A DNA stretch of 36,392 nucleotides, from contig JAQXQE010000026.1 of the NCBI GenBank assembly GCA_029101005.1, positions 1-36,392 on the forward strand, in the 5' to 3' direction. Positions 1 to 36,392 of this stretch are shown one piece after another. Both the position numbers and the translations under genes were made by a program. Below the pieces are notes generated by a model. The model was not told the DNA's origin. It saw nothing but the letters and a program-made list of their open reading frames with translations, and made no database searches. The first letter of the stretch is position 1; the number at the start of each line of letters is the position of its first letter. Source of the stretch: Bacillota bacterium (GTDB taxonomy: Bacteria; Bacillota; Clostridia; Peptostreptococcales; Anaerovoracaceae).

Positions 1-63
1 CCTCCTGTTACTTTTGATAGTGATGCGGTCGCCAAACCGTCACTATTGTAACAGAGGTTTTTT
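1..63 (+). terminator. Long hairpin with T-run at left edge
   Basis: A nested hairpin spans 1-57. CTGTTAC pairs with GTAACAG, ATAGTGA with TCACTAT and CGGT with ACCG around a 6-nt loop, and six T follow at 58-63. This is a good intrinsic terminator for a gene entering from the left on the + strand. Its inner part is also the shared terminal repeat described separately, so it may instead be the end of a repeat element. Confidence 0.6.
11..42 (-). repeat. Terminal repeat, left copy
   Basis: Read on the - strand, this stretch matches 36334-36364 read on the + strand. Both start TGA(A/C)GGTTT and share the exact 13-mer CGCATCACTATCA followed by (A/C)AAG. The two copies face each other across the whole window. 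In both, the repeat lies downstream of a small hairpin that begins AACC. It may be one end of an IS200/IS605-like or other non-autonomous element; no transposase is present here. Confidence 0.5.
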
Positions 64-97
64 AATTCTCGAACATTTACTAAAGTTTTATTTACTC

Positions 98-118
98 ACC
101 CCTGGTAGAACCAGGGGT
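98..118. repeat. Small hairpin next to left terminal repeat
   Basis: ACCCCTGG at 98-105 pairs with CCAGGGGT at 111-118 around the loop TAGAA. Only a short T run follows, so it is a weak terminator. Its placement relative to the terminal repeat mirrors the hairpin at 36261-36280. Confidence 0.45.
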
Positions 119-145
119 TTAAGTCTAGCTAAAGCGCCAATTAAG

Positions 146-171
146 AAAAGCGTGGCAGAAGCCACGCTTTT
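146..171. terminator. Bidirectional terminator after CAP-domain gene
   Basis: AAAAGCGTGGC pairs with GCCACGCTTTT around loop AGAA (11-bp stem). It lies 7 bp past the stop of the - strand CAP-domain gene and has T runs in both directions. Confidence 0.85.
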
Positions 172-178
172 ATATATT

Positions 179-1402
179 CTATTCTTCTATACTCTCGCCC
201 ATCTCTGCCGCATACGCTTCATCGAAAGCCTTCTTTGCCTTGAGATACTCCTTATGCTTCTTCTGATATCTATTCTCGGCTTTCGCCGCCTTCTTGACCA
301 GTGCAGGATAGTCGATTCCTATCTTCTCTCCAGCCCTCTGCAACTTTCGATTCGCTATATCGAGATTAAGTCTTGCCTGAATCAGGTCCGCGGACTCGCA
401 GGCATACTTGACATCCGCAGTCTTTGCAGCCTCATATGCCGCTTTTGCATCGTCTCTGAACTGCTTAAGATCAGCTCTGAACTGCGCTGTAGTAGTCAGC
501 TTGGCCCCACTTCCATTCACACCGAACTCCTGCACGTGTGAAGGTGCAGGACTGCCCTTGACAGTATAGCCGTAGCCTGTAGTCGTTCTGCCAGTTGCAC
601 GAATGTTACGAAAATGCGGACCGTTTGTAGCCGCCTCATTATCGTACCAGATTACCCAGGCCTGCGAGGTGCTCATACCGTAAGCAAGATTCTCATCCTC
701 CCAAGGTCCGTAGTTCGGTCCGATAACTCTACGCGAATAAGTATGCGAAAGACTGTGATCAGACGCATATACCGCCGCACCGACAGCCGCCGCAGTCATT
801 AGATTGTAATCAATCTTTCTGTTCACATTGCCGAGACTGTTACTCTTGTCGATCTGATAAGACGCAGTCATCAGGTGGTCATAAGTCAGTGCATCGTTAA
901 GAGCTGAAGCGAAAAGCCCTGTGCTCGCGGCTGCTCTTGTGCTTGAGCTTGCTCTCGCCTTCGCGGTCCAGTATTCTATGCTGGTGCTCGCTCTGCTGTT
1001 GAGAAATTCCCTACCGCAGTTCACATAGTTGTTTCTGGCCTCTGCAAGTTCTGCTGCAACATTTGCCTTGGCCTCCTGATACTCCTTCTCCTTGCGGGCA
1101 AGTTCAATATTCTCCGCCATCGCTCTCTCGACAATATCGTCAGCCTTGATACCGTAGAGTATCAGCTTACGCTCCGCCTTCTCAATTTCCTTATTAAGTT
1201 CATCTCGCTTCTCAAGAGCCGCTATCTCCTTGGCTCTCGCCTCTTCCATTGCCGTCTTAAGCGCAAGAGTCTCCTCCGTAAGTTCAGCCGTCTCAATTGA
1301 CTCATTTGCCTTAGCCCTTGTCGCAATCATGCCTACAGCAAGAACAACAAGCAACAGTAAGACTACAAGTTCTGCGAGTATTATTCTCTTCTTTCTACGC
1401 AT
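179..1402 (-). CDS. Membrane-anchored CAP/SCP-domain protein with coiled coils
   Basis: A 407-residue protein with a positive N-terminus (MRRKKR) and one hydrophobic segment at about residues 8-28, so an uncleaved anchor or signal. Residues 35-125 and 300-405 are rich in Ala, Glu and Lys and look coiled coil. Between them, about 195-285, is a CAP (SCP/PR-1) domain. It shows the family's cavity residues: His in SHT (220), Glu in ENLA (237), Glu in WYDNE (256) and His in GPHFRNI (263). CAP proteins of bacteria are extracellular; their activity is mostly unknown. The gene is last in an operon with barnase and barstar, starting 5 bp after the barstar stop. A link to the ribonuclease, such as surface display or envelope binding, is inference. 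Domain call is fairly sure, function is not. Confidence 0.8.
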   Translation of the reverse strand: MRRKKRIILAELVVLLLLVVLAVGMIATRAKANESIETAELTEETLALKTAMEEARAKEIAALEKRDELNKEIEKAERKLILYGIKADDIVERAMAENIELARKEKEYQEAKANVAAELAEARNNYVNCGREFLNSRASTSIEYWTAKARASSSTRAAASTGLFASALNDALTYDHLMTASYQIDKSNSLGNVNRKIDYNLMTAAAVGAAVYASDHSLSHTYSRRVIGPNYGPWEDENLAYGMSTSQAWVIWYDNEAATNGPHFRNIRATGRTTTGYGYTVKGSPAPSHVQEFGVNGSGAKLTTTAQFRADLKQFRDDAKAAYEAAKTADVKYACESADLIQARLNLDIANRKLQRAGEKIGIDYPALVKKAAKAENRYQKKHKEYLKAKKAFDEAYAAEMGESIEE

Positions 1403-1407
1403 ATACT

Positions 1408-1680
1408 CTAATCCTGCTCTATCTCATCAAGTCTCACGATATTACTATTCTCAAGAGCCGCATCATCGATGACTCTGATTACTGATGCGAAAGGATCTGC
1501 CGCATCGCAACCATCATATACGAATGCAAACTGCACCGGGCTTTTCACATCTCCGAGACAATCAAAGAGGGCATCGAGATTGCATCCATAGTATGAAGGG
1601 AACTCAAGTTCCTCACCGATATGTCTAAGCACATCCTCTGCAGAAGCGAACTCCGTCTGTCTCATTACAAGAATCTTCAT
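1408..1680 (-). CDS. Barstar-family ribonuclease inhibitor
   Basis: A 90-residue protein close to the usual barstar length. It carries the family signature FPSYYGCNLDALFDCL (about residues 27-42), which in barstar supplies the Tyr/Asp-rich helix that plugs the barnase active site, and the acidic C-terminal part typical of the fold. It should act in the cytoplasm to neutralise the ribonuclease encoded just upstream. The ribosome binding site TAGGAGG overlaps the stop of the barnase gene, so the pair is co-translated. The 9-bp gap and shared strand support a dedicated enzyme-inhibitor pair. Confidence 0.9.
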   Translation of the reverse strand: MKILVMRQTEFASAEDVLRHIGEELEFPSYYGCNLDALFDCLGDVKSPVQFAFVYDGCDAADPFASVIRVIDDAALENSNIVRLDEIEQD

Positions 1681-1689
1681 ATCCGCCTC

Positions 1690-2121
1690 CTAATACAACT
1701 GCTCAAAAGATTCGTAGTGATCCTTCGTATAGTACACCTTACCGGACTTCGTATAGACGAGTCTCTCCGGACCTCGGTCGTCACCCGCATAGTTGACATC
1801 GCACTCATAGTAGTACTCGCCATCTGGGAGCAGTCCCTCGTAATTACCGTAGCGATTGCCACCTATGCACTTGCCGATTGAATCCATTGGGTTGCCTCCC
1901 TGCCAGCCGAGTTCCTGAGCCTCACTCTTTGTAACATAGTTGTCAGGCAGATGGTGGAATTCATTGATGTACGCTGCAACCTCAGTTTCGTTATAGTATT
2001 CGACATCCTCAACAATTGAAGTTCCATCTCCACCTCCTCTTGGAATCAGAAGCAGACAGGTTACTGCAAAGAGCAGTATCAGTGTCAGAAGTGGCGTCTT
2101 CTTAGCTTTTCTTCTTCTCAT
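1690..2121 (-). CDS. Secreted barnase-type guanyl-specific ribonuclease
   Basis: A 143-residue protein with a basic N-terminus and hydrophobic segment (about residues 9-26), then a barnase/RNase N1 domain to the end. LPDNYVTKSEAQELGW matches the barnase N-terminal helix with catalytic Lys (65). YECDVNY holds the general base Glu (106), ERLVY the Arg (120; another Arg at 116) and KDHYESF the catalytic His (135). All catalytic positions are present, so it should be active. The barnase Arg before the guanine-binding Glu is Tyr here (NYEG). Start chosen at 2121 because GGGAG sits 6 nt upstream; an in-frame ATG at 2157 has no such site. Followed at once by its barstar. Role is likely extracellular RNA degradation or competition with other bacteria (inference). 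Confidence 0.9.
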   Translation of the reverse strand: MRRRKAKKTPLLTLILLFAVTCLLLIPRGGGDGTSIVEDVEYYNETEVAAYINEFHHLPDNYVTKSEAQELGWQGGNPMDSIGKCIGGNRYGNYEGLLPDGEYYYECDVNYAGDDRGPERLVYTKSGKVYYTKDHYESFEQLY

Positions 2122-2159
2122 AGTCTTCTCCCGTATAAATGACATAATTATACACATAT

Positions 2160-2168
2160 ATTATAGCA
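2160..2168 (-). promoter_or_regulatory. Extended -10 promoter for barnase-barstar operon
   Basis: On the - strand TGCTATAAT is a perfect extended -10. Transcription would start near 2153, about 32 nt before the chosen barnase start. No good -35 is visible because the preceding bases belong to the upstream terminator hairpin. Confidence 0.55.
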
Positions 2169-2171
2169 CAC

Positions 2172-2199
2172 AAAAACAGCTTCTTGATGAAGCTGTTTT
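2172..2199 (-). terminator. Terminator after XRE-desulfoferrodoxin gene
   Basis: On the - strand AACAGCTTC pairs with GAAGCTGTT around a 5-nt loop and is followed by a T run. It lies about 10 bp after the stop codon at 2209. Confidence 0.85.
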
Positions 2200-2208
2200 G
2201 CACACATC

Positions 2209-2814
2209 CTATTTCTTACGTCTGATGTTCTTCACAAAGAGACCGTGCTTGTTGCAGTAGAAGTATACCTGCTTCGTCAGGCTCGTCTTGAAGCGAGCCT
2301 CTGCACTACCCTCAGGATAGAGCTTAGTCATCTCAATTCTGTTGCCAGCTACTGCTGCAATAAATGAGATGTAGTGTTCTTTGGTCATTGGATGATCAAC
2401 TGTCACATAGTACTCGTCCTCAACAGGCTCGATGTTAATCTGATGCTCATTCTCATCATCGTCAATCGCCTCCGCTTCGAGTGCCGGAAGCACGATTCCA
2501 CAGCAGCTGATTACAGCCTCTCCTGCCGCAATCATCACATTGCCGCAGACTGGACATACATAGAACTTGCTTCTGCTCATATTGAAAGCTCTGTTGTTAT
2601 TAGTCACGCTCTCACCCGAGAGAAGTTCTATGGTCGAAAGGCCGAGTGCCTGTGCAAGCGGTTCCAGGAGAGTAATATCCGGATAGCTCCTGCCAGTCTC
2701 CCACTTCGATACTGCTTTATCACTAACACCGAGGCGCTCAGCGAGTTCTGCCTGAGTCAAGCCTATGCGCTCTCGATTATTCTTAATCGCATTGCCAGTT
2801 ACATACTGATTCAT
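2209..2814 (-). CDS. XRE-family regulator fused to desulfoferrodoxin-like domain
   Basis: A 201-residue protein. Residues 8-65 are a Cro/C1-type helix-turn-helix (LTQAELAERLGVSDKAVSKW). Residues 84-106 match the desulforedoxin-type iron site, with Cys 87, 90, 104 and 105 in FYVCPVCG...CCG. Residues 120-195 resemble superoxide reductase, with candidate iron ligands His 124, His 141 (DHPM), His 147 (KEHY), Cys 187 and His 190 (CNKHG). The family's EKH motif reads NEH, so the Lys that helps superoxide binding is missing. This suggests an iron-containing redox sensor rather than, or besides, an enzyme. It is divergent from a nitroreductase and an Fe-S reductase, its probable targets. AAGGAGG sits 9 nt before the ATG. 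Confidence 0.85.
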   Translation of the reverse strand: MNQYVTGNAIKNNRERIGLTQAELAERLGVSDKAVSKWETGRSYPDITLLEPLAQALGLSTIELLSGESVTNNNRAFNMSRSKFYVCPVCGNVMIAAGEAVISCCGIVLPALEAEAIDDDENEHQINIEPVEDEYYVTVDHPMTKEHYISFIAAVAGNRIEMTKLYPEGSAEARFKTSLTKQVYFYCNKHGLFVKNIRRKK

Positions 2815-2867
2815 ATCTTTGTTCCTCCTTCCATCTGAATATTACCATTGCAATTGCGGCTTGTGTA

Positions 2868-2894
2868 CCTACCAGCGGTAGAATGGTGTATAAT
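2868..2894 (+). promoter_or_regulatory. Promoter and possible operator of nitroreductase operon
   Basis: A TATAAT box lies at 2889-2894, with no clear -35. Immediately upstream the dyad CTACC-AGC-GGTAG (2868-2880) falls in the spacer region. It is a candidate site for the divergently encoded XRE regulator. The -10 is fairly clear; the operator is a guess. Confidence 0.4.
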
Positions 2895-2937
2895 CAGCCT
2901 TGTATCAAAGGAACACTTTGTATAGGAGATTATGATT

Positions 2938-3732
2938 ATGCAAGATATCATCAGAACAAGACGAAGCGTCCGCACTTTCGACGGTCGTCCACTCAAGGCA
3001 GAGGACCTCGATAAGCTCAAGACCTTCGTCACAACGATAGAGAATCCGTACGGCATCCCTGTGGAATTCCACTTCCTTGATGCAGCTGAGCACGGACTCT
3101 CAAGCCCTGTTATCACAGGCGAACAGCTCTACGTCGGAGCTACCGTGCCTAAAGTTCCACATGCGGAGGAAGCCTTCGGCTACAGTTTCGAGCAGCTTGT
3201 TCTCTACGCTTGGTCGCTCGGCATAGGTACAACCTGGATTGCGGGCACATTCAAAAGAGAGAAATTCGAAGAAGCCTTCAACAAAGCCGAGGATGAGTAT
3301 ATGTTCTGCGTAAGCCCGCTCGGCTATCCTGCTTCCAAGATATCTATCAAAGAAAGCATTATGCGAAAAGGCTGCAAGGCCGACTCCCGTCGCCCTGCAT
3401 CTGAACTTTTCTTCGATACTGAGTTCGGCAAGCCGCTCGATATGGCATCATGCGCACAGGCTGACTCCTTCGAAATGCTCAGACTCGCCCCTTCTGCTGT
3501 GAATAGACAGCCTTGGCGAGTAGTCCGCACCGGCAATGATTATCATTTCTATGTACAGCACACCAAGGCAGCTTCCCTCGAGGAGGAGTGGTCAATTCAC
3601 ACAGTTGACCTCGGTATTGGCCTCTGCCACTTTATGGGTGAAGCAGGTGGCAAGCTCATCATTGAGAATCCAGGCATCACTACGCCTGCCCTCGCAAAAT
3701 ACATTGCAACAGTGAGAACAGATGAAATATAG
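2938..3732 (+). CDS. TM1586-type nitroreductase family flavoprotein
   Basis: About 264 residues, near the length of the TM1586-like tandem nitroreductase family. The N-terminal IIRTRRSVRTFDGRPL is the FMN phosphate-binding start of nitroreductases, the middle LVLYAWSLGIGTTWIAGTF is the typical hydrophobic helix, and LRLAPSAVNRQPWRVV in the second half is the repeated FMN-binding element. It should be a cytoplasmic FMN-dependent NAD(P)H oxidoreductase of unknown substrate. AGGAG at 2924-2928 favours the ATG at 2938; ATG 2932 would be only 3 nt away. Its 3' end overlaps the next gene by 11 bp, so the two are translated together. Confidence 0.85.
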   Translation: MQDIIRTRRSVRTFDGRPLKAEDLDKLKTFVTTIENPYGIPVEFHFLDAAEHGLSSPVITGEQLYVGATVPKVPHAEEAFGYSFEQLVLYAWSLGIGTTWIAGTFKREKFEEAFNKAEDEYMFCVSPLGYPASKISIKESIMRKGCKADSRRPASELFFDTEFGKPLDMASCAQADSFEMLRLAPSAVNRQPWRVVRTGNDYHFYVQHTKAASLEEEWSIHTVDLGIGLCHFMGEAGGKLIIENPGITTPALAKYIATVRTDEI

Positions 3733-4702
3733 AAGATTAGGCAAAACTGAATTACAAGTGAGCGCCATCGGCATGGGCACCCTCACCATGGGCTTCTCCC
3801 AGAAAAATCTCTCTATCGAGGAAGGCTCTTCAATTATCCGATATGCTGTAGATTGCGGAATCAATTTCCTCGATACAGCTCAGTACTACGACACATACAG
3901 ATACCTCAAACCTGCACTCGACAGCCTCCGCACTGATGGAGCTGAGCTCCCATATATCTGTAGCAAGACTCTCGAGCCAGATTACGAAAGCGCAAAAGCA
4001 GCTGTACTCGAGTGTCTAGACGAACTTGCGCTTGATCGAATCGATGTCTTCCTTCTCCACGAAGTCAGAGGATGCGCCGACTTCGAGAACAGACTCGGTG
4101 CATGGAAGGCGCTTATAGACCTGAAAGCGGAGGGCCTGATTGGCGCAATCGGCATCTCTACGCACCATGTTGACGCTTGCGTCTACGCCTCAACTCTCGA
4201 CGAATGCGACGTGGTTTTCCCTCTCATCAACAAGGCAGGTCTTGGAATAAGAATCTGCACTGATGAGGGCGACCGCATCGGGAATCGTGCTGAGATGGAG
4301 CGCGCCATAGATATATGTGTCGAAGAAGACATGGGAATTTTCACCATGAAAGCCTTTGGCGGCGGTAACCTCGTCGAGGATTACCGAGACTGTCTCGACT
4401 ACGCTACTTCAATCAACGGCAATTCCTGCGTTATGGTTGGAATGGCATCCCGAGATGAGGTCGATGCAGCTATCGCATATATCGACGATTGCCTTGATGC
4501 AGATTACAGACCGGATGTCAGCAGTAAGAGGCTGATGATTGACCAGAGCGATTGCGAAGCTTGCGGCACATGTAAGGAGCGCTGTGTCAGCCAGGCAATC
4601 TACTGGAATGCGAACGGACTCGCATCAATTGACGCGGGCAAATGTGTCCGCTGTGGCTACTGCGCACCAGTCTGCCCAGTCCGCGCAATAATACTGCTTT
4701 AA
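3722..4702 (+). CDS. Aldo/keto reductase with C-terminal 2x[4Fe-4S] ferredoxin domain
   Basis: A 326-residue protein. Residues 1-270 are an aldo/keto reductase barrel starting YRRLGKTELQVSAIGMGT, with Asp 51 and Tyr in DTAQYYDTY, Lys 82 in SKT and His in LLHEV as the catalytic tetrad. The last 50 residues carry two CX2CX2CX3C sites (CEACGTCKERC and CVRCGYCAPVC), each able to hold a [4Fe-4S] cluster. Such fused reductases occur in anaerobes and probably exchange electrons with ferredoxin or a partner flavoprotein. The overlap with the nitroreductase gene suggests a joint redox task, perhaps controlled by the XRE-desulfoferrodoxin regulator. Substrate unknown. Confidence 0.9.
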   Translation: MKYRRLGKTELQVSAIGMGTLTMGFSQKNLSIEEGSSIIRYAVDCGINFLDTAQYYDTYRYLKPALDSLRTDGAELPYICSKTLEPDYESAKAAVLECLDELALDRIDVFLLHEVRGCADFENRLGAWKALIDLKAEGLIGAIGISTHHVDACVYASTLDECDVVFPLINKAGLGIRICTDEGDRIGNRAEMERAIDICVEEDMGIFTMKAFGGGNLVEDYRDCLDYATSINGNSCVMVGMASRDEVDAAIAYIDDCLDADYRPDVSSKRLMIDQSDCEACGTCKERCVSQAIYWNANGLASIDAGKCVRCGYCAPVCPVRAIILL

Positions 4703-4716
4703 GTTTGATAAGACAG

Positions 4717-4742
4717 GAACTCACTCTCCCGCGCGTGAGTTC
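4717..4742 (+). terminator. Hairpin after aldo/keto reductase gene
   Basis: GAACTCAC (4717-4724) pairs with GTGAGTTC (4735-4742) around a GC-rich loop, 15 bp after the stop. The T tail is poor, so it may protect the 3' end rather than terminate. Confidence 0.45.
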
Positions 4743-4763
4743 TTACCTATACCTGCAACATAG

Positions 4764-4797
4764 TCGAAAGCCACTGGCAGTTGCCAGTGGCTTTCGA
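4764..4797. terminator. Bidirectional terminator between convergent operons
   Basis: A perfect 16-bp stem runs from TCGAAAGCCACTGGCA to its complement with a 2-nt loop. It lies between the + strand reductase gene and the convergent - strand kinase gene and serves both. Confidence 0.8.
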
Positions 4798-4817
4798 TTA
4801 ACAAATGTATGTGTGGA

Positions 4818-6362
4818 TTACCTTAACTCTGCCAACTTGGCAAAGGTCTTCCTGTTAGTCTTGTAGAGATCCTTGAAGATTGCGAACTCCTTGTCGTATA
4901 TCTTCTTGTTCTCCACATTTGGTTTGAAGCAGTGCTCAACTCTGATCATACTCTTGATGTCGCGCACTGAATCGATGAGTCCAAGGCCTACCGCCATCAG
5001 AGCGGCTGCTCCAGTTGAGCCAGCGTTCTGAGGTGACTCTACTACCTCTATTGTCTTGCCTGTGATGTCAGCAAGAATCTGAGCAATTGCTGCAGTTCTT
5101 GCACCGCCGCCTGCGAGGCGGAGCACTTTGGATGTTCGAACGAGCTTGTTCATACAGCTCATCTGCCATCTGAGATGGAGGCATACGCCTTCGACAACAG
5201 CCCTGTACATCTGGGCTGCATCAGTATCAAGTCCGATTCCAACAAACACTCCTCTCGAATTCGGATCCTCGAACGGACATCTGTTGCCATGAATCCAAGG
5301 TGCGAAGATCAGTCCGTTGCTACCAGCTGGGACTTCCTCAATTCTGCGGCCGAGCTCCTCGAATGAAAGCGCGCCACCAAAGAGGTTGTTACGAGCCCAC
5401 TCGAAGCATTTGCCTGCGGTCTCGAGCTCAGCGAAGCAGTTGAATGCATCAGGATCTACGCCCACGATTGAAGCGATGCTAGTTGTTGGACCGAGTTTCT
5501 GCTTTGTTGTAACTGTACCAACCCAGCCAGAAGTGCCGAGGTACATGTGGGTGTCGCCAGGCGCAACTGCACCAGCACCGACACCGATAAGAGAAGCATC
5601 TCCACCACCCGAGAATACTGGTGTACCAGCGACTATGCCGAGTGCATCAGCAGCTTCAGAAGTAAGTCCGCCGACTACATCAGTACTGAGTACAATCTCA
5701 GGCAGATGCTTCAAATCAACCTCGAATATATCACAAAGTTCTGCGTTGAAGCAATTCTGACCTTCTCTTGTGTCGTAGAGCAGCGTTCCAAAAGCGCTAT
5801 CCCTTGACATAGTGAATCTGCCAGTCGCCTTAGCCGTAAGGAAATCCTTAGCATCCAGCCATTTATAGACCTTGGCGAAGATCTCAGGCTCGTTATCAGC
5901 GACCCATCTGTATCTCCAGATAGGATCCTTGACACTGCAGGATACAGCACCAGTATATCTGATGGATTTCTGCAGAATATCCGCATTCATTCCCATCACC
6001 TTGACACCGCTGTGAAGGCCCTTATCAATTTGCTCGCCTCCGCGATTGTCCATATAGCTCATAGCATTGCGAACTGGATTGCACTTGTCATCCACAAGAA
6101 CAACAGCCTGCATCTGAGCACAGAAAGATATACCCTTGATATCCTCTGCAGGAATACCCCTCGATGCGAGTAGTCTTCTGGTCGTCATACACATAGCAGC
6201 CCACCACTGAAGCGGATCCTGCTCAACACCGCCGTTGTCGAGGACATAAAGATCGTAGCTCTCCTCCTCACCGGCAACAAGCTTAATAGGCTCACCCTTA
6301 TCAATGTCAAAAAGACAGGTCTTCAGTCCAGTCGTTCCTATATCATAAGAAATTACATACAT
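4818..6362 (-). CDS. FGGY-family carbohydrate kinase
   Basis: A 514-residue protein, the usual size of xylulokinase-like FGGY kinases. It starts with the phosphate-1 motif YDIGTTGLKTCLFD; the adenosine and phosphate-2 regions show FSGGGDASLIGVGAG and YLGTSGWVGT; LAGGGARTAAIAQILADITGK near residue 430 is the C-terminal FGGY signature. It should phosphorylate a sugar or sugar-like intermediate with ATP in the cytoplasm. It is the last gene of the TetR-led operon, 11 bp after the aldolase gene. With an aldolase next door, phosphorylation followed by cleavage to C2/C3 fragments is the likely logic. The exact substrate cannot be read from sequence; xylulokinase is only the nearest family name. Confidence 0.88.
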   Translation of the reverse strand: MYVISYDIGTTGLKTCLFDIDKGEPIKLVAGEEESYDLYVLDNGGVEQDPLQWWAAMCMTTRRLLASRGIPAEDIKGISFCAQMQAVVLVDDKCNPVRNAMSYMDNRGGEQIDKGLHSGVKVMGMNADILQKSIRYTGAVSCSVKDPIWRYRWVADNEPEIFAKVYKWLDAKDFLTAKATGRFTMSRDSAFGTLLYDTREGQNCFNAELCDIFEVDLKHLPEIVLSTDVVGGLTSEAADALGIVAGTPVFSGGGDASLIGVGAGAVAPGDTHMYLGTSGWVGTVTTKQKLGPTTSIASIVGVDPDAFNCFAELETAGKCFEWARNNLFGGALSFEELGRRIEEVPAGSNGLIFAPWIHGNRCPFEDPNSRGVFVGIGLDTDAAQMYRAVVEGVCLHLRWQMSCMNKLVRTSKVLRLAGGGARTAAIAQILADITGKTIEVVESPQNAGSTGAAALMAVGLGLIDSVRDIKSMIRVEHCFKPNVENKKIYDKEFAIFKDLYKTNRKTFAKLAELR

Positions 6363-6373
6363 ACACAGGCCCC

Positions 6374-7207
6374 TTACTTGCTCTTAAGCTTCGAATACTT
6401 CTTCTTGTATATCATATGCATCATTCTGCACTCAATTCCATTAATCGGCTTGCCGCCAGTCTTCTCCGCAGTAGACGCCGCAAGAACATTCTTATGAACC
6501 ACCATTCTCACAGCCTCGACATCCTCACCGCACTCCGCAGCAAGTCTCTCCGCGTCATAGTCCGTCATATCGAGGTGCGGACCGAACATCTGCGCGAAGT
6601 CGTCGAGATATGCCCTCAGTCTGTGGCCATGCCAGCTCTCTGCGTCGATTCTCTCAATCACCTCTCGGCAGACATCCTCAAGTTCTCTCGCCGCGGTAAA
6701 AGCCTCGGCGTAATCCTTTCCGTAGCACACTGCTCCGTGGTTTGCCATAATTATCGCGTGGCTTTCTGTTCCAGCTACAGCCGAGGCGACATTTTTCGTC
6801 AGCTTCTTTGTACCCGGAAGACCGTAGCCTGCGCAAGGTATTGAATCACCAATCAGCGGATGTTCCTTCAGAAGCGGAACCTCATCAATGCCCATAGCCG
6901 AAACAGCAGATGCATAAGTCTGATGAGTGTGAATTACAAAACCGGCCTCTGGCTTGGTCTTATAGATAGCCTGATGCACCTTCTTCTCTCCCGATGGCTT
7001 GATATCACTCTCATAGCTGAGGTCGTCCATGTCGAGGACAATTACCTCATCCTCAGTAAGACTGTGATACTCCCTTCCGCTCGCTGTGATAGCAAAATGC
7101 TTGTCATCAACCTTACGGCTTACATTACCCCAGGTTCTGGCAATGAGTCCGCTGTCACAGAGCTCAATGCCACCCCTAATTATCTCTTGTTTTATCTCAT
7201 TAATCAT
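6374..7207 (-). CDS. Class II aldolase/adducin family protein
   Basis: A 277-residue protein. GNVSRK, ITASGREY and KPSGEKKVH form the phosphate-binding site and hold the catalytic Glu of the fuculose-phosphate aldolase family. HTHQ and the later NHGAVCYG supply the three zinc-binding His. It should be a zinc-dependent aldolase, epimerase or decarboxylase acting on a phosphorylated sugar. It is about 60 residues longer than fuculose-1-phosphate aldolase, with a charged C-terminal extension. The start lies 9 bp after the aminotransferase stop, with AGGA upstream. Kinase plus aldolase adjacency indicates the kinase product is its substrate (inference). Confidence 0.88.
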   Translation of the reverse strand: MINEIKQEIIRGGIELCDSGLIARTWGNVSRKVDDKHFAITASGREYHSLTEDEVIVLDMDDLSYESDIKPSGEKKVHQAIYKTKPEAGFVIHTHQTYASAVSAMGIDEVPLLKEHPLIGDSIPCAGYGLPGTKKLTKNVASAVAGTESHAIIMANHGAVCYGKDYAEAFTAARELEDVCREVIERIDAESWHGHRLRAYLDDFAQMFGPHLDMTDYDAERLAAECGEDVEAVRMVVHKNVLAASTAEKTGGKPINGIECRMMHMIYKKKYSKLKSK

Positions 7208-7216
7208 CCCATTATC

Positions 7217-8719
7217 CTACCTTCCGAGGCATTTCTCGGTTCTAACTACATGCTTGAAAACATTCTCGAATCTGTTCAGTGCATCATCGATTACCTCATC
7301 TGTATCTGCCATAGATGTGTAGAGTCTTGAGCCAGCAAGCGTAACGATACCGTTTGCCATATATGCAGCACCCATTCTCTCCATTGAATCCTTGCGCTCA
7401 TACATCATATCCTTCTTCTTGAGAACCTGAATGAGCGACTTAGGCAGGCAGAGTGATGAGAAGTCGAAACTCATTGCAGCTGAGCACTCAAGGTGAACGA
7501 TGCTTCCCTGGTTGTAAGCAACATATGGGAGACCGTACTTGTCGATAAGGAACTTGAGACCGTCGCAGAGTCTGTCTCCAGCTCTTCCTGCAATCTCGCA
7601 TGCGTTGGTTCTCTCAATCTCCTTGATAGCAGTGTATCCAGCAAGTGCTGAGAGCGGATTAGCTGCGAGAGTTCCGCCAACATAAGCCTTGTGCCCCTTG
7701 TTACCGAGACCAGCAGCCATAATGCCAGCGTACTCCTTCTTACCGCCAACTCCTCCAGCAGCTGGGTATCCACCAGCAACAACCTTACCAAAAATAGTAA
7801 GGTCTGGATCAACATCGAAGTAGCCCTGAGCACCAGAGATTCCAACTCTGAAGCCAGTTACAACCTCGTCCATGATCATCAGCGCGCCGTACTTATTGCA
7901 GAGTTCTCTTACGCCCTTGTTGTACTCCTTCGAGATAGGTCTCGTTCCCGACTCTGGGCCAACCGGCTCGACAATAACTGCGGCTGTGCCGCCTTTTAGC
8001 TTATTAATCTTGAGAACTGTCTCGAGCATATCGAGGTCATTAGGTCTAACCTCGTCTGTTGTCTTGTAAGCTCCGTGTGGGATGCCGTGCGACTCGAGGA
8101 ACTGTCTTGTTCCAGGAATCTTGAGGCCGTATACCATCTGATCTGACCAGCCGTGGTATGCGCCGCCGACCTTGATAATTCTCTTATGACCAGTTGCGAT
8201 TCTTGCGATACGAAGAGCTGCCATTACTGACTCGGTTCCTGAACCGAGCATTCTGAACATCTCTACGGATGGCATATGCTTGCAGATCTCTCTTGCGAGC
8301 AGGAGCTCAGGCTCACTGAGAAGTCCTGTTACAGGACCGCACTCATCGATGAGCTTCATTGCAGCCTCTTTGACAGGCTCGTAGTTCGAACCGAGGATTG
8401 TTGGTCCGCCAGCCTGAAGGAAGTCGATGTACTGATTGCCGTCAGCATCCTCGAGGTATGCACCGTTAGCCTTGTTGACTACGAGTGGGAATGGCACGTT
8501 GAACGCGAGGTTGTGCTGAACTCCACCAGGAATGTAGTTCTTAGCTTCATCATAGATTGCGAATGACTTCTGACACTTCTCATTGAAGTATTTAAGAACC
8601 TCATTCTCATAGTATTCATCACTCACCTCCCAGAGTGGTTCCCTCTGCAAGTGTCTTAATCTAGCATTAATTTCGTTAGGATCATCCCATCTTGAGATTC
8701 CACAATTTACTTTTGCCAT
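7217..8719 (-). CDS. Class III aminotransferase, glutamate-1-semialdehyde aminomutase-like
   Basis: A 500-residue PLP enzyme, about 70 longer than HemL because of an N-terminal extension. Residues 60-110 (YIPGGVQHN...YLEDADGNQYIDF) and LGSGTESVMAALRIAR are typical of the aminomutase branch. AYHGW, IMDEVVTGFR (Asp that binds the PLP nitrogen) and TIFGKVVAGGYPAA (Schiff-base Lys) are all intact. Since no other haem-synthesis gene is nearby and it shares an operon with a sugar kinase and an aldolase, it is probably not HemL but an enzyme moving or removing an amino group of an amino-sugar or amino-alcohol (inference). AAGGAGG precedes the start; it lies 3 bp after the TetR stop. Confidence 0.85.
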   Translation of the reverse strand: MAKVNCGISRWDDPNEINARLRHLQREPLWEVSDEYYENEVLKYFNEKCQKSFAIYDEAKNYIPGGVQHNLAFNVPFPLVVNKANGAYLEDADGNQYIDFLQAGGPTILGSNYEPVKEAAMKLIDECGPVTGLLSEPELLLAREICKHMPSVEMFRMLGSGTESVMAALRIARIATGHKRIIKVGGAYHGWSDQMVYGLKIPGTRQFLESHGIPHGAYKTTDEVRPNDLDMLETVLKINKLKGGTAAVIVEPVGPESGTRPISKEYNKGVRELCNKYGALMIMDEVVTGFRVGISGAQGYFDVDPDLTIFGKVVAGGYPAAGGVGGKKEYAGIMAAGLGNKGHKAYVGGTLAANPLSALAGYTAIKEIERTNACEIAGRAGDRLCDGLKFLIDKYGLPYVAYNQGSIVHLECSAAMSFDFSSLCLPKSLIQVLKKKDMMYERKDSMERMGAAYMANGIVTLAGSRLYTSMADTDEVIDDALNRFENVFKHVVRTEKCLGR

Positions 8720-8722
8720 ATC

Positions 8723-9295
8723 TTAGTCCTCCTTCAACACAAGTGCTGTTATCTCTTTGATACTTCTGCGTGCGCCATCGAAATCCTTGGAGAAAGTGAG
8801 CGCATAGAAGCTACCCTCCAGAATGGTCAGCGCAGACTCTTCCGATATACCATCCCTAAGCCTTCCCTGCTCTGCTGCCTTCGCCAAGTAGAAGCTGATC
8901 AGTTCTCGATATCCATCTCTGAGCTCCGAGAAGCTATCCCTTCCGAGCATATACTCATAGGCAACCGATACAACATTTGGATACGCCTCAGCATCAGTCA
9001 GCATACTGTTCAAAATGAAAAGCACCGCCTCATACGGATTGGCATCATCCCCGAGTTTAGTCTCAGCCTCCTCCCTCGTATCGTTGAGAGCAGAATTAAA
9101 GATAATCCTGATAAGCTCATCCTTGCTTCCGAAATAGTTAAAGAATGAAGTCTTCGATATTCCAACCGCAGAGCAGAGCTCACGAAGCGAAGTCTCGTGA
9201 TACCCCTTCTTCTCGAAGAGGTTACGAGCCGCTCGGATCATCTCCTTCTTGTTATTATCTTTCTTAATCTCCCATAGGGTCAGTTTCTTATCCAT
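8723..9295 (-). CDS. TetR-family transcriptional regulator of the aminotransferase-aldolase-kinase operon
   Basis: A 190-residue regulator. Residues 16-62 form the TetR DNA-binding domain (IRAARNLFEKKGYHETSLRELC..VGISKTSFFNYFGSKDELI); the rest is the helical ligand domain. It is the first gene of the operon and lies just behind two palindromic sites overlapping the promoter, so autorepression with release by a pathway intermediate is likely. The ATG at 9295 coincides with the expected transcription start (see promoter) and has no ribosome binding site, so the message may be leaderless. An internal ATG at 9241 follows AAGGAG with no spacing and would cut into the domain. Confidence 0.88.
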   Translation of the reverse strand: MDKKLTLWEIKKDNNKKEMIRAARNLFEKKGYHETSLRELCSAVGISKTSFFNYFGSKDELIRIIFNSALNDTREEAETKLGDDANPYEAVLFILNSMLTDAEAYPNVVSVAYEYMLGRDSFSELRDGYRELISFYLAKAAEQGRLRDGISEESALTILEGSFYALTFSKDFDGARRSIKEITALVLKED

Positions 9296-9301
9296 AATTC
9301 G

Positions 9302-9330
9302 ATTATATGGAAGTTTTGTACTGCGGTCAA
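9302..9330 (-). promoter_or_regulatory. Promoter of TetR-led operon
   Basis: On the - strand TTGACC (9330-9325), a 17-nt spacer and TATAAT (9307-9302). Transcription should start at about 9295, which is the A of the TetR ATG. Confidence 0.75.
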
Positions 9331-9353
9331 TAATTTCTTGAACCGCGGTTCAA
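9316..9353. promoter_or_regulatory. TetR operators, two palindromic copies
   Basis: TTGAACCGCGGTTCAA at 9338-9353 is a perfect 16-bp palindrome. A degenerate copy, TTGTACTGCGGTCAA, lies at 9316-9330 and contains the -35 box of the operon. Spacing and position fit repressor binding by the adjacent TetR protein. Confidence 0.8.
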
Positions 9354-9404
9354 AACTTTCACACACCCGTCAAATAACTATAGACCTAGCGATTTCGCGC
9401 ATGC

Positions 9405-9429
9405 AAAAACCGGTGCATTGCGCACCGGT
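9405..9429 (-). terminator. Terminator after LDH2-type dehydrogenase gene
   Basis: On the - strand ACCGGTGC pairs with GCACCGGT (5-nt loop) and is followed by TTTTT, about 15 bp past the stop codon at 9444. Confidence 0.85.
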
Positions 9430-9443
9430 CTCGTCTGTCGGTA

Positions 9444-10553
9444 TTAGTCCTCAAATGGGAAGTGGTAGTCAAGTCCAAGCTCGTCTCTTACCTCGAGGAT
9501 CTCCTTCTGGATTGCCTCGCCTACTGGAACTCCCTTGTCCTTTCTGTCGCACCAAGCGTCGTACTCCTTCTCACCTGCTGTGTAGATTCTCTCAGCTCCA
9601 GCAGCCTTCTCCGACGCTCTGAGTCCTCTGCAGATGTCTCCAGCAGTCTTCTTGAATACATCAAGTCCCATGAAGAACTCTGGGTTGATTACGAAGAAGA
9701 AGTGACCGAGGTGGTACATTCTTGGATTGCCGTTCTCATCAACTCCGCTGAGGTCCTTCATAAATGGACCGCCGCAGAATGCAGCTGACAGAATCTCTAC
9801 GATTGTAGTGAAGCCGTAGCCCTTGAAACCGCTGAGTGTCTCTCCAGGTCCGCCGAGAGGTGCAAGAGCTGCCTTGTCTGAACGGATGTCCTTGAGAATC
9901 TGAGCTGAATCTGTGAGTGAGTTACCATCTCTGTCGATAACAAGGCCCTCAGGTGTTGGCTTACCGTCACGAGCATAGTACTCAATCTTACCATTCTGGA
10001 TTGGTGAAGTAGCGCAGTCGAAGTTGAATGGGAATGGCTCATCTGTTGGGATAGTCCATGTCAGAGGGTTTGTTCCCATCATATTCTCTACTCCGAAAGT
10101 TGGAGCAACAGAAGGTCTAGCATTAGTTCCAGAAACGCCAATCATTCCAGCCTTCTCAGCCATGCCAGTCCAGTATCCTGCGATTCCGTAGTGAGTTGAA
10201 TTGCAGATAGCTCCTCCAGCCATTCCATATGTCTTAGCCTTCTCGATGAGCATCTCCATCATCTTGTAGCTGGCAACCATACCCATACCATCATGAGCAT
10301 CCATTACTACAGTAGTTGGAGTCTCCTTGAGAATCTCGATCTCAGTTACAGGCTTCAGTGTACCGAGCTTAATTCTGTCGAGGTAGATAGGCTTGAATCT
10401 GTTGCAGCCGTGGCTCTCAATTCCTCTTCTGTCTGACTCGAGCAGAACATCAGCACAGATCTTCGCATCCTCCTCAGGCACTCCGTAGCCCTTGAATGCA
10501 TCTATCATGAAGCTGTTCATAAGATCCCACTGAACATAAGGTCTAGTTTCCAT
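9444..10553 (-). CDS. Malate/L-lactate/ureidoglycolate dehydrogenase family (LDH2) oxidoreductase
   Basis: A 369-residue protein of the LDH2/MDH2 family, which has its own NAD(P) fold unrelated to classical lactate dehydrogenase. Hallmarks seen are LESDRRGIESHG near residue 39, CNSTHYGIAGYW near 117, MGTNPLTW, FDCATSPIQNGKIEYYA and GFKGYGF. It should reduce a 2-oxoacid or oxidise a 2-hydroxyacid with NAD(P)H in the cytoplasm; substrate is not predictable. AGGAGG lies about 10 nt before the ATG. It is 56 bp downstream of the HesB-like gene on the same strand and may be co-transcribed with it, although no terminator or clear promoter is visible between them. Confidence 0.88.
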   Translation of the reverse strand: METRPYVQWDLMNSFMIDAFKGYGVPEEDAKICADVLLESDRRGIESHGCNRFKPIYLDRIKLGTLKPVTEIEILKETPTTVVMDAHDGMGMVASYKMMEMLIEKAKTYGMAGGAICNSTHYGIAGYWTGMAEKAGMIGVSGTNARPSVAPTFGVENMMGTNPLTWTIPTDEPFPFNFDCATSPIQNGKIEYYARDGKPTPEGLVIDRDGNSLTDSAQILKDIRSDKAALAPLGGPGETLSGFKGYGFTTIVEILSAAFCGGPFMKDLSGVDENGNPRMYHLGHFFFVINPEFFMGLDVFKKTAGDICRGLRASEKAAGAERIYTAGEKEYDAWCDRKDKGVPVGEAIQKEILEVRDELGLDYHFPFED

Positions 10554-10609
10554 AATTGTCTAATCCTCCTGAATTACTTAATAGGTAGATAGTGTATAAA
10601 AGTCTTATC

Positions 10610-10960
10610 TTACTCCGCCTGATCCCCGCGGCTCGCGGCGATTCGTCTGGCGTACTCTTTATCCACGCAAATGCCCTTCGTCTCGCACTTTGACATCCAC
10701 GGCTGTATTGAGTAATTGACGGTGACATCCTCATCAAAGATGAGTCCATCCTTCTGCCAGAATACATTGACGCCATCAGAGACGGTAAGTTCATAGCCAC
10801 GCAAACTCATCTCTTCCTCAGTCTCGCTCGTGAAACTCACGAGCACCTCCGCACTCGGAGGCGCACATCAGCTCGAGAAAACCCCAGGGAAGAGTTCAAT
10901 CTGCGTATAACCAAGACGCTCCATATATTTCTTCATCTCATCTGTAACGTGCATATTCAT
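10610..10960 (-). CDS. HesB-like protein, probable selenoprotein (in-frame UGA)
   Basis: Two open stretches in one frame, 10960-10871 and 10867-10610, are separated only by a TGA at 10868-10870. Read as Sec, the product is 116 residues: MNMHVTDEMKKYME at the start, FPGVFSS-U-CAPPSAEV around residue 31, then a conserved-looking tail (DGLIFDEDVTVNYS, QPWMSKCETKGICVDKEY). Length and layout fit the small HesB-like family, which is known to contain Sec members in methanogens and clostridia. The UC pair suggests a redox or metal site. A hairpin that fits the bacterial SECIS pattern lies 31 nt downstream. The start has no ribosome binding site and sits at the predicted transcription start. selABCD genes are not in the window. 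Alternative: a recent nonsense pseudogene, less likely given the intact frame and hairpin. Confidence 0.75.
10826..10844 (-). promoter_or_regulatory. Candidate bacterial SECIS element
   Basis: In the mRNA, GCUCGUGA pairs perfectly with UCACGAGC around the loop GUU. The apical loop is 31 nt after the UGA and begins with G, matching the published rules for bacterial SECIS (short loop with an early G, roughly 16-37 nt from the UGA). A second, overlapping hairpin (10843-10864, 9-bp stem, loop AGUG) lies closer to the UGA. Confidence 0.6.
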
Positions 10961-10966
10961 ATGACG

Positions 10967-10975
10967 ATTATAACA
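10967..10975 (-). promoter_or_regulatory. Extended -10 promoter of HesB-like gene
   Basis: On the - strand TGTTATAAT is an extended -10 element. The predicted start of transcription is about 10960, the first base of the ATG, so the message looks leaderless. No convincing -35 is seen. Confidence 0.55.
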
Positions 10976-11014
10976 CATGATTGTGTCGCAGACGTGCAGA
11001 TGACGGAGTTTTTG

Positions 11015-11023
11015 TGATATACT
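11015..11023 (+). promoter_or_regulatory. Extended -10 promoter of acyltransferase operon
   Basis: TGATATACT is an extended -10 on the + strand, about 26 bp before the acyltransferase start. It is back to back with the HesB-like gene promoter. Confidence 0.45.
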
Positions 11024-11048
11024 TTTGAGTTGTGAGGTGACAAAAAAT

Positions 11049-12071
11049 ATGAAAGAGAAACTCAATCTTCGAATAATATCGGAGAATCGCGCCTTTCTGA
11101 TGGGCGTATCGATTATAACAATTCTGGTTTTCCACTACGGCAATCTGCTAGTGGCCTGCCACGAGCCAATAGACTGGTTCAACCGCGCCTTCTTCCACTT
11201 CATCGGACCTGGCGGAGTTGACGTCTTCCTCGCACTCTCCGGAATGGGCCTCTACTTCTCATTCAAGAGAAACAGCGAGCTCGGACAATTCTACCGCAAG
11301 CGTATTGTCAGACTCTTTATACCATACCTGATCATCGCAGGCGCACGCTTCACCTGGGCAGCCATTCTCAATTTGGGATCCGCCCCATTCTGGCCAAGCT
11401 TCCTGCAGAACTTCTTCTTCATCAGCTTCTTCACAAGAGGCAATTCTGCATACTGGTACGTGCTCCATATGTTTATGTGCTACCTGATATTCCCGTTCGT
11501 CTTCCGCCTCGTCGAAAGCGAGCGCATCGACCGCCGAATCTCATTCTTCGGCCTGGTCATCGCAGTCACAGCATTCACATACTGGTTCAGCCTCGCGAAC
11601 CCAACACTCTTCGGCAGAATCAACATCATGCTGACCCGCTACGCTGCATTCTTCTTCGGATGCTACTTGGGTAAAATGGTCTACGACCGTCGTGAGCTGA
11701 AGATCTCCTACATAGTCGGCAGTGTGCTCTGCCTCGGCTCGGTTTTCTTCCTCACGGATTACCACGCAATAATCACGAGGTACGCGAGATCAATCTTCTG
11801 TATCTCACTCTTCTTCCTCTGTATGCTTTTCTATGTTCTGGTCCTCAAGCGCTTCAAGTTCTTCGACTGGATATACAGAGTATGCGAGTGGTTCGGACGG
11901 TACACACTGGAGCTCTATCTCCTGCACGTATCACTGATTAACGTGTTCGGCTGGCTCGGACTCAAGCAGACCATCCTCATCAACTACTGCCTCATGATTG
12001 CAACATCGATCGTACTCGCAGTAATCATCAAGAAGCTCGAGGATAAGATAACAGCAATAGTTCTCAAATAA
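11049..12071 (+). CDS. Acyltransferase-3 family integral membrane protein
   Basis: A 340-residue protein with about ten hydrophobic segments. ENRAFLMGVSIITILVFHYGN matches the N-terminus of acyltransferase-3 proteins, including the His thought to be catalytic. GPGGVDVFLALSGMGLYFSFKR is the family's second signature (usual form VDxFFxLSG). AYWYVLHMFMCYLIFP and LYLLHVSLINVFGW are further typical segments. Such enzymes move acetyl or other acyl groups onto cell-surface sugars across the membrane. GAGGTG at 11034-11039 supports the ATG at 11049; an upstream TTG in frame is not needed. It is followed 15 bp later by a HAD phosphatase gene, probably in one operon. Confidence 0.88.
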   Translation: MKEKLNLRIISENRAFLMGVSIITILVFHYGNLLVACHEPIDWFNRAFFHFIGPGGVDVFLALSGMGLYFSFKRNSELGQFYRKRIVRLFIPYLIIAGARFTWAAILNLGSAPFWPSFLQNFFFISFFTRGNSAYWYVLHMFMCYLIFPFVFRLVESERIDRRISFFGLVIAVTAFTYWFSLANPTLFGRINIMLTRYAAFFFGCYLGKMVYDRRELKISYIVGSVLCLGSVFFLTDYHAIITRYARSIFCISLFFLCMLFYVLVLKRFKFFDWIYRVCEWFGRYTLELYLLHVSLINVFGWLGLKQTILINYCLMIATSIVLAVIIKKLEDKITAIVLK

Positions 12072-12086
12072 GGAAGTGTAATACTA

Positions 12087-12812
12087 ATGAAATATAAAGC
12101 AGCCATCTTCGATATGGATGGAACCATCTTAAACACAATTGAAGATCTCGCGGATTCGATGAATCACTCCCTCGAAGTCTGCGGACACAAGGGCGACTTC
12201 TCATTCGACGAGACTAAGCGATTCTTCGGAAGCGGAATTCTCAATGCAATCAGACGTGCCATCGCCTTCGAGCGCGGTGCTACTCTAGATGAGATTATGT
12301 TCATTGGAACAGACCGTGAGAATGAACTCGCAACTGAGTTCATCGCTGATGAGGAAGAAATTCTGAGAATCGACAAGTTCTTCTATGAATACTATCCGCA
12401 GCACTGCAATATCAAGACCGGTCCCTTCCCTGGAATCCACGAACTGCTCGATGATCTTCTTGAGGCAGGAGTCAAGACTGCAGTAGTATCTAACAAGATT
12501 GATCCTGCTGTTCAGGAACTGGCCAAGCTCCACTTCGATGGCAAGTTCAGCGCAGTACTCGGTGTTGCAGAGTCTCTAAGGATTAAGCCGTACCCAGATA
12601 TGGTTAACGCAGTGCTCGCAGAACTCGGCGTGGATGCATCAGATGCTGTATACATCGGTGACTCAGAGATTGATGTTCGCACTGCTGCAAATTCTAGTCT
12701 CGACTGCATCGGCGTCGACTGGGGATTCAGAAGTCGCGAGTGCATCGAGTCAGCTGGCCCAGTCACAATGGTCAGCAAAGCTTCCGAGATAAGAGACATC
12801 ATCCTCGGATAG
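12087..12812 (+). CDS. HAD-family hydrolase, phosphoglycolate phosphatase-like
   Basis: A 241-residue cytoplasmic phosphatase. The four HAD motifs are present: DMDGTILNT (nucleophile Asp near residue 9), VVSNK, KPYPD and YIGDSEIDVRTA. The helical cap between motifs I and II places it in the Gph/PGMB branch. Substrate could be phosphoglycolate or another small sugar phosphate. AAGGAAG precedes the start. It follows the acyltransferase closely and ends before a strong terminator. Confidence 0.9.
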   Translation: MKYKAAIFDMDGTILNTIEDLADSMNHSLEVCGHKGDFSFDETKRFFGSGILNAIRRAIAFERGATLDEIMFIGTDRENELATEFIADEEEILRIDKFFYEYYPQHCNIKTGPFPGIHELLDDLLEAGVKTAVVSNKIDPAVQELAKLHFDGKFSAVLGVAESLRIKPYPDMVNAVLAELGVDASDAVYIGDSEIDVRTAANSSLDCIGVDWGFRSRECIESAGPVTMVSKASEIRDIILG

Positions 12813-12833
12813 CAGGATACGTAACGCATAACG

Positions 12834-12858
12834 AAAGAGAGGCTTCGCGCCTCTCTTT
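12834..12858. terminator. Bidirectional terminator between HAD and PNPOx-like genes
   Basis: AAAGAGAGGC pairs with GCCTCTCTTT around loop TTCGC. It serves the + strand HAD gene and the convergent - strand flavoprotein gene. Confidence 0.85.
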
Positions 12859-12870
12859 TATCGTGCTCTC

Positions 12871-13365
12871 TTATTCTGCTGGAATGGGATTAGCCTTGCA
12901 GCTCCAGTCTGTTACTTTGAGTCTTGCAACGCCCGTCACCTTCTCTGTCTCGTGATGCCACTCGAACTCAAAGCCCGCATAGCTGTCAGCGAGATAGCAA
13001 AGTGCCTCAACCGCGGCTTCTCCCTCGAGCATCTCGATGTCAGCCTTACCCATCAGACTCTCGTAGCGAGTTGTGATATCGAATTTCTCAGGTATTACAT
13101 CAACCTGTATATTATTGTAGATAACGAATGAACACTTGCCATTCTTCTTCATTAGCTCGTACTTGCGGCCGGCCTTCGCACCGTGGATATAGATGTACAT
13201 CTCGCCATCTTCAACTCGTCCAATATAGTTCACTGGAACCACATATGGATACAGCGGCTCAGCCTCATCGTAGAGGCCAAGTTCTACCATCTCGCAGCTC
13301 ATCAGAATATCATAGACCTTGGTGATGTCTGTGACTTCTCTATTCTTTCTTCTCATCTCATGCAT
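12871..13365 (-). CDS. Pyridoxamine 5'-phosphate oxidase-like (NimA-type) FMN-binding protein
   Basis: About 164 residues. MRRKNREVTD..KVYDILMSCEMVELGLYDEAEPLYPYVVPVNYIGRVEDGEMYIYIHGAKAGRKYELMKKN is the split-barrel FMN-binding core typical of the NimA/PNPOx-like family. GKADIEMLEG fits the second half. It likely binds FMN or a related cofactor. Family members include 5-nitroimidazole resistance proteins, but most are of unknown function. The ATG at 13365 is chosen because AAGGAGG lies 8 nt upstream; the longer frame to 13425 lacks this. Single gene, convergent with the HAD gene. Confidence 0.85.
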   Translation of the reverse strand: MHEMRRKNREVTDITKVYDILMSCEMVELGLYDEAEPLYPYVVPVNYIGRVEDGEMYIYIHGAKAGRKYELMKKNGKCSFVIYNNIQVDVIPEKFDITTRYESLMGKADIEMLEGEAAVEALCYLADSYAGFEFEWHHETEKVTGVARLKVTDWSCKANPIPAE

Positions 13366-13425
13366 AATCTCTACCTCCTTATGATATGATAATAGTGTAT
13401 CACAGTGTACTTTCTGCATAAACAC

Positions 13426-13724
13426 AATAATTCGTTAGTGTACCAACATGTGTTTACAATGTATAATTCTAATGAATTATTATGTTTATGAGCTAAACAA
13501 TGAAAAGAAAAGTCAAACTGTCTGGTATATAAAGATGAAGCCAACTGGCAGCCTAGACGTCAAGCTGCATGACAATAACGCAGTAGTAATCGTCTCATCT
13601 GCCTCTTCTACACACATAAGCAGCAACTTCGCTCATTCGGAATAGAACTCGGTAAACTCGCAGAATCACAGGAGAAACGAATTCTCTCGAAACGACACAA
13701 ATAGAATATTTGTCAAAAATATAC
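13426..13724. other. Intergenic stretch with possible gene remnant
   Basis: No credible intact gene. Frame 13579-13704 (+) runs 41 codons without a start; its last 28 codons read KQQLRSFGIELGKLAESQEK and onward to a stop, with natural codon use. A second frame ending at 13645 overlaps it. They could be the two halves of a frameshifted small gene. No family recognised. Confidence 0.25.
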
Positions 13725-13753
13725 TTGACATGGCACGCGTATAAATATACAAT
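13725..13753 (+). promoter_or_regulatory. nhaC promoter
   Basis: TTGACA at 13725-13730, 17-nt spacer, TACAAT at 13748-13753. It is the strongest sigma-A-type promoter in the window and gives a leader of about 65 nt. Confidence 0.8.
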
Positions 13754-13780
13754 CCTTTGTATAGAAATAAGTTGTGTAAT

Positions 13781-13800
13781 GCGGTTATTGTACCGCTTTT
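13781..13800 (+). promoter_or_regulatory. Leader hairpin with T-rich tail before nhaC
   Basis: GCGGT pairs with ACCGC around a 6-nt loop and is followed by TTTTATTATTTT, inside the predicted nhaC leader. This could be a weak attenuator. The stem is only 5 bp and no known riboswitch core is recognised. Confidence 0.3.
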
Positions 13801-13826
13801 ATTATTTTGTATAGGAGACAATCGAA

Positions 13827-15290
13827 ATGAACAAAGAACCAAAACAGGCTAAACTCCAGCACGCTCTGATCTCATTCGTACTGCTGATCGGAATCATGGC
13901 TGTCTCAATCATCGTATACGGTGTTGACGTACATGTTCCAATGCTCTGCGGAGTAATCATCGCAGCTCTCGTAGCTCTCTATCTCGGATTCAGTTGGAAG
14001 GCTATCGAGGAGGCAATGATCAAGGGAATCGGCAATGCTATGCAGTCGATTATCATCCTCATGATCGTAGGAGTACTCGTAGGTACCTGGGTTGTTTCAG
14101 GTGTTGTACCTGCTATGATCTACTACGGACTCAAGCTCCTCTCACCTTCAATCTTCCTTGTTGCAGCACTTCTGATCTGCTCGATCACATCACTCGCAAC
14201 AGGTACAGCTTGGGGAACAATGGGAACTATGGGCCTCGCTCTCATCGGTATCGCGATCGGACTCGGCATCCCTGCTCCAATGGCTGCCGGCGCTATCATC
14301 AGTGGATCATATTTCGGAGACAAGATGTCACCACTCTCAGATACTACTAACCTCGCACCTGCTATGGCTGGAACTGATGTAATGACACACATCAAGGCAA
14401 TGCTCCTTCCAACAGCAGTTGCATACGGTATCTCAATCGTATTCTTCCTTGTACTCGGCTTGAGCTACGCTAAGAGCGGCAATGTTGCTGGAATGGAAGA
14501 GGTAGATGCAATGAACAATGCGCTATCAAGCCTCTTCAACATCAACCCTGCTCTTCTGATTCCACCACTGGTAATCATCGTTGCAGTTGCTCTCAAGGTT
14601 CCTGCAATCCCTGGTATCACACTCGGAATCATCGCAGGCGCAATTCTCGGACCTATCTTCCAGCACGATATGTGCAGCATCGGAGCACTTCTCGACTGCG
14701 GAATGAATGGTTTTACTTGCGAGACAGGTAACGCTGCTATCGACAAACTCCTCTCAACTGGAGGAATCACTAATATGCTCTACTCAGTTTCACTGACAAT
14801 GATTGCTATGATGTTCGGTGGAATTATGGAAGCTACAGGTCAGCTTGAGGTTGTTGTTAACAAGATCATCGCTCTCGCTAAGAAGCCTGCTTCACTCGTT
14901 GTTACAACAGAGCTCACATGTATGCTCTCTAACGCAACAATGCCAGAGCAGTACATCTCAATCGTAATTCCAGGAAGAATGTACCAGCAGACATATAAGG
15001 AGAAAGGTCTCCATGCTAAGACTCTGTCAAACGCACTCGAGTCATCTGGAACTGTTACATCAGCACTCATTCCATGGAACACTTGCGGAGTATACATTCT
15101 CGCAACTCTCGGTGTAGGTGCATTTGAGTACCTCCCATACGCAATCTTCAACTACACAATGCCTATCGTTGTTGCTGTTATGGCATTCATGGGTCTGGTA
15201 ATCTTCGACAAGGATGGTTACAGAATGACTAAGAAGGCTCAGGCACAGAAGGCTGCTGATATCGAATCAGGCAAGCTGGTTGTAGAATAA
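13827..15290 (+). CDS. nhaC: NhaC-family Na+/H+ antiporter
   Basis: A 487-residue membrane protein with roughly 11-12 hydrophobic helices, standard for NhaC. The family core SLATGTAWGTMGTMGLAL followed by GAIISGSYFGDKMSPLSDTTNLAPA (about residues 125-185) carries the conserved Asp and Ser/Thr residues of the transport path. It exchanges Na+ for H+, or possibly a related exchange such as malate/lactate seen in MleN, a close relative. It has its own strong promoter and an AGGAG site. The flavodiiron gene lies 79 bp downstream with a promoter of its own. Confidence 0.9.
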   Translation: MNKEPKQAKLQHALISFVLLIGIMAVSIIVYGVDVHVPMLCGVIIAALVALYLGFSWKAIEEAMIKGIGNAMQSIIILMIVGVLVGTWVVSGVVPAMIYYGLKLLSPSIFLVAALLICSITSLATGTAWGTMGTMGLALIGIAIGLGIPAPMAAGAIISGSYFGDKMSPLSDTTNLAPAMAGTDVMTHIKAMLLPTAVAYGISIVFFLVLGLSYAKSGNVAGMEEVDAMNNALSSLFNINPALLIPPLVIIVAVALKVPAIPGITLGIIAGAILGPIFQHDMCSIGALLDCGMNGFTCETGNAAIDKLLSTGGITNMLYSVSLTMIAMMFGGIMEATGQLEVVVNKIIALAKKPASLVVTTELTCMLSNATMPEQYISIVIPGRMYQQTYKEKGLHAKTLSNALESSGTVTSALIPWNTCGVYILATLGVGAFEYLPYAIFNYTMPIVVAVMAFMGLVIFDKDGYRMTKKAQAQKAADIESGKLVVE

Positions 15291-15302
15291 TTCTGTTACT
15301 GG

Positions 15303-15311
15303 TGTTATAAT
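15303..15311 (+). promoter_or_regulatory. Extended -10 promoter of flavodiiron gene
   Basis: TGTTATAAT at 15303-15311 gives a leader of about 50 nt. No strong -35 at 17 nt. Confidence 0.55.
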
Positions 15312-15369
15312 AGATTAGTTCAATACTTTGACTATTACGAATCATTAACAGAAATAAGGAGACACATCA

Positions 15370-16530
15370 ATGTTCATTACCAATGATATCAAGTATGTAG
15401 GTGTTAACGACCATATTGTTGACCTTTTCGAGGGACAGTACATCGTTCCTGCTGGCATGGCTTACAACTCATATGTAATCATGGATGAGAAGATCGCAGT
15501 TATGGACACTGTTGACTGCAACTTCGGAGACGAGTGGCTCAAGAATATCGAGGAAGTTCTCGACGGCAGAAAGCCTGACTACCTCATCGTTCAGCACATG
15601 GAGCCAGATCACTCAGCTAACATCTGGAACTTCGTTAAGGCTTACCCAGATGTATGCGTAGTATCAAATGCTAAGGCTTTCGCTATGATGGGTCAGTTCT
15701 TCCCAGGCATGGAGCTTGAGAACAAACTCGTTGTTGTTGAGGGAGACACTCTCGAGCTCGGAAGCCACACACTTACATTCGTATTCGCACCAATGGTTCA
15801 CTGGCCAGAGGTTATGGTTACATACGATACAACTGACAAGGTTCTCTTCTCCGCTGACGGCTTCGGTAAGTTCGGAGCTCTCGACATCGAGGACGAGTGG
15901 GACTGCGAGGCAAGAAGATACTATATCGGAATCGTAGGTAAGTATGGCGCTCAGGTTCAGGCTCTCCTGAAGAAGGCTGCTACTCTGGATATCCAGACAA
16001 TCTGCCCTCTCCACGGACCAGTTCTCACAACTGCTGAGGAGATTGGCCACGCTATCGCTCAGTATGACACATGGTCATCATACAGACCTGAGGACGAGGG
16101 TGTATTCATCGCTTACACTTCAGTATACGGCAACACAAAGAAAGCTGCTGAACTCCTCGCTGCAAAGCTCGAGGAGAAGGGTTGCCCAATCGTAGCTATC
16201 ACTGACCTCGCTCGTGAGGATATGGCTGAGGCTGTTGAGGATGCATTCAGATACGACAGACTCGTACTTGCAACTACAACATACAATGCAGACATCTTCC
16301 CTCATATGAAGTCATTCATCGAGCACCTAGTTGAGAGAAACTACCAGAACAGAACAGTTGCTTTCATCGAGAACGGTACATGGGCACCAACTGCTAAGAA
16401 GGTAATGACTGGTATGTTCGAGAAGAGCAAGAACCTCACAATCTGTGAGAACAATGTTACAATCAAGTCAGCTATGAACGCTGATACAGAGGCAGATATC
16501 GAGGCACTCGCTGACGAGCTGTGCAAGTAA
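15370..16530 (+). CDS. fprA: Flavodiiron protein (FprA type)
   Basis: A 386-residue two-domain protein. The N-terminal beta-lactamase-like domain shows all diiron ligands: His 76, Glu 78, Asp 80 and His 81 in HMEPDHS, His 144 in VHWPE, Asp 163 in SADGFG and His 215 in CPLHGP. From residue 244, FIAYTSVYGNTKKAAELL is the FMN-binding flavodoxin domain. There is no rubredoxin tail, so this is a class A flavodiiron protein. It reduces O2 to water and/or NO to N2O in the cytoplasm, protecting the anaerobe. The RBS AAGGAGA lies 8 nt before the ATG. Codon use suggests high expression. Confidence 0.95.
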   Translation: MFITNDIKYVGVNDHIVDLFEGQYIVPAGMAYNSYVIMDEKIAVMDTVDCNFGDEWLKNIEEVLDGRKPDYLIVQHMEPDHSANIWNFVKAYPDVCVVSNAKAFAMMGQFFPGMELENKLVVVEGDTLELGSHTLTFVFAPMVHWPEVMVTYDTTDKVLFSADGFGKFGALDIEDEWDCEARRYYIGIVGKYGAQVQALLKKAATLDIQTICPLHGPVLTTAEEIGHAIAQYDTWSSYRPEDEGVFIAYTSVYGNTKKAAELLAAKLEEKGCPIVAITDLAREDMAEAVEDAFRYDRLVLATTTYNADIFPHMKSFIEHLVERNYQNRTVAFIENGTWAPTAKKVMTGMFEKSKNLTICENNVTIKSAMNADTEADIEALADELCK

Positions 16531-16543
16531 CGACATATAACAG

Positions 16544-16575
16544 AAGAGTTCGCTTCAGATGAAGCGAACTCTTTT
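16544..16575 (+). terminator. Terminator of flavodiiron gene
   Basis: AAGAGTTCGCTTCA pairs with TGAAGCGAACTCTT (14 bp, 2-nt loop) followed by more T, directly downstream of the stop. Confidence 0.9.
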
Positions 16576-16588
16576 TATATAACTTATT

Positions 16589-17329
16589 CTAGATATAATA
16601 GCGTGGCTGACCTACGCTCTTCTGCCCGTATTCGATTGCCTCTACCGGACAGTGTGCAATGCACGCCATACAGTGTGTGCAATTGCCCTTCCACTCTGGC
16701 TTACCATCCACGATGCCGATGTTATTGAGCATGCAGAGCTCCGCACACTTACCGCATCCAATGCAACTATCCAGTGTTCTGAACTGCTTATCCTTGACGC
16801 ACATTCCATAGAAAACATGATTAACAGGACCGCTCTTCAGCTTATCTGGCAACTTGATCTTATTCTGCTTGAATGACTGCATGTTCTGGATGTCCTTGAT
16901 TCTCGCAGAGATTGTTGAATCCGCCTTTCTGATGATAAGCTTCGCCTTCTCGTCGTCTGGTGCATCGAACATCGCTATGTAGTTCTCTGGCATTACAATC
17001 TGCGCTGTGCCCATATTCTTCCAGCCCTTCGCCTTGCATAGTCTCTCGACATACTTGTTCGCATTGCCGATATCTGATCCGCAGGTCATCAGGAACCACG
17101 CCTGATTAACTCCATGTATCGGAGTCTTTCTCAGCCAATTCTCCACTACCTTCGGAATTCTCCAAGAGTATGTTGGCACGCTGATTATCACACGCCCCTG
17201 TGTCTGAATCGCCTCATGATTGCCAGCCTTAATTCTCTCTCCCATATCGAGGAGTTGCTCGCCAGTCGCCTCAGCAATCTTCTCAGCCACATAGCGGCTA
17301 TTACCCGTACCTGTGAAATATAGAATCAT
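16589..17329 (-). CDS. EFR1-type flavodoxin-ferredoxin fusion protein
   Basis: A 246-residue protein. Residues 1-150 are a flavodoxin-like domain starting YFTGTGNSRYVAEKIAE, the FMN phosphate loop. Near the C-terminus two [4Fe-4S] sites follow: CIGCGKCAELC and CTHCMACIAHCP. This is the EFR1 family of clostridial electron-transfer proteins. Partner unknown; probably passes electrons from ferredoxin or NADH to a reductase. Single gene, convergent with the flavodiiron gene. GAGGGG lies upstream of the ATG. Confidence 0.9.
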   Translation of the reverse strand: MILYFTGTGNSRYVAEKIAEATGEQLLDMGERIKAGNHEAIQTQGRVIISVPTYSWRIPKVVENWLRKTPIHGVNQAWFLMTCGSDIGNANKYVERLCKAKGWKNMGTAQIVMPENYIAMFDAPDDEKAKLIIRKADSTISARIKDIQNMQSFKQNKIKLPDKLKSGPVNHVFYGMCVKDKQFRTLDSCIGCGKCAELCMLNNIGIVDGKPEWKGNCTHCMACIAHCPVEAIEYGQKSVGQPRYYI

Positions 17330-17546
17330 AGTGAATACCCCTCTATTGTAATTTGTTATTTGGTTATGTCTGTTTGCTTTGATGTTTGGATCTGATCAGT
17401 TTCCTCTTGAAGTGTACCACAGGTCCGCGTGACAGTTATGTGAAAGATTAAAATAGATGCTTGGGGGCATAGCTTGCGGGTTTGCAGGTTTGCTACTGGC
17501 TTTGAGTTTTGCGTTTCGAGTTTGACCTCGCCGCAAATGTTACGAT

Positions 17547-17593
17547 TGTGGTCAGATTCCCTATACCCTTTGATGATAACAAAACTGACCACA
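17547..17593. repeat. 47-nt repeat unit A
   Basis: Begins TGTGGTCAG and ends CTGACCACA, a perfect 9-bp inverted terminal match. The inside contains ATTCCCT and TTGATGATA, shared with unit B. Confidence 0.6.
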
Positions 17594-17618
17594 CAGCAAA
17601 AATTCCGTTTTGCGAAAT

Positions 17619-17665
17619 TGTGGCTATATTCCCTGAAGGCCTTGATGATATCAACTCTAACCACA
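17619..17665. repeat. 47-nt repeat unit B
   Basis: Same length as unit A and 35 of 47 positions identical by hand alignment. Begins TGTGG and ends AACCACA. It starts 72 nt after unit A starts. Confidence 0.6.
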
Positions 17666-17838
17666 CATCATTTCATACAATTCGTCAAATTATCCACTGC
17701 TCAGCATAATCCCATCCATTCGCACAGCGAACTGGCAGAATAATTTACCAAAATCCAATTTGAGAAGCAATTATCCGCTCTCAAATACACCTTTCCGCCG
17801 TCAAATCACTCAACATGCCTGATACACTTTTTTTACCG

Positions 17839-17885
17839 TGTGGTCATATTTCTAAACATCAACATCTTCGCACATTCTAACCACA
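17839..17885. repeat. 47-nt repeat unit C
   Basis: Begins TGTGGTCATATT and ends CTAACCACA, again exactly 47 nt. The inside is more diverged; the boundary sequences match units A and B. Confidence 0.5.
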
Positions 17886-17915
17886 AAATCACGAAACAGC
17901 ACCCTCAACGATATG

Positions 17916-18014
17916 AATTCGACGCTGACGCGAAATCGCGGCCAGGCGCGCGCAGAGCGTACTTGATGTACGTGAGCACGTGACTGGCCGCGATGACAAA
18001 GTCAGCGTTGAATT
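17916..18014. repeat. Long GC-rich inverted repeat
   Basis: Left arm 17916-17945 and right arm 17984-18014 pair over about 25 of 30 positions: AATTCGACGCTGAC with GTCAGCGTTGAATT and ATCGCGGCCAG with CTGGCCGCGAT, separated by a short mismatch. The 38-nt middle contains CGTAC-TTGAT-GTACG. GC content is well above the surrounding AT-rich DNA, suggesting an inserted element. No T run, so not a standard terminator, though it lies 13 bp after the oxidoreductase stop. Confidence 0.7.
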
Positions 18015-18027
18015 ATTGAGCCGAGCC

Positions 18028-20820
18028 CTATTTCTTCTTTCCCCTTAATTTGATATTAATAGCCTGCTTAGCTCCATAAGGCAGAATTGCCTTGAGCTTG
18101 TCTTCGGCTGGAATCATCTTGGAGCACTCTGGGCGATCTCTGTGGATTGTGATGGCGTCGAATGCGCACTTTGTGGTGCACTGACCGCAGCCGATACACT
18201 TGTTAGGATCGACGATTGATGCGCCGCAGGAGAGACAACGTGATGTCTCGAGCTTAACCTGCTCCTCAGTGAACGCAATGCGTCCGTCCTGGAATGTTTT
18301 TCTGAGGGCCTCGTTGTAACCGATTCTCTGTCTTGGTGTATTGTCGTATGAATCAGCCTCGAGTGAGATATCGTTCTTATCGAGCTCGATGAACTGACGA
18401 CGATTTCTACCGATTGTCAGAGTTGAGTGTGGCTGTACGAAGCGGTGGAGTGAAATCGCTGCTTCCTTGCCGGCTGCGATAGCGTCGATTGCAAACTTCT
18501 GGCCGGTGAATGCGTCTCCTCCAACGAAGATGTCAGGCTCTGCAGTCTGAAGTGTTACTGGATCAGCCTTTGCAGTTCCGTTAGGGTTGAACTCTACAGC
18601 AGTATCCTTGAGGAGGTCCTTCCACTCAACTTTCTGTCCGATGCAGAAGAGAACCATATCAGCATCAACTGTTACAGTGTCATTGTCGTCGAACTTAGGA
18701 GCGAATCTTCCGTCCTCATCGCGAACGCTCAGGCACTTTCTGAAGCTGATGCTCTTGCACTTGCCGTTCTCAGTCTGAATCTCAGTCTGACCCCAGCCAG
18801 CGTGGATTGTGATACCGTCTTCCTCGACCTCAGTTCTGTCCTCAACGCCGCATGGCATCTCATCGTATGCCTCGAGGCAGTACATATCAACACTCTCAGC
18901 ACCACATCTGATAGCTGTTCTTGCAACGTCGCAGCCGATGTTACCACCACCGATAACAACAACTTTTCCATCGATAGAACCTGTTCCGTCAAGGTTAACC
19001 TTGCGAACGAAGTCGATACCTGAGCTTACGCCCTCTGCATCGTCTCCTGGGATTCCGAGCTTGCCGCCTGACTGGAGGCCGACAGCTACGAAGAAGCCCT
19101 TGTAGCCCTGCTCTCTGAGCTGTGGAATTGTAACGTCCTTGCCAACCTCAATGCCTGTCTTGAACTCAACACCGAGCTCTGTGAGAATATCGATTTCAGC
19201 CTGAACAACATCCTTCTCAAGACGGAAGTTAGGAATTCCGTTCATCATCATTCCACCTACGCGCTCTTCCTTCTCGAATACAGTTGGTCTGTATCCTTTC
19301 TCAGCAAGATAGTATGCGCATGAGAGTCCAGCTGGACCACCACCGATGATGGCAATCTTCTCGTCGAACTCTCCGAGAACCTTAGGAATAACCTTCTCTG
19401 GAACGAAACGTGTCTCAGCATCGAGATCCTGCTGAGCGATGAAGCGCTTAACCTCATCGATAGCAACAGCCTGATCGATTGTGCCTCTTGTGCAGGCATC
19501 CTCGCAGCGTCTGTTACAGATTCTTCCGCAAACTGCTGGGAATGGGTTCTCTCTCTTGATGAGCTTAAGAGCCTCCTGATACTTGCCCTGAGCAGCGAGC
19601 TTAAGATAACCCTGAACAGCAATGTGAGCAGGACAAGCTGTCTTACATGGAGCAGTACCAGTCTCGTGGCAGTTGATTCTGTTAGTGTCTCTATAGTCGT
19701 AGTTCCACTTGTGTGGTCCCCACTTCATCTCTGATGGGAGATCCTGTCTTGGATACTCGACCTTTGAGCCGTCAGCCTTGCAGAGCTTCTGTCCGAGCTT
19801 GAGAGCTCCTGCTGGGCAGTACTCTACGCAGCGTCCGCAGGCAACGCACTTGTCTGTCTCAACATGTGCAACGTATGCGGAACGTGACATATTTGGTGTG
19901 TTGAAGAGCTGAGAAGTTCTCAGAGCGTAACATACATTTACGTTGCAGTTACAGATAGCGAAAATCTTGTCCTCTCCGTCGATATTTGTGATCTGGTGAA
20001 CGAAACCGTTCTCCTCTGCCTTCTCGAAGATTGCGAGTGCCTCTTCCTTAGTGATGTAACGGCCGCCCTTGTTTGTCTCGCAAACGTAGTCAGCCATATC
20101 GCCTACTGCGATACACCAGTCGTGGAAGTCATCAGCACAACCCTCGTCGTAAGTAGTTCTTGAGAGTCTACATGAGCAAGGAGACGCTGCATACTTGCCC
20201 TCATACTTGTCGAGCCAGTGTGAGATGAGTTCTACTGATACAGGCTTCTCCTCGTGGTTGATAGCCTTCTCAACAGGAATAACGTGCATTCCTATTCCTG
20301 CTCCTCCTGGAGGAACCATAGGTGTAACCTTCTCAAGAGGGAGGAATGTCATTCTCTCGAAGAATCTTCCAAGCTCTGGGAACTCTCTGATCTCGTCCTC
20401 ATTCATATTAGTGAACTCACCAACGCCCGGAACGAACATTGGGAGTACCCATCTCTTCTCGTGATTAGGATTCTTGCCGTCGAGATTCTCTCTGTGGTAC
20501 TCAAGAAGTCCTGTCCACGACATGTGGTCGAGAAGTTCCTGCAGCTTAGCATCATCTTCGATGCCACTTGCCTTCTTGATTTGCTCGAAAGTCATTGGCT
20601 TACGAACAGGCATCTTCAGTGCAAGCTCTGCCTCTTCATCGCTGATGATACATGCAAGACCCCAGTACTCAGGATCGTCTGCAGTGATCTTCTCGAGACC
20701 GAGCTTCTGAGGGATTCTGTCAGTGATGTGCTTACCGAGCTTAGCGATTACTTCGCGGAACTCTCCGTCCTTAACGCATTCAGGCTTCATATTGCCTGCG
20801 ATATCTTTGTATTCTGTCAT
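18028..20820 (-). CDS. Multi-domain Fe-S/FAD NAD(P)-linked oxidoreductase (copy 1)
   Basis: A 930-residue protein. Residues 1-320 are an unrecognised Cys-containing domain: a winged-helix-like start, PPGGAGIGMHVIPVE, then CSC (215-217), a Cys at 236, and CNCNVNVC (290-297). A [4Fe-4S] site follows at 325-335 (CVACGRCVEYC). Residues 380-445 have the GltD/NfnB-type Cys set (PCKTACPAH, CGRICNRRCEDAC). FAD binding is at GGGPAG (493-498), NAD(P) binding at GGGNIG (624-629) and GGDAFTG near the end of the flavin domain. A C-terminal ferredoxin part has CLSC and CIGCGQCTTKC (862-885). It should pass electrons between NAD(P)H, flavin and Fe-S centres; the terminal substrate is unknown. Co-transcribed with a DUF5692 membrane protein 9 bp upstream. 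Confidence 0.85.
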   Translation of the reverse strand: MTEYKDIAGNMKPECVKDGEFREVIAKLGKHITDRIPQKLGLEKITADDPEYWGLACIISDEEAELALKMPVRKPMTFEQIKKASGIEDDAKLQELLDHMSWTGLLEYHRENLDGKNPNHEKRWVLPMFVPGVGEFTNMNEDEIREFPELGRFFERMTFLPLEKVTPMVPPGGAGIGMHVIPVEKAINHEEKPVSVELISHWLDKYEGKYAASPCSCRLSRTTYDEGCADDFHDWCIAVGDMADYVCETNKGGRYITKEEALAIFEKAEENGFVHQITNIDGEDKIFAICNCNVNVCYALRTSQLFNTPNMSRSAYVAHVETDKCVACGRCVEYCPAGALKLGQKLCKADGSKVEYPRQDLPSEMKWGPHKWNYDYRDTNRINCHETGTAPCKTACPAHIAVQGYLKLAAQGKYQEALKLIKRENPFPAVCGRICNRRCEDACTRGTIDQAVAIDEVKRFIAQQDLDAETRFVPEKVIPKVLGEFDEKIAIIGGGPAGLSCAYYLAEKGYRPTVFEKEERVGGMMMNGIPNFRLEKDVVQAEIDILTELGVEFKTGIEVGKDVTIPQLREQGYKGFFVAVGLQSGGKLGIPGDDAEGVSSGIDFVRKVNLDGTGSIDGKVVVIGGGNIGCDVARTAIRCGAESVDMYCLEAYDEMPCGVEDRTEVEEDGITIHAGWGQTEIQTENGKCKSISFRKCLSVRDEDGRFAPKFDDNDTVTVDADMVLFCIGQKVEWKDLLKDTAVEFNPNGTAKADPVTLQTAEPDIFVGGDAFTGQKFAIDAIAAGKEAAISLHRFVQPHSTLTIGRNRRQFIELDKNDISLEADSYDNTPRQRIGYNEALRKTFQDGRIAFTEEQVKLETSRCLSCGASIVDPNKCIGCGQCTTKCAFDAITIHRDRPECSKMIPAEDKLKAILPYGAKQAINIKLRGKKK

Positions 20821-20829
20821 AATGGTCTC

Positions 20830-21867
20830 CTAGAACTGTCTGTCGTAAGCGTCCTTGTAATCCTTTGTATCTGTGAAGATCTCGTTCTTCCAAGGGTTGA
20901 TGCCCGTTGTCTTCCATCTCTTGATGATGACTGCGAGAACGTATGCATTTACGAGGAATGAGATGATAGCAACTACACCACCTGGAACTGGGTTAGCCAG
21001 TGTTGGGTGAACTGAAGCATCCATGAATCCGTCTGCATAGAGTGATGAGATTGTTGTGAATCTGCTGTAATCCTGGAACATTGGGAATACCTGAGCGAAC
21101 ATGCACCAGATTGCGAGTGTGTTAGCTCTGTTCTGGATCCAACCTCCCTTGTTCCACAGAAGAGCTGCAACTGTAGGAGCGAGGAGAAGTGCGAAACCGC
21201 AGTACCATGAGTGAGTTGGAAGGTTGAGGTATGTGTACTCAAAGTTCCAGATGTCGTACGCGAGGATGTATACCCAGATCATGTCAGGCCAGAGCATATC
21301 GTCCTGCTTCTTTGATGAGTAGATTCCCCACCAACCTGTCATACAGAAGATGTTCATAATTCCTGCAAGACCGTTAGCGATATTCCACCATCCACCGTAG
21401 AGCCATACTCCCTCAGATGAGAGCCACCATCTGCTTCCTGTCTCTGCAAGAGCCATAGCACCCTTTACAGCATTCTCGAAGTCAGAACCTACAGCGATAA
21501 GAATGTTGATAGCTACGATTGCGAATGGGAAAACCTTGAACCACTCTGTAGCTCCGATTCCCTTCTTGTACTTCAGCCACATGAAACCGATACATCCTGC
21601 TGTTGCTGCATAGAGCTTAGCATAGTGGAACCAGCTGTTCATGTGAACATAAGTAGGGTTGTTCAGTGCCCAGTCTGCGCCCTTTGCTGCACATACATAG
21701 ATAGCAATGAAGTATACTGTGAGAATTGCAGGCAGCACATAGAAGAATGCGTATCCGCCTGCCTTTGATCTTCTTGCGATCTCATTTGCAACTACGAGAC
21801 CTGTGAACACAAGTAACCATCCGATTACCTGGTATATAGAAGTCTCTCCATAAACCTGAAACAGCAT
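20830..21867 (-). CDS. DUF5692 family integral membrane protein
   Basis: About 345 residues, with around nine hydrophobic helices and many Trp and Tyr residues at helix ends (GVWLYGGWWNIANGLAG, MTGWWGIYSS, WVYILAYDIWNFEYTYLNLPTHSWYCG). I recognise it as the DUF5692 family, function unknown. The start at 21867 has AAGGAGG at good spacing; the longer frame to 21888 does not. It shares an operon with the Fe-S/FAD oxidoreductase, whose RBS overlaps this gene's stop, and is divergent from a LysR regulator. It may act as a membrane partner or transporter for the redox substrate (inference). Confidence 0.75.
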   Translation of the reverse strand: MLFQVYGETSIYQVIGWLLVFTGLVVANEIARRSKAGGYAFFYVLPAILTVYFIAIYVCAAKGADWALNNPTYVHMNSWFHYAKLYAATAGCIGFMWLKYKKGIGATEWFKVFPFAIVAINILIAVGSDFENAVKGAMALAETGSRWWLSSEGVWLYGGWWNIANGLAGIMNIFCMTGWWGIYSSKKQDDMLWPDMIWVYILAYDIWNFEYTYLNLPTHSWYCGFALLLAPTVAALLWNKGGWIQNRANTLAIWCMFAQVFPMFQDYSRFTTISSLYADGFMDASVHPTLANPVPGGVVAIISFLVNAYVLAVIIKRWKTTGINPWKNEIFTDTKDYKDAYDRQF

Positions 21868-21920
21868 ATTATTTACCTCCTTAAACAATATACAAAAGCG
21901 ATTGATAATTTCTTGACAAC

Positions 21921-21950
21921 ATTATATAAAGCCAGAGATTTACAAGACAA
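21921..21950 (-). promoter_or_regulatory. Promoter of DUF5692-oxidoreductase operon
   Basis: On the - strand TTGTCT (21950-21945), 18-nt spacer, TATAAT (21926-21921). The AAGGAGG site and ATG follow at normal distance. Confidence 0.6.
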
Positions 21951-22013
21951 TTCATAATAATGTATAATTTATTCCATAATCGAATAAATTCTAGAATCAA
22001 TCCCAAATTGGGA
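21939..22013 (+). promoter_or_regulatory. lysR promoter with overlapping dyads
   Basis: TTTACA (21939-21944), 18-nt spacer, TATAAT (21963-21968) reads towards the LysR gene. TTATTC-N7-GAATAA at 21969-21987 contains a T-N11-A-type LysR box over the start point. ATTCTAGAAT (21988-21997) and TCCCAAATTGGGA (22001-22013) are further palindromes. Autoregulation and activation of the divergent operon are likely. Confidence 0.5.
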
Positions 22014-22074
22014 AATAATCCCCCAGAATATACGGAAACAGCCTTCAAACACGGCTATTCTAGAGGAAAAATTT

Positions 22075-22962
22075 ATGGATACGAGATATATCAGAGAATT
22101 TGTAATACTTGCAGACTGCCTCAGTTACAGTGAAGCTGCCAATCAGCTCTTCATATCGCAGTCAGCATTGTCGAAGCACATTATGACACTCGAGAAGGAA
22201 GTCGGCCAGACACTCTTCAAGCGCACCACGAGAAGCATCGAATTGAGCGATGCTGGAAGCATTTTCCTTCACTACGCAACGAAGATTGCTCTCATCGATG
22301 AGGACTGCCGTATCGCACTCGACGCATATAACCGCAGGCGAAACAAGACCGTCACTCTGGCTGTTATTCAGAATCCGGAGTACTACAACCTCGCCAAGTA
22401 CGTAGTTGCTTTTCGTCATGCCAATCCAGAGCTGACGCTCAATCTCGTTGAGGAAGATGAAAAAGGAATGAAAGACCTCTTCGATCGCAAGGAGGTCAAC
22501 CTGATTGCCACCTTCGAGCCAGATCTCACGAAGTACAACTTCATGCCTATGGTCGAGAATTCCGTGGTCGCACTGGTTAATTCGAGCAGTCACCTCGCGA
22601 ACAAGGAGAGCATCTCGATGCACGACCTTTCCGAGGAGAGACTCCTTCTTCCGAAGCGCAACTCTACGATGTCGAGAGTCTGCCTTCAGGCTTTTTGCGA
22701 GGCAGGAATCGTGCCGGACATCTTCTACGAAGGAAGTTCGATGGGCTGTACTGAGCTGGTAAAAGAAGGCCTCGGTACGTCGCTACATGCCCGCGAGTTC
22801 GCAAGTGCTGTAGTCAGCGAGGGGGACCCTCATCTTCGCATGGTCGAAGTCGACCCACCGATACACTATCGATACGGAATTGTGTACCGCGACGAGAGCG
22901 AACTATCGGAAGCCGAACATGCTTTTCTCAGGCTAGCAAGAATGTATGAATTACAGAAATAA
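22075..22962 (+). CDS. LysR-family transcriptional regulator
   Basis: A 295-residue regulator of standard size. Residues 1-60 are the LysR winged helix-turn-helix (YIREFVILADCLSYSEAANQLFISQSALSKHIMTLEKEVG). Residues 90-290 are the periplasmic-binding-like effector domain. It is divergent from the DUF5692-oxidoreductase operon and has dyads in the shared intergenic region, so it most likely controls that operon in response to a small molecule. AGAGGA precedes the ATG. Confidence 0.92.
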   Translation: MDTRYIREFVILADCLSYSEAANQLFISQSALSKHIMTLEKEVGQTLFKRTTRSIELSDAGSIFLHYATKIALIDEDCRIALDAYNRRRNKTVTLAVIQNPEYYNLAKYVVAFRHANPELTLNLVEEDEKGMKDLFDRKEVNLIATFEPDLTKYNFMPMVENSVVALVNSSSHLANKESISMHDLSEERLLLPKRNSTMSRVCLQAFCEAGIVPDIFYEGSSMGCTELVKEGLGTSLHAREFASAVVSEGDPHLRMVEVDPPIHYRYGIVYRDESELSEAEHAFLRLARMYELQK

Positions 22963-23037
22963 GAACGAACAATATGCAATATAGAACAGATAGATACGAA
23001 GAAGCTCATTCCGCTCTTCGTCAAATTCTAGCAAGCA

Positions 23038-23065
23038 AAAGCAGGAGCCCGCAGGCTCCTGCTTT
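23038..23065. terminator. Bidirectional terminator between lysR and hypB
   Basis: AAAGCAGGAGCC pairs with GGCTCCTGCTTT around a 4-nt loop. It lies between the convergent LysR gene and the hypB operon, with T runs on both sides. Confidence 0.85.
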
Positions 23066-23068
23066 GTC

Positions 23069-23731
23069 TTATTTCTTCATATTGCTCTCGAGCCATTCAA
23101 CGACTGCATCGAGCCCCTCGCCAGTCTTACCGCTGATGCGGAAAAGCTTAGTCTCAGGGTTCAGGCTGTGGATGCGTTCCTCCGCCTTATCGAAGTCGAA
23201 ATCGAAGTAGTCGATTGCGTCTATCTTGTTAATCAGAATTGCATCGCATACCGAGAACATGAGTGGATACTTGAGAGGCTTGTCGTCTCCCTCAGTAATA
23301 CTCCAGATCATCACATTCTTGTGGGCACCCGTGTCGAACTCGGCAGGACATACCATATTGCCGATGTTCTCGAGAATCAGAAGGTCGAGTCCTTCTGTAT
23401 CATACTCGGCAATAGCTCTCGCAGTCATATCCGCATCGATATGACAGAGTCCGCCGTTATGAATCTGCAGCGACTGAATTCCAGTGAGGTCTGCAACCTT
23501 CTGCGCATCGAGGCTTGTCTCGATATCTACATCCATCTCGCCGATCTTGTACTTGTCTTTCATAAGATTAACAAGTGATGCGAGAGTAGTAGTCTTGCCG
23601 GCACCAGGTCCAGACATAACGTTGATAAAGAGTGTACCGTTCTCATCCATCATCTTGCGGATGCTCTCAGCAGTACTCTCATTCTGAGCAAAAATGCTCT
23701 CTTCAATCTTGATTACCTTAACCTCTGCCAT
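23069..23731 (-). CDS. hypB: HypB, nickel-insertion GTPase (copy 1)
   Basis: A 220-residue SIMIBI GTPase. The P-loop GPGAGKTT lies at 41-48, and NKIDAIDYF is the guanine-binding motif. NGGLCHIDADM places Cys 97 and His 98 at the GTPase metal site, and NIGNMVCPAEFDTG is the conserved HypB segment. The N-terminal CXXCGC nickel site of E. coli HypB is absent. It works with HypA to load Ni into a metalloenzyme. It is the last gene of the operon, overlapping the upstream hypB by one base (TAATG). Two adjacent, diverged hypB genes are unusual. Confidence 0.92.
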   Translation of the reverse strand: MAEVKVIKIEESIFAQNESTAESIRKMMDENGTLFINVMSGPGAGKTTTLASLVNLMKDKYKIGEMDVDIETSLDAQKVADLTGIQSLQIHNGGLCHIDADMTARAIAEYDTEGLDLLILENIGNMVCPAEFDTGAHKNVMIWSITEGDDKPLKYPLMFSVCDAILINKIDAIDYFDFDFDKAEERIHSLNPETKLFRISGKTGEGLDAVVEWLESNMKK

Positions 23732-24399
23732 TACTCGTTCCAGCCTTTCACACGCTCTACAAGATAGTCAGCGAGTTCCTTCACTCCCTCACCTGTCTTA
23801 GCTGAGATATAGAAAAGCTTCATCTCAGGGTTCAGCTTTCTAACATAGCCCTCCATACGCTCCTTGTTGAAGTCGAATACAGGAAGAGCATCAATCTTAT
23901 TGACTACCATAACATCAGCAACCTCATACATAAGAGGATACTTAGCAGGCTTGTCGTCTCCCTCTGGAACAGAGAGTATTGTCATATTGATAGCAGCACC
24001 CGTATCGAACTCTGCAGGACATACGAGATTGCCTATATTCTCAAGAACGATGAGGTCGAGGTCATCTCTTCCAAAGGCTCTGATTCCCTGACGTGTCATA
24101 TCTGCATCGAGGTGGCACATTCCGCCAGTGTGAAGTTGGATAGCAGGAACGCCAGCAGCCTGCATAGTGTAAGCATCAACATCTGAATCGATGTCAGCCT
24201 CCATAACACCCCATTTCAGTCTGCCCTCGAAGGCCTTGTTCAGTGCAAGCAGCGTTGTTGTCTTGCCGCTGCCTGGACTGGACATCAGATTGAGGAGGCA
24301 AGTCTTCTGAGACTTGAGTTCCTGTCTGAGCACCTCAGCATCAGCATCATTGTCGTCGAGAATAGTCTCCTTGAGCTTGATAATATCTATATCTTTCAT
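23731..24399 (-). CDS. hypB: HypB, nickel-insertion GTPase (copy 2)
   Basis: A 222-residue paralogue of the next gene. P-loop SPGSGKTT (41-48), metal-site Cys 95 and His 96 in GGMCHLDADM, NIGNLVCPAEFDTG, and NKIDALPVF. It also lacks the N-terminal Cys-rich nickel motif. The two copies differ throughout, so this is an old duplication and each may have its own role or they may form a heterodimer (inference). It lies 31 bp after hypA; the RBS is weak (AAAGAG). Confidence 0.92.
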   Translation of the reverse strand: MKDIDIIKLKETILDDNDADAEVLRQELKSQKTCLLNLMSSPGSGKTTTLLALNKAFEGRLKWGVMEADIDSDVDAYTMQAAGVPAIQLHTGGMCHLDADMTRQGIRAFGRDDLDLIVLENIGNLVCPAEFDTGAAINMTILSVPEGDDKPAKYPLMYEVADVMVVNKIDALPVFDFNKERMEGYVRKLNPEMKLFYISAKTGEGVKELADYLVERVKGWNE

Positions 24400-24430
24400 A
24401 TCGAATCTCTTTCGGTATCAAAGATAGAGG

Positions 24431-24775
24431 CTATTCAGCCTCTATCTCCTTAATGTTCATCTCCTGTCCGCGGAGAAGCCAGGTCTCCCCGCTTCCGCAG
24501 TATGGACATGTTTTTCCATATTTTACAGTTGGATACTGTTTCTTGCAAGAGTCACACCAGGTAATTGCTGGCAGAACCTCCATCTTGAGCTCCGCTCCAT
24601 CGGTAAAAGGATCTTTCTTTGAGTACCACTTCCAGTAGTCCTCGAGGTAATGTGTAACGATACCTGATACCTCTCCGAACTCAAGCGTGATTGAATGAAG
24701 CTTCTTGAGATCGTTCTCTACAGCCAGCTCCTTAACCTGCTTGACTACATAATTGATAATACCTAATTCGTGCAT
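24431..24775 (-). CDS. hypA: HypA, nickel metallochaperone
   Basis: A 114-residue protein, the standard length. It begins MHELG, where the N-terminal amine and His 2 bind nickel. Cys 74, 77, 90 and 93 (CDSC and CPYC) form the zinc site. It delivers Ni to a client enzyme with HypB. AAGGAGA sits just before the start. It lies directly between the oxidoreductase copy 2 gene and the hypB pair in one operon. Confidence 0.95.
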   Translation of the reverse strand: MHELGIINYVVKQVKELAVENDLKKLHSITLEFGEVSGIVTHYLEDYWKWYSKKDPFTDGAELKMEVLPAITWCDSCKKQYPTVKYGKTCPYCGSGETWLLRGQEMNIKEIEAE

Positions 24776-24793
24776 TAATGTCTCCTTCAGAAG

Positions 24794-27580
24794 CTACTTG
24801 CCCAGCTTCTCAGCCATCTTTCTCTTGATGATCTTAACCTCTCTCTTTGCAGCATAAGGTCCGATGTGCTTGAACTTATCCTCTGCAATGACCATCTTTG
24901 AATAGCTGTCAGGTCTTGTTCTTCTGAGCTTGATAGCATCAAACTCGCACTGTACTGTACACATACCGCATCCGAGGCAGACATTAGTATCAACTACTGA
25001 ACGTCCGCAAGTGAGACATCTGGAAGCCTCCTGCTTGATCTGCTCCTCTGTAAGTGAGAGTCTCTCATCATTCATTGTGAGAACCTTGCTCTCATCGATA
25101 GCAACCTTAGCTCTTGCAGGCTTCTTGTATGCGTCTACAGGAAGTACTACGTTCTCCTTATCAAGAGTCTTGAAGATTCTTGTATTTCTGTGAATAGTCA
25201 GTGACTGTCCCTTGTTAACGAATCTGTGGAGTGATACTGCACCCTCACGACCAGTAGCGAGAGCGTCTACCACGAACTTCTGTCCTGTGTAAGCATCTCC
25301 TCCTACGAAGATGTCAGGCTCTGCAGTCTGCAGTGTTACAGGGTCAGCCTTAGCAGTTCCGTTCTTATTGAACTCTACAGCTGTGCCAGCAAGGAGTTCC
25401 TTCCACTCAACCTTCTGTCCGATGCAGTAGAGAACTGTTGCGCATGTCTCCTCTGTTGTCTCGCTGTCATCGAACATAGGATCGAATCTGCCCTCAGCGT
25501 TCTTAACGCTTACGCACTTATGGAACTTGATGCCCTTGCACTTGCCTGCCTCTGCAACAATCTCTGTCTGGCCCCATCCAGCATGAATCTCGATGCCCTC
25601 GGCCTCGCAGTATGCCTGGTCCTCACCGCCCATTGGCATATCGTCATAGCTCTCAAGGCAGAAAAGCTTAACATTCTTAGCTCCCCATCTTCTTGCTGTT
25701 CTTGCTACATCAGCACCGATGTTACCACCACCGATTACAACAACATTGCCTCTGAGCTTCTTAGCTGTTCCCTCATTAACAGCCTTGAGGAAGTCGATAC
25801 CTGACATTACGCCCGCAGCATCATCATTAGGGATGTTCAGCTTGCCACCGCTCTGGAGACCAACAGCTACGAAGAAGCCCTCGAAGCCCTGCTCTCTGAG
25901 CTCTGGGATAGTAACATCCTTACCAACCTCAACGCCTGTTCTGAACTCGACACCCATCTCTCTGAGGATGTCAATCTCAGCGTTAACAACGTCCTTCTCA
26001 AGGCGGAAGTTAGGAATTCCATTAGTCATCATTCCACCGAGAGTCTTCTCCTTCTCAAAGACTACTGGTGTGTATCCCTCTATTGCGAGGAAGTATGCGC
26101 AAGCAAGACCTGCAGGACCTGCACCGATGATAGCAATCTTCTTGTCGATCTTATCTCTTGTGCATGACTGCATTGGTGGAACGTATCTGTGCTCAGCATT
26201 GAGATCCTGCTCAGCGATGAACTTCTTGATATCGTCGATAGCCAGTGGATCATCAACGCTGTTTCTCATACACTCCTGCTCACAGTACTTGTGGCAGATT
26301 GATCCACAGACAGCTGGGAATGGGTTATCCTTCTTGATCAGCTTGAGAGCATCCTGATATCTGCCCTCGCTTGCCATCTTGATGTATCCCTGAATAGCGA
26401 TGTGGAGTGGACAAGCAGCCTTACATGGTGCAGTACCTGAGTCGTAAGTCTGGATAACTCCGTTCTCGTTTCTGTAGTTCTTGCTCCACATATGCTCTCC
26501 CCATGGAAGATCATCTGGAAGAGGCTTCTTAGGATACTCAACAACTCCATCCTTTGTGCAGAGCTTCTGTCCGAGCTTAGGAGCTCCTGCTGGACAAACC
26601 TCTACGCACTTACCGCAGGCTACGCACTTCTCTGCATCAACATGTGCTGTGTATGGTGTAGCTGACATATTAGGTGTGTTAAAGAGCTGTGATGTTCTAA
26701 GAGCGTTACATACTCCAATTGCACAGTTACAGATACCGAAGATCTTCTCCTCGCCATCGATATTTGTGATCTGGTGAACGTAGCCCTTCTCCTCAGCCTT
26801 CTGGAGAATCTCAATTGCCTCTTCATATGTGATGTCGTGACCCATGCCTGTCTCACGACAGTAATCAGCGAAGTCACCTACTCCGATACACCACTCAGCC
26901 TCGAGGTCTCCTGAACCCTCACCTCTTACTGTCTGCTGTCTTCTGCATGAACAGATACCAACTCCAATCTGTCCCTCATACTTCTTCAGCCAGTGTGAAA
27001 TGTGCTCGATGTCGAGTGACTTTGTCTCTGTTGGGATAGCTGCCTCAACAGGGATTACGTGCATTCCGATTCCTGCTCCTCCTGGAGGAACCATCTCAGT
27101 GATTCCAGCAAGTGGAAGGAATGTCATTCTCTCGAAGAAATCAGCAGACTCTGGATACTTGTCTGTGATTCCATCTCTCATTACTGTGATCTCAGCACCA
27201 CCAGGAACGAACATCTCGAGCGTCCATCTTGTCTCGTGGTTAGGATTCTTGCCATCAAGATTCTCCTTGTTATAGACAACCTGGCTCATCTGTGGGAGTA
27301 CATCCCAGAGTAGCTTCTCAAGATATGCGTCATCAAAGTCGCACATCTCAGCCATCTGTGCCTTTGTGTAGTGATGTCTCTTCTTCATCTGAAGCATCAG
27401 ATCGAGCGCATCATCAGCAGCCTTCTCACCGAACAGATCTCTGCCGTGCTTCCAAGCTGCCATAAGTCCCCAGTACTCTGGAGAATTCTTAGTAACCTTC
27501 TCAACCTTGAGCATTACAGGAGCTCTATCGGAGATCTTGGCACCAAGCTTACAAATCTTCTCATCTCTTGTTAAAGCCAT
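24794..27580 (-). CDS. Multi-domain Fe-S/FAD NAD(P)-linked oxidoreductase (copy 2)
   Basis: About 928 residues with the same domain order as the copy at 18028-20820 and long stretches of near identity. It has the N-terminal domain with CSCR and CNCAIGVC, a [4Fe-4S] site (CVACGKCVEVC), the GltD-type cysteines (PCKAACPLH, CGSICHKYCEQEC), FAD site GAGPAG, NAD(P) site GGGNIG and C-terminal CLTC and CLGCGMCTVQC. The start at 27580 has GAGGTG at proper spacing; the frame extends to 27649 but that part overlaps the promoter. It heads an operon with hypA and two hypB genes, so it or a partner may depend on nickel (inference). Substrate unknown. Confidence 0.85.
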   Translation of the reverse strand: MALTRDEKICKLGAKISDRAPVMLKVEKVTKNSPEYWGLMAAWKHGRDLFGEKAADDALDLMLQMKKRHHYTKAQMAEMCDFDDAYLEKLLWDVLPQMSQVVYNKENLDGKNPNHETRWTLEMFVPGGAEITVMRDGITDKYPESADFFERMTFLPLAGITEMVPPGGAGIGMHVIPVEAAIPTETKSLDIEHISHWLKKYEGQIGVGICSCRRQQTVRGEGSGDLEAEWCIGVGDFADYCRETGMGHDITYEEAIEILQKAEEKGYVHQITNIDGEEKIFGICNCAIGVCNALRTSQLFNTPNMSATPYTAHVDAEKCVACGKCVEVCPAGAPKLGQKLCTKDGVVEYPKKPLPDDLPWGEHMWSKNYRNENGVIQTYDSGTAPCKAACPLHIAIQGYIKMASEGRYQDALKLIKKDNPFPAVCGSICHKYCEQECMRNSVDDPLAIDDIKKFIAEQDLNAEHRYVPPMQSCTRDKIDKKIAIIGAGPAGLACAYFLAIEGYTPVVFEKEKTLGGMMTNGIPNFRLEKDVVNAEIDILREMGVEFRTGVEVGKDVTIPELREQGFEGFFVAVGLQSGGKLNIPNDDAAGVMSGIDFLKAVNEGTAKKLRGNVVVIGGGNIGADVARTARRWGAKNVKLFCLESYDDMPMGGEDQAYCEAEGIEIHAGWGQTEIVAEAGKCKGIKFHKCVSVKNAEGRFDPMFDDSETTEETCATVLYCIGQKVEWKELLAGTAVEFNKNGTAKADPVTLQTAEPDIFVGGDAYTGQKFVVDALATGREGAVSLHRFVNKGQSLTIHRNTRIFKTLDKENVVLPVDAYKKPARAKVAIDESKVLTMNDERLSLTEEQIKQEASRCLTCGRSVVDTNVCLGCGMCTVQCEFDAIKLRRTRPDSYSKMVIAEDKFKHIGPYAAKREVKIIKRKMAEKLGK

Positions 27581-27638
27581 CTTAACACCTCTTCTTCCGC
27601 GAGAACATAGTCCTCGTATTCTAGTTAGATTTGGTTTT

Positions 27639-27667
27639 ATTATACACATTCGTTAAAAATGTCGCAA
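27639..27667 (-). promoter_or_regulatory. Promoter of oxidoreductase-hypABB operon
   Basis: On the - strand TTGCGA (27667-27662), 17-nt spacer, TATAAT (27644-27639), giving a leader of about 50 nt. Confidence 0.65.
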
Positions 27668-27712
27668 ATAGAAAAACCTAATCCAGGGATATCAGAAATA
27701 CTCTCACACTAT

Positions 27713-27735
27713 AAAAGCGGACCTTTACGGTCCGC
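27713..27735. terminator. Terminator after TIGR00300-type gene
   Basis: GCGGACC (27717-27723) pairs with GGTCCGC (27729-27735) around loop TTTAC, with a T run on the - strand. It lies 18 bp past the stop of the upstream - strand gene. Confidence 0.8.
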
Positions 27736-27752
27736 AATTTTATCTATTCCCG

Positions 27753-28868
27753 CTATGGCATTCTCTCGATCTCTGGCTCGTGTACCTCGAGTCCCTTCGC
27801 AAGATGTACGATGAAGTCCTGCGCATTTGTGATTATACCCTTTGCACTCAGGCTTCCTCTGTCACTCAGCTTGTTAACTGCGAACTCAGCGATATCGACG
27901 CAGTAGAAGTATACCTGTCTTACAGTTCCATCCTCGAGAACTCGGTATGATGGAGTCATATTGCCAGTCGCAATTGAGTGAAGCATTGTCGCCATACAGA
28001 TTACTGTAGTCGCTCCGCGAACCTCGTTACGCATAGCATCCTGAGCCTCATATACATCTCCGAATACTGGAGGAAGCGGACCGTCATCTCTGATTGAACC
28101 ACCGAGCACATATGGAACGTGGTTCTTCTCGCAGCTGTAGATGATACCGTTATCTATCTTCTCCTCCTCGATGAACTTGGCAATGCTGCCGTGATATCTC
28201 ACGCGATTGATAGTCTCGAGGTGATTATAGTGTCCGTTCGGTGCACTCTTCTGAGAATAGATATTCTGGCCGAGAGCAGTTGTGAGATATGCCGCCTCAA
28301 GGTCGTGAGTTGCAAGCGCATTACCTGCCAGCAGTGCGTGAACATAACCGCCATTGATAATCTTAGAGAAAGCCTCTCTCGCATCGTAGTCGAAGGCAAA
28401 AGCCGGACCCATTACCCAGACGATCTTGCCGTGGTCTCTCTCGTACTTGAGAATCTCATAGAGTTCGTCATAGTCGATCGAGAAAGCTGTCTCTCTTGAT
28501 CTCGAGCTTCTAAAGGCAAATACATCTGCCGCCTCCTGCTTCTCACCGAAGCCATTAGGATGTACGTAGATTCCGTCCTCGCATTTCTCAGTTCTTCCAA
28601 CCGCAACGAGTTCGTCCTTCTTGAGTCTTCTGAACTCAACTACCTCAATCTTGCCGTCTTTGAGAACAGGAACGCAGTCCATACGGCTCTCCTCAGCCAT
28701 GAGCCACTCGCCGTCTACCTTGAAGTACTCGGGAAAAATGCTCATCGCATGGAAGTCTTCAGGCGCTACGCCATCCGCTGGGCAAGGAAGGAAAGTAGCA
28801 TTCGGGCAGCTTGTGAACTGCTCCTGAGTAAAGTCCGGATGTGTATATTTTCTAAGTCTAATTGTCAT
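27753..28868 (-). CDS. TIGR00300-type (LOR/SDH-like, archaeal ornithine cyclodeaminase-like) protein
   Basis: A 371-residue cytoplasmic protein. I place it in the TIGR00300 (LOR/SDH) family from segments such as GKIVWVMGPAFAFDYDAREAF, GYVHALLAGNALATHDLEAAYL, GGSIRDDGPLPPV and RGATTVICMATMLHSIATGNM. Archaeal members are NAD-dependent ornithine cyclodeaminases (ornithine to proline plus ammonia), and plant relatives belong to lysine breakdown. The activity here is not proven by sequence. AAGGAGG precedes the ATG. It is a single gene between the nickel operon and the nickel/cobalt transporter, with no other amino-acid gene nearby. Confidence 0.65.
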   Translation of the reverse strand: MTIRLRKYTHPDFTQEQFTSCPNATFLPCPADGVAPEDFHAMSIFPEYFKVDGEWLMAEESRMDCVPVLKDGKIEVVEFRRLKKDELVAVGRTEKCEDGIYVHPNGFGEKQEAADVFAFRSSRSRETAFSIDYDELYEILKYERDHGKIVWVMGPAFAFDYDAREAFSKIINGGYVHALLAGNALATHDLEAAYLTTALGQNIYSQKSAPNGHYNHLETINRVRYHGSIAKFIEEEKIDNGIIYSCEKNHVPYVLGGSIRDDGPLPPVFGDVYEAQDAMRNEVRGATTVICMATMLHSIATGNMTPSYRVLEDGTVRQVYFYCVDIAEFAVNKLSDRGSLSAKGIITNAQDFIVHLAKGLEVHEPEIERMP

Positions 28869-29165
28869 ATCTAGCCTCCTTGCATAGTTATTGTGCTAAT
28901 TACATTATTGCTTGTCACCGTTGATGTGATGATCGAAATAAGCACAACAAACTAGGCAATAACCAGTAGGAATGCCAGCATATATATTGAAGATTTCTTA
29001 AGTATCTGTTTCTTCATATCTTGATTATATATCCCTAACGCACTCTTGTGAACCCCGCCGTATGCCAAAGATTTTAGTAAAAAACAACCCCCTAGGAGGC
29101 TTGTAGGCGTGAGTTACACGTGCAAGAATATGGTCAAGAGATAGAACAATCCGGAGGTTATTACT
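28869..29165. promoter_or_regulatory. Divergent regulatory region before nikMN
   Basis: About 300 bp without a gene. An imperfect 15-nt inverted repeat around TTGTGCT (28891-28897) and AGCACAA (28941-28947) sits in the leader of the TIGR00300-type gene. Near nikMN, CTTG (29100-29103) pairs with CAAG (29123-29126), and CGTG (29108-29111) with CACG (29117-29120). No cobalamin riboswitch B12 box, NiCo riboswitch core or NikR site (GTATGA-N16-TCATAC) is recognised. Confidence 0.4.
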
Positions 29166-30248
29166 ATGCATATGGCAGACGCATTGCTCGCACCTGCAGT
29201 TGCTACTACAATGTATGCGGCTTCAGCTATTGCGGCGGGCACATCAGTATATCAGTTAAAGAAAGAGAACAGAATCGAGCTCGATTACAGCAAAGAGAAG
29301 CTTCCTACTATGGCTGTAATGGCTGCCCTGGTCTTCGCTGGTCAGATGATCAACTTCACAATTCCAGGCACAGGTTCTTCAGGACATATATGTGGAGGTA
29401 TGCTGCTTGCGGCATTACTTGGACCGTGGGCTGGATTCTTGTGTATGATAGCAGTCCTTCTTATCCAGGGACTTTTCTTCGCGGATGGCGGACTTATGGC
29501 ACTGGGTGCTAATATCTGGAATATGTCATTCTATGGATGTATTCTCGGATACTTCCTCATCTACAAGCCAATTATGAGAAGTAAGCTCTTCAGCAGCAGC
29601 GGAGAGAAAGCAGGAACAAGATTCAAAATCATCCTTGCGTCAGTACTCGGATGTGTACTAACATTACAGTGCGGTGCATTCTCAGTAGTAATTGAGACAT
29701 CACTCTCAGGAATCACAGAGCTTCCATTCGGTGCTTTCGTTGCACTTATGCAGCCAATTCACCTTGCAATTGGAACAGTAGAGGGTCTCGCTACAGCTGC
29801 AGTTCTCTGCTTCATCTATGAGGCAAGACCTGAGCTTCTGAGAGAGCTCAATGCCAAGGAGAGCGATGGACGCTGCTCATTCAAAGGCGCGATTGCTATT
29901 CTCGGTATCACCGTTCTTGTAATAGGTGGTGGACTTTCACTCCTCGCAAGTGGTAATCCAGATGGACTTGAGTGGTCTCTCTTCGGCAACGAGGAAGGCG
30001 GATACTCAGCTAATATGGGACTCGATGAGGAGAACTACGGAGTTGACAGTAGCGCAGCACAGACAGCGCAGGATATCCAGGAGTCAACTTCATTCCTGCC
30101 TGATTACGCATTTGCTAATGACGGAGAGAATGCGCTCGGAACAACAGTTTCCGGAATAGTCGGATCGGTAATGGTAGCAATAATCGCAGCTATCATCTGC
30201 GTCATCGGCAGCAATAGAAAAAATAGAAAGAAAAGACACAGTAGATGA
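29166..30248 (+). CDS. cbiM: NikMN-type nickel/cobalt ECF transporter substrate-binding membrane protein
   Basis: A 360-residue protein. It starts MHMADALL, the CbiM/NikM signature in which the free N-terminus and His 2 coordinate the metal. About seven helices follow (residues 1-220). A C-terminal part with NPDGLEWS (PDGLE motif) and a last helix near residue 335 matches the NikN/CbiN-like subunit. So M and N components are fused, as in many nickel systems. Basic tail RKNRKKRHSR. Overlaps cbiQ by 4 bp (ATGA). Nickel rather than cobalt is favoured by the nearby hypAB genes and the PDGLE fusion, but both are possible. Confidence 0.88.
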   Translation: MHMADALLAPAVATTMYAASAIAAGTSVYQLKKENRIELDYSKEKLPTMAVMAALVFAGQMINFTIPGTGSSGHICGGMLLAALLGPWAGFLCMIAVLLIQGLFFADGGLMALGANIWNMSFYGCILGYFLIYKPIMRSKLFSSSGEKAGTRFKIILASVLGCVLTLQCGAFSVVIETSLSGITELPFGAFVALMQPIHLAIGTVEGLATAAVLCFIYEARPELLRELNAKESDGRCSFKGAIAILGITVLVIGGGLSLLASGNPDGLEWSLFGNEEGGYSANMGLDEENYGVDSSAAQTAQDIQESTSFLPDYAFANDGENALGTTVSGIVGSVMVAIIAAIICVIGSNRKNRKKRHSR

Positions 30249-31048
30249 ACAAGGCAGAGAAAGCAGTTATTGAATTAAGAGCGATGGATGAGCTGGCAGC
30301 ACAGAACTCACCTGTACACCGCATGTCCCCACTCGCTAAACTCGCAATAGCTGTTCTGTATGTACTTGTTACTGTATCCTTCCACAAATACGATATAACA
30401 GGTTTGTTTGTTATGATTCTTTTCCCGCTGACCGGATACGCTGTCAGCGGGATTTCTGTTGCCCAATGCTTCCGCAAGCTGCGCATCGTAATGCCACTAG
30501 TGTGTGCAGTCGGACTCTTCAATCCGATCTTCGACCACACACCGCTATTTCAGCTCGGAAGCATCACAGTGAGTGGTGGATTCATCTCCATGCTAACGCT
30601 GATGATGAAAGGCGTCTTCTGCCTCATGGCATCCTTCCTTCTCATCGCAACGACCAGAATAGAAGCAATCTGCGGAGCTCTGCGCGCAATACACGTTCCG
30701 GCTATGATCACTTCCCTCATACTGCTGACCTTTAGATATGTAAGCATTCTGCTAGAGGAAGTCTCAATCATGACTGATGCGTATATGCTTCGCGCACCAT
30801 CCCAGAAAGGCATCAACGTGAAGGCTTGGGGTTCCTTCCTCGGCCAGCTCATTCTGCGAAGTTCAGACCGGGCAGAGAGACTGCACGAGAGCATGCTCCT
30901 TCGCGGCTTCACGGGCGAATTCGATTACAGCAATGAAGGCAAGAGCTCCGTTCTCACAGTCTTCATTATCTGCCTGCTTATAATGCTGGCAAGATCAATC
31001 AATTTCTCAGCACTCATCTATATCTGTATGGAAAGGATTATGTTCTAA
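30245..31048 (+). CDS. cbiQ: CbiQ/NikQ ECF transporter transmembrane component
   Basis: A 267-residue membrane protein with about five to six helices. HRMSPLAKLAIAVLYVLVTVSF is the usual N-terminal segment of ECF T components. The coupling helices are seen in AYMLRAPSQKGIN and ERLHESMLLRGFTGEF, each with the Ala-Arg-x or Arg-Gly pattern that touches the ATPase. It links CbiM to CbiO. The gene overlaps both neighbours, so translation is coupled. Confidence 0.9.
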   Translation: MNKAEKAVIELRAMDELAAQNSPVHRMSPLAKLAIAVLYVLVTVSFHKYDITGLFVMILFPLTGYAVSGISVAQCFRKLRIVMPLVCAVGLFNPIFDHTPLFQLGSITVSGGFISMLTLMMKGVFCLMASFLLIATTRIEAICGALRAIHVPAMITSLILLTFRYVSILLEEVSIMTDAYMLRAPSQKGINVKAWGSFLGQLILRSSDRAERLHESMLLRGFTGEFDYSNEGKSSVLTVFIICLLIMLARSINFSALIYICMERIMF

Positions 31049-31794
31049 TGCTTGAGTTCAAGAATGTACATTTCGCATATCCAGGTGGCGAACCCGTGCT
31101 CAACGGCATCGACCTTAAGCTTGCTGAAGGCGAGCATGTAGGTCTCATCGGAGCTAATGGCGCAGGTAAAAGCACCCTTATGAAGGCTGCGCTAGGCCTC
31201 ATCTACGTTGAGGGAGATATTCTCGTCGATGATACCAAAGTAAGCCGCGACACACTGTCCGAGATCAGAAGCAAGCTCGGCTTCGTACTTCAGGATTCTG
31301 ATAGTCAGATGTTCATGCCTACAGTGCTCGATGATATGATCTTCGGCCCAATGAATTACGGAATGAGCAAGGATGAAGCCGTTGCTCTTGCAGAGGAGAC
31401 ACTCGAGAAGCTCGGCATCTCGCACTTAAGAGATAGGCACAATCACAGAATCTCAGGCGGAGAGAAGCGCATGGCAGCTATTGCCACAATACTCGCAATG
31501 AAGCCTAAGCTCATGCTCATGGACGAGCCTTCAACTGCACTCGATCCTTGCAACAGAAGAAAGCTCATCACAACTCTCAACGAGCTTCCAGTTACCAAGA
31601 TTATCGCATCCCATGATCTCGATATGATACTCGAGACCTGCGACCGCGTAGTGCTGATTGATAACGGCAAGGTCGTTGCAGATGGCGAGACACTCACTAT
31701 ACTCAGCAACAAGAAGCTACTTGAAGAACACAGGCTTGAGCTCCCATACTGCCTGGCTGGCATTCCTATGAAACCTAAGCGCATTTCAAAATAA
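31048..31794 (+). CDS. cbiO: CbiO/NikO ECF transporter ATP-binding protein
   Basis: A 248-residue ABC ATPase. Walker A GANGAGKST, Q-loop FVLQDSDSQMF, signature ISGGEKRMAAIA, Walker B LMLMDEPST and switch His in ASHDLDM are all intact. It drives nickel/cobalt uptake with NikMN and CbiQ. A single ATPase gene implies a homodimer. Its start overlaps the cbiQ stop by one base (TAATG). Confidence 0.95.
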   Translation: MLEFKNVHFAYPGGEPVLNGIDLKLAEGEHVGLIGANGAGKSTLMKAALGLIYVEGDILVDDTKVSRDTLSEIRSKLGFVLQDSDSQMFMPTVLDDMIFGPMNYGMSKDEAVALAEETLEKLGISHLRDRHNHRISGGEKRMAAIATILAMKPKLMLMDEPSTALDPCNRRKLITTLNELPVTKIIASHDLDMILETCDRVVLIDNGKVVADGETLTILSNKKLLEEHRLELPYCLAGIPMKPKRISK

Positions 31795-31820
31795 TACTTC
31801 TATATGCAAATTGTATCGTT

Positions 31821-31826
31821 TATAAT
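31821..31826 (+). promoter_or_regulatory. -10 element of lipoprotein gene
   Basis: TATAAT at 31821-31826, about 58 bp before the lipoprotein start. A weak TTCTAT lies at -35 distance. Confidence 0.4.
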
Positions 31827-31883
31827 ACACTCATAAGCTGCTTTCAATAAGCAAACCATTGTCAATTTGGAGGGTAAACTCTT

Positions 31884-32279
31884 ATGAAGAAGAAATTAGC
31901 ACTTGTCCTCTCTCTGGTTGCTATGATGTGTATGGTATTCACTTCATGCGGCGGACCAAAGACTTTTGAGGAATACGTTAACTCAGATAGTGAACTTATG
32001 GAAGACATTCAGGAGATCCAGGACGAGAATGAGGGTCTCACTATCACAATCAAGGACAATACAATTACTTACGAGTACGATGTATCAGTTCTTGGTATAG
32101 ATAAGGATACTGCAGTTGCTGCAAAGTCAAACCTCGAGCAAACTATCACAAAGACAACAGATGAATACAAGGATCTCATCGAAGATTTCGAGGAGGAGAC
32201 TGGTATCGAAGGACTCACAATTGTAGTTACCTACACTTACAAGGGTGAGGTACTTGCTACCAGCGAGATAAAGAAATAG
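31884..32279 (+). CDS. Small DUF4854-like lipoprotein
   Basis: A 131-residue protein with a lipoprotein signal: KKK, a hydrophobic stretch, then the lipobox FTSC with Cys 22 as the lipidation site. The mature part is very acidic (EEYVNSDSELMEDIQEIQDENE) and then beta-rich. It resembles the DUF4854 lipoproteins common in gut Clostridia; function unknown. It has its own promoter and terminator and follows the transporter by 89 bp, so any link to metal binding is speculative. TTGGAGG is the RBS. Confidence 0.8.
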   Translation: MKKKLALVLSLVAMMCMVFTSCGGPKTFEEYVNSDSELMEDIQEIQDENEGLTITIKDNTITYEYDVSVLGIDKDTAVAAKSNLEQTITKTTDEYKDLIEDFEEETGIEGLTIVVTYTYKGEVLATSEIKK

Positions 32280-32300
32280 AACGGAATACTCACAAATACC

Positions 32301-32328
32301 AAAGCCCGCATCGAATGATGCGGGCTTT
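32301..32328. terminator. Bidirectional terminator between lipoprotein and yhbY
   Basis: AAAGCCCGCATC pairs with GATGCGGGCTTT around loop GAAT (12-bp stem), between convergent genes. Confidence 0.9.
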
Positions 32329-32351
32329 TATCATGGCATTAATTAGATTGA

Positions 32352-32645
32352 TTACAGAACGATCTTGCGGTTCTTAAGCTTGCTTGATGGTCTGTAGAGC
32401 ACGAAGCGTCTTCCGATTGCCTGAACGAACTCCGCGTTCAGCATCTCAGCTACTTCGTTAGCTGTCTCCTTAGGATCAAGGAGTGATGCCTCCTGAATTG
32501 AAACCTTGATGAGTTCGTGAGCCTCAAGATAGTCGTCGATTGATTTGATTACTGTCTCTGTAAGGTCTGCCTTGCCGATGCTTACTGTTGGCTGAATTGT
32601 CTGTGCAAGACCCTTGAGATAGCTTCTCTGCTTTCCTGTCAGCAT
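32352..32645 (-). CDS. yhbY: YhbY-family RNA-binding protein (CRM domain)
   Basis: A 97-residue protein. LTGKQRSYLKGLAQTIQPTVSIGKADLTETVIKSIDDYLEAHELIKVSI and IGRRFVLYRPS are the full CRM/YhbY fold, including the GxxG-like loop replaced here by IGKA. YhbY binds pre-50S ribosomes and probably helps 23S rRNA assembly. The start at 32645 has GGAGG 5 nt upstream; an ATG four codons earlier would use that same sequence as coding. Single gene. Confidence 0.92.
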   Translation of the reverse strand: MLTGKQRSYLKGLAQTIQPTVSIGKADLTETVIKSIDDYLEAHELIKVSIQEASLLDPKETANEVAEMLNAEFVQAIGRRFVLYRPSSKLKNRKIVL

Positions 32646-32746
32646 TATATCCTCCATCTTTACTCTTTGTTGTGAATCGCCTTGTATTATACCCTATTTG
32701 CTTGATAGAATTAAAGAACTGTTTTGGGGAAAGAGGGATAAAAATA

Positions 32747-33299
32747 GTGGTTAACAGTTTAATTATTCTTAAGAAGCTTGTCGTCTTATTCGTTTTCATA
32801 TACATAGGCTTCTTCACTTACAAGAAGAACTGGAGACAAGACACCTTTCAAATTCAAGGATCTCTGCAATGTCGGTATCATCAGCAGCCTCGCTGCTCTC
32901 TCCCTGTTTGCAACAGGCTATGAGCCACCTGCCCTCGTAGTTGACATATTCAGCTCACTCGACAGCACCTGTATCACACTTTCTATGATTGTAACAGGCT
33001 TCGCAATCGCAAAGGTCAAGCTCGACCATGTACTGAGCGATATCAGATCTATCGCCTTCACATTCATCAGAATGCTCGCAATTCCATGCGCAGTTGCTCT
33101 GCTGATCAGATCAGTCAGCTTGCCGTTCGATCCTACGCTGCTTGGAATTATGGTAATCATGTACGCAGTACCCAACGCCAGCCTACCAGTCATCAGCTGT
33201 CATATCTATAAGATCGAAGATAACACACTGAGCAGAGCCTACGCGCTGACAACAATCTCAGCGCTCATAACAATGCCTCTCGTGTGCATACTGCTATAA
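32747..33299 (+). pseudogene. Decayed AEC-family transporter
   Basis: Two pieces of an auxin-efflux-carrier family permease in different frames. The N-terminal piece (GTG 32747 onward, about 30 codons: NSLIILKKLVVLFVFIYIGFFTYKKN) stops matching near 32840. From about 32847, in a frame shifted by one, the C-terminal third continues (FKDLCNVGIISSLAALSLFATG...LDSTCITLSMIVTGFAIAKV...NASLPVI...) to the stop at 33297-33299. Intact family members have about 310 residues; here only about 180 codons remain, so some 400 bp of the middle are gone. GAGGG precedes the GTG. Confidence 0.75.
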
Positions 33300-33314
33300 T
33301 TACAACAGGGGAAC

Positions 33315-33674
33315 TTACTCTGTGAACAGAATGATAGCCAGGAATGTCAGCGGCTCATCCTTCTTGTTGATGATGCTGTGACCCTCACCTGAACCAGTGA
33401 AAGTTACATCGCCAGTCTTAACTGCTGTCACCTCACCGTTATCGTTGTACTCTCCTTCTCCCTCGAGGATGTAGTAGATCTCAGCATCTCCGTTGTGGAT
33501 GTGATATCCAACCTCGCAGTCCTTCTTGAGAGTTACTACGTTGAGAAGTCTGCCCTTGTCCCAGAGCTCCGAATTGTCATTGATGAGGCATCTAGCCTGC
33601 ATCACGCCCTGTCCGCCCTGCGCACCAGCAACTTCCTTAACCATCTGCTCTTCAAATCTTCTTACAATACTCAT
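33315..33674 (-). CDS. Cupin-domain protein
   Basis: A 119-residue single-domain cupin. Motif 1 GYHIHNGDAEIYYILEGEGEY gives two His and the Glu of the metal site; motif 2 GDVTFTGSGEGHSIIN gives the last His. It should bind Fe, Mn, Ni or Zn. Reaction unknown; it could be an isomerase or a small sensor. It lies 14 bp downstream of coaBC on the same strand and may share its message. Confidence 0.88.
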   Translation of the reverse strand: MSIVRRFEEQMVKEVAGAQGGQGVMQARCLINDNSELWDKGRLLNVVTLKKDCEVGYHIHNGDAEIYYILEGEGEYNDNGEVTAVKTGDVTFTGSGEGHSIINKKDEPLTFLAIILFTE

Positions 33675-33688
33675 ATCTCCACCCTTTC

Positions 33689-34882
33689 TTACTTGAATGA
33701 TCTTACAATCTCATCGAGAATCTCTCTCGCAACGTCCTCTTTGCTCATGAGTTCGAGCACTCTGTTGCCCTCAGCCTTGATAAAAGTAACTACATTTGTA
33801 TCGGTACCGAATCCGGCTCCCGCTACCTTGAGGTTATTCGCTACTATCATATCCGCGTTCTTCTTCTCGAGCTTCACCTTTGCATTCTCAAGGAGGTTCT
33901 GTGTCTCCATAGCGAAGCCGCAGAGGAACTGTCCCTCTCTCTTTCTCTGTCCGAGATAAGCGAGGATATCCTTAGTTCTCTCAAGCTCGATTGTCATCGC
34001 ATCTCCAGACTTCTTGAGCTTCTCATCAGCAACTGTAGCAGGTCTGTAATCAGCAACTGCAGCCGCCTTGATGATGATGTCCATGTCGTCACTAACAGAT
34101 GTAACAGCATTGAACATATCTTCAGCACTCTTAATCGGAACCTTTTTCACGAATGGCGAAGCCTTAAGTGCAGTATCGCCACTAACAAGAGTAACGTCTG
34201 CACCGCGAAGCGCCGCGATGCGAGCGAGGGCATAGCCCATTTTGCCTGAAGAATGATTGCTGATGAATCTTACAGGATCGATGCTCTCCTTAGTAGGCCC
34301 GGCTGTCACGAGCACTTTCTTGCCCGCAAGGTCCTTCTCGAGTGCGCACGCCATAAGGATGTACTCGTAGAGTTCTTCTGGCTCGAGCATTCTGCCCTTG
34401 CCGACATCTCCGCAGGCGAGCCAGCCGCTCTCTGCCTCAGCGATTGTCATACCTCGCTGCTTGAGGATCTCGATGTTCTCAAGTGTCGCTGGATTGTCGT
34501 ACATCTGAGTGTTCATTGCAGGTGCGATGATCTTAGGGCAATCGCTTGCAAGGAAAGTAGTTGTCAGCATATTGTCTGCGATGCCATGTGCGAACTTGGC
34601 AATTGTGTTAGCTGTCGCAGGAGCAACAATAAAGGCGTCCGCCTTCTTCGCAATTGAAATATGCTCTGTGCTGAATTCGTGGTTTCTGTCAAATGTATCG
34701 AAGAGACATCTTGTCTTGGTAATGGCCTCGAATGATACCGGACCCACGAACTGCATAGCATTCTCTGTCATTATTACATGTACCTCAGCGCCGTTCTTGA
34801 CGAGCATACTTGCGAGAGCAACGCTCTTGTATGCTGCAATTCCGCCAGTTACACCGAGTACGATAGTTTTGTTCTCAAGCAT
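33689..34882 (-). CDS. coaBC: Phosphopantothenoylcysteine decarboxylase/synthase CoaBC
   Basis: A 397-residue bifunctional enzyme of coenzyme A synthesis. The CoaC half (1-185) is an FMN flavoprotein with GVTGGIAAYK, the catalytic His in TEHISIA, PAMNTQMY, and the Cys of the ACGDVGKGRM flap. The CoaB half has VTAGPTKESIDPVRFISNHSSGKMGYALA, the nucleotide-binding start, and KAAAVADY. It joins 4'-phosphopantothenate with Cys and then decarboxylates the product. AAGGAG lies upstream of the ATG. Confidence 0.95.
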   Translation of the reverse strand: MLENKTIVLGVTGGIAAYKSVALASMLVKNGAEVHVIMTENAMQFVGPVSFEAITKTRCLFDTFDRNHEFSTEHISIAKKADAFIVAPATANTIAKFAHGIADNMLTTTFLASDCPKIIAPAMNTQMYDNPATLENIEILKQRGMTIAEAESGWLACGDVGKGRMLEPEELYEYILMACALEKDLAGKKVLVTAGPTKESIDPVRFISNHSSGKMGYALARIAALRGADVTLVSGDTALKASPFVKKVPIKSAEDMFNAVTSVSDDMDIIIKAAAVADYRPATVADEKLKKSGDAMTIELERTKDILAYLGQRKREGQFLCGFAMETQNLLENAKVKLEKKNADMIVANNLKVAGAGFGTDTNVVTFIKAEGNRVLELMSKEDVAREILDEIVRSFK

Positions 34883-34917
34883 TGATTATTCTCCTTTCGG
34901 AATAACTCTATCTTCAT

Positions 34918-34947
34918 ATTATGCAATCTATCAGGGGTTTAATGCAA
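34918..34947 (-). promoter_or_regulatory. coaBC promoter
   Basis: On the - strand TTGCAT (34947-34942), 18-nt spacer, CATAAT (34923-34918), about 30 bp from the coaBC start. Confidence 0.5.
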
Positions 34948-34999
34948 GAGAATTGCCCTTTATGAGAAGAGATATTATGCTAAGTTTCGTGTCTTGAGA

Positions 35000-35028
35000 T
35001 TGACTGAGACGCGTATTAGCAATAGAAT
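35000..35028 (+). promoter_or_regulatory. Promoter of alcohol dehydrogenase gene
   Basis: TTGACT at 35000-35005, 17-nt spacer, TAGAAT at 35023-35028. Confidence 0.65.
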
Positions 35029-35074
35029 TTAAGAGATAATGATAACGCTCTGCATAGGGCACGAAGGAGGCACA

Positions 35075-36241
35075 ATGGATAATTTCAATTACAGTGTCCC
35101 TACAAAGATCTATTTCGGTAAGGGACAGATTAAGCATCTTACAGAGATGAAAGAGTACGGCAACAAGGTACTCATGGTATACGGTGGTGGAAGCATCAAG
35201 CGCAACGGCATCTATGATGCAGCAATCGCGCTTCTTAAGGAAGCTGAGATTGAGGTTGTTGAGCTCTCAGGTGTTGAGCCTAACCCAAGAATCGAGACTG
35301 TTCGCAAGGGAGCTGAGATCTGCAAGGCAGAAGGCGTTGATATGATCCTCGCTGTAGGAGGCGGATCAACAATCGACTGCTCAAAGGTAATCGGAGGAGC
35401 TGCGAAGTACGATGGAGACGCGTGGGATCTCGTAACAAATCCTCTCCTCATCGAGGCATCACTTCCTATCTTTAGCATCCTGACACTCTCAGCAACAGGA
35501 AGCGAGATGGACGCATTCGCTGTTATCTCCAATATGGCAACTAATGACAAGATTGGAACAGCAAGCCCGCTCTTCAAGCCGGTCTTCTCAATTCTTGATC
35601 CAGAATATACATTCTCTGTTCCTAAGAGACAGACTGCTGCAGGTACTGCAGATATCATGAGCCATACTTTCGAGAACTACTTCACTAATGTTGAAGGTGC
35701 TGGTATTCAGGGTCACCTCTGCGAGGCTGTACTCAAGACTCTCGTGGAGTACGCTCCAATCGCTATGACAGATCCTGAGAACTACGATGCAAGAGCTAAT
35801 CTCATGTGGGCATCAAGCCTTGCTATCAACGGCCTCCTCTCAGATGGTGCAGGAGTTGCATGGACTGCTCATCCAATCGAGCACGAGCTCTCAGCATACT
35901 ATGACATCACCCACGGTGAGGGTCTCGCAATCATCACACCTGTATGGATGGAGACTTGTATGGAGAAGGAGCCACGCACAATTGCTGACTTCGCTAAGTT
36001 CGGAAGAGTAGTATTCGGAATCAGCGGTGACGACGATGAGGCTGTTGCTAAGGCTGCTGTTGCCGAGCTCCGCAAGTTCCTCTTCGAGACACTCGAGATT
36101 CCATCTACACTTCGTGCTGTCGGCATCGACACTAAGGAGAACTTCCCTATCATGGCAGAGAAGGCGGCTAAGGGCTGCAGAGGAAGCTATGTAGCACTGA
36201 CAGCAGAGGACATCGAGGCAATGCTCGAGAGAATGTTCTAA
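35075..36241 (+). CDS. Iron-containing alcohol dehydrogenase (BDH-like)
   Basis: A 388-residue protein of the group III Fe-ADH family, close to butanol dehydrogenases. YFGKGQ is the typical start, AVGGGSTIDCSKVI holds the nucleotide-binding GGGS, and LTLSATGSEMDAFAVI follows. The metal ligands are Asp and His in TADIMSHTFENYF and the two His in AHPIEHELSAYYDITHGEGLA. It reduces aldehydes to alcohols with NAD(P)H, usually in fermentation. The start at 35075 follows GAAGGAGG; an in-frame upstream ATG at 35039 lies too close to the promoter. Single gene. Confidence 0.93.
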   Translation: MDNFNYSVPTKIYFGKGQIKHLTEMKEYGNKVLMVYGGGSIKRNGIYDAAIALLKEAEIEVVELSGVEPNPRIETVRKGAEICKAEGVDMILAVGGGSTIDCSKVIGGAAKYDGDAWDLVTNPLLIEASLPIFSILTLSATGSEMDAFAVISNMATNDKIGTASPLFKPVFSILDPEYTFSVPKRQTAAGTADIMSHTFENYFTNVEGAGIQGHLCEAVLKTLVEYAPIAMTDPENYDARANLMWASSLAINGLLSDGAGVAWTAHPIEHELSAYYDITHGEGLAIITPVWMETCMEKEPRTIADFAKFGRVVFGISGDDDEAVAKAAVAELRKFLFETLEIPSTLRAVGIDTKENFPIMAEKAAKGCRGSYVALTAEDIEAMLERMF

Positions 36242-36260
36242 GTAACGATATATAATCATA

Positions 36261-36330
36261 ACCACTAGTAAACTAGTGGTTTGCTCTGGCCCTGGAAGGG
36301 CCTATTACTTGCTCGCCCTCTCAAAGAGGG
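36261..36330. repeat. Cluster of three hairpins at right edge
   Basis: Three consecutive small stems: ACCACTAGT/ACTAGTGGT (36261-36280), GGCCCT/AGGGCC (36288-36302), and GCCCTCT/AGAGGGC (36315-36331). The first may end the dehydrogenase transcript, but none has a good T run. Together with the terminal repeat that follows, they look like the end of an IS200/IS605-like or other structured element. Confidence 0.5.
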
Positions 36331-36333
36331 CAC

Positions 36334-36364
36334 TGAAGGTTTAACATCGCATCACTATCACAAG
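36334..36364 (+). repeat. Terminal repeat, right copy
   Basis: Inverted partner of 11-42, with the exact 13-mer CGCATCACTATCA. See the left copy. Confidence 0.5.
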
Positions 36365-36392
36365 AGGCCACTAAAAGTGGCTTCTTTTATTT
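36362..36392 (+). terminator. Intrinsic terminator at right edge
   Basis: AAGAGGCCACT pairs with AGTGGCTTCTT (11 bp with one G-U, loop AAA) and is followed by TTATTT at the window end. Confidence 0.75.

Follow-up and report, generated by a model that had tools for sequence, protein, structure and literature searches.

The IscA protein has a three-cysteine pattern that includes C-terminal cysteines, and in bacterial selenoprotein genes the SECIS loop is expected 16–37 nt downstream of the UGA. The described systems closest to the locus presented here are two families of small selenoproteins, TIGR01911 (HesB-like selenoprotein) and NF041239 ('CC/Se motif (seleno)protein'). In the parts covered of a 2026 inventory of prokaryotic selenoproteins, the motif given for the HesB-like TIGR01911 is UxGP and that for NF041239 is CxxU, and no HesB-type entry with a UC motif was found in those parts (PMC13188914). 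For the HesB-like selenoprotein of Methanococcus maripaludis, the portion of the published account that was covered reports that a disruption mutant still fixed nitrogen and that the function is unclear (PMC11097638). Listings of the open-licence literature on HesB-like and IscA/HesB proteins, NF041239, Mogibacterium, rumen selenoproteins and vicinal Sec-Cys pairs contain no description of the group of genes to which this locus belongs. The group is filed here as a UC-type addition to the HesB/NF041239 kind of selenoprotein.

The window, which is the whole stretch of 36,392 nucleotides analysed here (contig JAQXQE010000026.1 of a Bacillota bacterium of the family Anaerovoracaceae), contains the gene and associated features listed in Table 1. 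Judged from its sequence, the gene almost certainly encodes a selenoprotein, because the UGA and a covarying hairpin are conserved among homologues, the genome has the full Sec machinery, and purifying selection acts on the codons that follow the UGA. The best explanation of the locus as a whole, held with high confidence, is a selenoprotein gene with a putative Sec31-Cys32 working centre on a predicted IscA/HesB fold.

Table 1. Positions of the gene, its recoding signals and the adjacent dehydrogenase gene in the window.
Feature	Position	Strand	Evidence
Selenoprotein gene (almost certain), 116 codons and TAA stop	10610..10960	minus	Translation with TGA=U; homologues with conserved frame; purifying selection after UGA
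In-frame UGA, read as selenocysteine 31	10868..10870	minus	TGA in 39/39 homologous genes including the window's and in 6/6 further UC-type genes
Cys32, directly after Sec (U-C pair)	10865..10867	minus	TGC/TGT in 39/39; invariant column in alignments A1 (38 rows) and A4 (26 rows)
SECIS-type apical hairpin, 9 pairs, loop GUU at 10836-10834	10825..10845	minus	Offset conservation; covariation
Second, UGA-proximal CCUCC/GGAGG hairpin	10846..10861	minus	RNA folds; competes with the apical hairpin in isolated window RNA
Ldh_2-family dehydrogenase (PF02615), neighbour	9444..10553	minus	Pfam 379.8 bits; 56 bp after the selenoprotein stop

With TGA translated as U, the minus strand between 10960 and 10610 encodes 116 residues, which begin MNMHVTDEMKKYMERLGYTQIELFPGVFSSUCAPPSAEV, with U31 in this part, and end GDQAE. 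The ATG start codon is at 10960–10958 and a second ATG two codons on is a possible alternative start. The first-pass annotation had described a frame continuous through one TGA, and this holds for the minus-strand frame, in which the UGA at codon 31 is the sole interruption. The window contains nine TGA-bridged frames with at least 25 codons before the TGA and at least 80 after it, therefore a bridged frame is unremarkable by itself. It is because of their conservation across homologues that the hairpin and the bridged frame stand above chance. A simple motif check found no Shine-Dalgarno-like stretch ahead of the window gene's start (10961–10978 region); the same check upstream of the starts of the homologous genes is positive in 11 out of 39. 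A TATAAT 6 nt ahead of the ATG, a site missing from the list of the promoter scan, would allow a leaderless message. At the window gene the promoter and terminator scan returned two promoter-like sites, against 1.6 expected, and no terminator. Rfam gave no match at E <= 1 within 10400–11200, and Pfam gave nothing for the window protein.

When the window protein was searched against 148 related genomes, homologues were found in 39, the window's own genome included, and the best match in each runs through a TGA. In the codon alignment of these 39 genes, which come from two genera, neither the TGA at position 31 nor the Cys codon that follows varies. A profile search of 349 genomes of the family identified matches at E <= 0.01 in 52, 13 of them new beyond the protein search. 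Six of the 13 (L113-L118, from three further genera) have the U-C pair with TGA, and five (L120, L121, L122, L123, and L124) are more distant relatives with TGA in a different surround. Of the remaining two, L119 (4995-5339; another genus of the same family) is a distant relative that reads CC and has no TGA, and L125 (E 0.0099) gives a marginal match that leaves the Sec site uncovered. Two tandem copies of the distant relative are found in L122 (4995-5282 and 5376-5669), both with an in-frame TGA.

In all 45 UC-type genes, from five genera, the TGA is kept, and TAA, TAG or a sense codon is never found in its place. None of the 45 has Cys at the site, the distant L119 being the sole Cys form. 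Homologues ending at the UGA, which the first-pass annotation had said would refute its reading, did not occur, as the frames read through. Beyond the family, the same profile matched one of 341 genomes of the class, this being the window's own. The gene was found in 38 of the 47 genomes of one genus. The titles of 31 homologous loci name Mogibacterium sp., Candidatus Crickella equi, and uncultured Clostridiales or Clostridia, and several come from gut samples of goats, sheep or horses; the window genome belongs to the same genus as most of these loci.

The apical hairpin has the form UGCUCGUGA-GUU-UCACGAGCG. The perfect 8-bp stem with a GUU loop 31 nt after the UGA codon, as initially proposed, is present, and nine pairs are formed when the terminal U-G is counted. 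Counting downstream from the U of the UGA, the hairpin covers 25–45 nt and its loop G is at 34 nt; the loop offset is within the range expected of bacterial SECIS elements. In a simple stem search the same offset is seen in 38 of the 39 members, the exception, L024, having a 5-pair version of the hairpin. The 3-nt loop is GUU in 37 out of 39, with GGU and GCU found once each. In alignment A8 (39 rows, 36 of them distinct), 98.5% of the cells are paired, while slid versions pair 23–58%. Two-sided changes are present in five of the nine stem pairs, which is equalled by 1 of 500 shuffles, and the covariation score of the hairpin is reached by none of 500. Some of the double stem changes are silent in the protein, such as GTA/TTT versus GTG/TTC. 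The window stem departs from those of its relatives at several pairs, yet still closes. In a synonymous recoding control 2.65% of recodings do as well as the window sequence, so that this hairpin alone is mildly unusual; with 500 recodings for each member, fewer than 5% match the stem length in 32 of the 39.

The second hairpin influences the folding of the isolated window RNA. Folded from at or before the UGA, the window sequence has none of the nine apical pairs in its minimum-energy structure, where the upstream CCUCC/GGAGG stem wins. All nine apical pairs form once the first 12 or 15 nt from the UGA, and with them the 5' arm of the upstream stem, are left out. A ribosome stalled at the UGA would mask roughly these first 12 nt. 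At least six apical pairs are present in the minimum-energy fold of 36 out of 39 members when folding begins 12 nt before the UGA, of 32 when it begins at the UGA, and of 36 when it begins 12 nt after. The hairpin would recruit SelB with Sec-tRNA-Sec, and the ribosome would then insert selenocysteine at position 31, with Sec31 and Cys32 together probably serving as the working centre of the protein.

The window protein is predicted to be a single-domain protein with an IscA/HesB fold. Its AlphaFold2 model, made with Cys in place of Sec, has a pLDDT of 91.4. The ten best PDB matches of the model are of the IscA/SufA/HesB type, among them AQ_1857, HI1723 and YneR; the ten have query TM scores of 0.42–0.55 and 12–17% identity, with two of the ten at E <= 0.001. 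For the model of the core of a long form (see below), the best PDB match is IscA at E 7.1e-3, with none under E 0.001. Sequence profiles of alignments A4 and A2 found no IscA chain in the PDB. In the model, Sec31 is in the loop that joins strands two and three, where IscA has its first cluster Cys.

An invariant Sec31-Cys32 pair on an IscA-type scaffold suggests two readings. It may be a redox pair that alternates between an Se-S bridge and the reduced state, with thioredoxin or a similar donor supplying it; this reading is preferred, at about an even chance. The main alternative is that the pair is a soft-metal or Fe-S ligand, which is tentatively entertained. The corresponding rival for the protein as a whole, a possible but somewhat unlikely one, would be an IscA-like carrier or scaffold for Fe-S clusters or metals, in which Sec replaces the first cluster-binding Cys. 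Both the predicted fold and the position of Sec31 are as such a carrier would have them, and 18 of the 38 aligned members end in CC or SC, reminiscent of the C-terminal cysteines of IscA. However, the three-cysteine pattern is not shared across the group: another 18 members are long forms with a C-terminal extension in place of the pair, and two, L015 and the window protein, have neither. Of such cysteines the window protein has just C92 and C98, within a part that does not align with its relatives. There is also no Fe-S assembly gene among the ten annotated neighbours in the window. The redox pair is favoured over an IscA-like carrier because the C-terminal cysteines that the latter needs are not conserved.

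The neighbourhood was compared across 39 loci, made up of the window, the 31 titled loci and seven more, some with short flanks. In the window, the dehydrogenase gene is followed further downstream on the same strand by genes for a TetR regulator, a class III aminotransferase, a class II aldolase and an FGGY kinase, while an acyltransferase and a HAD hydrolase are encoded divergently upstream. The link to an LDH2-type dehydrogenase suggested in the first-pass annotation finds no support, this gene being beside the selenoprotein gene in one of the 39 loci, that of the window itself. In these loci, no gene near the window's selenoprotein gene, the LDH2 gene among them, falls into a cluster with a gene that neighbours another member. 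Across the whole group there is no constant companion family, the commonest being present in 15 of the 39; subgroups keep their own neighbours. A thioredoxin-like gene is located near 15 of 37 NF041239-type loci (L127-L169), up to about 0.9 kb away. These genes were named thioredoxin-like by reading of their sequences, with six of the 15, from two families, shown. It is possible that this neighbour is an electron donor at the NF041239-type loci.

The C-terminal parts vary within the group. The extension of the long forms is predicted to be helical in the one that was modelled, and no convincing PDB match was found for this helical part. DUF7674 matches the C-terminus of 9 of the 38 members at E <= 1, the best being L027 at 1.7e-7, which is over the cut-off, and it matches 1 of 60 relatives. 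This suggests a modest link between DUF7674 and the long form. In L113-L116 and L118, from five genomes of genera g328 and g86, a conserved C-terminal stretch of about 75 residues is joined to the Sec domain. Weak MarR_2, HTH_24 and AlkZ-like matches were obtained in a winged-helix scan of three of these five and one fragment (E 0.0026 to 0.17). These additions would fit a redox- or metal-responsive regulator in the winged-helix-like relatives, with the short form in the window acting through a partner. This sensor role is doubtful, as all of the winged-helix matches are below the Pfam cut-offs and the stretch is absent from the window protein and from the 38 A1 members. It is likewise improbable that the IscA-fold Sec-Cys domain is a general redox or metal sensor placed on differing effector domains across species, a proposal that carries the side claim that the Cys has changed sides in evolution, being C-U in several nearest relatives and U-C in this group, with the Sec codon possibly shifting by one.

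A further explanation is that the UGA is a real stop, in a degenerating gene or between two short genes. The nine chance TGA-bridged frames in the window are in keeping with this, as are the longest end branch of the window protein in the tree described below and the homologue in genome G031 (L014 / L060, C68 about 8410-8842), which has a broken frame beside unread bases. However, the TGA is kept in every UC-type gene, the hairpin covaries, and the stretch after the UGA is, on the evidence of the codon comparisons, under purifying selection. The Nei-Gojobori median dN/dS is 0.264 for the part that precedes the UGA, 0.229 for the 15 codons that follow and 0.184 for a block of 20 codons close to the PW motif, from 392, 596 and 178 usable pairs, respectively, of the 666 among 37 members (L014, for its broken frame, and L059 were dropped). 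A real stop is accordingly very improbable, and chance read-through was rejected on the conservation of the UGA and the covariation of the hairpin.

The genome of the window is 1.6 Mb and 99.6% complete. The selA, selB, selC and selD genes, which the initial annotation had proposed as a check, are all present, selC as the tRNA-Sec gene, and are located on one contig (C11) within about 5 kb. Scores are 370 bits for selB, 587 bits for selA, 366 bits for selD and 71 bits for tRNA-Sec. The selD of this genome (L010, C11:86985-87905) is itself a UGA gene, with an in-frame UGA in GGUGAK. UGA is rare as a stop: of 51 long frames counted in the window and 13 loci of the genome, 2 end with it. Overlaps were not merged in this count, and some genes may be included twice. 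None of the ten annotated genes around the selenoprotein gene ends with UGA. Genome-wide reassignment of UGA to sense would account for this rarity, but on the loci covered it was rejected, since UGA serves as the stop of the frame at 29166-30248, which overlaps the next start at 30245, selA and selB are of normal length under the standard code with no internal stop, and a UGA-reading tRNA-Sec is present with all of the Sec genes.

Within the genus, the gene is present in 37 of the 43 genomes that have a selA match versus one of the four that do not (one-sided Fisher p = 0.019), a co-occurrence that is supporting evidence only, many of these genomes being incomplete. The one genome with the gene and no selA match, G012, is 82% complete; the gene is missing from six genomes that have selA.

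Among the 38 members scanned, the Sec domain of the group reaches the cut-off of no NCBIfam or Pfam model, so that these genes have probably been overlooked or broken into fragments in databases. The best NCBIfam match of the window protein is NF041239, at E 0.044 and 13.9 bits against a cut-off of 40, and L116 scores 13.2 bits with the same model, again below the 40-bit cut-off. Among the 38 homologues scanned, NF041239 matches two at E <= 1. Membership of TIGR01911 was rejected, as that model matches none of the 38 at E <= 1 and has no match in the window's own genome. A weak NF041239 match elsewhere in this genome (C17:40718, E 6e-4) was also discarded, having no member-like frame of at least 60 residues with TGA as U.

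Profile comparisons extend further. In hhalign the UC core (A4, 26 of 45 genes) matches the NF041239 members with a probability of 81.5 and E 1.1e-5. Profile A9, which combines the UC rows with their nearest relatives, matches them with a probability of 96.6 and E 6.7e-10; the NF041239 set comprised 17 of 25 fetched members. As a search profile, A9 has matches in 25 of 391 genomes; the loci read in 18 of these, besides the window's own genome and G078, are NF041239-like forms, and all six that were scanned pass the NF041239 cut-off. The NF041239 members in turn match a set of 15 TIGR01911-type proteins, seven over the cut-off of the model and eight just below, at E 3.4e-7, and this set matches the PDB chains of AQ_1857 (4e-11) and E. 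coli YfhF (IscA; 6.2e-6). Compared directly with TIGR01911, the UC core is not significant (E 0.14; 0.012 for the wider set). These profiles, together with the tree described next, indicate that the group shares common ancestry with NF041239. The name HesB-like, as first given, is therefore supported for the fold, where the best matches are of the IscA/SufA/HesB type, and not for the TIGR01911 family, the nearest known relative being NF041239.

In a tree of 71 rows, which rests on 100 columns and has the window row as its longest end branch, the 26 UC rows tested are on one branch of their own (99/92). Next to this are four relatives of the C-U type, three of which read C-U and one of which, L123, reads S-U (branch 98/66). 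L158, L159, and L168, all reading C-U, are next out. In the C-U relatives (L120, L121, L124, L158, L159, and L168) the Cys is before the Sec, whereas in the UC group it is after. The Sec of these relatives is also one residue closer to the downstream strand, and where the stem is clear the loop is closer to the UGA by 3 nt. In the one pair compared by eye, L121 and L116, the Sec seems to be equally far from the upstream strand. Either the Sec codon may have moved by one with the hairpin staying in place, or a single residue may have been inserted after the Sec. An insertion would explain all of the observations, and no shift is claimed.

The group extends the selenoproteins with a HesB/IscA fold and is present in a genus with several genomes from ruminant or horse gut samples. 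Its strict Sec-Cys pair and changing C-terminal parts are new handles on function, and the winged-helix-like fusions would make a sensor role directly testable. To our knowledge, no selenocysteine-based transcription regulator has been described; if the sensor reading were true, these fusions would be such regulators.

Of the known systems, NF038090 (IscA/HesB family protein, IscA_HesB_Se) belongs to the same superfamily; it matches the relative L158 weakly (17 bits, cut-off 85) and none of the 38 group members. The likeness to the A-type Fe-S carriers IscA and SufA is in the predicted fold. TIGR01911, which in the order matches 137 of 198 genomes at E <= 0.001 and 7 of 198 over its curated cut-off, is likewise of the IscA/HesB type with the Sec in a comparable loop. 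Its members read UGGP and similar, and the motif of the group is UCxP in 37 out of 39 (UCTGS and UCDSS in one each), rather than UxGP. NF041239, with matches in 90 of the 398 genomes of the phylum and above the cut-off in 85, is the most similar, being a small HesB-type selenoprotein with the Sec in the same region, and members over the cut-off with U-C (L147, L155, and L163) or C-U (L158 and L159) pairs also exist. The group differs from it in having an invariant UC pair with a P two residues on in 37 out of 39, an invariant PW near the end, a longer loop and C-terminal additions. As far as the sequences can indicate, the group is best explained as a branch specific to its lineage, with NF041239 as a relative and TIGR01911 as a more distant one, and with interchangeable C-terminal additions.
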